Shown: piece after piece, positions 1-33,045 of the stretch
How the letters are laid out: each line of letters starts with the position of its first letter
Numbering within the stretch: position 1 is the stretch's first letter
NCBI GenBank assembly: GCA_902200405.1
Contig: CABIKN020000067.1
Span: forward strand, 1-33,045
Length of the DNA stretch: 33,045 nt
Reading direction: 5' to 3'
Source: Candidatus Roizmanbacteria bacterium
GTDB lineage: Bacteria; Patescibacteriota; Microgenomatia; UBA1406; GWC2-37-13
Position numbers and translations under genes: made by a program
The notes under the pieces: generated by a model
Told to the model about the DNA's origin: nothing
Seen by the model: the letters and a program-made list of their open reading frames with translations, nothing else
The model's database searches: none

Positions 1-4
1 AGTC

Positions 5-55
5 TAAAAAACAAAATTTACCGTTTATAGACCCATTATTTGAAACATAAACTTA
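5..55. repeat. Left copy of 51-bp terminal inverted repeat
   Basis: These 51 bases are the exact reverse complement of 32995-33045; the match ends at base 56. The repeat covers the last codons and stop of the small helix-turn-helix gene plus its downstream sequence. It may be a dispersed repeat that stopped the assembly at both ends, or the edge of a mobile element. The sequence alone does not decide. Confidence 0.9.
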
Positions 56-209
56 AATACTGATCAATATCTGACCTATTATAGAATCTGTGACCACGCA
101 CACCACTACGAATTGAGCGTAAACGGCCGGCAGAGTCCCACCGTCTAAGAGTGTCTATAGATATCCCTAATAATTCAGCAACTTGTCCTATTGATAATAG
201 TTTGTGCAT
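36..209 (-). CDS. Small MerR/excisionase-type helix-turn-helix protein
   Basis: This is a 57-residue ORF starting MHKLLSIGQVAELLGIS and ending LSLCFK. It shows the winged-helix pattern of MerR/excisionase DNA-binding domains: SIGQVAELLGIS as the first helix-turn, TLRRWDSAGRL as the recognition helix and wing entry, GHRFYNRSDIDQYL as the wing and last helix. The same fold forms the N-terminus of IS607-type serine recombinases, but no catalytic domain follows here and the stop lies inside the terminal repeat. It may be a stand-alone regulator or excisionase, or a remnant of a transposase gene. A promoter and paired direct repeats lie immediately upstream. No Shine-Dalgarno is visible. Confidence 0.75.
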   Translation of the reverse strand: MHKLLSIGQVAELLGISIDTLRRWDSAGRLRSIRSGVRGHRFYNRSDIDQYLSLCFK

Positions 210-217
210 AGTTGTAA

Positions 218-263
218 ATGTAAATCTATGTATATTTTAGCATACCTATGTAAATCTATGCAA
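218..263 (-). promoter_or_regulatory. Promoter and direct-repeat operator of the HTH gene
   Basis: On the minus strand a -35 TTGCAT (263-258) and a -10 TAAAAT (239-234) are separated by 18 bases. Two identical 13-base direct repeats, ATGTAAATCTATG on the plus strand, lie at 218-230 and 248-260. One overlaps the -35 and the other follows the -10. This placement suits autorepression by the small HTH protein, which is inference. Confidence 0.5.
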
Positions 264-277
264 GTGTTTATATATTT

Positions 278-303
278 ATCTTATGGACGTCCGTCTTGAA
301 GAT
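278..303. repeat. 26-bp palindromic motif, copy 1
   Basis: An imperfect palindrome of the form ATCTT-N3-GACG-N-CCGTC-N3-AAGAT. A second copy lies at 15039-15064 with the same layout. The two copies share both arms and core but differ in the spacer bases. It is probably a protein-binding site; the protein is unknown. Confidence 0.55.
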
Positions 304-309
304 ATAGAC

Positions 310-332
310 ACACAACCTCCGAGGTTATGTGT
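310..332. other. Hairpin after the phosphodiesterase gene
   Basis: On the plus strand ACACAACCTC is followed after one base by GAGGTTATGTGT, giving an 11-bp stem with one bulge. It lies about 30 bases after the phosphodiesterase stop. No T tract follows on the minus strand, so it is not a clear intrinsic terminator. It could be an mRNA 3-prime end structure. Confidence 0.4.
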
Positions 333-360
333 CGTGTACAACCGCGTAGGCTGGATGAGG

Positions 361-1065
361 TTAGATTTTAAATCTGCCTGGGTAATTAGTGATCAAACCA
401 TCAACCCCTAATTTCTTCATCTTATCAAAACTATTTTGATCATTGAGAAGCCAAGCATTTAATGAAAGATTTTGTTTATGAGCTAATGAAATAAGTTCTG
501 AAGAAATGTAATCATTTTCTATCGCTGCTCCGTTTGCTTTAGCATTCAATATGAGTTGTAACATTTTTTCTGGAGTTAAGCCAAGCATCATAATAATAAA
601 AGTTTGAACCTCCGGAAATTTTTCCTTAACATTTTTCACTACTTCATGCCAAAAAGAATGAACAAATATATGAGGAATAATATCTCTATGTTCAGATAAA
701 AAAATAATGAAAGCATTCGTCAATTCTTCAGCGATCTGCCAATCTTCTGCTTTTATTTCAATAATTAGTTTTTTGTTATATTTAAAAACAGTATCGATCA
801 CTTCTTCTAATGTAGGAATTTTTTCTCCATCTCCCGCATCTAATTTTCTTAATTCTTCAAAAGTATAGTCTTTTACCCACCCTTTACCATTAGTTGTTCT
901 GTCTAAAATACCGTCATGGATAACAATAAGTTTTTTATCTTTACTCAAATGAATATCACACTCAACAACATCTGCATTATTTTCACAGCCTATTTTAAAA
1001 GCTTTTAGAGTATTTTCAGGAGCTAAACCGGCTGCACCACGATGTCCTACAATATATTGATTCAT
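361..1065 (-). CDS. Glycerophosphodiester phosphodiesterase family protein
   Basis: The 234-residue protein has the GDPD TIM-barrel signature. HRGAAGLAPENT starts at residue 8, followed by ECDIHLSKD (Glu35, Asp37) and VIHDGILDRTTNG (His50), with EIKAE further on. In this family His8 and His50 act as acid and base, and the acidic residues bind a divalent metal. Enzymes of this type hydrolyse glycerophosphodiesters to glycerol-3-phosphate and an alcohol. There is no signal peptide, so it should act in the cytoplasm, like UgpQ. It follows purC by seven bases and is the last gene of the purine operon, although it has no obvious role in purine synthesis. It may recycle lipid head groups, a useful source of glycerol phosphate in a cell with few biosynthetic routes. 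Confidence 0.88.
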   Translation of the reverse strand: MNQYIVGHRGAAGLAPENTLKAFKIGCENNADVVECDIHLSKDKKLIVIHDGILDRTTNGKGWVKDYTFEELRKLDAGDGEKIPTLEEVIDTVFKYNKKLIIEIKAEDWQIAEELTNAFIIFLSEHRDIIPHIFVHSFWHEVVKNVKEKFPEVQTFIIMMLGLTPEKMLQLILNAKANGAAIENDYISSELISLAHKQNLSLNAWLLNDQNSFDKMKKLGVDGLITNYPGRFKI

Positions 1066-1072
1066 AATTTTG

Positions 1073-2038
1073 TTAAAAATAATTTTTCAAATTCTTCTTA
1101 ATTCTCTCCTCAATCGGATACTCAAAGGCCTTAAAATTTTTGCCGGTGAGTTTTTCGTAAACTGCGATGTAACGTTGGGCAGTGGCGACGATTAGTTCGC
1201 TAGCCATTTTTGGTGGAGGACCGTCTCCTCGATAACCGCGCTTCACATACCATAATCGTAAAAATTCTTTATCAAAGTTTTCCGGCTCAGACCCTTTATT
1301 AAATAGCGTTTTATAAGTTTTAGCGATCCAGAATCGGGAAGAGTCAGGTGTATGGATTTCGTCGATCAAAGTTAGTTTACCATTATGAAGTCCGAATTCA
1401 TATTTTGTATCAACAAGTATTAAGCCTTTGGAAAAACAAAGTTTTGTCCCAAATTTAAAAAGTTCCAAAGAAACTTTTTCCATCTGTTTATATAGTTTTT
1501 CACTGACTAATTTCTTTTCAATTATTTGTTCTCTTGTTAATCTTTCATCATGACCCTTGGCACCAACCAATGGGTGAGTGGTTGGAGTGATAACTGGCTC
1601 TTCGAGTTTTTGATTTTTCTTTAAACCATCAGGAAATTTTAATCCGTAAATTGTTCTTTCCCCCTTATCATAAGATCCCCAGATCGAAGTATTGGTGACT
1701 CCGGATATATATCCCCGGACAACCATTTCAACCTGGATCGGTTCACAGTTTTTGGCAACTGAGACATTTGGATCAGGAACATCAAGCAGATGGTTATCAA
1801 CGATATGTTTAGTTTTTTTAAACCAAAAAGCCGCTAGTTGATTTAAGACCGCTCCTTTAAAAGGAATGTTTCCGAGTATTACATCAAATGCCGACTGGCG
1901 ATCCGTTGTTATCAAAACTCTTTTCTTACCTTTAAAATAAATATCACGGACCTTTCCCTGGATTTTTTTCCCCAAGGGCAAGTCAACAGTTTTTAAAACT
2001 TTTGGAAGGGATTCTAAAATCACTTTTTCGCTAACCAT
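1073..2038 (-). CDS. purC: SAICAR synthase
   Basis: This 321-residue protein matches phosphoribosylaminoimidazole-succinocarboxamide synthase, which joins aspartate to CAIR with ATP to give SAICAR. The order of motifs is diagnostic: GKVRDIYF (nucleotide loop) near residue 28, ITTDRQSAFD near 43, EMVVRGYISG near 104, TTHPLVGAKGHDE near 153 and LIDEIHTPDSSRFW near 224. It is longer than the ~240-residue Bacillus/E. coli form and resembles the ~300-residue form of yeast ADE1 and many other bacteria. It is the last purine gene of the operon. A palindromic repeat pair lies between it and purE. Confidence 0.96.
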   Translation of the reverse strand: MVSEKVILESLPKVLKTVDLPLGKKIQGKVRDIYFKGKKRVLITTDRQSAFDVILGNIPFKGAVLNQLAAFWFKKTKHIVDNHLLDVPDPNVSVAKNCEPIQVEMVVRGYISGVTNTSIWGSYDKGERTIYGLKFPDGLKKNQKLEEPVITPTTHPLVGAKGHDERLTREQIIEKKLVSEKLYKQMEKVSLELFKFGTKLCFSKGLILVDTKYEFGLHNGKLTLIDEIHTPDSSRFWIAKTYKTLFNKGSEPENFDKEFLRLWYVKRGYRGDGPPPKMASELIVATAQRYIAVYEKLTGKNFKAFEYPIEERIKKNLKNYF

Positions 2039-2054
2039 ATTATTTTAAAAAATG

Positions 2055-2124
2055 TTTGTCATTCCCGTGAAAACGGGAATCCATAAAATCAAGCACTGGA
2101 TCCCCGCCTGCGCGGGGATGACAC
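2055..2124. repeat. Palindromic repeat pair overlapping the purE 3-prime end
   Basis: Two hairpins face each other: GTCATTCCCGTG...CGGGAATCC at 2058-2082 and CTGGATCCCCGCC...GGGGATGACA at 2096-2124. This is the CATTCCC/GGGAATG type of short dispersed palindrome. The right hairpin is translated as the last residues of PurE ([11 protein letters not shown]) and supplies its TGA stop. Related copies lie at 3741-3833, 5231-5261, 15135-15223 and 16990-17029. Confidence 0.8.
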
Positions 2125-2604
2125 CAAATCACTATTTTTTTTCAAAACAGTTTCTTTCATATTATTACGAAATTTATCTAACTTTTCCGTTAGTTTTTTA
2201 TCATTGGTTGCGAGTATTTGAACCGCCAATAAACCAGCATTTTTAGCTCCATTAATGCTAACGGTGGCAACTGGAATTCCGGGTGGCATTTGAACAATTG
2301 AAAGTAGAGAATCAAGTCCATCCAAAGATTTAGTTTTGATTGGAACGCCGATGACAGGGAGAGTTGTGATTGAGGCCGTCATTCCAGGTAGATGAGCCGA
2401 CCCACCAGCTCCGGCGATTATTACTTTTAGTCCTTTTTTAATCGCCTCATTTGTATATTGACTCATCCAATCTGGAGTTCGATGAGCGGAAACAATGTTC
2501 ATTTCATAGGAGATTCCAAACTCTTCTAATATTTTTGAAGCTTCTTGCATAACCGGCAAATCAGAATCAGAACCCATTATTATTCCCACGATTGGATTAT
2601 TCAT
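2089..2604 (-). CDS. purE: N5-CAIR mutase
   Basis: The 171-residue protein is a class I PurE, which converts N5-CAIR to CAIR. The signatures are GSDSD at residues 11-15, SAHRTP at 39-44 with the catalytic His41, and [12 protein letters not shown] near 86. The start ATG lies two bases after the purK stop, so the two are translated as a pair, which fits their consecutive reactions. The family domain ends around LRNN/KETVLKK; the last ~12 residues ([14 protein letters not shown]) are encoded by the palindromic repeat at 2096-2124. They look like an acquired tail with no conserved function. The presence of PurK supports the N5-CAIR route rather than direct carboxylation. Confidence 0.96.
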
Positions 2605-2606
2605 AT

Positions 2607-3734
2607 TTATATTTTAATATATTTTCGGGCTTTTATGGCAATAGGTAATAATTCATCAAGGTCATCCCCAGTCACAGTAATATGACCCATCTTTCTTTCC
2701 GGTCGAACTTCACTTTTTCCATAAATATGGATAAAAGTATTAGGAAGATCTTTTAGTTTTTCTAGTCCAGTAACTTTTACCTTTCCTTTTCTTTCTCCAA
2801 GAATATTTATCATAACAGCTCCAGGTGTAATCAAATCGGTTTTTCCCAAAGGCATTCCGGTGATGGCGCGAATATGTTGCTCAAACTGTGAAGTTATTGA
2901 AGATTCAATCGTATGATGGCCGCTATTGTGAACGCGGGGGGCAATTTCATTGATGATAATTTCATCATTTTTAGTTAAGAACATTTCTATGGCAAAAACT
3001 CCAGCTCCTCCTAATTTTTTCAAAACTTCAGTGGCGATTTTTTTTGCTTTTTCTTGAACGGTTTTTTCCACTTGAGCTGGAGCTTTGACAATATGACAGA
3101 TATTATTTTTGTGAATCGTTTCTACAACAGGATAAGTACTAACTTCGCCTTTGATATTTCTGGCAGTAACGACAGCAAGTTCTTTAATGAAAGGGACGAA
3201 TTTTTCAACATAAAGTAATCTTCCCTCAAGTTTTTTTAAAGCTTGGTCAATTTCTTTTTCGTTTTTTACTAAAGCGTTTCCTCTTCCGTCGTATGCATCA
3301 AATCGGGCTTTCAATAAAATCGGATAACCAAACTCTTTCGCTACTTTGATGATATCTTCTTTATTGCGAACAGAAAGAAAATCGGCAACTGGAAGACCAT
3401 ATTTTTTTAGAAAAGTTTTTTGCTTTAATTTATCTTTTATTATTGAAAGTGTTTCACCAGTTGGATTAACGATGACTCCTGTCTTTGAAATTTCATCAAG
3501 GATTAAGTCGTCAGCCAGTTCAATTTCAAAGGTGAGAAAATCAGAAATTTTTGCCAGTTTTTTAATTGACTCTCGGTTATTAAAGTTACCGATAATTTGT
3601 TTTTGTGCCACTTGCCCGGCCGGAGAATTTGGGGTCGGATCCAAAACGTTTACTACAAAACCAAGTTTATTGGCGGCAATTGTCAGCATCCTTCCTAATT
3701 GACCTCCGCCAATAATTCCAATTCTATTTTTCAT
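2607..3734 (-). CDS. purK: N5-CAIR synthetase (ATP-grasp)
   Basis: The 375-residue protein is the PurK ATP-grasp enzyme, which makes N5-CAIR from AIR, bicarbonate and ATP. It has the N-terminal nucleotide fold IGGGQLGRM (residues 7-15), the ATP-grasp lysine strand [18 protein letters not shown] near 155, the acidic metal-binding part [25 protein letters not shown] near 255, and the typical C-terminal subdomain ending near HITVTGDD. Its length is normal for the family. It sits between purB and purE, two bases upstream of purE. The ATG at 3732-3734 lies just before a palindromic repeat. Confidence 0.96.
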
Positions 3735-3740
3735 AGTTGG

Positions 3741-3833
3741 TTTGTTGTCATCCCCTTGAAGAAGGGGATCCAGTGCTTTATGTCTGGATTCCCGCCGGAG
3801 CCTGCCCTCGACTCCGATCGGGGGCGGGAATGA
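3741..3833. repeat. Palindromic repeat pair at the purB 3-prime end
   Basis: A TTGTCATCCCC...GGGGATCCAG hairpin (3745-3773) is followed by CTGGATTCCCGCC...GGCGGGAATGAC (3784-3833), which contains a longer loop with CCCTCGACTCCGATCGGGG. The right part encodes the last residues of PurB (VIPAPDRSRGQAPAGIQT) and its TAA stop. It belongs to the same family as 2055-2124. Confidence 0.8.
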
Positions 3834-5220
3834 CTCGAATTATCTTAACTAATTTTTTTGCTCTTTCCGGAGCGTCGCCAATGTGATTTTCAACTTCCAT
3901 TAATTTTTCTAATTGATTTTTACTTAGATATTCACTGACTAATCTATCACTTAATAATAATTCCATCATTGGATTTTTTTTACCATTTTGAATATCGGTC
4001 CAGGCAATCATAGAATTAATCCTTAAAGCTTCGTGCATTTCCTGACGGTCAGCACCTTTTTTAACTGCTTCCAAAATTATGGATTCGGAGGCGGCGAATG
4101 ATGCGTACTGTCTTAAATTAAAACTAATTCGATCTCGATTAATAACTAATCCACTGATGATTTTTTCAGCAGTTATCAAAATCTGATCGGTTGTCAAAAA
4201 AGCTTCGGCAATCACAATTCGTTTATTTGCCGAGTCATCAAGAGTTCTTTCTAAATAAGAAAGAGAAGCATTTTCACCGGCTACTTGAGGGAGGGTAGAA
4301 ACATACCTAGCAAGGGAGCAGATATTTTCGCTACTGATAGGATTTTTTTTGAAAGGCATTGCTGAGCTGCCTACTTGATTCTTTCCAAACGGCTCCGACC
4401 ATTCTCCGTAAAGAGGTGATTGAAGAATTCTTAGGTCTCCTGCGAATTTGGCAAGAGCCGAAGTAACCATCACTAAACTATTCAAAACAATAAAATCAAA
4501 AAGTCGGGGATAGACCTGACCACTGATTAGAATGGCGTCAATTCCCAAACTTTTCATTACTTTATTTTCTAGTTGATCGGCAGATAACGATTTATCTTTT
4601 AATAACTCTTTATAACTGGCGGCTGTTCCAACCGCTCCTTTCATTCCTTTTCCTTTAATATTTTTTTTAGCAAACTGGATAAATTCATAAGCAGTTAATA
4701 GATCCTGTGCATAAAAAGCGAGTCGATAACCAACCGTTGTTGGTTCGGCTGGCTGTAAATGAGTATAGCCTAAGCAAGGGAAGTCAGCATACTCGTCAAT
4801 TTTATCAGCTAGCAAATTTAAAATAATAATAACTTTTTTCTCAACAATTTCCAGTGCCTCATGAATTCTTACCATATCAGTGTTATCAACAATGTCCATA
4901 CTGGTCGCGCCCAAATGAATTTTGCCACCACCGATCTTTGCTTTTTCAGCAAATTCTTTTATAGCGGCAACTACGTCATGCTTGGTCTCTTTTTCCAGTT
5001 CAAAGATTTTTTCTATATCAATATTATTTTCATTATTTTTCAAATCTTCAAGTTCTTCCTTACTGACTAAACCTGCTTGATGTTGAGCTTCAGCGAGGGC
5101 AATCCAAATTTTTCGCCAGAGTTCGTATTTATGTTTTTCGCTGAAAATTTTTCGCATTTCATCGGATCCGTAACGCCAAGTAAGGGGAGACAGATAGGTA
5201 TTAAAACTGAAGTTGATCAT
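3778..5220 (-). CDS. purB: Adenylosuccinate lyase
   Basis: The 480-residue protein belongs to the fumarase/aspartase superfamily. It carries the fingerprint GSSAMPFKKNP near residue 290, THLQPAEPTTVGYR near 155, and the TSMDIVDN segment near 106. Adenylosuccinate lyase removes fumarate from SAICAR to give AICAR, and from adenylosuccinate to give AMP. The first function fits the operon; the second would be needed even with salvaged purines. The last ~18 residues come from a palindromic repeat that overruns the natural end of the gene. Another such hairpin lies just upstream of its start at 5231-5261. Confidence 0.96.
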   Translation of the reverse strand: MINFSFNTYLSPLTWRYGSDEMRKIFSEKHKYELWRKIWIALAEAQHQAGLVSKEELEDLKNNENNIDIEKIFELEKETKHDVVAAIKEFAEKAKIGGGKIHLGATSMDIVDNTDMVRIHEALEIVEKKVIIILNLLADKIDEYADFPCLGYTHLQPAEPTTVGYRLAFYAQDLLTAYEFIQFAKKNIKGKGMKGAVGTAASYKELLKDKSLSADQLENKVMKSLGIDAILISGQVYPRLFDFIVLNSLVMVTSALAKFAGDLRILQSPLYGEWSEPFGKNQVGSSAMPFKKNPISSENICSLARYVSTLPQVAGENASLSYLERTLDDSANKRIVIAEAFLTTDQILITAEKIISGLVINRDRISFNLRQYASFAASESIILEAVKKGADRQEMHEALRINSMIAWTDIQNGKKNPMMELLLSDRLVSEYLSKNQLEKLMEVENHIGDAPERAKKLVKIIRVIPAPDRSRGQAPAGIQT

Positions 5221-5230
5221 AGGTTATTAT

Positions 5231-5261
5231 AGTCTGGATTCCCGCCTACGCGGGAATGACA
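5231..5261. repeat. Single palindromic repeat between purB and the second purP
   Basis: The sequence CTGGATTCCCGCC is followed after a few bases by GCGGGAATGACA, forming one hairpin of the CATTCCC/GGGAATG family. It fills most of the 46-base gap between the two genes. It has no U tract. Confidence 0.75.
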
Positions 5262-5266
5262 TCATT

Positions 5267-6388
5267 TTACGTTAATATTTTAACAAAATCTTTTAACTTT
5301 AGTGCTTCCTTTATTTCCATAGCAACTCTCTGACCAACCGAAACAGGCTCGCCGTAAAGATATCCGCTGTATGGAGTTGATGAAATCCCAGGCGACCCGG
5401 GCATGCGGGGAGAAATATCAATGACGACGATATCTTTTTTTGGCGGGCCGGCGGTAATGATACTTTGTAAAGCAAAAGGGCCGATGATTCCGGGAACGAA
5501 CAATTCCTGACTGGTTTTGACAAATCTTTCTCCGAGCTCAAAAGCCTTTTCCAACATTGATTCAAGGACGGTGACGGCAATGTGTCCGGCCTCTTCATAT
5601 TTAACACTGATTTTTTTAGAAACTTCTGTCTGATAAGAAGAGGGGATCTTAAGTAAACCTTCGATGTTAGTTTGCCTTCTCATGTCAGTTCCGAGTAACT
5701 CTAACCGGTCAGGAATAGGGGAATAGAAAAAATTAAAATTAACTTGAACGCCGACGATAAATTCTTCAATCACTGCTTGACCTAATTGTTCTTCAGTAAA
5801 AATACCTTGTTTTAATTTTGCATCAATTTGTTTTTTGTAGTCCTGATAATTTTCTGCTAAGAAAAAAGCTCGTTCAAAATTGCGGGTTTTTTCTTGAACT
5901 TTGATTAAACATAGACAATCAATCTCTTTTGGATTTTTAAATTGTTTAGAATATTTAATTCCTGCTTTTTCCAGCAAATAATATTGATTTTCGGCCCGAC
6001 CTCGTTCTTCAATTTTAAGCAGTTGACGGTTGCCAAACATGGGGACTTCAAAATCATTTTCGATTGCTTCGTAGTTAAAATTTAAGTAAGCCTCGAACGA
6101 ACGGTTGGGAATAAATATTGAATTTTTGTCAATTAATATTTTTTGAATTTCCGGTTTAAGTAAATCAGAGAATTTACTAAGAGTTATAGTTTCGTCAACA
6201 CAACCTAATTTTCCATTGGTTTTATAATATTTTTCGTAAGTTTTTTCCCGGCCAATTTCTGTGATAACCAAAGTTTTAAATCCAAGATTTTTGGCGCCCC
6301 GGCAAACATCAAGAGCACTATGAGAACCGAGAGTGGCGATCGTAAGATTAGATAAATTGTAGGAATTTAAAATTTGTTTGATATTCAT
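5267..6388 (-). CDS. Divergent PurP-like ATP-grasp protein (second paralogue)
   Basis: This 373-residue protein is homologous along its length to PurP, the archaeal FAICAR synthetase. It has TIATLGSHSALDVCRGAK near residue 17, VPMFGNRQLLKIEERG near 118, FFYSPIPDRLELLGTDMRRQTNIEGLLKIP near 220 and a C-terminal GEPVSVGQRVAMEIKEAL. It differs where the first paralogue is canonical. PHGSF reads PNRSF, and the glycine-rich ATP loop (AAGGKGYF in the neighbour) is replaced by QEKTRNFERAFF. This is the pattern of the PurP2 group of archaea, whose role is not settled. It may have a different substrate, or act with the first paralogue. It lies downstream of a fold-back element. Confidence 0.85.
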   Translation of the reverse strand: MNIKQILNSYNLSNLTIATLGSHSALDVCRGAKNLGFKTLVITEIGREKTYEKYYKTNGKLGCVDETITLSKFSDLLKPEIQKILIDKNSIFIPNRSFEAYLNFNYEAIENDFEVPMFGNRQLLKIEERGRAENQYYLLEKAGIKYSKQFKNPKEIDCLCLIKVQEKTRNFERAFFLAENYQDYKKQIDAKLKQGIFTEEQLGQAVIEEFIVGVQVNFNFFYSPIPDRLELLGTDMRRQTNIEGLLKIPSSYQTEVSKKISVKYEEAGHIAVTVLESMLEKAFELGERFVKTSQELFVPGIIGPFALQSIITAGPPKKDIVVIDISPRMPGSPGISSTPYSGYLYGEPVSVGQRVAMEIKEALKLKDFVKILT

Positions 6389-6414
6389 ATTTAATTTTTA
6401 TTAAAGCTCGGTTC

Positions 6415-6470
6415 GATATTTTTTGAACGCCACACCCCAATGGGGCCCCTGGCGATTTTCAAAAAACATC
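6415..6470. repeat. Fold-back element A between the purP genes
   Basis: A nested inverted repeat. TTTTTTGAA pairs with TTCAAAAAA, CGCCA with TGGCG, and the core is CCCC-AAT-GGGG. The GC-rich core inside AT arms stands out in this genome. It lies 26 bases upstream of the second purP start. Confidence 0.7.
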
Positions 6471-6505
6471 TTCACCTTGCTTTACTTATAAAAATTAAAA
6501 GCGAA

Positions 6506-6556
6506 GATATCAAATTTTTTTCGGTTTGTTGTTTTCCGATAAAAAATTTCAATATC
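6506..6556. repeat. Fold-back element B between the purP genes
   Basis: A second hairpin in the same gap: GATATCAAATTTTTTTCGG faces CCGATAAAAAATTTCAATATC across a short loop. It lies just after the stop of the first purP and could stabilise that mRNA end. There is no strong U tract after it. Confidence 0.6.
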
Positions 6557-6564
6557 AAGCTTTT

Positions 6565-7563
6565 CTAATCTAACACTAAATTTAATTTATTTTCCTTAAT
6601 TGCATTTTTAATTTCACGGGCTATCCTTCGTCCCGTGCTCATTGGTTCATTATAAAGTAAATCTGAATAAGGCGAGCCTTCAATAAAAAGATTAGTGCCA
6701 GCCACAATCCGGGCAGAGATTTCAATCACATGAAATTTTTGATCAGGAGTAATCATCGTTTCCAGACAAAATGGACCAAATAATCCTTGGGGACTTATCA
6801 GTTCTTGAGACTTTTTAATGACTTTTTCTCCCATTTCGTAAGCTTCCGGTAACATTGACTCTCTTAAAACCAAGGGACTGTTGGCGACGACGACGTAACT
6901 TGGATCAACATTGAAGGGAATTCTTCCTAAGGCATCAACATTAGTTTCATATCTTCTATCCATACTTAAAATTTCCAAAGTTTTAGTCAAAGGACTATAA
7001 AAATAGTGAATATAAAGAGGGACCCCAATGATATATTGTTGAATAATAAACTGTTTATCTTTAAAAAGCTTTATTTTCTCAGTTAAATCTTGTTTGTTAT
7101 TAACGAGAAAATATCCTTTACCGCCGGCGGCTCCAAAAGATTTTATTATGACCGGAAATCCCACATCTTCAATATTTTTAAATTCTTTCGGAGTATTGAT
7201 CCCTGATTGCTTCAACCATTCTCCCTGTTTTACACGATCAAACTCAAAGTCAAGTACTTTTTTATTACCAAAATACGGAAGAGACATTTTTTTATTTCCT
7301 TCCACGCCAAGATAGGCGACGAAAGAACCGTGTGGAATAACGACAACATTTTTATCAATTAATTTTTTTTCAATTTTTGGAAATTCGGAAAAGGCATTAA
7401 CTCCTACGATTTCATCAATGAAAGGATATCTTTTATAGAAAGAAATTTGTTTATTGAGAGCAATAACCAGAGTCTTAAAACCTTCGTCCTTAGCACCTTT
7501 TAAAATCTGAAGCGCCGAGTGGCTACCGAGAGTGGCAATAGTATATTGATTATTATTTTTCAT
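6565..7563 (-). CDS. purP: FAICAR synthetase, archaeal PurP type
   Basis: The 332-residue protein matches archaeal PurP, an ATP-grasp enzyme that formylates AICAR with free formate and ATP. The motifs are TIATLGSHSALQILKGAK at residues 8-25, VVVIPHGSFVAYLG near 75, PVIIKSFGAAGGKGYFLV near 140 (the ATP loop), YFYSPLTKTLEILSMDRRYE near 188, GPFCLETMI near 265 and EISARIVAGTNLF near 283. All segments that are conserved in the characterised methanogen and Pyrococcus enzymes appear intact. It overlaps the purQ stop by one base, so it is part of the operon. In most bacteria this step is done by PurH with 10-formyl-THF; no purH is present here. Confidence 0.92.
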   Translation of the reverse strand: MKNNNQYTIATLGSHSALQILKGAKDEGFKTLVIALNKQISFYKRYPFIDEIVGVNAFSEFPKIEKKLIDKNVVVIPHGSFVAYLGVEGNKKMSLPYFGNKKVLDFEFDRVKQGEWLKQSGINTPKEFKNIEDVGFPVIIKSFGAAGGKGYFLVNNKQDLTEKIKLFKDKQFIIQQYIIGVPLYIHYFYSPLTKTLEILSMDRRYETNVDALGRIPFNVDPSYVVVANSPLVLRESMLPEAYEMGEKVIKKSQELISPQGLFGPFCLETMITPDQKFHVIEISARIVAGTNLFIEGSPYSDLLYNEPMSTGRRIAREIKNAIKENKLNLVLD

Positions 7564-8333
7564 TATTTAAAATAGTTTACCCCATTTTTAAAAATTTGTA
7601 ACCCCGGCCCGAATTTTGGAAACTTTTCACCATCTCTTAATAATTTTTCTTTTAATAAAGGCCAGTTAGGGAGTTGGGTAAAAAACATCGCCCGTTCTGG
7701 ATGAGGCATCAGGCCAAAAATTCTTTTGCTTTCATCGGTAATACCGGCAATGTTTTCCAAAGTCCCGGTCGGATTAATATTTGAATATTTTAAAACGACT
7801 AAATTTTTTTTATTTATTTCATTCAATACTTCTTTATTAGCAAAAAATTTACCTTCACCGTGAGCAATGGGTAAGGAAATTTCTTTAATTCCGGCTAACC
7901 AAGGAGTGTCACTGATAACTTTAAAATCAAACCAACCAGTCGTATAACGAGTCGACTCATTTGGCAAAAGAGCCACTTGGCGTTCTCCATATTTTTTGTT
8001 GAGAGCAGGGACTAATCCTAAATTAACAAGAACTTGAAAACCATTACAAATTCCAATAACGAGCTTATCTTTTGTTACAAATTTTGAAATATTTTCCCAA
8101 AGGTGATTTCTTAATTTTAAACCGTAGGCATTTCCGGAGCCGGTATCGTCTCCATAAGCAAACCCACCTGGAATAGCCATAATCTGAAAATCATCTAACA
8201 ATCTTTTATTTTTTATTAAATCGTTTATATGAACTATTTGACCTTGACCGCCGGCCAGTTCAAAAGCGTACTTTGTTTCGTCTTCGCAGTTCAAGCCGTA
8301 ACCGGATAAAATTAGAACTTTTGGTTTAATCAT
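7563..8333 (-). CDS. purQ: FGAM synthase, glutaminase subunit
   Basis: The 256-residue class I glutamine amidotransferase supplies ammonia to the synthase subunit that turns FGAR into FGAM. The nucleophile is Cys96 in GICNGFQ, and the rest of the triad is His211 and Glu213 in MPHPERA. PGGFAYGDD (55-63) is the oxyanion strand region. It is longer than the ~225-residue Bacillus form and resembles the ~260-residue form that accompanies PurSL proteins, with an insertion around GYGLNCEDET. A structured element lies 14 bases upstream of its ATG, between it and purSL. Confidence 0.95.
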   Translation of the reverse strand: MIKPKVLILSGYGLNCEDETKYAFELAGGQGQIVHINDLIKNKRLLDDFQIMAIPGGFAYGDDTGSGNAYGLKLRNHLWENISKFVTKDKLVIGICNGFQVLVNLGLVPALNKKYGERQVALLPNESTRYTTGWFDFKVISDTPWLAGIKEISLPIAHGEGKFFANKEVLNEINKKNLVVLKYSNINPTGTLENIAGITDESKRIFGLMPHPERAMFFTQLPNWPLLKEKLLRDGEKFPKFGPGLQIFKNGVNYFK

Positions 8334-8347
8334 AGTTTTAGAAATTA

Positions 8348-8431
8348 AAAGTGCGCCACTAAATTTTATTTCTCCGTGGGAACCCTCCCCAAGGGAACTC
8401 CCAAGTCGAAAAAAATTAAGTGTCTCACTTT
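8348..8431 (-). ncRNA. Structured intergenic element, copy 1 (before purQ)
   Basis: This 84-bp element is about 85% identical to 12627-12713. Read on the minus strand, outer AAAGUG pairs with CACUUU, then an AU-rich stem pairs CUUAAUUUUUUUC with GAAAUAAAAUUUAG, and the core has GGGAGUUCCC and UUGGGGAGGGUUCCCA. Several differences between the copies keep base pairing (see findings). It sits 14 bases before purQ. It may be a cis-regulatory RNA or a fold-back repeat. Confidence 0.55.
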
Positions 8432-8444
8432 CACTTTATTAAAT

Positions 8445-11324
8445 TTAATAATCTTTAAATGTCGACTTATAAGCTTTTTCTATTTCTTTAAGATTTAGAT
8501 CAACTACTTTTTTATTATCTAATCCATTAATAATTAATCGTTGGTTATTTGTTACTTTCCCAATTTCTTTAATCGCATTTTCTTTCATAATTTTTTCAAA
8601 TTCTTTTTTATTTTTTGGGTTGATTGTTACTAATATTCTACCTTGAGATTCAGAGAATAGAGTAAAATCATTACGTGTTTGTTTTCCATGAAATTTATTA
8701 AGAGAAATTTCAATTCCTAATTTTCCAGCAAGAGCGGTTTTTACTAAGGCCACTCCAAGACCTCCTCGAGTAACGCTAATAGCGGATGAAATTAATTGTT
8801 TTTGGCTGGCTTTGAAAAAATCTAAATAAAGTTTTTTATTTTTTTGGCCGTCTACTTTAGGAACGTTGTTACCTACGTATTTATTCATAGCAAAATATTC
8901 TGACCCGCCCAGCTCATCTTTGGTTTCACCAAGAATATATATTAAATCACCTGGAAATTTAACATCGATCGAAACTGTTTTGAAAACATCTTCAATAATT
9001 CCAATAGAAGAAATCAAAAGTGTTGGCGGAACCGATATTTTTATAGAATTACCTTTTTCGTCATAACCTTTAAAGTCATTGAACATGCTGTCTTTTCCGG
9101 AAATAAAAGGAGTTTCGTAAATTTTGGCAAAATCATAACAGGCTTCGGCAGCTTTTTTTAGTTGATAAAGTCTTTGTGGATCATTAGAACTGCACCAGCA
9201 GAAATTATCAAGTAAAAATATTTTATCAGGATTAGTGCCTGCGGCAACTAAATTTCTGATTGCCGTATCAATACTGGCACCCGCCATTTGGTAACAGTTA
9301 ATTTCGCTATAGCTTGGATAAAGACCTTGTGAAATAGCTACGGCATGAGAAGAATTAAAAATTGGTCTTACAACGGAAGTTTCGCCATTGATTTTTCCTT
9401 CACCTTGAAGTGGTTTAATAACAGAATTTGCTTGAACTTCATGATCGTACTGAGAGGATATAAATCCAAAACCGGTGACATTTAATCTTTGCATCATCTT
9501 CAACAAAACTTCATTAAGATTTTTTTGTTGTGGAATAATAGGTTCTTTAAAAACATTTTTTACAGGAACTGTTTTCATTGGGCGGACCGGTAATCCGTCG
9601 TGTAAAAATCTCATATTAATGTCCATAATAGTTTTTTTGTGATAGTTGACGACACAACGACCGCTGTTATTAAATTTGCCAATTATTGTTGCCTCAACAT
9701 CGCGGCTAATCATTAATTCTGAGAATTTTTTCCATTTATTTTTCGGGACTGCCAAAGTCATTCTTTCTTGAGATTCGGAAATCCAAACTTTCCAAGGTTC
9801 AAGTCCCGGATATTTTAAAGGTACTTTTTCTAAATTAACCAAACAGCCGTTTGATTCTTTAGCCATTTCGGCGACCGAACAAGAAATCCCACCAGCGCCG
9901 TTATCAGTGATACTGTTGTAAAGTTTTTGGTCACGGGCTTCCTTCACAATTGCGTCGCTTAACTTTTTCTGGGTGATTGGATCACCGATCTGGACAGCTC
10001 CAGCAGGGCTTCCAGAAGATAAAGCTTCGGAAGAAAAAGTGGCCCCGTGAATTCCATCTTGTCCAACTCGGCCACCAATAACAACAACATAATCGCCGGG
10101 TCTAGCTTTTTTAATAGCGGATGATTTTACAGGTAATAATCCCATGGTTCCAACAAAAACCAGAGGTTTACCTTGATATTTATTATCAAAATATAAAAAC
10201 CCTTGAGGAGTTGGGATACCGGAACAGTTACCTCCGGAGTTTACACCGGCAACCACTCCGTCCATTATTCTGCGAGGGGAGAGTAATGGTTGTTTTTTTT
10301 CTTGATCACGAAAAAGAGGTGATTTTAAACTTGGATAAGCAAAACAAAATCCGAAGTAATTGACAATTGGTTTGGCTCCCATATCAAATCCGATGGTATC
10401 CCGATTAACTCCAACAATTCCGGTGATCGCTCCGCCAAAGGGATCAAGGGCGGATGGGCTATTGTGAGTCTCAACTTTATGGGAAATAATATAATCTTTA
10501 TCAAATTTAAAAGCACCGGAATTATCTGTAAATACAGAAGTACATAAGTCACGGGATTTTCTTTCTCTAATCTCCACCGTAGCTCTCTTAATATAATAAT
10601 TAAATAAGCCGTCTTTAATCTCGTCGATAGGATCGGCAAAAATTGTATGATGACAATGTTCCGACCATGTCTGGGCAATTGACTCAAGTTCAATATCAGT
10701 CGGATTTCGGCCTAATTTATCAAAGTGTTTTTTTATAGCTTTCATATAGGAGAGGTCAAGGGCAAGGGGACCGCGGGAAGACCCGTCTTTATTTTTGATT
10801 CCTGATTTTCCAATCGCAGTTAATTCTTCGTCAGAGATATTTAAATTAACTTCATCGACTTGATTTGCCGAAGTTAGTTTTACTTGTGGTGCAATTTTAT
10901 TCATTCCATTATCTTTCAAATATTGTTTTTGACTTTTAAAATGAATTCGGTTGATTAAAGGATTAATTAATCCTTGACTAATTTTTATAACATCTTTTTC
11001 CTCAAGCTTTCCGTCGATGAGTAATAATTGAGAAGAAAAAACATCCTCATCCCCTACAAATTTTATTTTTAACTGGTCTTTGATTATTTCCTTGACGGTA
11101 TTGGCAACATTGTCAGTAACGCCGGGTAAGAAACCCGTCTCGATTGCCCAGGTGAATTTACTAATCAAAGTAGGTTTGTTTATTGTAAATTTTTGATAGA
11201 CTGGATTAGTTAAAGATAAGGCAATTTCTTTTAGTTGATTTTTATTTAGGTTTTTTTTGATCGTGTAGACATTAATTGCTTGAGCAATTGATATTCTTGA
11301 AGAAACCTCTATTCGATTAATCAT
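8445..11324 (-). CDS. purL: FGAM synthase, PurS-PurL fusion
   Basis: About 959 residues from the preferred start at 11324. The ATG there (MINRIEV) has GGAG seven bases upstream; an in-frame ATG at 11336 would add four residues. It makes FGAM from FGAR, ATP and ammonia from PurQ. The first ~170 residues are PurS-like, with two similar halves, and the rest is PurL: SQTWSEHCHHTIF near 228, VETHNSPSALDPFGGAI near 290, VNSGGNCSGIPTPQG near 370, DNGAGGISCS near 485. Length and the separate purQ match the PurSL class, between the small 740-residue PurL and the 1300-residue single-chain enzyme. It overlaps the purD stop by eight bases. Confidence 0.94.
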   Translation of the reverse strand: MINRIEVSSRISIAQAINVYTIKKNLNKNQLKEIALSLTNPVYQKFTINKPTLISKFTWAIETGFLPGVTDNVANTVKEIIKDQLKIKFVGDEDVFSSQLLLIDGKLEEKDVIKISQGLINPLINRIHFKSQKQYLKDNGMNKIAPQVKLTSANQVDEVNLNISDEELTAIGKSGIKNKDGSSRGPLALDLSYMKAIKKHFDKLGRNPTDIELESIAQTWSEHCHHTIFADPIDEIKDGLFNYYIKRATVEIRERKSRDLCTSVFTDNSGAFKFDKDYIISHKVETHNSPSALDPFGGAITGIVGVNRDTIGFDMGAKPIVNYFGFCFAYPSLKSPLFRDQEKKQPLLSPRRIMDGVVAGVNSGGNCSGIPTPQGFLYFDNKYQGKPLVFVGTMGLLPVKSSAIKKARPGDYVVVIGGRVGQDGIHGATFSSEALSSGSPAGAVQIGDPITQKKLSDAIVKEARDQKLYNSITDNGAGGISCSVAEMAKESNGCLVNLEKVPLKYPGLEPWKVWISESQERMTLAVPKNKWKKFSELMISRDVEATIIGKFNNSGRCVVNYHKKTIMDINMRFLHDGLPVRPMKTVPVKNVFKEPIIPQQKNLNEVLLKMMQRLNVTGFGFISSQYDHEVQANSVIKPLQGEGKINGETSVVRPIFNSSHAVAISQGLYPSYSEINCYQMAGASIDTAIRNLVAAGTNPDKIFLLDNFCWCSSNDPQRLYQLKKAAEACYDFAKIYETPFISGKDSMFNDFKGYDEKGNSIKISVPPTLLISSIGIIEDVFKTVSIDVKFPGDLIYILGETKDELGGSEYFAMNKYVGNNVPKVDGQKNKKLYLDFFKASQKQLISSAISVTRGGLGVALVKTALAGKLGIEISLNKFHGKQTRNDFTLFSESQGRILVTINPKNKKEFEKIMKENAIKEIGKVTNNQRLIINGLDNKKVVDLNLKEIEKAYKSTFKDY

Positions 11325-12606
11325 ATTTATCTCCAAATATTAATCCATTTTTTCCGATGTCTTTACGGTATTGCATACCTTTAAAATGAACGGCTTTTTT
11401 TCCGATTTGTTGATAGACTTTTTTAATTGTTTCTTCTAAAGTTTTTTCTGAAGCGTTGACAGATAAAACCCGACCACCATTAGTAATAATTTTTTTATCA
11501 ACTTCTTTTGTGCCGGCGTGAAATACCTGAACTTCTTCATCTTTAATTTTATCTAATCCAAAAATTTGATCTCCCTTTTTATATTCACTCGGATAGCCGG
11601 CTGAGGTAAGGACAACGCTGACGGAAAAACCTTTTTTGAAAACTAATTTTTTATTTTTCAATTTATTTTTTTGCTGAGCGAGAAAAATTTCAACCAGATC
11701 CGATTCTAACTGCATCATCAAAGGTTGGGTTTCCGGATCGCCAAAACGGCAGTTATATTCCAAGACTTTTGGTCCCTCTCGGGTCAAAATTAAACCAGGG
11801 TAGAGAATTCCCTGATAGAGACAACCTTCTTTTGCCATTGCTTTGATTGTTGGGGTAACGATTTCCTTTTCGATCTGTTTGATAAGTTTTTTGTCTAAAA
11901 AAGGAACCGGAGCATAGGCGCCCATTCCGCCGGTGTTTGGTCCCTGGTTATTTTCGATTAATCTTTTGTGATCCTGAGAAGGAAGAAACGAAAGAAAATC
12001 TTTTCCATCGGTTATCACCATAAATGATATTTCCTGACCATATAAACATTCTTCAATAATTATTTTTTCTCCTGACCCGTCAAAAATTTTATCAACCATT
12101 AACAGACTCAAAAATTTTTCTGCCTCTTTTCTATTTTTGCAGATGGCCACTCCTTTTCCTAAAGATAAACCATCAGCTTTTATAACCCGAGGATACTTGG
12201 CGTGCTGTAAATATTTGGTTGCCTCACCAAAATTATTAAAAGCAAAATATTCAGCGGTCGGTATTTTATATTTTTTCATTAACTCTTTTGAAAAAGTTTT
12301 AGAGCCCTCTATCTGGCTTGCTTTTTTAGAAGGGCCGAAGATCTTTAACTTTTCTTTTTTAAAGATGTCAGTAATTCCCAAAACCAAAGGAGTCTCTGGG
12401 CCAACAACAGTTAGATCAATTTTTTTATCCTTAGCAAATTTTACTAATTTATTTATATCTATTACATCAATGGGAATATTCTCTCCGATTAATTTTGTTC
12501 CGGGGTTACCTGGGGCAAAATAAATCTTATTTACCAAAGGAGACTGTTTTATTTTCCAACCCAAAGCATGTTCCCGTCCTCCGGAACCGATGATTAATAT
12601 TTTCAT
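11317..12606 (-). CDS. purD: GAR synthetase (ATP-grasp)
   Basis: The 429-residue protein is phosphoribosylamine-glycine ligase, which makes GAR from phosphoribosylamine, glycine and ATP. It has IIGSGGREHALGWKI at residues 4-18, GPSKKASQIEGSKTFSK near 93, VIKADGLSLGKGV near 140 (ATP-grasp), GPNTGGMGAYAPVP near 222 and LEYNCRFGDPETQ near 280. Length is normal. Its start lies 20 bases after a structured element and it overlaps the start of purSL, which implies coupled translation. Confidence 0.97.
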   Translation of the reverse strand: MKILIIGSGGREHALGWKIKQSPLVNKIYFAPGNPGTKLIGENIPIDVIDINKLVKFAKDKKIDLTVVGPETPLVLGITDIFKKEKLKIFGPSKKASQIEGSKTFSKELMKKYKIPTAEYFAFNNFGEATKYLQHAKYPRVIKADGLSLGKGVAICKNRKEAEKFLSLLMVDKIFDGSGEKIIIEECLYGQEISFMVITDGKDFLSFLPSQDHKRLIENNQGPNTGGMGAYAPVPFLDKKLIKQIEKEIVTPTIKAMAKEGCLYQGILYPGLILTREGPKVLEYNCRFGDPETQPLMMQLESDLVEIFLAQQKNKLKNKKLVFKKGFSVSVVLTSAGYPSEYKKGDQIFGLDKIKDEEVQVFHAGTKEVDKKIITNGGRVLSVNASEKTLEETIKKVYQQIGKKAVHFKGMQYRKDIGKNGLIFGDKYD

Positions 12607-12626
12607 AGTTTATTGATTCGTAAATT

Positions 12627-12713
12627 AAAGCTCGCCACTAAATTTTATTGCTCCGTGGGAACCCTCCCCCAGGGGGATATCCCAAGTCGCAAAAAATTAA
12701 GCATCTCGCTTTT
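12627..12713 (-). ncRNA. Structured intergenic element, copy 2 (before purD)
   Basis: This is the second copy of the element at 8348-8431. On the minus strand AAAGC pairs with GCUUU, GCUUAAUUUUUUGC pairs with GCAAUAAAAUUUAG, and the core contains CCCCC-U-GGGGG and UGGGA with UCCCA. Several substitutions relative to copy 1 keep pairing. It lies 20 bases before the purD start. Confidence 0.55.
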
Positions 12714-12719
12714 CCTGAT

Positions 12720-12830
12720 GATTCTAAAATTTTTGTAGGTGTCACGAAATGAAAAGGTTCCCCGAGAAGCGGATTGCCGATTAAATCGGTAGAGCCTCGC
12801 AGGGGAATAGTCGTCATAGGTGACAGAATC
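12720..12830. repeat. Large fold-back element after purN
   Basis: A 111-bp nested inverted repeat: outer GATTCT (12720-12725) with AGAATC (12825-12830), then GTCAC with GTGAC, TTCCCC with GGGGAA, GAG with CTC, and an inner hairpin CCGATT-A-AATCGG. It lies 16 bases after the purN stop and adjoins the structured element before purD. It is unlike the CATTCCC repeats, and only one copy is in the window. Confidence 0.65.
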
Positions 12831-12846
12831 TATAAAAATTTAACTT

Positions 12847-13446
12847 TTAATTACATAACTTAATTAATGACTCAACATAAATTTTATTTTCTTTTTTCTT
12901 TAATCTTTTATAAAGGCTTTCAACAGTATCGCCTGGTAAAATTTTTTCAAAACAACGATTTAAAATTTTTCCAAAATCAAATTCATTGGATAAAAAATGA
13001 ACAGTCGATCCGGCATAAGTGGCTTTTTTATCCAAAAAGTTTTGAATGGCAACATCAGTTAATCCTCCTCGGTTCCACATGCCCTTTGTCCCATCTGGAT
13101 TTAAAGCAACCCCATTCATGGTATCTGGGATCAGTCCGGGATGGAGATTAAGAATTTTATTTTTAAAAGTATCTATTAAAGATTGAGGAATGATTAATTT
13201 CCAGCCAGCCAGCGCGATTAAATCAACTTGTTGGTCAATTAAAAGTTTTTTCAAATCATCTTTTTTTTCAACAACAATCGTTGAAATATTATTTTTTTTA
13301 GCTCGTTGTAAACCAAAAGCATCTGGAGAACTACTTACAACAATAGCGATTTTAGCTTTTAGTTTATCGGTTTCAATGGCGTCAATAATGGCCTGAAGAT
13401 TTGTTCCTGTTCCAGCATCGGAAATTAAAACAGCTAATCGTTTCAT
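12847..13446 (-). CDS. purN: GAR formyltransferase
   Basis: The 199-residue protein transfers a formyl group from 10-formyl-THF to GAR. The catalytic Asn and His are in ILNLHPGLIPD near residue 93, and the catalytic Asp in EFDFGKIL near 155. SDAGTGTNLQAI (9-20) is the phosphate loop. Between these it carries a longer loop than the E. coli enzyme (DTMNGVALNPDGTKGMWNRGG, split by the motif), a variant form of the family. It follows purF by eight bases. Its presence means the cell is expected to have 10-formyl-THF for step 3 although PurP uses formate for step 9. Confidence 0.94.
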   Translation of the reverse strand: MKRLAVLISDAGTGTNLQAIIDAIETDKLKAKIAIVVSSSPDAFGLQRAKKNNISTIVVEKKDDLKKLLIDQQVDLIALAGWKLIIPQSLIDTFKNKILNLHPGLIPDTMNGVALNPDGTKGMWNRGGLTDVAIQNFLDKKATYAGSTVHFLSNEFDFGKILNRCFEKILPGDTVESLYKRLKKKENKIYVESLIKLCN

Positions 13447-13454
13447 AATATTTT

Positions 13455-14924
13455 TTAACTAATCGTTTCAAAGACATCTTTCCTAAAACCGCCCTTAACT
13501 GACATTGGATATTTTCCATCGAAACACGAGGTACAAAGTCTGTTTGACTTAACTCTTGATGCTTTTTTTAATCCTTCCAAACTCAAATAGGCCAAAGAGT
13601 CTGCATCAATAAATTTTTTTATTTCCTTTACTGACATATGGGAAGCAATCAATTGTTTTTTATCTGGAGTATCAATCCCAAAATAACATGGATCGGTAAC
13701 TGGAGGAGAACAGACTCGAATATGGATTTTTTTTGCACCGCAATTTTTTAACATTTTTACTATTTTTTTCATCGTTGTTCCACGAACAATCGAGTCATCA
13801 ACGATAATAATTCTTTTTCCTTTGACAATTTCTCTTAAGGGATTAAATTTTAGTTTTACACCCATTTCACGAATATGTTGTTCGGGTTGAATAAAAGTCC
13901 GACCAATGTATCTATTTTTAATAAGGACTTCGCCGTATGGAATTCCGGAAGCTTTGGAATAGCCAATCGCCGCCGACGTTCCAGAATCAGGCACAGCGAC
14001 CACCATATCAGCCCCAACGGGTGATTCATGAGCTAATATTTCCCCTGATCTTTGCCTGACTTGGTGGACGAGTTGCTTGTTAAAAATACTATCAGGACGG
14101 GCTAAATAGACATATTCAAAAAGGCAGAAACTTTTTTTTGTAGATTTTACCTTACCAACAACTTGTATTCCTTTTTCATCAATAGCGATTATTTCTCCAG
14201 GAGCGATTTCTCTTATAAATTTTGCCCCAACTGTATCTAGTGCACAAGTTTCAGAACAGACAATATATGCATCGTTTAATTTACCTATAACTAAAGGTCT
14301 AAAACCATAAGTATCCCGGAAAGCAATTAATTTATTTTTAGTTAAGGTGATCATACTAAAGGCGCCTTGAAATTTTTTAAAAGAAGAAAGAATTTTTTCT
14401 TCCCAATTTTTGCCCGTTGAATTTTTAATTACCCAACCCATAATTTCTGTATCACTTGTTGAAGTTAGTTTGATGTCAGGGGGAAGATTTTTGGCTAAAT
14501 CCATTGCATTAATAATATTACCGTTGTGGGCTAAAGCAAACTCTTCATTTTTCATATTTAAAACTACTGGTTGAACATTACAAAGCTTATTACCTCCAGT
14601 AGTCGAATAGCGAGTATGAGCAATTGCCGCAAAGCCTTTAAGAGAGTTTATTTTTTCTTCATTGAAAACTGAAGAAACTAAACCTAATCCCTTGACACTT
14701 TTTAAATTTTTTCCGTCAGTGACCGTAATACCCGCCCCCTCTTGACCTCGGTGCTGAAGGCTATATAAACCAAAAAAACTAATTCTAGCAACGTCGACCC
14801 CTTTACCATAAATTCCAAAAATACCACACTTGTCTCTGAGAGGTTTATTACTATTTTCTTCAGCCTTTAAAAAAACCCGCTCTGAGCGGGTAGTGCTTTT
14901 AACTGAGAAATTTTTTTTCCTCAT
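13455..14924 (-). CDS. purF: Amidophosphoribosyltransferase
   Basis: The 489-residue first enzyme of the pathway makes phosphoribosylamine from PRPP and glutamine. Cys33 in DKCGIFGIYG is the glutaminase nucleophile, which normally becomes the N-terminus. The glutaminase domain runs to ~235 (LQHRGQEGAGI, HTRYSTTGG, LAHNGNI), then the PRTase domain with IIIVDDSIVRGTT near 372 and the C-terminal Cys pair LCTSCFDGKYP. The 32-residue stretch before Cys33 is longer than the 11-residue Bacillus propeptide, and its codons contain a terminator-like hairpin. No later ATG/GTG/TTG precedes Cys33 in frame, so the start at 14924 is the only one. It heads the operon. Confidence 0.95.
   Translation of the reverse strand: MRKKNFSVKSTTRSERVFLKAEENSNKPLRDKCGIFGIYGKGVDVARISFFGLYSLQHRGQEGAGITVTDGKNLKSVKGLGLVSSVFNEEKINSLKGFAAIAHTRYSTTGGNKLCNVQPVVLNMKNEEFALAHNGNIINAMDLAKNLPPDIKLTSTSDTEIMGWVIKNSTGKNWEEKILSSFKKFQGAFSMITLTKNKLIAFRDTYGFRPLVIGKLNDAYIVCSETCALDTVGAKFIREIAPGEIIAIDEKGIQVVGKVKSTKKSFCLFEYVYLARPDSIFNKQLVHQVRQRSGEILAHESPVGADMVVAVPDSGTSAAIGYSKASGIPYGEVLIKNRYIGRTFIQPEQHIREMGVKLKFNPLREIVKGKRIIIVDDSIVRGTTMKKIVKMLKNCGAKKIHIRVCSPPVTDPCYFGIDTPDKKQLIASHMSVKEIKKFIDADSLAYLSLEGLKKASRVKSNRLCTSCFDGKYPMSVKGGFRKDVFETIS
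14869..14891 (-). terminator. Terminator-like hairpin inside the start of purF
   Basis: On the minus strand ACCCGCTC-A-GAGCGGGT is followed directly by seven T residues, the form of an intrinsic terminator. It begins 33 bases into the purF reading frame, about 40 bases after the predicted transcription start. It would act as an attenuator unless ribosomes on the early purF codons prevent its folding. Confidence 0.7.
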
Positions 14925-14933
14925 TAGAAGAAA

Positions 14934-14962
14934 ATTATATAAAACAAAAATCAGTTTTGCAA
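14934..14962 (-). promoter_or_regulatory. Promoter of the purine operon
   Basis: A -35 TTGCAA (14962-14957), a 17-base spacer and a perfect -10 TATAAT (14939-14934). Nine bases separate the -10 from the purF ATG, so the transcript should start within a few bases of the ATG and be effectively leaderless. No Shine-Dalgarno is present. Confidence 0.75.
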
Positions 14963-14981
14963 GGTGAATTTATTTTTATTT

Positions 14982-15006
14982 TTAAGGTCACAATTTGCGA
15001 CCTTAA
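14982..15006. promoter_or_regulatory. Inverted repeat upstream of the purine promoter
   Basis: TTAAGGTC and GACCTTAA are perfect 8-bp arms separated by nine bases. The site ends 19 bases upstream of the -35 of the purF promoter. It could bind a dimeric regulator of the purine operon. It does not match the PurR boxes I know. A transcription end for the opposite strand is the alternative. Confidence 0.4.
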
Positions 15007-15038
15007 TTTTATTTGTTCTATTTAAAATTCTAACTATT

Positions 15039-15064
15039 ATCTTGTAGACGGCCGTCTCTAAGAT
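15039..15064. repeat. 26-bp palindromic motif, copy 2
   Basis: ATCTT and AAGAT arms surround a perfect core AGACGGCCGTCT. The layout is the same as at 278-303. The core is GC-rich in an AT-rich intergenic region and the two copies bracket the purine operon. Confidence 0.55.
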
Positions 15065-15134
15065 AGATTTAGATTATTACAAATTAACAAATTAACCTTA
15101 GTAGTTTGTAGTTTAATTTTCCGATGCACTTTGG

Positions 15135-15223
15135 TTTGTCATCCCCTTGAAGAAGGGGATCCAGACGATGATTACATTTTAAAATGTACTAATAGACTGG
15201 ATTCCCGTCTTCACGGGAATGAC
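15135..15223. repeat. Palindromic repeat pair with AT centre
   Basis: TTTGTCATCCCC...GGGGATCCAG (15135-15163) and ACTGGATTCCCG...CGGGAATGACA (15196-15223) face each other, and between them TACATTTTAAAATGTA (15173-15188) is a perfect palindrome. It is the complete two-hairpin form of the repeat family also seen in the purine operon. Confidence 0.8.
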
Positions 15224-15282
15224 AAGATTTAAAACGGATATATTAGATGATAATTGAATGTTATCGAAAGGATAATTTTCGT

Positions 15283-15320
15283 TTGATATTATTATTATGA
15301 AGATTTAAAATCATAATAAT
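15283..15320 (+). promoter_or_regulatory. Promoter with overlapping palindrome before the signal-peptidase-like gene
   Basis: TTGATA (15283-15288), 17 bases, then TAAAAT (15306-15311), ten bases before the ATG. The palindrome ATTATTATGA-N10-TCATAATAAT (15291-15320) covers the -10 and ends one base before the start codon. It suggests an operator or a start-blocking hairpin. Confidence 0.5.
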
Positions 15321-15321
15321 T

Positions 15322-15825
15322 ATGAAGACTATAATCACTTGGTTTTTCGGATTAGGTTTTCTTTTAGGTTTGATTGTTACCCTCATTTTGAAGATATGGT
15401 TGATAGTTCCTATTTACATGTTATTAACTTTAATAACTATTCCACCCCTACATAATTTTTTATCTAAAAGACTTAATTTAAATTTAAACAAATTTATTCG
15501 TATAGTTTTAATTTTCTTACTTGTTCCTATATCGATACTAATTGCTTCTTTTTACGGATTTATTGACGGAAGAACAACACTTAAAAAAACGGCTCAATTT
15601 TTTGCTGATGATGGATCCGCTTTTTATATGTACCCCACTTTATACTGGCCTGTTGATAAAGGTGGATATGATGACGGTTCAAAAGAACCAAGTGTTGTGG
15701 ACAAAATGATTTTTTATGTATTTGATTTGAGAAAGGGTGCCCACGCTGGATTTGGTGGAAAACTATCACCATTTAGTTCTCCTTATTATGTTCAGCTTGA
15801 GAAGATATTTGGATCAAACAAATAG
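15322..15825 (+). CDS. N-terminal part of a frameshifted signal peptidase I-like protein
   Basis: The 167-residue product has three membrane helices (about 4-24, 26-45 and 59-82) followed by a segment matching the first half of signal peptidase I. The region that should read S-M-x-P-T, with the nucleophilic serine, reads YMYPTL near residue 103, so tyrosine replaces serine. The reading frame stops at 15823, while the matching continuation (NYGDLVVFN, then the rest of the fold) is in another frame that is open from 15801. A single-base change in 15801-15825 separates the two. This is a decaying gene, an inactive homologue or a sequencing error; the changed catalytic residues favour a non-peptidase. 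Confidence 0.65.
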   Translation: MKTIITWFFGLGFLLGLIVTLILKIWLIVPIYMLLTLITIPPLHNFLSKRLNLNLNKFIRIVLIFLLVPISILIASFYGFIDGRTTLKKTAQFFADDGSAFYMYPTLYWPVDKGGYDDGSKEPSVVDKMIFYVFDLRKGAHAGFGGKLSPFSSPYYVQLEKIFGSNK

Positions 15826-15866
15826 TAAATTTTAATTACGGAGACCTTGTAGTTTTTAATAAAGAG

Positions 15867-16616
15867 GTGTCAAAGAATGATATTAGAGTATTTATGCAAA
15901 GAGTAATTGCCAAGGGCGGTGATAAGGTTCGTTTTGAAAATGGATATTTATTTTTAAATGGAAAAAGAGTCAATGAACCATACTTGTGGAAAGACCAATC
16001 AACCTACTCGGGCATTTTTTATAGTCAGGATAAATTTATTAAAAGTTGTGAGGAAATAACAGTTCCCATGAATCATTTATTTGTTCTTGGTGATAATAGA
16101 TTATTTTCATTTGATAGTACAGATTTCGGTACGCTATCAGAAAGCGAAATACTTGGATATTTACCAAAAGATTATCAAACGATTTTGTCAAAACACTGGT
16201 TAAAGAACAACAAAATGAACATTCTAAAAGAGGAAGACACTAACAAATTATTAACTTATATTAATCAAATAAGGCAGCAAAAAGGAAGACTTAATTTAAC
16301 TAAATCGAATGATTTAAACATAATCGTAAATAATTATCTAAAAAGTGCTATTGAGAATAACGATCTTTCTAATACTCCAAAAAATCCAGCTACTCAAAAG
16401 GTATTACAGGAAGTATTAAGCAAAAACCCAATAAGCGTAACATTAATCGAAGGTATATATGACTTAGATACTTATAAAAGATATTTATATTTTGATACAA
16501 AAGATAAAAATACTCAAGAAATTAATATGGATGCTTCAAAATTTGCTTTTTCAACATATAAAACTGAAATTAGTGGTTGTATAAAATCTGGAACAATTGT
16601 AGCCACTTTTAAATAA
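15867..16616 (+). CDS. C-terminal part of the signal peptidase I-like protein
   Basis: This is the rest of the same gene, shown from a GTG; the frame is open from 15801 and its upstream codons read IKQIVNFNYGDLVVFN, the usual pre-box-D segment. Signal peptidase motifs follow. RVIAKGGDKV is box D, but the catalytic lysine before RV is glutamine (MQRV). LFLNGKRVNEPYL comes next, then FVLGDNRLFSFDSTDFG as box E. The ~115 residues after this are not part of the peptidase fold. Their first helix (LLTYINQIRQQKGRLNLTKS) faintly recalls a CAP/SCP domain start, but the rest does not support that. Function unknown. Confidence 0.6.
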   Translation: MSKNDIRVFMQRVIAKGGDKVRFENGYLFLNGKRVNEPYLWKDQSTYSGIFYSQDKFIKSCEEITVPMNHLFVLGDNRLFSFDSTDFGTLSESEILGYLPKDYQTILSKHWLKNNKMNILKEEDTNKLLTYINQIRQQKGRLNLTKSNDLNIIVNNYLKSAIENNDLSNTPKNPATQKVLQEVLSKNPISVTLIEGIYDLDTYKRYLYFDTKDKNTQEINMDASKFAFSTYKTEISGCIKSGTIVATFK

Positions 16617-16630
16617 ATATTAACTTGAAT

Positions 16631-16984
16631 ATGGATCTAGAAAGCATCAAAAATAGTATAAATAAATCTACTATTAATATTAGTAATTTAGAAAAAGAGA
16701 TAATAATAAAGAAAAAACAAGAGACGTCGAAGGAAGTCAAACAAACATTATTTGATAGGGCACAAGATGAAGAAAATAAATTATCGAATTTAAAAGAGCA
16801 ACTGCAAAAGTTAAAATCTCCATACATAGCTAGAAACGAATTAAAATATCAAATACCGCCGTCAAAAAAAATAGATAACATTTATAGGAAAATACAAGAA
16901 TTAGAATTGCGAATAACTCCTCTAGAAAAGAAAGTTCAGAGCTTATATCTATTACCTTTATTTATTAATTTTAAATCAACTTGA
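16631..16984 (+). CDS. Hypothetical coiled-coil protein
   Basis: About 117 residues, mostly charged and helical. Long heptad-like runs (NISNLEKEIIIKKKQETSKE, then LSNLKEQLQKLKSP and IYRKIQELELRITPLEKKVQSL) predict two coiled coils. There is no signal peptide or membrane helix. It begins 14 bases after the signal-peptidase-like gene and is probably co-transcribed with it. The ATG at 16631 is preferred over a TTG at 16625. I recognise no family. Confidence 0.6.
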   Translation: MDLESIKNSINKSTINISNLEKEIIIKKKQETSKEVKQTLFDRAQDEENKLSNLKEQLQKLKSPYIARNELKYQIPPSKKIDNIYRKIQELELRITPLEKKVQSLYLLPLFINFKST

Positions 16985-16989
16985 TAAAA

Positions 16990-17029
16990 ATCCCTCCACT
17001 CACTCACTTCGTTCGGTCGGGATGACAAA
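16990..17029. repeat. Variant dispersed repeat after era
   Basis: ATCCCTCCACTCACTCACTT and the adjoining CGTTCGGTCGGGATGACA form a hairpin of a type often found beside the CATTCCC repeats. It lies between the convergent coiled-coil and era genes and may end both transcripts. Confidence 0.55.
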
Positions 17030-17037
17030 CTAACGAT

Positions 17038-17910
17038 TTAATAATACATTTCTTGCCAGTGGGCGTCGACCTCGATATTTAGATCAAGAAAGACTTTTTT
17101 ATTAATTGCCAAGGCAATTTCTTTCCTAGCATAACTTCCAATTTCCTTAATTTTTCTTCCTCCGGCTCCAATTAACATTCTTTTGTATCGATCGTGAGTA
17201 GTTAGAATTCTAGCTTGAATATAGGTCGTTTTATTTTTTCTCTCCATTACCTGATCAACAATGACAGTTGTAGTATATGGAATTTCTTGACCCATCATTA
17301 AAAATATTTTTTCTCTAATCAACTCTCCGAGAAAAATTTTACTGTCCAAATTTATAATAGGGTAGACCAAATCGGGGGGCAATTCTTCTGAATCAATATT
17401 TTTTTCTGGTAAATATTCAAAAATTTTATCAAGCAGCGGCTTAACGTGCGTATTATTTATTGCTGAAATTTGAAAGACATCTTTAAATTCTTCCTCTAAA
17501 AATTTATATTGAGGTAAAAAAGATTTTCCCGGATCATCAATTTTATTTATAACTAATATTTTTGGTCTATTGATTTTTCTTACTAATCCTAAGACTTTTG
17601 CTTCTTCAAAATCTCTCTTTCTTGTAGCGTCAACCATGTAAATTACCAAGTCAACACTTTCGTTTAAAATCTGTAAAGTTTTTTCATTAATTCTTTTTGA
17701 GAGATAATCTTTTGCTTTTCCCACAATTCCCGGAGTATCTACAAAAATAATTTTTCCCCGCGCTTCTTCGTAAAGAGCCCGGATGGAAAATCTGGTTGTT
17801 TGCGGCTTTGGAGAAGTTATGGCAACTTTTTGTCCGATTACGTTATTAACAAAAGTCGATTTACCAACATTAGCCCTTCCCACCAATAATACCTTACCCA
17901 TTTTTATCAT
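17038..17910 (-). CDS. era: GTPase Era
   Basis: The 290-residue protein is the essential GTPase that binds the 3-prime end of 16S rRNA during 30S maturation. G1 GRANVGKST at residues 11-19, the switch I region with PQTTR near 36, G3 DTPG near 58, G4 NKID near 121 and G5 SAIN near 149 are all present. The C-terminal KH domain includes RMLIGAGGRKIKEIG near 245. Length is typical. It is transcribed away from the sigma factor gene, and the short 19-base gap holds both -10 boxes. Confidence 0.96.
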   Translation of the reverse strand: MIKMGKVLLVGRANVGKSTFVNNVIGQKVAITSPKPQTTRFSIRALYEEARGKIIFVDTPGIVGKAKDYLSKRINEKTLQILNESVDLVIYMVDATRKRDFEEAKVLGLVRKINRPKILVINKIDDPGKSFLPQYKFLEEEFKDVFQISAINNTHVKPLLDKIFEYLPEKNIDSEELPPDLVYPIINLDSKIFLGELIREKIFLMMGQEIPYTTTVIVDQVMERKNKTTYIQARILTTHDRYKRMLIGAGGRKIKEIGSYARKEIALAINKKVFLDLNIEVDAHWQEMYY

Positions 17911-17912
17911 GC

Positions 17913-17918
17913 TATAAT
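17913..17918 (+). promoter_or_regulatory. -10 box of the sigma factor gene
   Basis: TATAAT lies 11 bases before the sigma factor ATG. Read on the other strand the overlapping TAAAAT lies six bases from the era ATG. I see no convincing -35 for either. Both transcripts would have little or no leader. Confidence 0.4.
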
Positions 17919-17929
17919 TTTAGCAGAAT

Positions 17930-18430
17930 ATGCTGGAATTATCAGACAAAGACATAGTAAAAAAAATTAAGAACGGCGAAATAGATTATTATTCCTATAT
18001 TGTCAAAAAATATACAACGACAATTTACCGTTTCATTGAAAGAAAACTTTTTAAAAAAGATGACGTTGATGATCTGGTTCAAAATGTTTTCATCTCTTTT
18101 TATAAGGCTATAGAAAAATTTGACGAAGAAAAGCCAATTAAGCCATATTTATTTCAAATAGTTCAAAACGAACTAAAAATGTATTTTCGCTCCTACAAAA
18201 AAAGTCTGCCACTTGACGAAAGAATTATTAGTGAAGAAAACAAAGAAGAATTAAAAATAGAAGATTTTAAATCATTAAACATTCAAGAAAAAAGAATTTT
18301 TAAACATATTAGCGATGGTTATACTTATGAAGAAATTGCAAAGCTTTTTAATAAGCCAATAAATACGATAAAATCAATTGTGAGAAGAGGGAGATTAAAA
18401 ATAAAACTTGCTTGCGCAAGCAAGAAATAA
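17930..18430 (+). CDS. ECF-type RNA polymerase sigma factor
   Basis: The 166-residue protein has only sigma regions 2 and 4. Region 2 spans residues ~5-95 with DDVDDLVQNVFISFYKAIEKF as the core-binding and -10 recognising part. Region 4 spans ~117-163, with LNIQEKRIFKHISDGYTYEE and the recognition helix IAKLFNKPINTIKSIVRRGR. This is the layout of extracytoplasmic-function factors. The genes that follow encode a membrane protein and two exported proteins, so it probably directs a small envelope regulon controlled by the first of these. The last codons form an 18-bp palindrome. Confidence 0.9.
   Translation: MLELSDKDIVKKIKNGEIDYYSYIVKKYTTTIYRFIERKLFKKDDVDDLVQNVFISFYKAIEKFDEEKPIKPYLFQIVQNELKMYFRSYKKSLPLDERIISEENKEELKIEDFKSLNIQEKRIFKHISDGYTYEEIAKLFNKPINTIKSIVRRGRLKIKLACASKK
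18407..18424. repeat. 18-bp perfect palindrome at the end of the sigma gene
   Basis: CTTGCTTGCGCAAGCAAG lies inside the last codons of the sigma factor gene and encodes LACASK. It could form a hairpin just ahead of the next start codon at 18433. Confidence 0.5.
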
Positions 18431-18432
18431 CT

Positions 18433-18810
18433 ATGAAAAAACTTGAAAATAAAATATTAAACAAAATTTATAGAATAGAGACAAAAAAAACTATTCGACA
18501 AATTATTAGTGAAATAACTTTAATAATTCTTATAGCCCTGTCTTCTTTATTTATTTTTTCCGTTATAGTTGAAATACTCAATGAACAAACCTCTTTTGAT
18601 CTCTTTGATTTCTTGAGAGATGACTTTGAAATAATCAGAGATAATTTTTTTAACAACTTACTATTATTTATTCAGGAATTACCATTACCATTGATTTATA
18701 TTTTAATAGGCTTATTATTATTATTAATTTGGCTATTGTTTACTTTATCTAAGAATTCAAATAAAATTAAAAATAAAATAGTTTCTCTTTATAAATTTTG
18801 GCTTAAGTAA
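18433..18810 (+). CDS. Two-helix membrane protein, possible anti-sigma factor
   Basis: About 125 residues from the ATG at 18433, two bases after the sigma gene stop; an in-frame ATG at 18412 lies inside that gene and is less likely. The order is a charged N-terminal cytoplasmic part, a membrane helix (about 27-47, LIILIALSSLFIFSVIV), an acidic stretch facing out, and a second helix (about 87-108, LIYILIGLLLLLIWLLF). Sequence similarity to known anti-sigma domains is not visible. Position and topology are the only evidence for that role. Confidence 0.6.
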   Translation: MKKLENKILNKIYRIETKKTIRQIISEITLIILIALSSLFIFSVIVEILNEQTSFDLFDFLRDDFEIIRDNFFNNLLLFIQELPLPLIYILIGLLLLLIWLLFTLSKNSNKIKNKIVSLYKFWLK

Positions 18811-18812
18811 TT

Positions 18813-19253
18813 ATGTTAAAAAAATATTTTCCAGTCTTGTTTTTTTTGTTATTGGCAGTAACTGTTTTTTCTTATTTTCAAAAGAATAATCCGGGGATAA
18901 AAAAAATACTAGATTCAAAAAATACAGAAACAACAAAATCCAACACAGCAATAATTAAACCAACCGATTCTATACAAAAAATTGTTAGTCAATCGGAAAA
19001 AATCTTTTTAAAGATTGACGAACCAAAAAATAATATTACGGTAAGCAATCCAATAATAAATATAACTGGGAAAACAGTTGCTAATGCTTTTGTTTTTATT
19101 AATGAACAAGAATTAAAAGCGGATTTAAATGGAAATTTTACAACTGCAACCACTTTAGAAGAAGGTGAGAATTATATTATTATAGTCGTCTCTGATGATT
19201 CTGGCAATAGTATAGAAGAAGATATCTTAGTTAATTTGGAATCAATCCAGTAG
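18813..19253 (+). CDS. Membrane-anchored protein with an Ig-like domain
   Basis: The 146-residue protein starts with a membrane anchor (LKKYFPVLFFLLLAVTVFSYF), then a Ser/Thr/Lys linker of about 45 residues, then one bacterial Ig-like domain. In the domain IDEPKNNITVSNPIINITGK, AFVFINEQELKADLNGNF and GENYIIIVVSDDSGN follow the pattern of the Big/glucodextranase-B-type beta-sandwich seen in many surface proteins. It starts two bases after the previous gene and is probably part of the sigma factor operon. It should face the outside of the cell. Confidence 0.7.
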   Translation: MLKKYFPVLFFLLLAVTVFSYFQKNNPGIKKILDSKNTETTKSNTAIIKPTDSIQKIVSQSEKIFLKIDEPKNNITVSNPIINITGKTVANAFVFINEQELKADLNGNFTTATTLEEGENYIIIVVSDDSGNSIEEDILVNLESIQ

Positions 19254-19317
19254 ATGCAACTATTTAGAGATGTATCGCATATATAGAGTATTAGCAGTTA
19301 CAAAATAGGGAACAAAT

Positions 19318-20028
19318 ATGAAAAAAATATCATTGGGTTTAATCATTCTTTCCGCAGTTCTAACAGTCGCTCCTTCCGTTTTGGCTTTGACTCCGAACAC
19401 TACTCCTGGTGAATTCAGAAAAGAAATAAGAAAAGAAGCAAAAGAAGAATTTAAAAATGAAAGACTATTAGATAAAGCTAAAAATTTTTTGAAAAAAAAT
19501 CTTCGATTTGAGGCGAGGGTAAAAGGAAAGATTACCGTGGTTGGAGCAGATAATCTTTCTATAAGCGGCGACGACGGAACTTTCCAAGTTAATGTTACCG
19601 ACAAAACACAACTCTTAGGAAAATTTGGTGGAAAAACCAAGTTAAAACTTAGTGATTATTTAGTTGATCACGAAGTAATGGTAATAGGAAAATTTACCAA
19701 CGAAGACAAAACTATTATTGAAGCTAAAGTCATCCGTAATCTTTCCATTCAAAAAAGACGAGGAGCATTTTTCGGGACAGTTTTAACCAAAGGAACCGAT
19801 TCGTTTACAATGCAGACATTAAAATTAGGTGTACAAACAGTTTATTTTGGAAACGCAAAATTTGTTGAAAGAAATGAGACTTCTATGACTTATACAGATC
19901 TTAAAATAGGAGACAGAGTCAGGGTTAAAGGAGTTTGGGATAAAACTTTGAATAAAATTACTGAAGTCACTCAAATAAAAGATTTTTCAATCCCAATTGT
20001 TGTCCCAACTAAGACCACCCAAAATTGA
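19318..20028 (+). CDS. Secreted DUF5666-type protein
   Basis: The 236-residue protein has a clear signal peptide (MKKISLGLIILSAVLTVAPS, cleavage near ALA|LTP). A charged helical part (about 30-60) follows, then beta-rich repeats. VKGKITVVGADNLSISGDDG and FFGTVLTKGTDSFTMQTLK are two similar units, each followed by a segment such as GDRVRVKGVWD. This matches the OB-fold-like DUF5666 family of secreted proteins. The role is unknown. It follows the Ig-like gene by 64 bases and may be a target of the sigma factor. Its 3-prime end overlaps the convergent gene by 42 bases. Confidence 0.7.
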   Translation: MKKISLGLIILSAVLTVAPSVLALTPNTTPGEFRKEIRKEAKEEFKNERLLDKAKNFLKKNLRFEARVKGKITVVGADNLSISGDDGTFQVNVTDKTQLLGKFGGKTKLKLSDYLVDHEVMVIGKFTNEDKTIIEAKVIRNLSIQKRRGAFFGTVLTKGTDSFTMQTLKLGVQTVYFGNAKFVERNETSMTYTDLKIGDRVRVKGVWDKTLNKITEVTQIKDFSIPIVVPTKTTQN

Positions 20029-20757
20029 ATTATTTAATTTAGACCATTTAAAAAGAGTAAAGCTTGAATATCCTCGTATTCTTAGAAATTTTACCTCAGG
20101 AAGATCCAAAATCCCAGCCATTTGCCAGATTTGAGCCACCAGACTACCGCAATAAATTGCTTTAACTGTTTTTCTAAGTTTCCTTGTGAAAAAAGCCAAT
20201 TTTGTTTTTGATTTGATTGGATCAAAATTAATTGCGTAAAATTTTTTAACTAGTGGGATCATAGAAAAAGAATATACTAATGATTGATTATCAATAGTCC
20301 CTGAATCGCTGATCTCCTTGGCAATTTGACCGGCTTTTATAACCAATTCCTTATTTTTTACCGGAGGAGGGCCAAAAAATATTTTTTTGTAATCTCCTTT
20401 TTTATATAGTTCAATATATTCAATAGCGGTAATAATTCTTAGTCCAGATTTATCAGATTGACTATTCGTCAATGGTCCAATTCCAAGTCCCATCGGAGGC
20501 GGAGCCGCATTAAGTAGAAGGGCGTCAAATAAATTGAGATTTACTTCATCTTGATGAGGAATGATAGCAATATGGTCAACATAATCTTTTTCCCGGACAA
20601 AATAAACCGCCCAACCTGGTTCAACTTTTATTTTTTTAGCGCTTTCTTTTAGCTCATCCCAGGATGAAAAGTTAATCGTTGGAAGATTATTAAAGGAAAT
20701 TTTTTGTATCTTATTTAAGAACGCTTCAAGCTTATCATGAATTGATGATATACTCAT
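19987..20757 (-). CDS. Probable permuted papain-fold (YiiX-like) protein
   Basis: The 256-residue protein has two features of the permuted NlpC/P60 (YiiX/DUF830) fold. The first is a histidine in GWAVYFVREKDYVDHIAII near residue 62. The second is a later cysteine in IYCGSLVAQIWQMAGI near 210, matching the usual order His first, Cys late. Members hydrolyse amide or ester bonds in cell wall or lipid-linked substrates, but many are uncharacterised. There is no signal peptide. The 3-prime end lies inside the DUF5666 gene on the other strand. Family assignment is by motif only. Confidence 0.5.
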   Translation of the reverse strand: MSISSIHDKLEAFLNKIQKISFNNLPTINFSSWDELKESAKKIKVEPGWAVYFVREKDYVDHIAIIPHQDEVNLNLFDALLLNAAPPPMGLGIGPLTNSQSDKSGLRIITAIEYIELYKKGDYKKIFFGPPPVKNKELVIKAGQIAKEISDSGTIDNQSLVYSFSMIPLVKKFYAINFDPIKSKTKLAFFTRKLRKTVKAIYCGSLVAQIWQMAGILDLPEVKFLRIRGYSSFTLFKWSKLNNSILGGLSWDNNWD

Positions 20758-20800
20758 ATTTACTTAATATTAAGAATTAAATTATACATGATTATTTCTT

Positions 20801-21172
20801 ATGGACAAGAAAAAACTTAATGCTCTAACGCAAGAAGAAAAATCAGTTATAGTGGATAAAAATACTGAAGCACCATTTACAGGAAAATACGATACTTTTT
20901 TTGAAAAAGGAATTTATGTTTGTCGTCGTTGTAATTCTCCTCTTTATAAGTCAGATTCAAAGTTTCATTCCGGTTGCGGTTGGCCTAGTTTTGATGATGA
21001 GATTAAAGGAGCCGTCAAAAGAATTTCTGACCTTGATGGCAGAAGAGTTGAAATAGTTTGCAATAATTGCGGAGGACACCTGGGACATGTATTTATTGGA
21101 GAAGAACTTACGGAAAAAAATACCCGTCATTGTGTCAATTCAGTTTCATTAAAGTTTATTCCAAAAAAATAA
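20801..21172 (+). CDS. msrB: Peptide methionine-R-sulfoxide reductase
   Basis: The 123-residue enzyme reduces the R form of methionine sulfoxide in proteins. The zinc cysteines are Cys41/Cys44 (CRRC) and Cys87/Cys90 (CNNC). The substrate region is [10 protein letters not shown] (55-64), and the catalytic cysteine is Cys111 in RHCVNSVSL. The gene stop and the msrA start share the bases TAATG, so the two are translated together and cover both diastereomers of the damaged residue. A TATACA -10-like box lies about 13 bases upstream of the ATG. Confidence 0.96.
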
Positions 21173-21705
21173 TGAAAACTGAAACAGTAATTTTTGGCGG
21201 AGGTTGTTTTTGGTGTACTGAGGCGGTTTTTTTGAAATTAAAAGGAGTAAATTCGATAGTTTCTGGGTATGCAGGCGGAGATTTAGAAAATCCAAATTAT
21301 TACGAAGTTTCAGCAGGAAATACTCAACACGCAGAAGTTATAAAAATAGTTTTTGACCTAAAAATTATTGCTTTCAAAGATTTATTAGCGGTATTTTTTG
21401 CTGTTCATAATCCAACAAGTACAAATAGACAGGGTAACGACGTTGGCACACAGTATCGTTCGGTTATCATGTATTCAACGGAAAAACAAAAAAAAGAATC
21501 AGAAGAAGCGATTAAAAAAATCAACGATTCCAAGCAATTTGATAGTTCGGTAGTTACAGAAATTCTTCCACTAGGTAAATTTTTTGCTGCGGAAGAATAC
21601 CACCAAAACTACTATCAAAAGAATATTGATCAACCATATTGTACTTACATTATCGATCCCAAGCTGAAAAAGCTTCAAGAAAAGTTTGAAAATTTTCTGA
21701 AATAA
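21172..21705 (+). CDS. msrA: Peptide methionine-S-sulfoxide reductase
   Basis: The 177-residue protein carries the MsrA signature GGGCFWCTEAVF with the catalytic Cys12, followed by SGYAGG, GNTQHAEVIKIVFD, HNPTSTNRQGNDVGTQYRS and AAEEYHQNYYQ. The reading frame is open further upstream inside msrB, but the ATG at 21172 overlaps the msrB stop and starts right before the family domain, so it is the correct start. It reduces methionine-S-sulfoxide in proteins. Confidence 0.96.
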   Translation: MKTETVIFGGGCFWCTEAVFLKLKGVNSIVSGYAGGDLENPNYYEVSAGNTQHAEVIKIVFDLKIIAFKDLLAVFFAVHNPTSTNRQGNDVGTQYRSVIMYSTEKQKKESEEAIKKINDSKQFDSSVVTEILPLGKFFAAEEYHQNYYQKNIDQPYCTYIIDPKLKKLQEKFENFLK

Positions 21706-21719
21706 TCAAGCGCGAGATG

Positions 21720-21769
21720 TGTTATAATATAGTTCATTAATCCACCGATTTTTGATGGTGGTTTTTTTT
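21720..21769 (+). promoter_or_regulatory. typA leader: extended -10 promoter and terminator-like hairpin
   Basis: TGTTATAAT (21720-21728) is an extended -10 box. Downstream, CCACC and GGTGG (21742-21761) form a stem with a ten-base loop, followed by eight T residues (21762-21769), five bases before the typA ATG. If the promoter is used, the hairpin is an attenuator in the leader. It could also simply end the msrBA transcript. Confidence 0.6.
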
Positions 21770-21774
21770 ATAAT

Positions 21775-23613
21775 ATGGAAATTAGAAACGTCGTTATTAT
21801 TGCCCACGTAGATCATGGTAAGACCACTCTGGTTGACGCCATTCTTAAACAGACCCATACTTTTCGTGATAATCAAAAAGAAATGGGCGAGACGTTGATT
21901 ATGGATTCCAACGATCTAGAGCGGGAAAAAGGGATTACAATTTTGGCTAAAAATACAGCGGTTTTTTATAATAAATCTAAAATAAATATTATTGATACGC
22001 CCGGTCATGCGGATTTTGGCGGTGAAGTTGAGCGGGTTATTAATATGGCTTCCGGGGCAATTTTATTAGTTGACGCTGCCGAAGGACCTCTTCCACAAAC
22101 AAAATTTGTATTAAAAAAAGCAATTGAAGCAAAGCTTAAATTGATATTAATTATTAACAAGATTGACAAAAAAGATGCCAGGCCAAAGGAAGTTTTGGCC
22201 CAAGTTGAAGATTTAATTTTAGAACTAGCTCTTGATGAATCCTTTTTACACTTTAAGACGCTTTATGCGGTTGGCCGCGATGGAAAAGCCTTTTATGAAC
22301 TACCAGAAAAATATTCTCCAGACAGTAAAGATAATTTAGTTCCATTATTTGATACGATAATTAAAGAAATAGATAACAGCGCAACAGACGACGATAAACC
22401 ATTTCAAATGTTAATTTCAACTTTGGACTATGATAATTATGTTGGAAAGCTTTGTATCGGAGAAGTATCTCAGGGTATATTAAAAAAAGATCAACCAATT
22501 GTTTTGGTACAAGATAATAAAATTATTGGTCAGTATCGGGCCCAAAAACTATATACATTTGAGGGCTTACAAAAAAAAGAAGTTAATTGGGTAGCCAGCG
22601 GAGACATCGTTGCAATTGCCGGAATTCCCCAGTTGAATATTGGTCAAACTATTTGTGATCCATCAAATCCCGTCAGTCTTCCATCAATTAAAGTAGAAGA
22701 TCCAACGATTAAAATTACAATAGGCCCAAATACCAGTCCTTTTTCCGGAAGAGAAGGAAAATTTTGCACCTCACGCCAAATTAAAGAAAGGTTAGAAAAA
22801 GAAAAACAGACAAACTTAGGATTAAAAATAGAACCTGACCCGGAGGGAGTCAATTATGTGGTCTATGGTCGAGGAGAATTACATTTGGCAATTTTAATTG
22901 AGACAATGAGACGGGAAGGTTATGAACTTCAAGTTTCTAAACCTCAGGTTATTTACAAAAAAATTGATGGAGTAATTAATGAACCCTACGAAGAAGTAAC
23001 TATTGATGTTGATAAAGAATATATGGGTTTGGTCACTGAGGAGTTTGGTAAGCGAAAAGGAGAGATGATCGATATGGTGACAACAAGCAACACGACCAGA
23101 TTAAAATATAAAATTTCAGACTATAATTTGTTGGGAGTGAGAAGTTCGTTACTCACAAAAACACGCGGAACGGCCATTCTTAGTGCTTACTTTTTAGGTT
23201 ATTTTCCAAAAGGACCAAAAATGGAATCGTCAAGAAATGGTGCTTTAATTGCGACTAAACCTGGTGTGACAGTAACTTATGGTTTGGTCAAAAGTCAAAG
23301 TAGGGGAACTCTTTTTGTTGGGATTGGAGTCGAAGTTTATGAGGGAATGGTCGTGGGGTTATCATCGAGAGAGATGGATATTGACGTCAACGTCGTCAAA
23401 GAAAAGCAATTAACTAATAATAGATCGGCTGGAGAAGGTGTTTCTGTTGGTTTAATTCCATCATCTCCAATGTCACTTGAACAGTCGCTTGATTTTATCA
23501 ATGATGATGAAATGTTAGAAGTTACTCCACTTAATATTAGAATCAGAAAAACACACCTTTCACCATCTCAAAGAAGAATTGAAGGGCGTAAGACTGATAG
23601 TATTTCTGCATAA
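21775..23613 (+). CDS. typA: Translational GTPase TypA/BipA
   Basis: The 612-residue ribosome-associated GTPase belongs to the EF-G family. G1 AHVDHGKTT (10-18), the switch region EREKGITI, G3 DTPGHADF near 74 and G4 NKID near 128 are intact. EF-G domains II, III and V are followed by the BipA-specific C-terminal domain (KGVTVTYGLVKSQSRG-like segment, NVVKEKQLTNNRSAGEG). Length is typical. BipA helps 50S assembly and translation under stress and at low temperature. It has its own promoter and hairpin leader. Confidence 0.97.
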   Translation: MEIRNVVIIAHVDHGKTTLVDAILKQTHTFRDNQKEMGETLIMDSNDLEREKGITILAKNTAVFYNKSKINIIDTPGHADFGGEVERVINMASGAILLVDAAEGPLPQTKFVLKKAIEAKLKLILIINKIDKKDARPKEVLAQVEDLILELALDESFLHFKTLYAVGRDGKAFYELPEKYSPDSKDNLVPLFDTIIKEIDNSATDDDKPFQMLISTLDYDNYVGKLCIGEVSQGILKKDQPIVLVQDNKIIGQYRAQKLYTFEGLQKKEVNWVASGDIVAIAGIPQLNIGQTICDPSNPVSLPSIKVEDPTIKITIGPNTSPFSGREGKFCTSRQIKERLEKEKQTNLGLKIEPDPEGVNYVVYGRGELHLAILIETMRREGYELQVSKPQVIYKKIDGVINEPYEEVTIDVDKEYMGLVTEEFGKRKGEMIDMVTTSNTTRLKYKISDYNLLGVRSSLLTKTRGTAILSAYFLGYFPKGPKMESSRNGALIATKPGVTVTYGLVKSQSRGTLFVGIGVEVYEGMVVGLSSREMDIDVNVVKEKQLTNNRSAGEGVSVGLIPSSPMSLEQSLDFINDDEMLEVTPLNIRIRKTHLSPSQRRIEGRKTDSISA

Positions 23614-23615
23614 AA

Positions 23616-23666
23616 AAACACTATCCTTCGTAATAAAAATTAATTTAAAACTAACAGATAGTGTTT
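23616..23666. terminator. Bidirectional terminator between typA and the RRM gene
   Basis: AAACACTATC (23616-23625) and GATAGTGTTT (23657-23666) are perfect 10-bp arms with a 31-base AT-rich loop. A runs on the left and TTTAATTTTG on the right give T-rich tails on either strand. It lies between two convergent genes. Confidence 0.6.
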
Positions 23667-23681
23667 AATTTTGTTTGTGAA

Positions 23682-24014
23682 TTAATAGCTTCTTCGATCA
23701 TCTCGAAATCCGCCACCTCCACCTCCTCCTCGGTTAAAACCGCCTCCGCCTGGTCGCCTTTCTTCTCGAGGTCGAGCCACGTTTACAACGATTTTTCTTC
23801 CTTCAATTTCTTTTTCGTGCATCTGTTGAGTAGCAGCAGCGGCTGCCTCTTCGGTTGCAAATGTGACGAAACCAAAACCTTTTGATCGTCCAGACATTCT
23901 ATCTGTGATGATGACGGCTTCAGTAACTTCGCCAAATTGAGTAAATAACTCTTTTAAAGTATCGTTAGTCATTGTCCAAGGAAGATTTCCTACGTACAAT
24001 TTTTTAGTATCCAT
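23682..24014 (-). CDS. RRM RNA-binding protein with RGG tail
   Basis: The 110-residue protein is one RNA recognition motif plus a glycine/arginine-rich tail. RNP2 is KLYVGNLPW (5-13) and RNP1 is SKGFGFVTF (about 44-52). The tail reads RRPGGGGFNRGG with further glycines and RDDRRSY. This is the form of the cyanobacterial Rbp and plant GRP proteins, often cold-induced RNA chaperones. Unlike most genes here it has a strong Shine-Dalgarno (GGAGGTG about nine bases before ATG) and a leader of about 100 bases, so its expression is probably high and may be controlled through the leader. Confidence 0.93.
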   Translation of the reverse strand: MDTKKLYVGNLPWTMTNDTLKELFTQFGEVTEAVIITDRMSGRSKGFGFVTFATEEAAAAATQQMHEKEIEGRKIVVNVARPREERRPGGGGFNRGGGGGGGFRDDRRSY

Positions 24015-24027
24015 TTATGTTATTCAC

Positions 24028-24130
24028 CTCCTTTTAATTAAATATGAATGTTATCCAGAAGTTTACAAACTGAATTGTTTTCCAACAGCAGTTTTTTTAC
24101 CATACTGAATTAACTATAATAAGTATATCA
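24028..24130 (-). promoter_or_regulatory. Promoter and long leader of the RRM gene
   Basis: An extended -10 TGATATACT (24130-24122) is followed by a leader of about 100 bases with a hairpin (AAACTG with CAGTTT, inner TTG with CAA) and the strong ribosome site GGAGGTG. Long leaders are a feature of cold-shock genes; the comparison is inference. Confidence 0.5.
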
Positions 24131-24151
24131 TAAATAACCCCCTTTGCCATG

Positions 24152-25921
24152 TCAAATGGATTTTTGTCTTAAAAGGTTTTGAAATAGTCCTAATTGATGA
24201 GAGAGCTCTTTAAAGTTGCCTTCTTGAACTATCTTTCCTTTATCAAATACTAAAATTCTATGACTATTTTTTAAAGTAGTTAGTCTATGGGCGATGATTA
24301 TTATTGTTTTATTTTTGAATAACTGTTCTATATTTTTTTGGATAATTGCCTCGTTAGTATTATCTAAGGCAGAAGTAGCTTCATCAAATATAAAAAGCTC
24401 TGGAGATTTTAGAATAAGTCTGGCTATTGCTAATCTTTGTTTTTGTCCACCACTTAGGTTATTACCATTTTCAGAAACTCTTCCTTTTAGTCCACCAAGA
24501 GAGTTTATTATTTCATCATAGATATTAGCTTTTTTCGCCGCATAAACTATTTCCTTAGGATAAATTTTTCTTAAACAACCATAAATTATATTCTCTTCTA
24601 TTGTTCCTGAAAAAATATAAGTTTTTTGAGGTATATAAGCAATTTTTTCTGAAATCTCTTTTCTTGAAATACTATTTAGATTTTTACCAAATAAATATAT
24701 ATCTCCGGAGTAATTATGTATTAATCTAAGAAATATTCTAATTAAAGTAGACTTACCACTGCCTGAAACACCAACGATTCCTATTTTTTCACCTGTTTTT
24801 ACTTTAAAACTAACATCATTTAATATTAGATTATTTTTTTTAGGATAAGAAAAAGATAATTGTTCAACCCGCAATGTCAGTCTATCTTTAGTTGAATGAG
24901 CAATAGATTTTTCTAGATAATTTGGTTTAAAAGAAACATCCTGTGGTTGATTCAACAAATCGTATAGGTCATTTACTCTTATTGAGCTTTCATGAGCTTG
25001 ATCAAGGATACGATGGATTTCTCTCAATGGTCCAGTAATGCTTAGAAAAAGAATTGAATAGACAAGAATATCTCCTTGAGAAATTATTTTTTGAGTAGAG
25101 AGTAAAATTGAAAAGCTAATCACCAATATATAAAAAAATCCTTCATTTAAGTATTTTCCAGAATCAAATAAAGCCATAAAAATATGATGTTTAATTTCTT
25201 TTTTTCTTGATTCTTCCATCACCTGTTCTACTTTCAGCACTTCTTGAGTTTCAGTATTAAGGGTTCTAACGGTTTCTATGCCACCAAGCGTTTCTACCAC
25301 TGTTCCGTCAATTTTTTCTTTCCCGCGAATAAGCGATACTCTAATTCCTTTTTGTGAAGAAATTTGTTTAATGATAATAAATAATCCTGTTGGTATAACT
25401 AAAGCCATAATAGTCGCTAATATTGGTTTCTGTGATAAAGCAATAAAAAGAGCCGCTCCGGCAGTAAATAAAGTGGGAAAAAACTCAAGAAATCCTAGTT
25501 TTATAATTTGAATTAAACCTTGGATTGAACGAAAAATCCGGCCGTGTAATGACCCAATTTGTTGATCATTTAAAAATGAAATGTCAGTTTTAAGAAGATG
25601 ATTTATCACTATAACAGTTTGCTTTTTCTCGGTTTGGGTAGCAATATTTTCAACAAGATATTTTCTTAAAATAGTTAACGCTTCTCGAATAATAATAATT
25701 AGGATTATTAGTCCAATAAAAGGTAAGGCAATCGTGAATTGAATATTTTTTCCAACGAGTCTATCGACTAATTTTCCTAAGATAACCGCCGGGAGGTTGG
25801 TTAATATTCCTGTAACAAGCATTAAAAAAGTAGCTAAAAATAAAGAAATCTTTTCCGGTTTTTCCATTAACCCAATAGTTCTTTTAAAACCCAAAAGTAT
25901 TTCAGATAATTCCTTGTTCAT
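24152..25921 (-). CDS. ABC exporter, fused membrane and ATPase domains
   Basis: The 589-residue half-transporter has six membrane helices (residues ~25-310) and a nucleotide-binding domain (~345-580). Walker A is GVSGSGKSTL, the Q loop AYIPQKTYIFSG, the signature NLSGGQKQRLAIARL, Walker B ELFIFDEATSALD, and the switch histidine IIIAHRLTTL. It resembles MsbA/lipid and peptide exporters and would work as a dimer. The substrate cannot be told from the sequence. It is transcribed away from the TrpR-like gene; a TATAAT seven bases before the ATG suggests a leaderless transcript. Confidence 0.92.
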   Translation of the reverse strand: MNKELSEILLGFKRTIGLMEKPEKISLFLATFLMLVTGILTNLPAVILGKLVDRLVGKNIQFTIALPFIGLIILIIIIREALTILRKYLVENIATQTEKKQTVIVINHLLKTDISFLNDQQIGSLHGRIFRSIQGLIQIIKLGFLEFFPTLFTAGAALFIALSQKPILATIMALVIPTGLFIIIKQISSQKGIRVSLIRGKEKIDGTVVETLGGIETVRTLNTETQEVLKVEQVMEESRKKEIKHHIFMALFDSGKYLNEGFFYILVISFSILLSTQKIISQGDILVYSILFLSITGPLREIHRILDQAHESSIRVNDLYDLLNQPQDVSFKPNYLEKSIAHSTKDRLTLRVEQLSFSYPKKNNLILNDVSFKVKTGEKIGIVGVSGSGKSTLIRIFLRLIHNYSGDIYLFGKNLNSISRKEISEKIAYIPQKTYIFSGTIEENIIYGCLRKIYPKEIVYAAKKANIYDEIINSLGGLKGRVSENGNNLSGGQKQRLAIARLILKSPELFIFDEATSALDNTNEAIIQKNIEQLFKNKTIIIIAHRLTTLKNSHRILVFDKGKIVQEGNFKELSHQLGLFQNLLRQKSI

Positions 25922-26030
25922 TTATAGAATTATACAAAATTTATTTATTATTCCCCGATCTCATAACATCTATTGTCAAAAAAATCTCTTCTTAATAATC
26001 TAACTCTTCACTTTTGTAGGTTATAAGCGA

Positions 26031-26067
26031 TTGACAAGATTACTTCATTATATTAATAAAATAAAGT
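26031..26067 (+). promoter_or_regulatory. Promoter and operator of the TrpR-like gene
   Basis: TTGACA (26031-26036), 17 bases, TAATAA (26054-26059), then eight bases to the ATG. A 26-base imperfect palindrome (26042-26067; left half ACTTCATTATATT) covers the spacer, the -10 and the start point and ends at the base before the ATG. A perfect copy lies after the gene. Confidence 0.7.
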
Positions 26068-26505
26068 ATGGTAAGAAATTCACGATTTGTTCTATCAGAA
26101 GATCTTTTGGAAAAAATATTTGATTTATTTTTTGAGGTTATGGGTAATACTTCGTCAAAAAATGAATTTAGAAAGATTTTTTTTGACTTATTAACACCCG
26201 CTGAAAGAATAATGCTAGCCAAAAGGGTAGCAATAATATATTTGCTATTAAAAAAAATTGAATATTATAATATCTGTGATCGTTTAAAAGTTTCCTCTGC
26301 AACTGTATCAAGAATTGCTCTTCTAATGGAAAAAAGTGAAGGAATAGTTCCAGTTTTTAAACAAATAGTAAAGATAGATAAAGTAAAGATGTTTTTAGAA
26401 GAAGTATTTAATAATGTCTTTGCTCCGGATAAAGTCGGAGTTAACTGGAAAATCGCATGGGAAAATAATAACAAACTTGAAAATAAAAAAACTTTCGGAA
26501 TATAA
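26068..26505 (+). CDS. TrpR/YerC-like transcriptional regulator
   Basis: The 145-residue protein has the helix-turn-helix of the TrpR/YerC-YecD family: FFDLLTPAERIMLAKRVAIIYLLL (about 35-58), then IEYYNICDRLKVSSATVSRIALLME (about 62-86), where SATVSRI is the recognition helix. The C-terminal ~55 residues are unlike TrpR and may form another small domain. The classical TrpR binds tryptophan, but in YerC-type proteins the ligand is unknown. A 26-bp palindrome lies on its own promoter and a second follows its stop, which supports autoregulation. Its transcript should be leaderless. Confidence 0.85.
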   Translation: MVRNSRFVLSEDLLEKIFDLFFEVMGNTSSKNEFRKIFFDLLTPAERIMLAKRVAIIYLLLKKIEYYNICDRLKVSSATVSRIALLMEKSEGIVPVFKQIVKIDKVKMFLEEVFNNVFAPDKVGVNWKIAWENNNKLENKKTFGI

Positions 26506-26543
26506 CCTCACTTCATTATATTAATATAATGAAGTATTTGAGG
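26506..26543. promoter_or_regulatory. Perfect 26-bp palindrome after the TrpR-like gene
   Basis: The halves ACTTCATTATATT and AATATAATGAAGT meet at 26510-26535, with an outer pair CCTCA/TGAGG. The left half is identical to the operator before the gene. There is no T tract, so a second operator that also controls the following gene, or a transcript-end hairpin, are both possible. Confidence 0.6.
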
Positions 26544-26593
26544 CTGATTGATTAGAAATAACTAATGAAAGGTTTTAGTGATAGAATTATTTG

Positions 26594-27109
26594 ATGAGTA
26601 ACTCTTTATCGTGTATTATTCCATTTTATAATGAAACTGATTCTCTACTTAAAATTCTTACTGAACTATCAAAAATAAAAAAAATTACTCAATTTATATG
26701 CGTTGACGATGGTTCAACAAATAATCTTTCTGAAAAAATCCAAAATAAGTTTCCAAAGATATTATTAATGCTATTAAGTACAAATAATGGTAAATCATTT
26801 GCAGTAAGAAAAGATATTTTTCAATCTGGAAAAAGAATTCTTAGTAAGTCAGACTTGAACAATGTTCTTAAAAGCGAAATAAAGGGATTTGAGTTGGAAG
26901 TGGCAATAAATAAATACATGATGAACAATCACAAAAAGGTTGGGTGGGTAGAAAATTCTTCTTATAATCCTCATAAAATTAAGAAAGAAGGTTGGGTCAT
27001 AGGATTTTTAAAGGACTTTAGTATGACAGTCCAAATAATTTCTTATATAGGATTGATAGATTATGTAAAACAAATGATATTTTTTGCCAAAGTTAGAGCC
27101 GATTCATGA
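26594..27109 (+). CDS. Glycosyltransferase family 2, internally deleted
   Basis: The 171-residue protein starts as a GT-A glycosyltransferase: LSCIIPFYNETDSLLKIL (about 5-22), FICVDDGSTNN (about 35-45), STNNGKSFAVRKDIFQSG (about 62-79). It then continues directly with KRILSKSDLNNVLKSEIKGFELEVAINKYM, a part that normally comes much later. The segment with the metal-binding DxD motif is missing, so about 50-60 residues seem to have been lost in frame near 26825. It is shorter than usual full-length members and is probably inactive. The ATG at 26594 is preferred over a TTG one codon upstream. Confidence 0.7.
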   Translation: MSNSLSCIIPFYNETDSLLKILTELSKIKKITQFICVDDGSTNNLSEKIQNKFPKILLMLLSTNNGKSFAVRKDIFQSGKRILSKSDLNNVLKSEIKGFELEVAINKYMMNNHKKVGWVENSSYNPHKIKKEGWVIGFLKDFSMTVQIISYIGLIDYVKQMIFFAKVRADS

Positions 27110-27126
27110 TATTGAAAACTTCAATA
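27110..27126. other. Small hairpin after the glycosyltransferase remnant
   Basis: TATTGAA and TTCAATA are separated by three bases, directly after the TGA stop. It is too weak on its own to call a terminator. Confidence 0.3.
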
Positions 27127-27167
27127 ACATGTTAAATATTAATTCATCGTTGCCGTTTATTTACTCC

Positions 27168-27992
27168 TCACGCTTGAGCCTGCTTGTCTTTTTTCAAAAA
27201 TAGTAGATAAACAATTGTTATATATACGCCCATTATTGCTAATCTGACCATACTAAATTTTTGATCAAGGCCGGTAAAACTACTGATGAGGTGGCCTATT
27301 AATGTGTTTTTTGCTGGCAGAAATGTTAGGGGAAGAGAAAGCATTTTTTCTATCTCAATATTAAATCCATGTTCCAAAAGTTCGGTCAATCCGTTTTGAA
27401 CTAAAGCGGCGCCAAGTAAAATAATCATATATTCAGTAAATTTAAATACTTTACTGATTGAAAATTTAATGTAAGCAAAAAATGTTCCGATGCCAATTAC
27501 TGATGCGGATGCAAAACCCAACATTAGACCAATAAAATTTTGAATAAAAACGGAAAACAGTGAAGTGCTGGCGGTAAATAAAGCAATTTCAAATCCCTCT
27601 CTAATAACTAAGAAAACAATTGTTGAAAATAGAGAAAAATCGAAAACTTTTTCTTGCAATTTTTGTTTAACCTTAATCAAAGTACCAGTACGACTTCGAT
27701 TAATAACATCATGTAATGAAAAGATAACATAAGCGAGGAAAAGGCCGGAAAAAATCATCAGATAACTTTCTAATAGTTCGGCATTTTTTTCAGTTAAGAT
27801 ACTGCGAACTTGATTACCAAACAGATAAGTACCAGTCGCCAGTAAAAGAGAGAAAATAATTCCAATAACAGCCGCCAAACCGATCTCAAATTCTTTTTTC
27901 AGATTTAATTTTCTTGAGATGCCCAGGAAAACCCCAACAATCAAAAAAGCTTCCAAAAATTCCCTAAAAGAAATTACAGCCGTAGTAATCAT
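27168..27992 (-). CDS. FTR1-family iron permease
   Basis: The 274-residue protein has seven predicted membrane helices and the two R-E-x-x-E iron motifs of the family: REFLE at residues 10-14 and REGFE at 131-135. FTR1/EfeU proteins carry iron(III) made by oxidation of iron(II) at the surface. No EfeO or EfeB partner, and no multicopper oxidase, is adjacent. The promoter upstream is a strong TTGCAA-17-TATAAT with a palindrome resembling DtxR-family iron boxes. Confidence 0.92.
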   Translation of the reverse strand: MITTAVISFREFLEAFLIVGVFLGISRKLNLKKEFEIGLAAVIGIIFSLLLATGTYLFGNQVRSILTEKNAELLESYLMIFSGLFLAYVIFSLHDVINRSRTGTLIKVKQKLQEKVFDFSLFSTIVFLVIREGFEIALFTASTSLFSVFIQNFIGLMLGFASASVIGIGTFFAYIKFSISKVFKFTEYMIILLGAALVQNGLTELLEHGFNIEIEKMLSLPLTFLPAKNTLIGHLISSFTGLDQKFSMVRLAIMGVYITIVYLLFLKKDKQAQA

Positions 27993-28025
27993 AATTAACT
28001 GATACTTAATAGGTAATAGTTATTA

Positions 28026-28082
28026 ATTATAAATACACATCCTTATTATTGCAAGTGTAAAGTATTAGGATATTTATCCTAA
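28026..28082 (-). promoter_or_regulatory. FTR1 promoter and iron-box-like palindrome
   Basis: -35 TTGCAA (28054-28049), 17 bases, -10 TATAAT (28031-28026). Ten bases upstream of the -35, TTAGGATA-TT-TATCCTAA (28065-28082) is a palindrome. Its ends TTAGG...CCTAA match those of the DtxR/IdeR box. The position suits regulation by metal, which is inference. Confidence 0.6.
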
Positions 28083-28085
28083 ATA

Positions 28086-28313
28086 CTATTTTATTAAGCG
28101 ACTATTTATAATAGTTTTTATATAGTAATTTAAAATAAATAGAGACCCAAAGACCAATCCGATTATTGTCATAAATATTGACAACCAAATAATTATCCTC
28201 TGCTTGGTGGTTTTTGTTCTTCTTAAAACAACATCGTAGTCAAAAGCAGCAAATTTAAGAGCGGTAAAAATATTATTAAAAAATATTAATGATTTATCAA
28301 TTGCTTTCCACAT
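28086..28313 (-). CDS. Small membrane protein of unknown function
   Basis: The 75-residue protein has a charged and aromatic N-terminal half (YDVVLRRTKTTKQR) and one clear membrane helix (about 41-64, IIIWLSIFMTIIGLVFGSLFIL). I recognise no family. It begins nine bases after the GIY-YIG gene and may share its transcript. Confidence 0.5.
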   Translation of the reverse strand: MWKAIDKSLIFFNNIFTALKFAAFDYDVVLRRTKTTKQRIIIWLSIFMTIIGLVFGSLFILNYYIKTIINSRLIK

Positions 28314-28322
28314 AGATTTACA

Positions 28323-28571
28323 TTATATATTTTTGTTGACAAATTTTTCCTTTTGTATTTTGGACATTTTTTTTATTTCAAACTCTCTTTTTAATGCTTC
28401 GTTTACGGTTTTGTATTTTTCAAAATAAACTAATTTTACCGGTCTTCGAGAACGGGTATATTTTGATTTTGAGTCAATACTATTATGCTCTTTGACTCGT
28501 CTTTTGAGATTTTTCGTCTGTCCGCAGTAAAGAGAATTATCCGAACAACGGAGGAGATAAATAAAATACAT
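28323..28571 (-). CDS. GIY-YIG domain protein
   Basis: The 82-residue protein is a single GIY-YIG nuclease domain of the short URI/YhbQ type. The two halves of the signature are YFIYLLRC (2-9) and NSLYCGQT (12-19). The catalytic arginine lies in LKRRVKEHN and the metal-binding glutamate in EALKREFEIKKM. The frame is open upstream but that stretch is the tRNA-Gln gene, so the ATG at 28571 is the start. It lies one base after the tRNA 3-prime end. The biological substrates of these small proteins are mostly unknown. Confidence 0.88.
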   Translation of the reverse strand: MYFIYLLRCSDNSLYCGQTKNLKRRVKEHNSIDSKSKYTRSRRPVKLVYFEKYKTVNEALKREFEIKKMSKIQKEKFVNKNI

Positions 28572-28572
28572 G

Positions 28573-28645
28573 TTGGGGAGCAAGGATTCGAACCTTGAGT
28601 CGCGCTGCTCCAAAGGCAGGCGTGTTACCGTTACACCACTCCCCA
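28573..28645 (-). tRNA. tRNA-Gln (UUG)
   Basis: 73 bases fold as a cloverleaf. The acceptor TGGGGAG pairs with CTCCCCA. The D arm is GTGT/ACAC with GG in the loop. The anticodon stem CTGC/GCAG closes the loop CTTTGGA, whose anticodon is TTG, and the T arm is CAAGG-TTCGAAT-CCTTG. The U1-A72 pair is usual for bacterial tRNA-Gln. CCA is not encoded. An extended -10 TGGTAAAAT lies about 11 bases upstream. Confidence 0.9.
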
Positions 28646-28702
28646 TTCACTTCATATTTTACCAAATAAGCTCGGGTTTAGGTTTGTTATAATCATACTC
28701 AT

Positions 28703-29794
28703 ATGGACGATCAAGTTTTGAAAATTGAGTGTCCCTATTGTCATAAAAAATTTTCAGCGGAGGAGGCGATAGGACACAAAATAAAAGACGATATTTCTAT
28801 TAAAGCAAAAGAAGAGGCAAAAAAAGAATTAGCAGATGAAATAAGATATTTAAAAGAAGCAAATGAAAAAAAAGATCAAGAGTTAGAAAAAACTAAAAAA
28901 ATTGAGTTAGAGCTTAGAAAAGAAAAAAATCAACTTTCAGATGATAAAAAGAATTTTGAACTAGAAAAACAAAGACAACTTGACTTAGAAAGAGAAAAAA
29001 TTCGTCAACAAACTGCCAAAGAAATTCTTGAGCAGCAACATTTTAAGATTGCAGAAAAAGATAAACAGATAGATGGTATGAAAAAACAAATTGAAGAACT
29101 GAGGATTAAATCAGAAAATAGCTCCCAACAACTTCAAGGAGAAGTTCAGGAACTTGATCTAGAGATAGAATTAAAAAAACTTTTCCCAACTGATGTGATC
29201 GAAGAAATAAAAAAAGGTGAAAAGGGAGCCGATGTGCGCCAAATAGTCAAAACCCAAAAAGGAAATCTCTGTGGGACAATTTTATGGGAATCCAAGCGTA
29301 CTAAGACTTGGAAAGATGATTTTATTATTAAATTAAAAGAAGATTTAAGATCTGAGAATGCCAATATCCCGATCATTGTGACGTCGGTAATGCCCAAGAC
29401 GAGCAATAACGATATTGACAATATTAGTGGGGTTTGGATTTGTACTTATCCCTTCGCGATGATCTTGGCAGAACTAGTTAGACAAAGGTTAGTCGAGGTA
29501 GCTAGAGAAAAATTTGTTATAAAAAATCAAGGAACAAAAGCAGATGACCTTTATTCATATATCATGGGTCACGAATTTCGTCAACAAGTTGAGGCGTTAG
29601 TTGAAACCTATATAACCATGAGAAGTGAATTGGATAGGGAACAAAGAGCCTTTGAAACTATTTGGAAACGAAGAGATGCCCAGATCGAGAAGATGGTAAA
29701 AAGTACAGCGAGGATTGTAGGTTCAATTGGCGGTAAGGCTGGATCAGAATTCCCTCAATTAAAAGGACTTGATCTGCTGGATTCAGGAAAATAA
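28703..29794 (+). CDS. DUF2130 family protein
   Basis: The 363-residue protein has a CPYCHKKF zinc-ribbon-like start, a long charged coiled coil (about 30-150), and a C-terminal DUF2130 domain. In that domain LFPTDVIEEIKKGEKGADVRQIV and GTILWESKRTKTW, with the E...K pair, recall the active site of restriction-like nucleases. FRQQVEALVETYITMRSELDRE is a conserved later helix. The function of the family is not established; nuclease activity is a suggestion from the fold. The extended -10 TGTTATAAT, nine bases before the ATG, gives an almost leaderless mRNA. Confidence 0.88.
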   Translation: MDDQVLKIECPYCHKKFSAEEAIGHKIKDDISIKAKEEAKKELADEIRYLKEANEKKDQELEKTKKIELELRKEKNQLSDDKKNFELEKQRQLDLEREKIRQQTAKEILEQQHFKIAEKDKQIDGMKKQIEELRIKSENSSQQLQGEVQELDLEIELKKLFPTDVIEEIKKGEKGADVRQIVKTQKGNLCGTILWESKRTKTWKDDFIIKLKEDLRSENANIPIIVTSVMPKTSNNDIDNISGVWICTYPFAMILAELVRQRLVEVAREKFVIKNQGTKADDLYSYIMGHEFRQQVEALVETYITMRSELDREQRAFETIWKRRDAQIEKMVKSTARIVGSIGGKAGSEFPQLKGLDLLDSGK

Positions 29795-29796
29795 TT

Positions 29797-30327
29797 ATGG
29801 ATGATTTTTTTTCGTTCATTTCCAAGACGGTAATAATTATTCCAATTTTTATTTTGATTATTTCATTATTTTTAAAATTCAACCAACCAAAAAAATCTAC
29901 AACGACATTAAATAATCTTTATGAGGGTCAGTCACTCCTGACTCCAACAACAATCACAACCGTAAATAACAATTCTTTTAAATTTGACCTTCAAGGGCCG
30001 ATTGTTTGTGAAAATTTGTTTATTCAAAATAAAAAGATTTTGTTAAAAAATAAATTAACAAATTATTTATTAAATGGCGACTGTCTGTATATTTGGGAGT
30101 CAGGAAAAGCAAATGGAGAAATGAGATGTAGCTTATCAAATTATATTAAAATGGCAGAAAGTTATTTAGGCAACTTTAATATTGGTGATTTGGTTACTAA
30201 TAATTTAATGAAAGATCTGATAAATAATAAAGATATAAACTTAGAAAGTGTGGTAAAAAGCTGTAAGAGGGAAGCGATAAAAGATAGTTCGATATTTAAT
30301 ATTCCAACCAAGGTACTGTTTAAATAA
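29797..30327 (+). CDS. Hypothetical anchored protein
   Basis: The 176-residue protein has an N-terminal membrane helix (about 11-28, VIIIPIFILIISLFLKF), a Thr/Asn-rich linker, and a domain with three cysteines (VCEN, GDCLY, MRCS) that may face the outside. The middle reads FDLQGPIVCEN...LLNGDCLYIWESG. A CPR family of anchored proteins with a similar pattern would fit, but I cannot name one. It follows the DUF2130 gene by two bases. Confidence 0.6.
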   Translation: MDDFFSFISKTVIIIPIFILIISLFLKFNQPKKSTTTLNNLYEGQSLLTPTTITTVNNNSFKFDLQGPIVCENLFIQNKKILLKNKLTNYLLNGDCLYIWESGKANGEMRCSLSNYIKMAESYLGNFNIGDLVTNNLMKDLINNKDINLESVVKSCKREAIKDSSIFNIPTKVLFK

Positions 30328-30354
30328 AAATGAAGTTTTCTCCAAAAAAAAATG

Positions 30355-30472
30355 TCCCGGCTACGACCTACTTTCCCTTCATCTTTCGAAGTTAGTATCA
30401 TCGGCGCTGACTCGTTTCACGACCTTGTTCGGGATGGAAAAGGGTGGGACCAAGTCGCTCAAGTAACCAGGA
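30355..30472 (-). rRNA. rrf: 5S ribosomal RNA
   Basis: 118 bases with the 5S pattern: the first ten bases TCCTGGTTAC pair fully with the last ten GTAGCCGGGA (including G-U pairs). CCATCCCGAACAAGG is the conserved loop B/C part, and GAAAGTAGGTCG lies near the end. Nine T residues after CA complete a terminator. No 16S or 23S gene lies nearby. The promoter TTGTTT-17-TATACT (30510-30481 region) overlaps the start of the divergent PH-domain gene. Confidence 0.93.
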
Positions 30473-30479
30473 CGATTAA

Positions 30480-30510
30480 TAGTATATAATATATAAGGAT
30501 GGAAAACAAT
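30480..30510 (-). promoter_or_regulatory. Promoter of the 5S rRNA
   Basis: On the minus strand TTGTTT, 17 bases, TATACT, then eight bases to the 5S 5-prime end. The -35 lies within the first codons of the divergent PH-domain gene, whose own TATAAT lies at 30484-30489 on the other strand. Confidence 0.5.
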
Positions 30511-31050
30511 AATAAAAAAAGCTCTGCTTTCTATTCTTATATTCCTAATCCCCAGACTAAATTTGATACCCAAGAGGATGGCGAAAATATATATTTATTA
30601 CTTCGTAGCCATCCTTTTACTCAAATTGGTTGGGTTTTAAGTTCAATTCTTTTCTTTATTCTACTTTTTGTTTTCAATTTTTTTCCTCAAAGTTTTTTTA
30701 ATTTAGGACAGATATTGATAATCAACTTATTTTTTATTATTTTTATTCTCAGCTATATTTGGTTTAATATTTTAAATTGGTATTTTAACGTGGGAATAAT
30801 AACTAATAAACGGGTAATTGATATTGATTTTTATGCGGTTTTATATAAAGAAATTACCAACGCTCAACTTGGGAGAATAGAAGATACTACTGTAAAAAGT
30901 GGTGGATATATAGAATCATTTTTTGATTATGGATCAATTTTTGTCCAAACTGCTGGTACAGAAGCAAACGTTGAATTTATTAATGTTCCTCATCCATCTG
31001 ATGCAGTTCAAATAATTAATAAATTATTAAGCAAAAAACATGGATCTTAA
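30499..31050 (+). CDS. Membrane protein with bacterial PH domain
   Basis: The 183-residue protein has a soluble N-terminus, two membrane helices (about 43-64 and 71-95) and a C-terminal bacterial PH domain of the bPH_2/DUF304 type: VGIITNKRVIDIDFYAVLYKEI, AQLGRIEDTTVKSGG, and FDYGSIFVQTAGTEANVEFINVPHP. In this family the motif order TNKRVI-ARI(ED)I-YGDI is constant. The ligand is unknown. It overlaps the next gene by 11 bases and is the first of a three-gene membrane cluster. Confidence 0.85.
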   Translation: MENNNKKSSAFYSYIPNPQTKFDTQEDGENIYLLLRSHPFTQIGWVLSSILFFILLFVFNFFPQSFFNLGQILIINLFFIIFILSYIWFNILNWYFNVGIITNKRVIDIDFYAVLYKEITNAQLGRIEDTTVKSGGYIESFFDYGSIFVQTAGTEANVEFINVPHPSDAVQIINKLLSKKHGS

Positions 31051-31252
31051 AGGCGTTTTTTTTAAGGTTATTATCTTACTTTTTGCCATTTTTTATTTTT
31101 TTTACACTTTGGTAATTTCTAAACAAGTCAAAACTATGGATAAAACTCTTCAGGATAAATATAACTGGATAATCCTATTTATGACTTCATTGCAAGTGAC
31201 AGCCTCATTGATTATATTGATAATAGTATTATTATCAATATTAATAATTTAA
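31040..31252 (+). CDS. Short two-helix membrane protein
   Basis: The 70-residue protein has two membrane helices (about 8-26, VIILLFAIFYFFYTLVIS; and 45-70, LFMTSLQVTASLIILIIVLL) and a short polar loop with KQVKTMDKTLQDKYN between them. Similar short proteins recur in CPR genomes; I cannot assign a function. It overlaps the preceding PH gene and ends four bases before the next, so the three are likely made together. Confidence 0.7.
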   Translation: MDLKGVFFKVIILLFAIFYFFYTLVISKQVKTMDKTLQDKYNWIILFMTSLQVTASLIILIIVLLSILII

Positions 31253-31256
31253 CGGT

Positions 31257-32945
31257 ATGTTCAAGCAAGACTTAGGTTTTTATTTAGGAAATGAAAAAAT
31301 CGATGGTTTCTCCGGTTTTGTTGATGAAAATAATCTGTTTTTGGCAGTTGAAATTGAAGCGGGAATTACCCCTGATAAAGGTAGAGAATTAACTGCGTAT
31401 GTAAGAGAAAAAATTAAGCTTATAAAAATTGAAAATTTACAACAATTTGATGTCTTTATTTCAAACACTATTAAGGAAAAAAATCTTCCATCAGGATTTT
31501 CTTTTGCCTCGGGCTACTTAAAAGGAAATATTTTTTATTTAAAGACAATTAATCAAGGAAAGGTCTATATAAGACGAAATAATAAAATGGCCCTTCTCAT
31601 TGAAAGTGACCAAACCGCCTCCGGCTATATTAAAGAGGATGATATCTTTATTTTTACTTTCTATAGATTTATGAAACTGCTGGGGGATGAATCTGGATTA
31701 AACCAAAAATTTGATCATAAACCGATCTCAGAAGTTATCGACGAAATTACTCCAGAACTATTGACTAAAGACGATCAGGGAACTGCAGCTTTATTTATAA
31801 AACTAAGTAAAATTGAAGAAGAAATAAGGCCAGTGAACGATTTTTTTGAAGTCCCAAAGAAAATAAATCCACAGCAAAAAACATTGACATTTGTCACGGT
31901 TTTTATTCTTGGAGTAATTCTATTTTGGAGCGTCGGGTTTGGTTATATACGTAGAACTAACGAAAATAGTAGTAAAAAAATTAATTTAACCAAAGATTTG
32001 ATCAGCCAAAAATTGAGCCAGGCAGAGGAAGTATCATTCTTAAACATATCAAGTGCCCTAAGCTTGATTGCGGATAGTAAAACGGAAGCAAACAAACTTA
32101 AAAAAGAGTTAGGTGTTAAGAGTTATGAGTTAAGTGGATTGGAAAAAATGATCAATGATTCTGAAAATAAGATTCTGAAAAAAGAGGAAAAAAAATACTC
32201 AGAATTTTTTGATTTGACCGTCGACGATAAAGATGCAAAAGGAGACAAACTTTATCTTAACGGTGAAAGTCTTTTAATTAGTGATAAAAACAAGGGAGTT
32301 TTATATGAGCTTTCATTAGAAAAAAAATCTTTAGACAAAGATAGATCAAGTGAGGCAAAAAAATCTACCTTCATTGCTTTGTTTGAGGAAAAAAAATATT
32401 TTTTTGTCGAAGGTGTTGGCTTATATCAGATAGTTGACGGTAAAATAAAGAAAGTAATTGAAAATGATAAGGATTGGGGCAAGATTATTGACTTGGTAGT
32501 TTTTAACGGAAATATTTATTTACTGGACCAAGGGAAAGATGAAATTTGGAAGTACATGAGCGCGGAATCAGGGTTTGGTAGCAAAAATTCTTATTTTCAA
32601 TCCGGCCAATCAATTGATCTGTCTCAAGTAAATAGTTTAAGTATAGATGGTTCAATTTATTTAGCTGGTGACATGGTTATTTTTAAGTATACTTCTGGTT
32701 TGCGTGATGGATTTAAAGTTGAACTGCCAGGCGGGAGTGTTAATACATCTAAAATCTTTACAAGTAAGGACTTAGAAAAAGTTTACGGATGGGATAGAGA
32801 GAAGGGGGCAATTTACGTAGTGGGTAAAAACGGCGATTACCTCGAACAAGTAAATTCCAAGATTTTATCAACTGGCACAGACTTCGTTGTTTATAAAAAT
32901 ATAATCTATGTTTTACAGGGGAGCAAGATCTATAAGATTGAATAA
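31257..32945 (+). CDS. Pseudo-PP2C / membrane / propeller-like protein
   Basis: The 562-residue protein has three parts. Residues 1-195 look like a PP2C phosphatase fold (SGFVDENNLFLAVEIE, ASGYLKGNIFYLKTINQGKVYIRR, SGYIKEDDIFIFTF, KDDQGTAALFIKL). The aspartates that bind metal in active enzymes are not in their places (the GDSR position reads NQGK). A membrane helix follows at about 209-228 (TFVTVFILGVILFWSVGFGY), then a helical linker. From about 320 to the end come repeated strands such as LYLNGESLLISDKNKGVLYEL, NIYLLDQGKDEIWKY and IYLAGDMVIFKY, as in a beta-propeller. It probably senses inside and displays the propeller outside. Confidence 0.65.
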   Translation: MFKQDLGFYLGNEKIDGFSGFVDENNLFLAVEIEAGITPDKGRELTAYVREKIKLIKIENLQQFDVFISNTIKEKNLPSGFSFASGYLKGNIFYLKTINQGKVYIRRNNKMALLIESDQTASGYIKEDDIFIFTFYRFMKLLGDESGLNQKFDHKPISEVIDEITPELLTKDDQGTAALFIKLSKIEEEIRPVNDFFEVPKKINPQQKTLTFVTVFILGVILFWSVGFGYIRRTNENSSKKINLTKDLISQKLSQAEEVSFLNISSALSLIADSKTEANKLKKELGVKSYELSGLEKMINDSENKILKKEEKKYSEFFDLTVDDKDAKGDKLYLNGESLLISDKNKGVLYELSLEKKSLDKDRSSEAKKSTFIALFEEKKYFFVEGVGLYQIVDGKIKKVIENDKDWGKIIDLVVFNGNIYLLDQGKDEIWKYMSAESGFGSKNSYFQSGQSIDLSQVNSLSIDGSIYLAGDMVIFKYTSGLRDGFKVELPGGSVNTSKIFTSKDLEKVYGWDREKGAIYVVGKNGDYLEQVNSKILSTGTDFVVYKNIIYVLQGSKIYKIE

Positions 32946-32969
32946 TTTTAATTTAAAGTTTATATTCAT

Positions 32970-32998
32970 TTGACAACCGCTCCCCCCCTAATTATAAG
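32970..32998 (+). promoter_or_regulatory. Promoter with C7 tract, reading out of the window
   Basis: TTGACA (32970-32975), 17 bases containing seven C residues, then TATAAG (32993-32998). It points into the right terminal repeat. Any transcript starts near 33005; the gene it serves is outside the window. Confidence 0.55.
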
Positions 32999-33045
32999 TT
33001 TATGTTTCAAATAATGGGTCTATAAACGGTAAATTTTGTTTTTTA
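32995..33045. repeat. Right copy of 51-bp terminal inverted repeat
   Basis: Exact reverse complement of positions 5-55. On this side it overlaps the -10 of an outward promoter, while on the left it overlaps the end of the HTH gene. The flanks beyond the repeat are unrelated. Confidence 0.9.

Follow-up and report, generated by a model that had tools for sequence, protein, structure and literature searches.

The closest described relatives of the proteins reported here are the archaeal PurP proteins, which fall into two clusters (Brown et al. 2011, PMC3261824). Members of cluster I carry the P-loop (K/R)GG(K/R)G and an asparagine at position 258, and members of cluster II, whose function was given as unknown, have His258 and a loop that is two residues longer and lacks the P-loop glycines. 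In the same work, His27, Ser266, and Arg314 were described as touching the substrate, with His27 and Arg314 as formyl-group contacts. Reference proteins are MJ0136 (2r7k, Methanocaldococcus jannaschii), a characterised FAICAR synthetase, and PF1517 (2r84, Pyrococcus furiosus), and, on the cluster II side, the archaeal PurP-like proteins PF0421 and AF0256. In archaea such as M. jannaschii, PurP would be expected to work alongside PurO, an IMP cyclohydrolase with an Ntn-hydrolase fold. The same two steps are covered by PurH, an unrelated, folate-dependent, and bifunctional AICAR formyltransferase/IMP cyclohydrolase. For archaea that have neither PurO nor PurH2, the question of which protein serves as IMP cyclohydrolase dates back at least to 2011, when some correspondence was noted in archaea between the possession of two PurPs and the lack of PurO/PurH2, and when it was speculated that one of the two might be the missing enzyme (PMC3261824). 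As late as 2019, the crenarchaeal IMP cyclohydrolase was given as unidentified (Hunter et al., PMC6797443), and no later paper settling the identity of the archaeal enzyme was found among the open-licence literature. PurP and PurO were called exclusive to Archaea in a 2014 survey (PMC4177761).

The locus studied here lies in a bacterium. The window, that is, the whole stretch of 33,045 nucleotides analysed, comes from Candidatus Roizmanbacteria and also encodes sigma-70-like, BipA, and Era-like GTPase proteins; its closest named relatives are Roizmanbacteria-type metagenome-assembled genomes (MAGs), with 85 to 88% identity in PurP-II. Profile matches gave a minus-strand purine operon in the order purF-N-D-L-Q-P1-P2-B-K-E-C. 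It comprises purF (13455-14924, TIGR01134 over cut-off), purN, encoding a folate-dependent GAR formyltransferase (12847-13446, TIGR00639 1.9e-39, PF00551), purD (11317-12606, TIGR00877 over cut-off), purL (8445-11336, 963 aa, TIGR01736 5.6e-156), purQ (7563-8333, PF13507, TIGR01737), the two purP genes, purB (3778-5220, TIGR00928 over cut-off), purK (2607-3734, TIGR01161 over cut-off), purE (2089-2604, TIGR01162 over cut-off), and purC (1073-2038, PRK12607 over cut-off). In relatives of this genome, purM lies near the operon. The match in PurL begins only at residue 198, and the roughly 197 residues ahead of it are possibly a fused PurS-like part. A glycerophosphodiester phosphodiesterase gene (361-1065) follows purC after 7 bp on the same strand. 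The window also holds a 5S rRNA gene (30355-30471) and gave no match to 16S or 23S rRNA.

The region 5267-7563 is filled by two complete minus-strand open reading frames, purP-I (6565-7563, 332 aa), which purQ directly precedes, and purP-II (5267-6388, 373 aa). The 176-bp gap between them (6389-6564) had no Rfam match at E<=1, and no riboswitch or other RNA element in the window matched above its family's gathering score at the operon. PurP-II and purB are separated by 46 bp, with no purH in between, and purP-II is the sole gene of the operon stretch in the window to which no pathway role is assigned.

PurP-I has the DUF1246 and DUF1297 domains (PF06973, 4.8e-63; PF06849, 1.2e-40), and its closest sequence match in the PDB is PF1517 (3e-98). 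Its AlphaFold2 model (pLDDT 88.8) retrieved PurP crystal structures first in a Foldseek search, with 2r84_A as the best match (E 2.8e-40), and it shares the two domains and the fold of MJ0136 and PF1517 (TM ~0.85-0.91). The P-loop (G144-A-A-G147-G148-K-G150) is retained, as are H15, N228, S236, E281, R285, and N291; H15, N228, S236, and R285 are the equivalents in this protein of the cluster I contacts His27, Asn258, Ser266, and Arg314, which it has in common with MJ0136 and PF1517. Within the signature loop, AGGKG, an alanine replaces the first K/R. Unlike the two archaeal enzymes, PurP-I is bacterial, is encoded in a bacterial operon together with the folate-dependent PurN, and falls below the equivalog cut-off of NCBIfam, and its activity is a predicted one; both proteins of the pair scored below the cut-offs for AICAR-formate ligase (364.6 versus 580 and 294 versus 556 bits). 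By analogy with MJ0136, PurP-I would use formate and ATP to formylate AICAR.

PurP-II contains the same two domains (PF06973, 1e-60; PF06849, 4.9e-41). Its top PDB sequence match is MJ0136 (4.8e-75), and its model (pLDDT 88.6, best PDB match 2r7m, E 6.2e-38) keeps the PurP fold. The loop is two residues longer and lacks the P-loop glycines (VQEKTRNFERAFF, compared with SFGAAGGKGYF in PurP-I). H23, S277, and R328 are kept, whereas Asn258, Glu310, and Asn320 of MJ0136 are replaced by H269, D324, and G334. When 100 PurP-I and 113 PurP-II sequences were aligned and numbered after MJ0136, His27, Ser266, and Arg314 were kept in both groups, and changes to the P-loop glycines, Glu310, and Asn320 were confined to PurP-II. 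Position 258, which contacts the carboxamide, was asparagine throughout PurP-I and histidine throughout PurP-II (fraction 1.0); the role ascribed to this residue follows from homology to one crystal structure. Retention of the substrate contacts together with changes in the ATP features of PurP-II only would fit a ribotide-binding partner that no longer needs ATP. PurP-II shares His258, the charged loop longer by two residues, and the loss of the glycines with PF0421 and AF0256. Unlike these archaeal proteins, its counterparts belong to bacteria (Patescibacteria, Chloroflexota, and Dependentiae MAGs), and in the lineage of the window its presence is paired with the absence of both PurH and PurO.

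These results bear out a preliminary description of the locus, which had assigned every PurP motif, including the ATP loop, to the gene after purQ (PHGSF and FGAAGGKGY, both present in 6565-7563) and had read the next gene as a PurP homologue with a changed ATP loop (PNRSF and QEKTRNFERAFF in 5267-6388). It had also called the pair archaeal in type and likened it to an archaeal "PurP1/PurP2" split, which corresponds to the published division into clusters I and II (PMC3261824).

We then considered the ancestry of the pair. In a maximum-likelihood tree of 74 sequences, PurP-I and PurP-II lay on opposite sides of a branch with 100/100 support that was recovered in all bootstrap trees, and PurP-II of the window fell within the separate cluster II clade. 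Forcing the two proteins of the window together cost 519 log units (p-AU 2.1e-74), so that a single recent bacterial duplication, named in the preliminary description as an origin that would overturn its reading, is rejected. Inside each cluster, the relatives of the window, from Microgenomates lineages, grouped with Chloroflexota MAGs. PurP-I and PurP-II distances were correlated across 34 genomes (Mantel r 0.49, 0 of 2000 permutations), indicating that the two genes largely travelled together, as had been proposed, and the genes were adjacent in most genomes, with exceptions in several archaea and some bacteria. The pair is therefore archaeal in type, ancient, and jointly inherited. Frames of 588 to 777 aa in Chloroflexota that resembled PurP-I/PurP-II fusions were dismissed as overlapping open frames in GC-rich DNA.

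The absence of purH, first noticed in the window, extends to the whole genome (93% complete, 85 contigs). A search with family profiles gave no PF01808 match and no PF07826 match, hence neither PurH nor PurO, and the single MGS domain found lies in a 1070-aa frame, the size of CarB, so that a stand-alone PurH2 was not found either. PurH (PF01808), PurO, and stand-alone PurH2 were likewise absent from all seven nearest relatives carrying the pair (G380-G385, G391). Since loss of PurH entails loss of its IMP cyclohydrolase as well, these genomes are left with neither known enzyme for ring closure, and the pathway genes F, N, D, L, Q, B, E, and C are nonetheless retained in the PurH-less operons. 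Among 50 named genomes with cluster II proteins, the bacteria of which had been picked mostly because purH was not visible beside the pair, 21 had no PF01808 match: these include the seven relatives, two Gottesmanbacteria, a Dependentiae genome, some DPANN archaea, and three genomes of 4 to 5 Mb, two of them named as Chloroflexota. PurO was found in none of the 50, nor in any of the 38 PurP-bearing genomes sampled within the phylum.

A purH that is present but was missed, either in the remaining 7% of the assembly or because it is too divergent for the profiles, is in our estimation very improbable. The incompleteness of the genome and its 85 contigs leave room for it, and divergent PurH proteins do occur in the phylum (matches down to ~1e-30), as do split ones: in Curtissbacteria, PurH is encoded away from the operon by separate genes for the AICARFT (~325 aa) and for a divergent cyclohydrolase (~200 aa; L158, L159, L163, L164). 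However, the same search detected these split and divergent forms, and absence from all eight genomes of the clade at once makes an assembly gap implausible. Moreover, the slot occupied by purH in Daviesbacteria-type sister operons (purP1-purP2-purH-purB) is reduced here to the 46-bp gap before purB, and the MGS searches returned only frames of CarB size and fusions to other enzymes. The extra MGS frames of three relatives were rejected as hidden PurH on this ground. In these Roizmanbacteria-type genomes, an MGS domain is fused C-terminally to argininosuccinate synthase and to a class II (D/K/N) tRNA-synthetase-like protein (L153:2923-4542 and 4756-6297; L154:2092-3582 and 4569-6257; L155:1132-3594; L156:1382-3001), where it presumably confers allosteric regulation as in CarB.

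Across the phylum, the picture is different. PurP occurred in 38 of 380 sampled genomes (~10%), nearly always as two copies that were mostly adjacent, and PurH accompanied it in 35 of these 38, compared with 44 of the 342 genomes without PurP (Fisher p 5e-24, with genomes treated as independent); in the PurP-bearing genomes it often adjoined the pair. The suggestion that formate takes over the formyl step at AICAR thus agrees with the window genome, which lacks PurH, but it does not hold as a general rule, as the presence of the pair alone does not mean that formate replaces folate. In most of its owners the pair accompanies PurH, and in a few lineages it is the only visible substitute for PurH. 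Where full-length PurH proteins encoded beside the pair were inspected, their cyclohydrolase motifs were mostly intact, and the four catalytic residues were kept in the cyclohydrolase half of the Curtissbacteria PurH, so that no decay of the kind that would favour a take-over by PurP-II was found there.

This association could mean that the pair carries out a different purine-ribotide reaction, PurH being the real AICAR-to-IMP enzyme and the PurH-less lineages relying on salvage or on an enzyme not yet seen. Most Methanosarcinales are reported to have a full PurH together with two PurPs (PMC3261824), and 16 PurD-bearing genomes of our sample lacked PurH, PurO, and the pair alike, showing that a gap between AICAR and IMP can have other causes, including salvage or incomplete MAGs. 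Nevertheless, we regard this reading as unlikely. In eight related genomes that lack PurH, the pair is still surrounded by a de novo operon, which would be costly and lead nowhere if the pathway halted at AICAR; PurP-I has kept the features listed for MJ0136, a FAICAR synthetase that has been characterised; and the co-occurrence may only mark purine prototrophs, given that 34 of the 38 PurP-bearing genomes had a strong PurD match. One PurD match in a same-class genome (G318:C6:15435-15998) fell in an open frame given as 24,306 aa long, probably masked sequence or another artefact.

On the basis of genome context and residue switches, we tentatively favour a division of labour that we consider slightly less than evenly probable, by which the operon would make IMP without PurH. 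PurP-I, an ATP-grasp ligase, would convert AICAR, formate, and ATP to FAICAR, and PurP-II, an ancient paralogue that appears to have given up ATP binding and kept the ribotide pocket, would close the ring of FAICAR to give IMP. In ring closure, the carboxamide nitrogen attacks the formyl carbon. The invariant histidine of PurP-II is predicted to sit at this carboxamide. PurP-II was rated a candidate cyclohydrolase because it is the one operon gene lacking a pathway assignment, keeps the substrate contacts, no longer has the ATP loop, and carries its invariant histidine at the carboxamide, and because ring closure is ATP free. The pair would then be the only known route from AICAR to IMP left in the Roizmanbacteria-type lineage. 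Counting against this model is the retention of PurH by most PurP-bearing genomes, with largely intact cyclohydrolase motifs where these were inspected; selection there has evidently not let the pair stand in for PurH.

The adjacency and joint history of the two genes are also what would be expected if PurP-I and PurP-II formed one hetero-oligomeric FAICAR synthetase, with PurP-I as the ATP-grasp engine and PurP-II as a non-ATP-binding partner or regulatory subunit. The IMP cyclohydrolase would then be a third protein, encoded at another locus and so far unrecognised. Taken singly, archaeal Ib and II proteins reportedly lacked AICAR formyltransferase activity, and almost any nucleotide-monophosphate-binding enzyme was suggested to be able to serve as IMP cyclohydrolase (PMC3261824). 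Yet the PurH-less operons inspected contained no consistent gene of unknown function, the change in PurP-II affects the substrate carboxamide contact, which goes beyond the needs of a purely structural subunit, and the genes are not adjacent in the archaeal and bacterial exceptions mentioned above. We therefore judge a hetero-oligomer to be rather unlikely, though less so than a different reaction.

Ring closure by PurP-II, if extended to the whole of cluster II, would make these proteins a third, unrelated family of IMP cyclohydrolases, derived from an ATP-grasp formate ligase through loss of ATP binding and the Asn-to-His switch and forming with cluster I a folate-free AICAR-to-IMP module in archaea without PurO/PurH2 and in several bacterial lineages. 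This wider proposal is plausible, and we hold it a little less firmly than the one for the window. The families themselves are known; a bacterial pair in a genome from which every known cyclohydrolase is absent is not described in the open-licence literature, with earlier notice elsewhere being possible. The occurrence of the pair in Patescibacteria, Chloroflexota, and Dependentiae MAGs departs from the view of PurP as exclusively archaeal, and the second, ATP-loop-less PurP provides a candidate, open to testing, for a purine enzyme that has long been missing. As the pair described here is presumably mesophilic and all genes of its operon other than the candidate have assigned roles, it would lend itself to a clean test of the 2011 guess in E. 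coli. In one PurH-less relative, folD (methylene-THF dehydrogenase/cyclohydrolase; L077:9107-9958) lies directly after purP-II.

Follow-up and report, generated by a model that had tools for sequence, protein, structure and literature searches.

PknD of Mycobacterium tuberculosis is a receptor Ser/Thr kinase with a single membrane helix and an NHL propeller outside the cell. Phosphatases of the PP2C type, which in bacteria include PstP (1txo), STP of S. agalactiae (2pk0) and PppA (6jkv), bind metal through the motifs DG.G, [ST]DG and D[ND].[ST]. Membrane proteins of the bPH_2 family (PF03703) have a PH fold beside two membrane helices. In animals, PHLPP2, a protein named for its PH domain, has a PP2C-type domain with lost activity (part of the text of PMC12002173); it is eukaryotic, carries PH and PP2C domains in one chain and shows no sign of kinship with the module described here. 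A literature search found no paper naming the DUF5657 family (PF18901) and no recorded function for it.

Within the CPR, 51 of 106 enriched families are radiation-wide, and 35 families are enriched in Microgenomates, mainly hypothetical proteins of which 14 are predicted to be membrane proteins (main-text passages of Meheust et al., 2019; PMC6744442).

Here we describe a module of three genes, A, B and C. The protein of gene C shares the predicted plan of PknD (a signalling-type fold, a single membrane helix and an NHL propeller), but its presumed inner domain has a PP2C fold without the catalytic set where PknD has a kinase. C also differs in an inserted helical hairpin and in its coupling to PH and DUF5657 genes, and has 12% sequence identity to PknD. 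An earlier sequence-only reading had called the module undescribed, which fits what was found: no Pfam or NCBIfam family covers C, searches combining the module's terms with CPR or Patescibacteria returned no relevant paper, and term searches of PMC10633639 and PMC11665869 gave no match. C may be among the CPR-enriched families of Meheust et al. (2019), though the main-text passages do not describe it. The folds of all the parts are known; what is new, as far as searched, is how they are combined and that the combination is conserved.

The gene trio and its surroundings

The window, a stretch of 33,045 nucleotides from a Candidatus Roizmanbacteria genome of 1.18 Mb, carries the trio at its right-hand end, on the forward strand. 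Gene A (30499..31050) encodes a two-helix membrane protein of 183 aa with a PH-like domain, as judged from its ORF and a predicted model, and gene B (31040..31252) a two-helix DUF5657 protein of 70 aa. Gene C (31257..32945) encodes 562 aa comprising a pseudo-PP2C domain, a membrane helix, a helical hairpin and an NHL-type propeller. In the ORF listing A runs 11 bases into B and a gap of 4 bases separates B from C, so that the three overlapping or near-touching genes first read from the sequence do lie where they were placed.

The sole rRNA gene in the window, for 5S rRNA (30355-30471, reverse strand), lies directly upstream of A. A 5S gene was also found upstream of A in all ten relatives scanned, on the strand opposite to A in eight and on the same strand in two (L041 and L042). 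Further upstream is a gene for a protein of 176 aa (29797-30327, forward strand) with one N-terminal hydrophobic stretch. In 23 of 43 loci a member of its family precedes the trio, mostly behind a DUF2130 gene (28703-29794 in the window), and neither the window's member nor two relatives had a Pfam match. This protein was rejected as a part of the module, as the 5S rRNA gene intervenes on the other strand and Pfam offers no match.

Architecture of the C protein

Sequence-only searches of solved structures gave little: the profile of C matched NHL and coiled-coil structures only weakly, at E 0.00072 at best, and that of A matched none, so that comparison of folds was needed. Profiles for NHL, DUF5128 and SGL likewise matched weakly, in 3-6 of 43 C proteins. 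The AlphaFold model of C, built with 43 homologues, has a mean pLDDT of 90.8 and a pTM of 0.60; with a low pTM beside a high pLDDT, the single domains can be relied on, but not their placement relative to one another.

Residues 1-185 (31257..31811) match PP2C structures closely, with Z 19.1 and an rmsd of 2.8 over 184 residues for 2pk0, Z 18.9 over 181 residues for 1txo and a Foldseek E value of 5.4e-8 for PppA (6jkv); this is the fold common to C and the bacterial phosphatases. Residues 207-306 (31875..32174) form, in the predicted model, a long helix with the membrane span (207-260) followed by a helical hairpin (264-285 and 290-306). A hydrophobic segment scoring above 1.6 is present in 116 of 117 C homologues. 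Residues 309-562 (32181..32942), presumed to lie outside, are predicted to form a six-bladed NHL-type propeller, matching 1q7f with Z 23.5 and the extracellular domain of PknD (1rwi) with Z 21.3 and an rmsd of 2.7 over 232 residues. Within the class the propeller is the best-conserved part, with a mean pairwise identity of 0.337 vs 0.247 for the PP2C-like part. Both folds had been proposed from the sequence, with differing folds named in advance as a refutation, and the structural matches bear them out.

The placement of the PP2C-like part inside and the propeller outside is weakly supported by charge bias around the span: of 117 homologues, 76 have more Lys and Arg on the N side and 26 on the C side, and the window's own C, with three such residues on the N side and four on the C side, runs opposite to the majority trend.

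The W-S-V motif of the C membrane helix is conserved only in the window's class. The linker between the PP2C-like part and the membrane has a median of 130 aa where A and B are missing vs 40 and 80 aa where the trio is present. It is suggestive that the presence of A and B is thus mirrored in C, in motif and linker length.

Loss of the PP2C catalytic site

The catalytic site was followed through 117 C proteins, drawn from 123 loci as those longer than 450 aa with a profile match, plus L147; they span the window's class and other lineages. Their profile aligned with true PP2C proteins of relatives (hhalign P 1.5e-6), which served as controls from five loci. The presumed metal-site columns read E32, Y136 and D173 in the window's C; the hhalign match spans only the middle one, and the positions of columns 32 and 173 were judged by eye from the strand pattern and the motifs. 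The three Asp occur together in none of the 117 homologues and two of them in five. Asp remains in 8/117 at column 136, its place in the [ST]DG motif; column 32 carries Glu in 60 and Asp in 14, and column 173 carries Asp in 33. A motif check that is free of any alignment agrees, with all three motifs in 0/117 C proteins vs 3/5 controls. Compared with true bacterial PP2C proteins, about 36 alignment columns are also missing from C ahead of the SDG-like region.

On this evidence from sequence, C looks like a pseudo-phosphatase throughout its homologues, as had been proposed when the domain was first called inactive. The PP2C_2 model scores above its cut-off in 7 of 54 relatives and does not do so in the window's own genome.

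The two small membrane proteins

The A model (AlphaFold, mean pLDDT 87.2) has two membrane helices, at residues 39-59 and 69-96, and a PH fold. Its best matches are 5yqr (Z 9.6), which is eukaryotic, and the bacterial PH domains 3dcx (Z 9.4) and 3hsa (Z 9.3); these Z values are modest, and the top structural matches agree with the profile matches. The window's A has no Pfam match at E<=1, unlike the bPH_2 proteins that it otherwise resembles, and it differs from them too in being the constant partner of DUF5657. Across its relatives, bPH_2 was matched at E<=1 by 30 of the 38 aligned proteins (best E 6.4e-6), an alignment that excluded two A proteins, one truncated (L039) and one split (L062). 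The PH-domain membrane protein of the earlier reading is thus confirmed as a predicted fold.

The small two-helix protein of that reading turned out to have a family: B belongs to DUF5657 (E 2.1e-12; 47.5 bits vs a curated cut-off of 25). Several polar residues are conserved in 41 B proteins, namely K9 (38/41), Y19 (38/41) and Q29 (36/41), and position 52 is Gln in 34 and His in 7, hence one or the other in all. Retention of polar residues in or near the helices is as expected for packing against partners.

Distribution and gene linkage

C is present in 55 of 57 relatives and in 232 of 286 sampled genomes of the phylum. The close relatives include Candidatus Roizmanbacteria, with 80% identity for C, and a scan of genome contigs with six short peptides matched two close relatives. 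DUF5657 was found in 63 of the 286 phylum genomes and in one of 14 control genomes, where it scored below the cut-off.

Wide gene context was read at 43 loci, made up of 40 loci, the window and two more (L031 and L032, from G008 and G015); twelve C-bearing relatives lie outside this set (G001, G002, G005, G007, G009, G014, G019, G021, G024, G032, G036 and G046). B directly precedes C in 41/43 of these loci and A and B together do so in 40/43, the exceptions being L043, which has neither A nor B, L070, which has B only, and L072, where C stands alone. The spacing of A and B ranges from -80 to 8 bases and that of B and C from -61 to 142, mostly as overlaps or gaps of a few bases; the extreme overlaps may reflect wrong start codons from a simple ORF caller.

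Across the phylum, the three genes are contiguous in 59 of the 63 genomes with a DUF5657 match. In 40 DUF5657 loci that were read, A was adjacent in all and C in 37, one of these (L147) by way of translation. In L148 and L149 A and B lie apart from C, so that the pair stays together even where C has moved away, and in L155 the contig ends. The remaining 23 DUF5657 genomes were judged by hand from coordinates: 22 have the trio, and G099, whose match is weak, has neither A nor C. DUF5657 therefore adjoins A in 62/63 genomes.

Outside the DUF5657 lineages C is mostly alone, with varying neighbours. Forty further phylum loci were read, in one of which (L090) the simple caller gave no C ORF. The three genes need not occur together, since most genomes of the phylum have C without A and B. 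The linkage of A, B and C is nevertheless far beyond chance, and both it and the anatomy of the module are well supported; absence of conserved linkage had been set in advance as a refutation, and the order was found kept.

Companion genes

Deep members of the class, and other lineages too, have a SpoIID-domain protein of about 600 aa encoded immediately upstream of A (clusters c21 and c6). It has a long, helical-looking N-terminal part, presumably an EnvC/PcsB-like coiled coil, and in 20 of 40 loci the first long gene upstream of A belongs to this long-helix family. SpoIID (PF08486) was confirmed at E 3e-17 or better in the three proteins tested. SpoIID occurs in 61 of the 63 DUF5657 genomes vs 83 of 223 others, an odds ratio of 51 that ignores relatedness; it shares the contig with B and lies within 15 kb of it in 49/63, and within 4 kb in 42/63. 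The module has no SpoIID gene next to it in the loci of the window's genus, nor in the window's genome, where the gene is on another contig.

Where C stands alone, a gene for a PBP, a DivIC/FtsL-like, MraZ/RsmH-like or MreB protein was found in 18 of 30 loci, a count without a background control; MraZ and RsmH are named here from sequence. These 30 are the 40 loci less eight trio loci, L090 and L097. A YidC-type insertase gene stands by some of the lone C genes. What we take from their sequences to be SmpB- and ComF-like genes share the module's neighbourhood, and some of the linkage may therefore be plain synteny.

Kinases or FHA proteins had been suggested as partners to be sought in relatives. 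FHA proteins were found in none of 54 genomes and a kinase in 12/54; the three kinase matches of the window's own genome are on contigs other than the window's, and the window's C has no Pfam kinase match. With FHA absent and kinases rare, a kinase/FHA circuit is unsupported, and we rejected it as a general partner of the module. The sequence-only reading, which suggested that the module may form a sensing complex, is thus supported in part: the PP2C and propeller folds and the conserved gene order have stood, and the kinase/FHA connection has not.

In loci of the window's genus, a pair of small proteins (about 95 and 125 aa), each with two helices, is encoded downstream of the trio on the opposite strand (cluster D; 10580-11247 in L031). 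By eye they resemble pilins of the VirB2/TrbC type.

Possible function

The reading that we favour, tentatively and with some way to go before it could be called probable, is that the module is a transmembrane receptor or scaffold of the envelope, PknD-like with a dead phosphatase, and tied to cell-wall remodelling. We infer the orientation of C, a complex of A, B and C, the binding of a ligand and the link to the wall, which might fit together as follows. The propeller of C would bind a ligand or partner outside, be it the wall, an envelope protein or the surface of another cell, and the helical hairpin and membrane helix would relay its state inwards. Inside, the PP2C fold with its metal site lost would act as a non-catalytic docking element or conformational switch, and C would have as membrane partners the PH-like A and the tiny hairpin B with its conserved polar residues. 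The output would be the control or placement of cell-wall remodelling, likely in that the SpoIID-domain enzyme is the commonest genomic companion. A bolder version, which we regard as doubtful, has C founding a phylum-wide group of transmembrane pseudo-phosphatase receptors, which together with A and B would gate wall cutting in growth or host attachment, the dead PP2C domain reading the propeller.

EssB, the pseudokinase of type VII secretion, is an analogue for another account, in which the trio would belong to the framework of a machine for secretion, pilus formation or protein insertion, with the dead PP2C domain as a cytoplasmic scaffold. Three tightly coupled membrane proteins, a phylum-wide C and an inert enzyme fold inside would suit such a machine, as would the cluster D two-helix proteins near the trio of some relatives and the YidC-type gene by some lone C genes, yet there is no consistent linkage to an ATPase, a channel or a pilin and the neighbours differ by clade; we think this account improbable. 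We rate as very unlikely an active, divergent PP2C-type phosphatase receptor that binds metal through other residues. The fold is indeed kept across 181-184 residues, and the acidic residues at column 32 in 74 homologues, with D173 in 33, make a partial metal site conceivable, but the [ST]DG Asp is gone in nearly all C proteins and the full Asp trio in every one, the motifs persist in the true PP2C proteins of relatives, and a matching circuit is not evident where PP2C_2 is above cut-off in so few relatives and FHA in none.

The conservation of the propeller cuts both ways for the idea that C is an adhesin-like display protein, its propeller binding host or neighbour surfaces and its inner domain merely anchoring it. 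Propellers are adhesin candidates elsewhere, such as PilX2 of the type IV pili of Saccharibacteria (in part of the text of PMC12206443), and no other part of C is as well conserved within the class; surface variation would, however, be expected of an adhesin, and anchoring needs no whole conserved PP2C fold, which makes this idea distinctly unlikely. Adjacency by ancestral synteny only, without joint action, could draw on flanks that are conserved in places too (SmpB-like, ComF-like and 5S rRNA genes) and on the many genomes in which C is alone. It nevertheless seems very unlikely, given that the order and overlapping starts of A, B and C persist while clades exchange their flanks, and that DUF5657 so rarely leaves the side of A.

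Whatever its output, C persists across most of the genomes sampled from a huge and barely cultivated group and has no Pfam or NCBIfam model, which makes it a good candidate for a core envelope function. The module gives DUF5657 a constant gene context and suggests a dead-phosphatase counterpart to receptors of the PknD type. The operon of SpoIID enzyme, PH protein, DUF5657 protein and pseudo-PP2C/propeller protein offers a concrete entry to envelope remodelling in ultrasmall bacteria.

A-type proteins across the phylum

An A-type protein was found in 242 of the 286 phylum genomes, many of these being weaker PH proteins elsewhere in the genome. Several A-type PH homologues have a single in-frame stop (TAG, TAA or TGA) inside the match, namely those of G285, G194, G205, G125, G077, G072, G305, G184 and G083. 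These stops may represent pseudogenes, sequencing errors or recoding.
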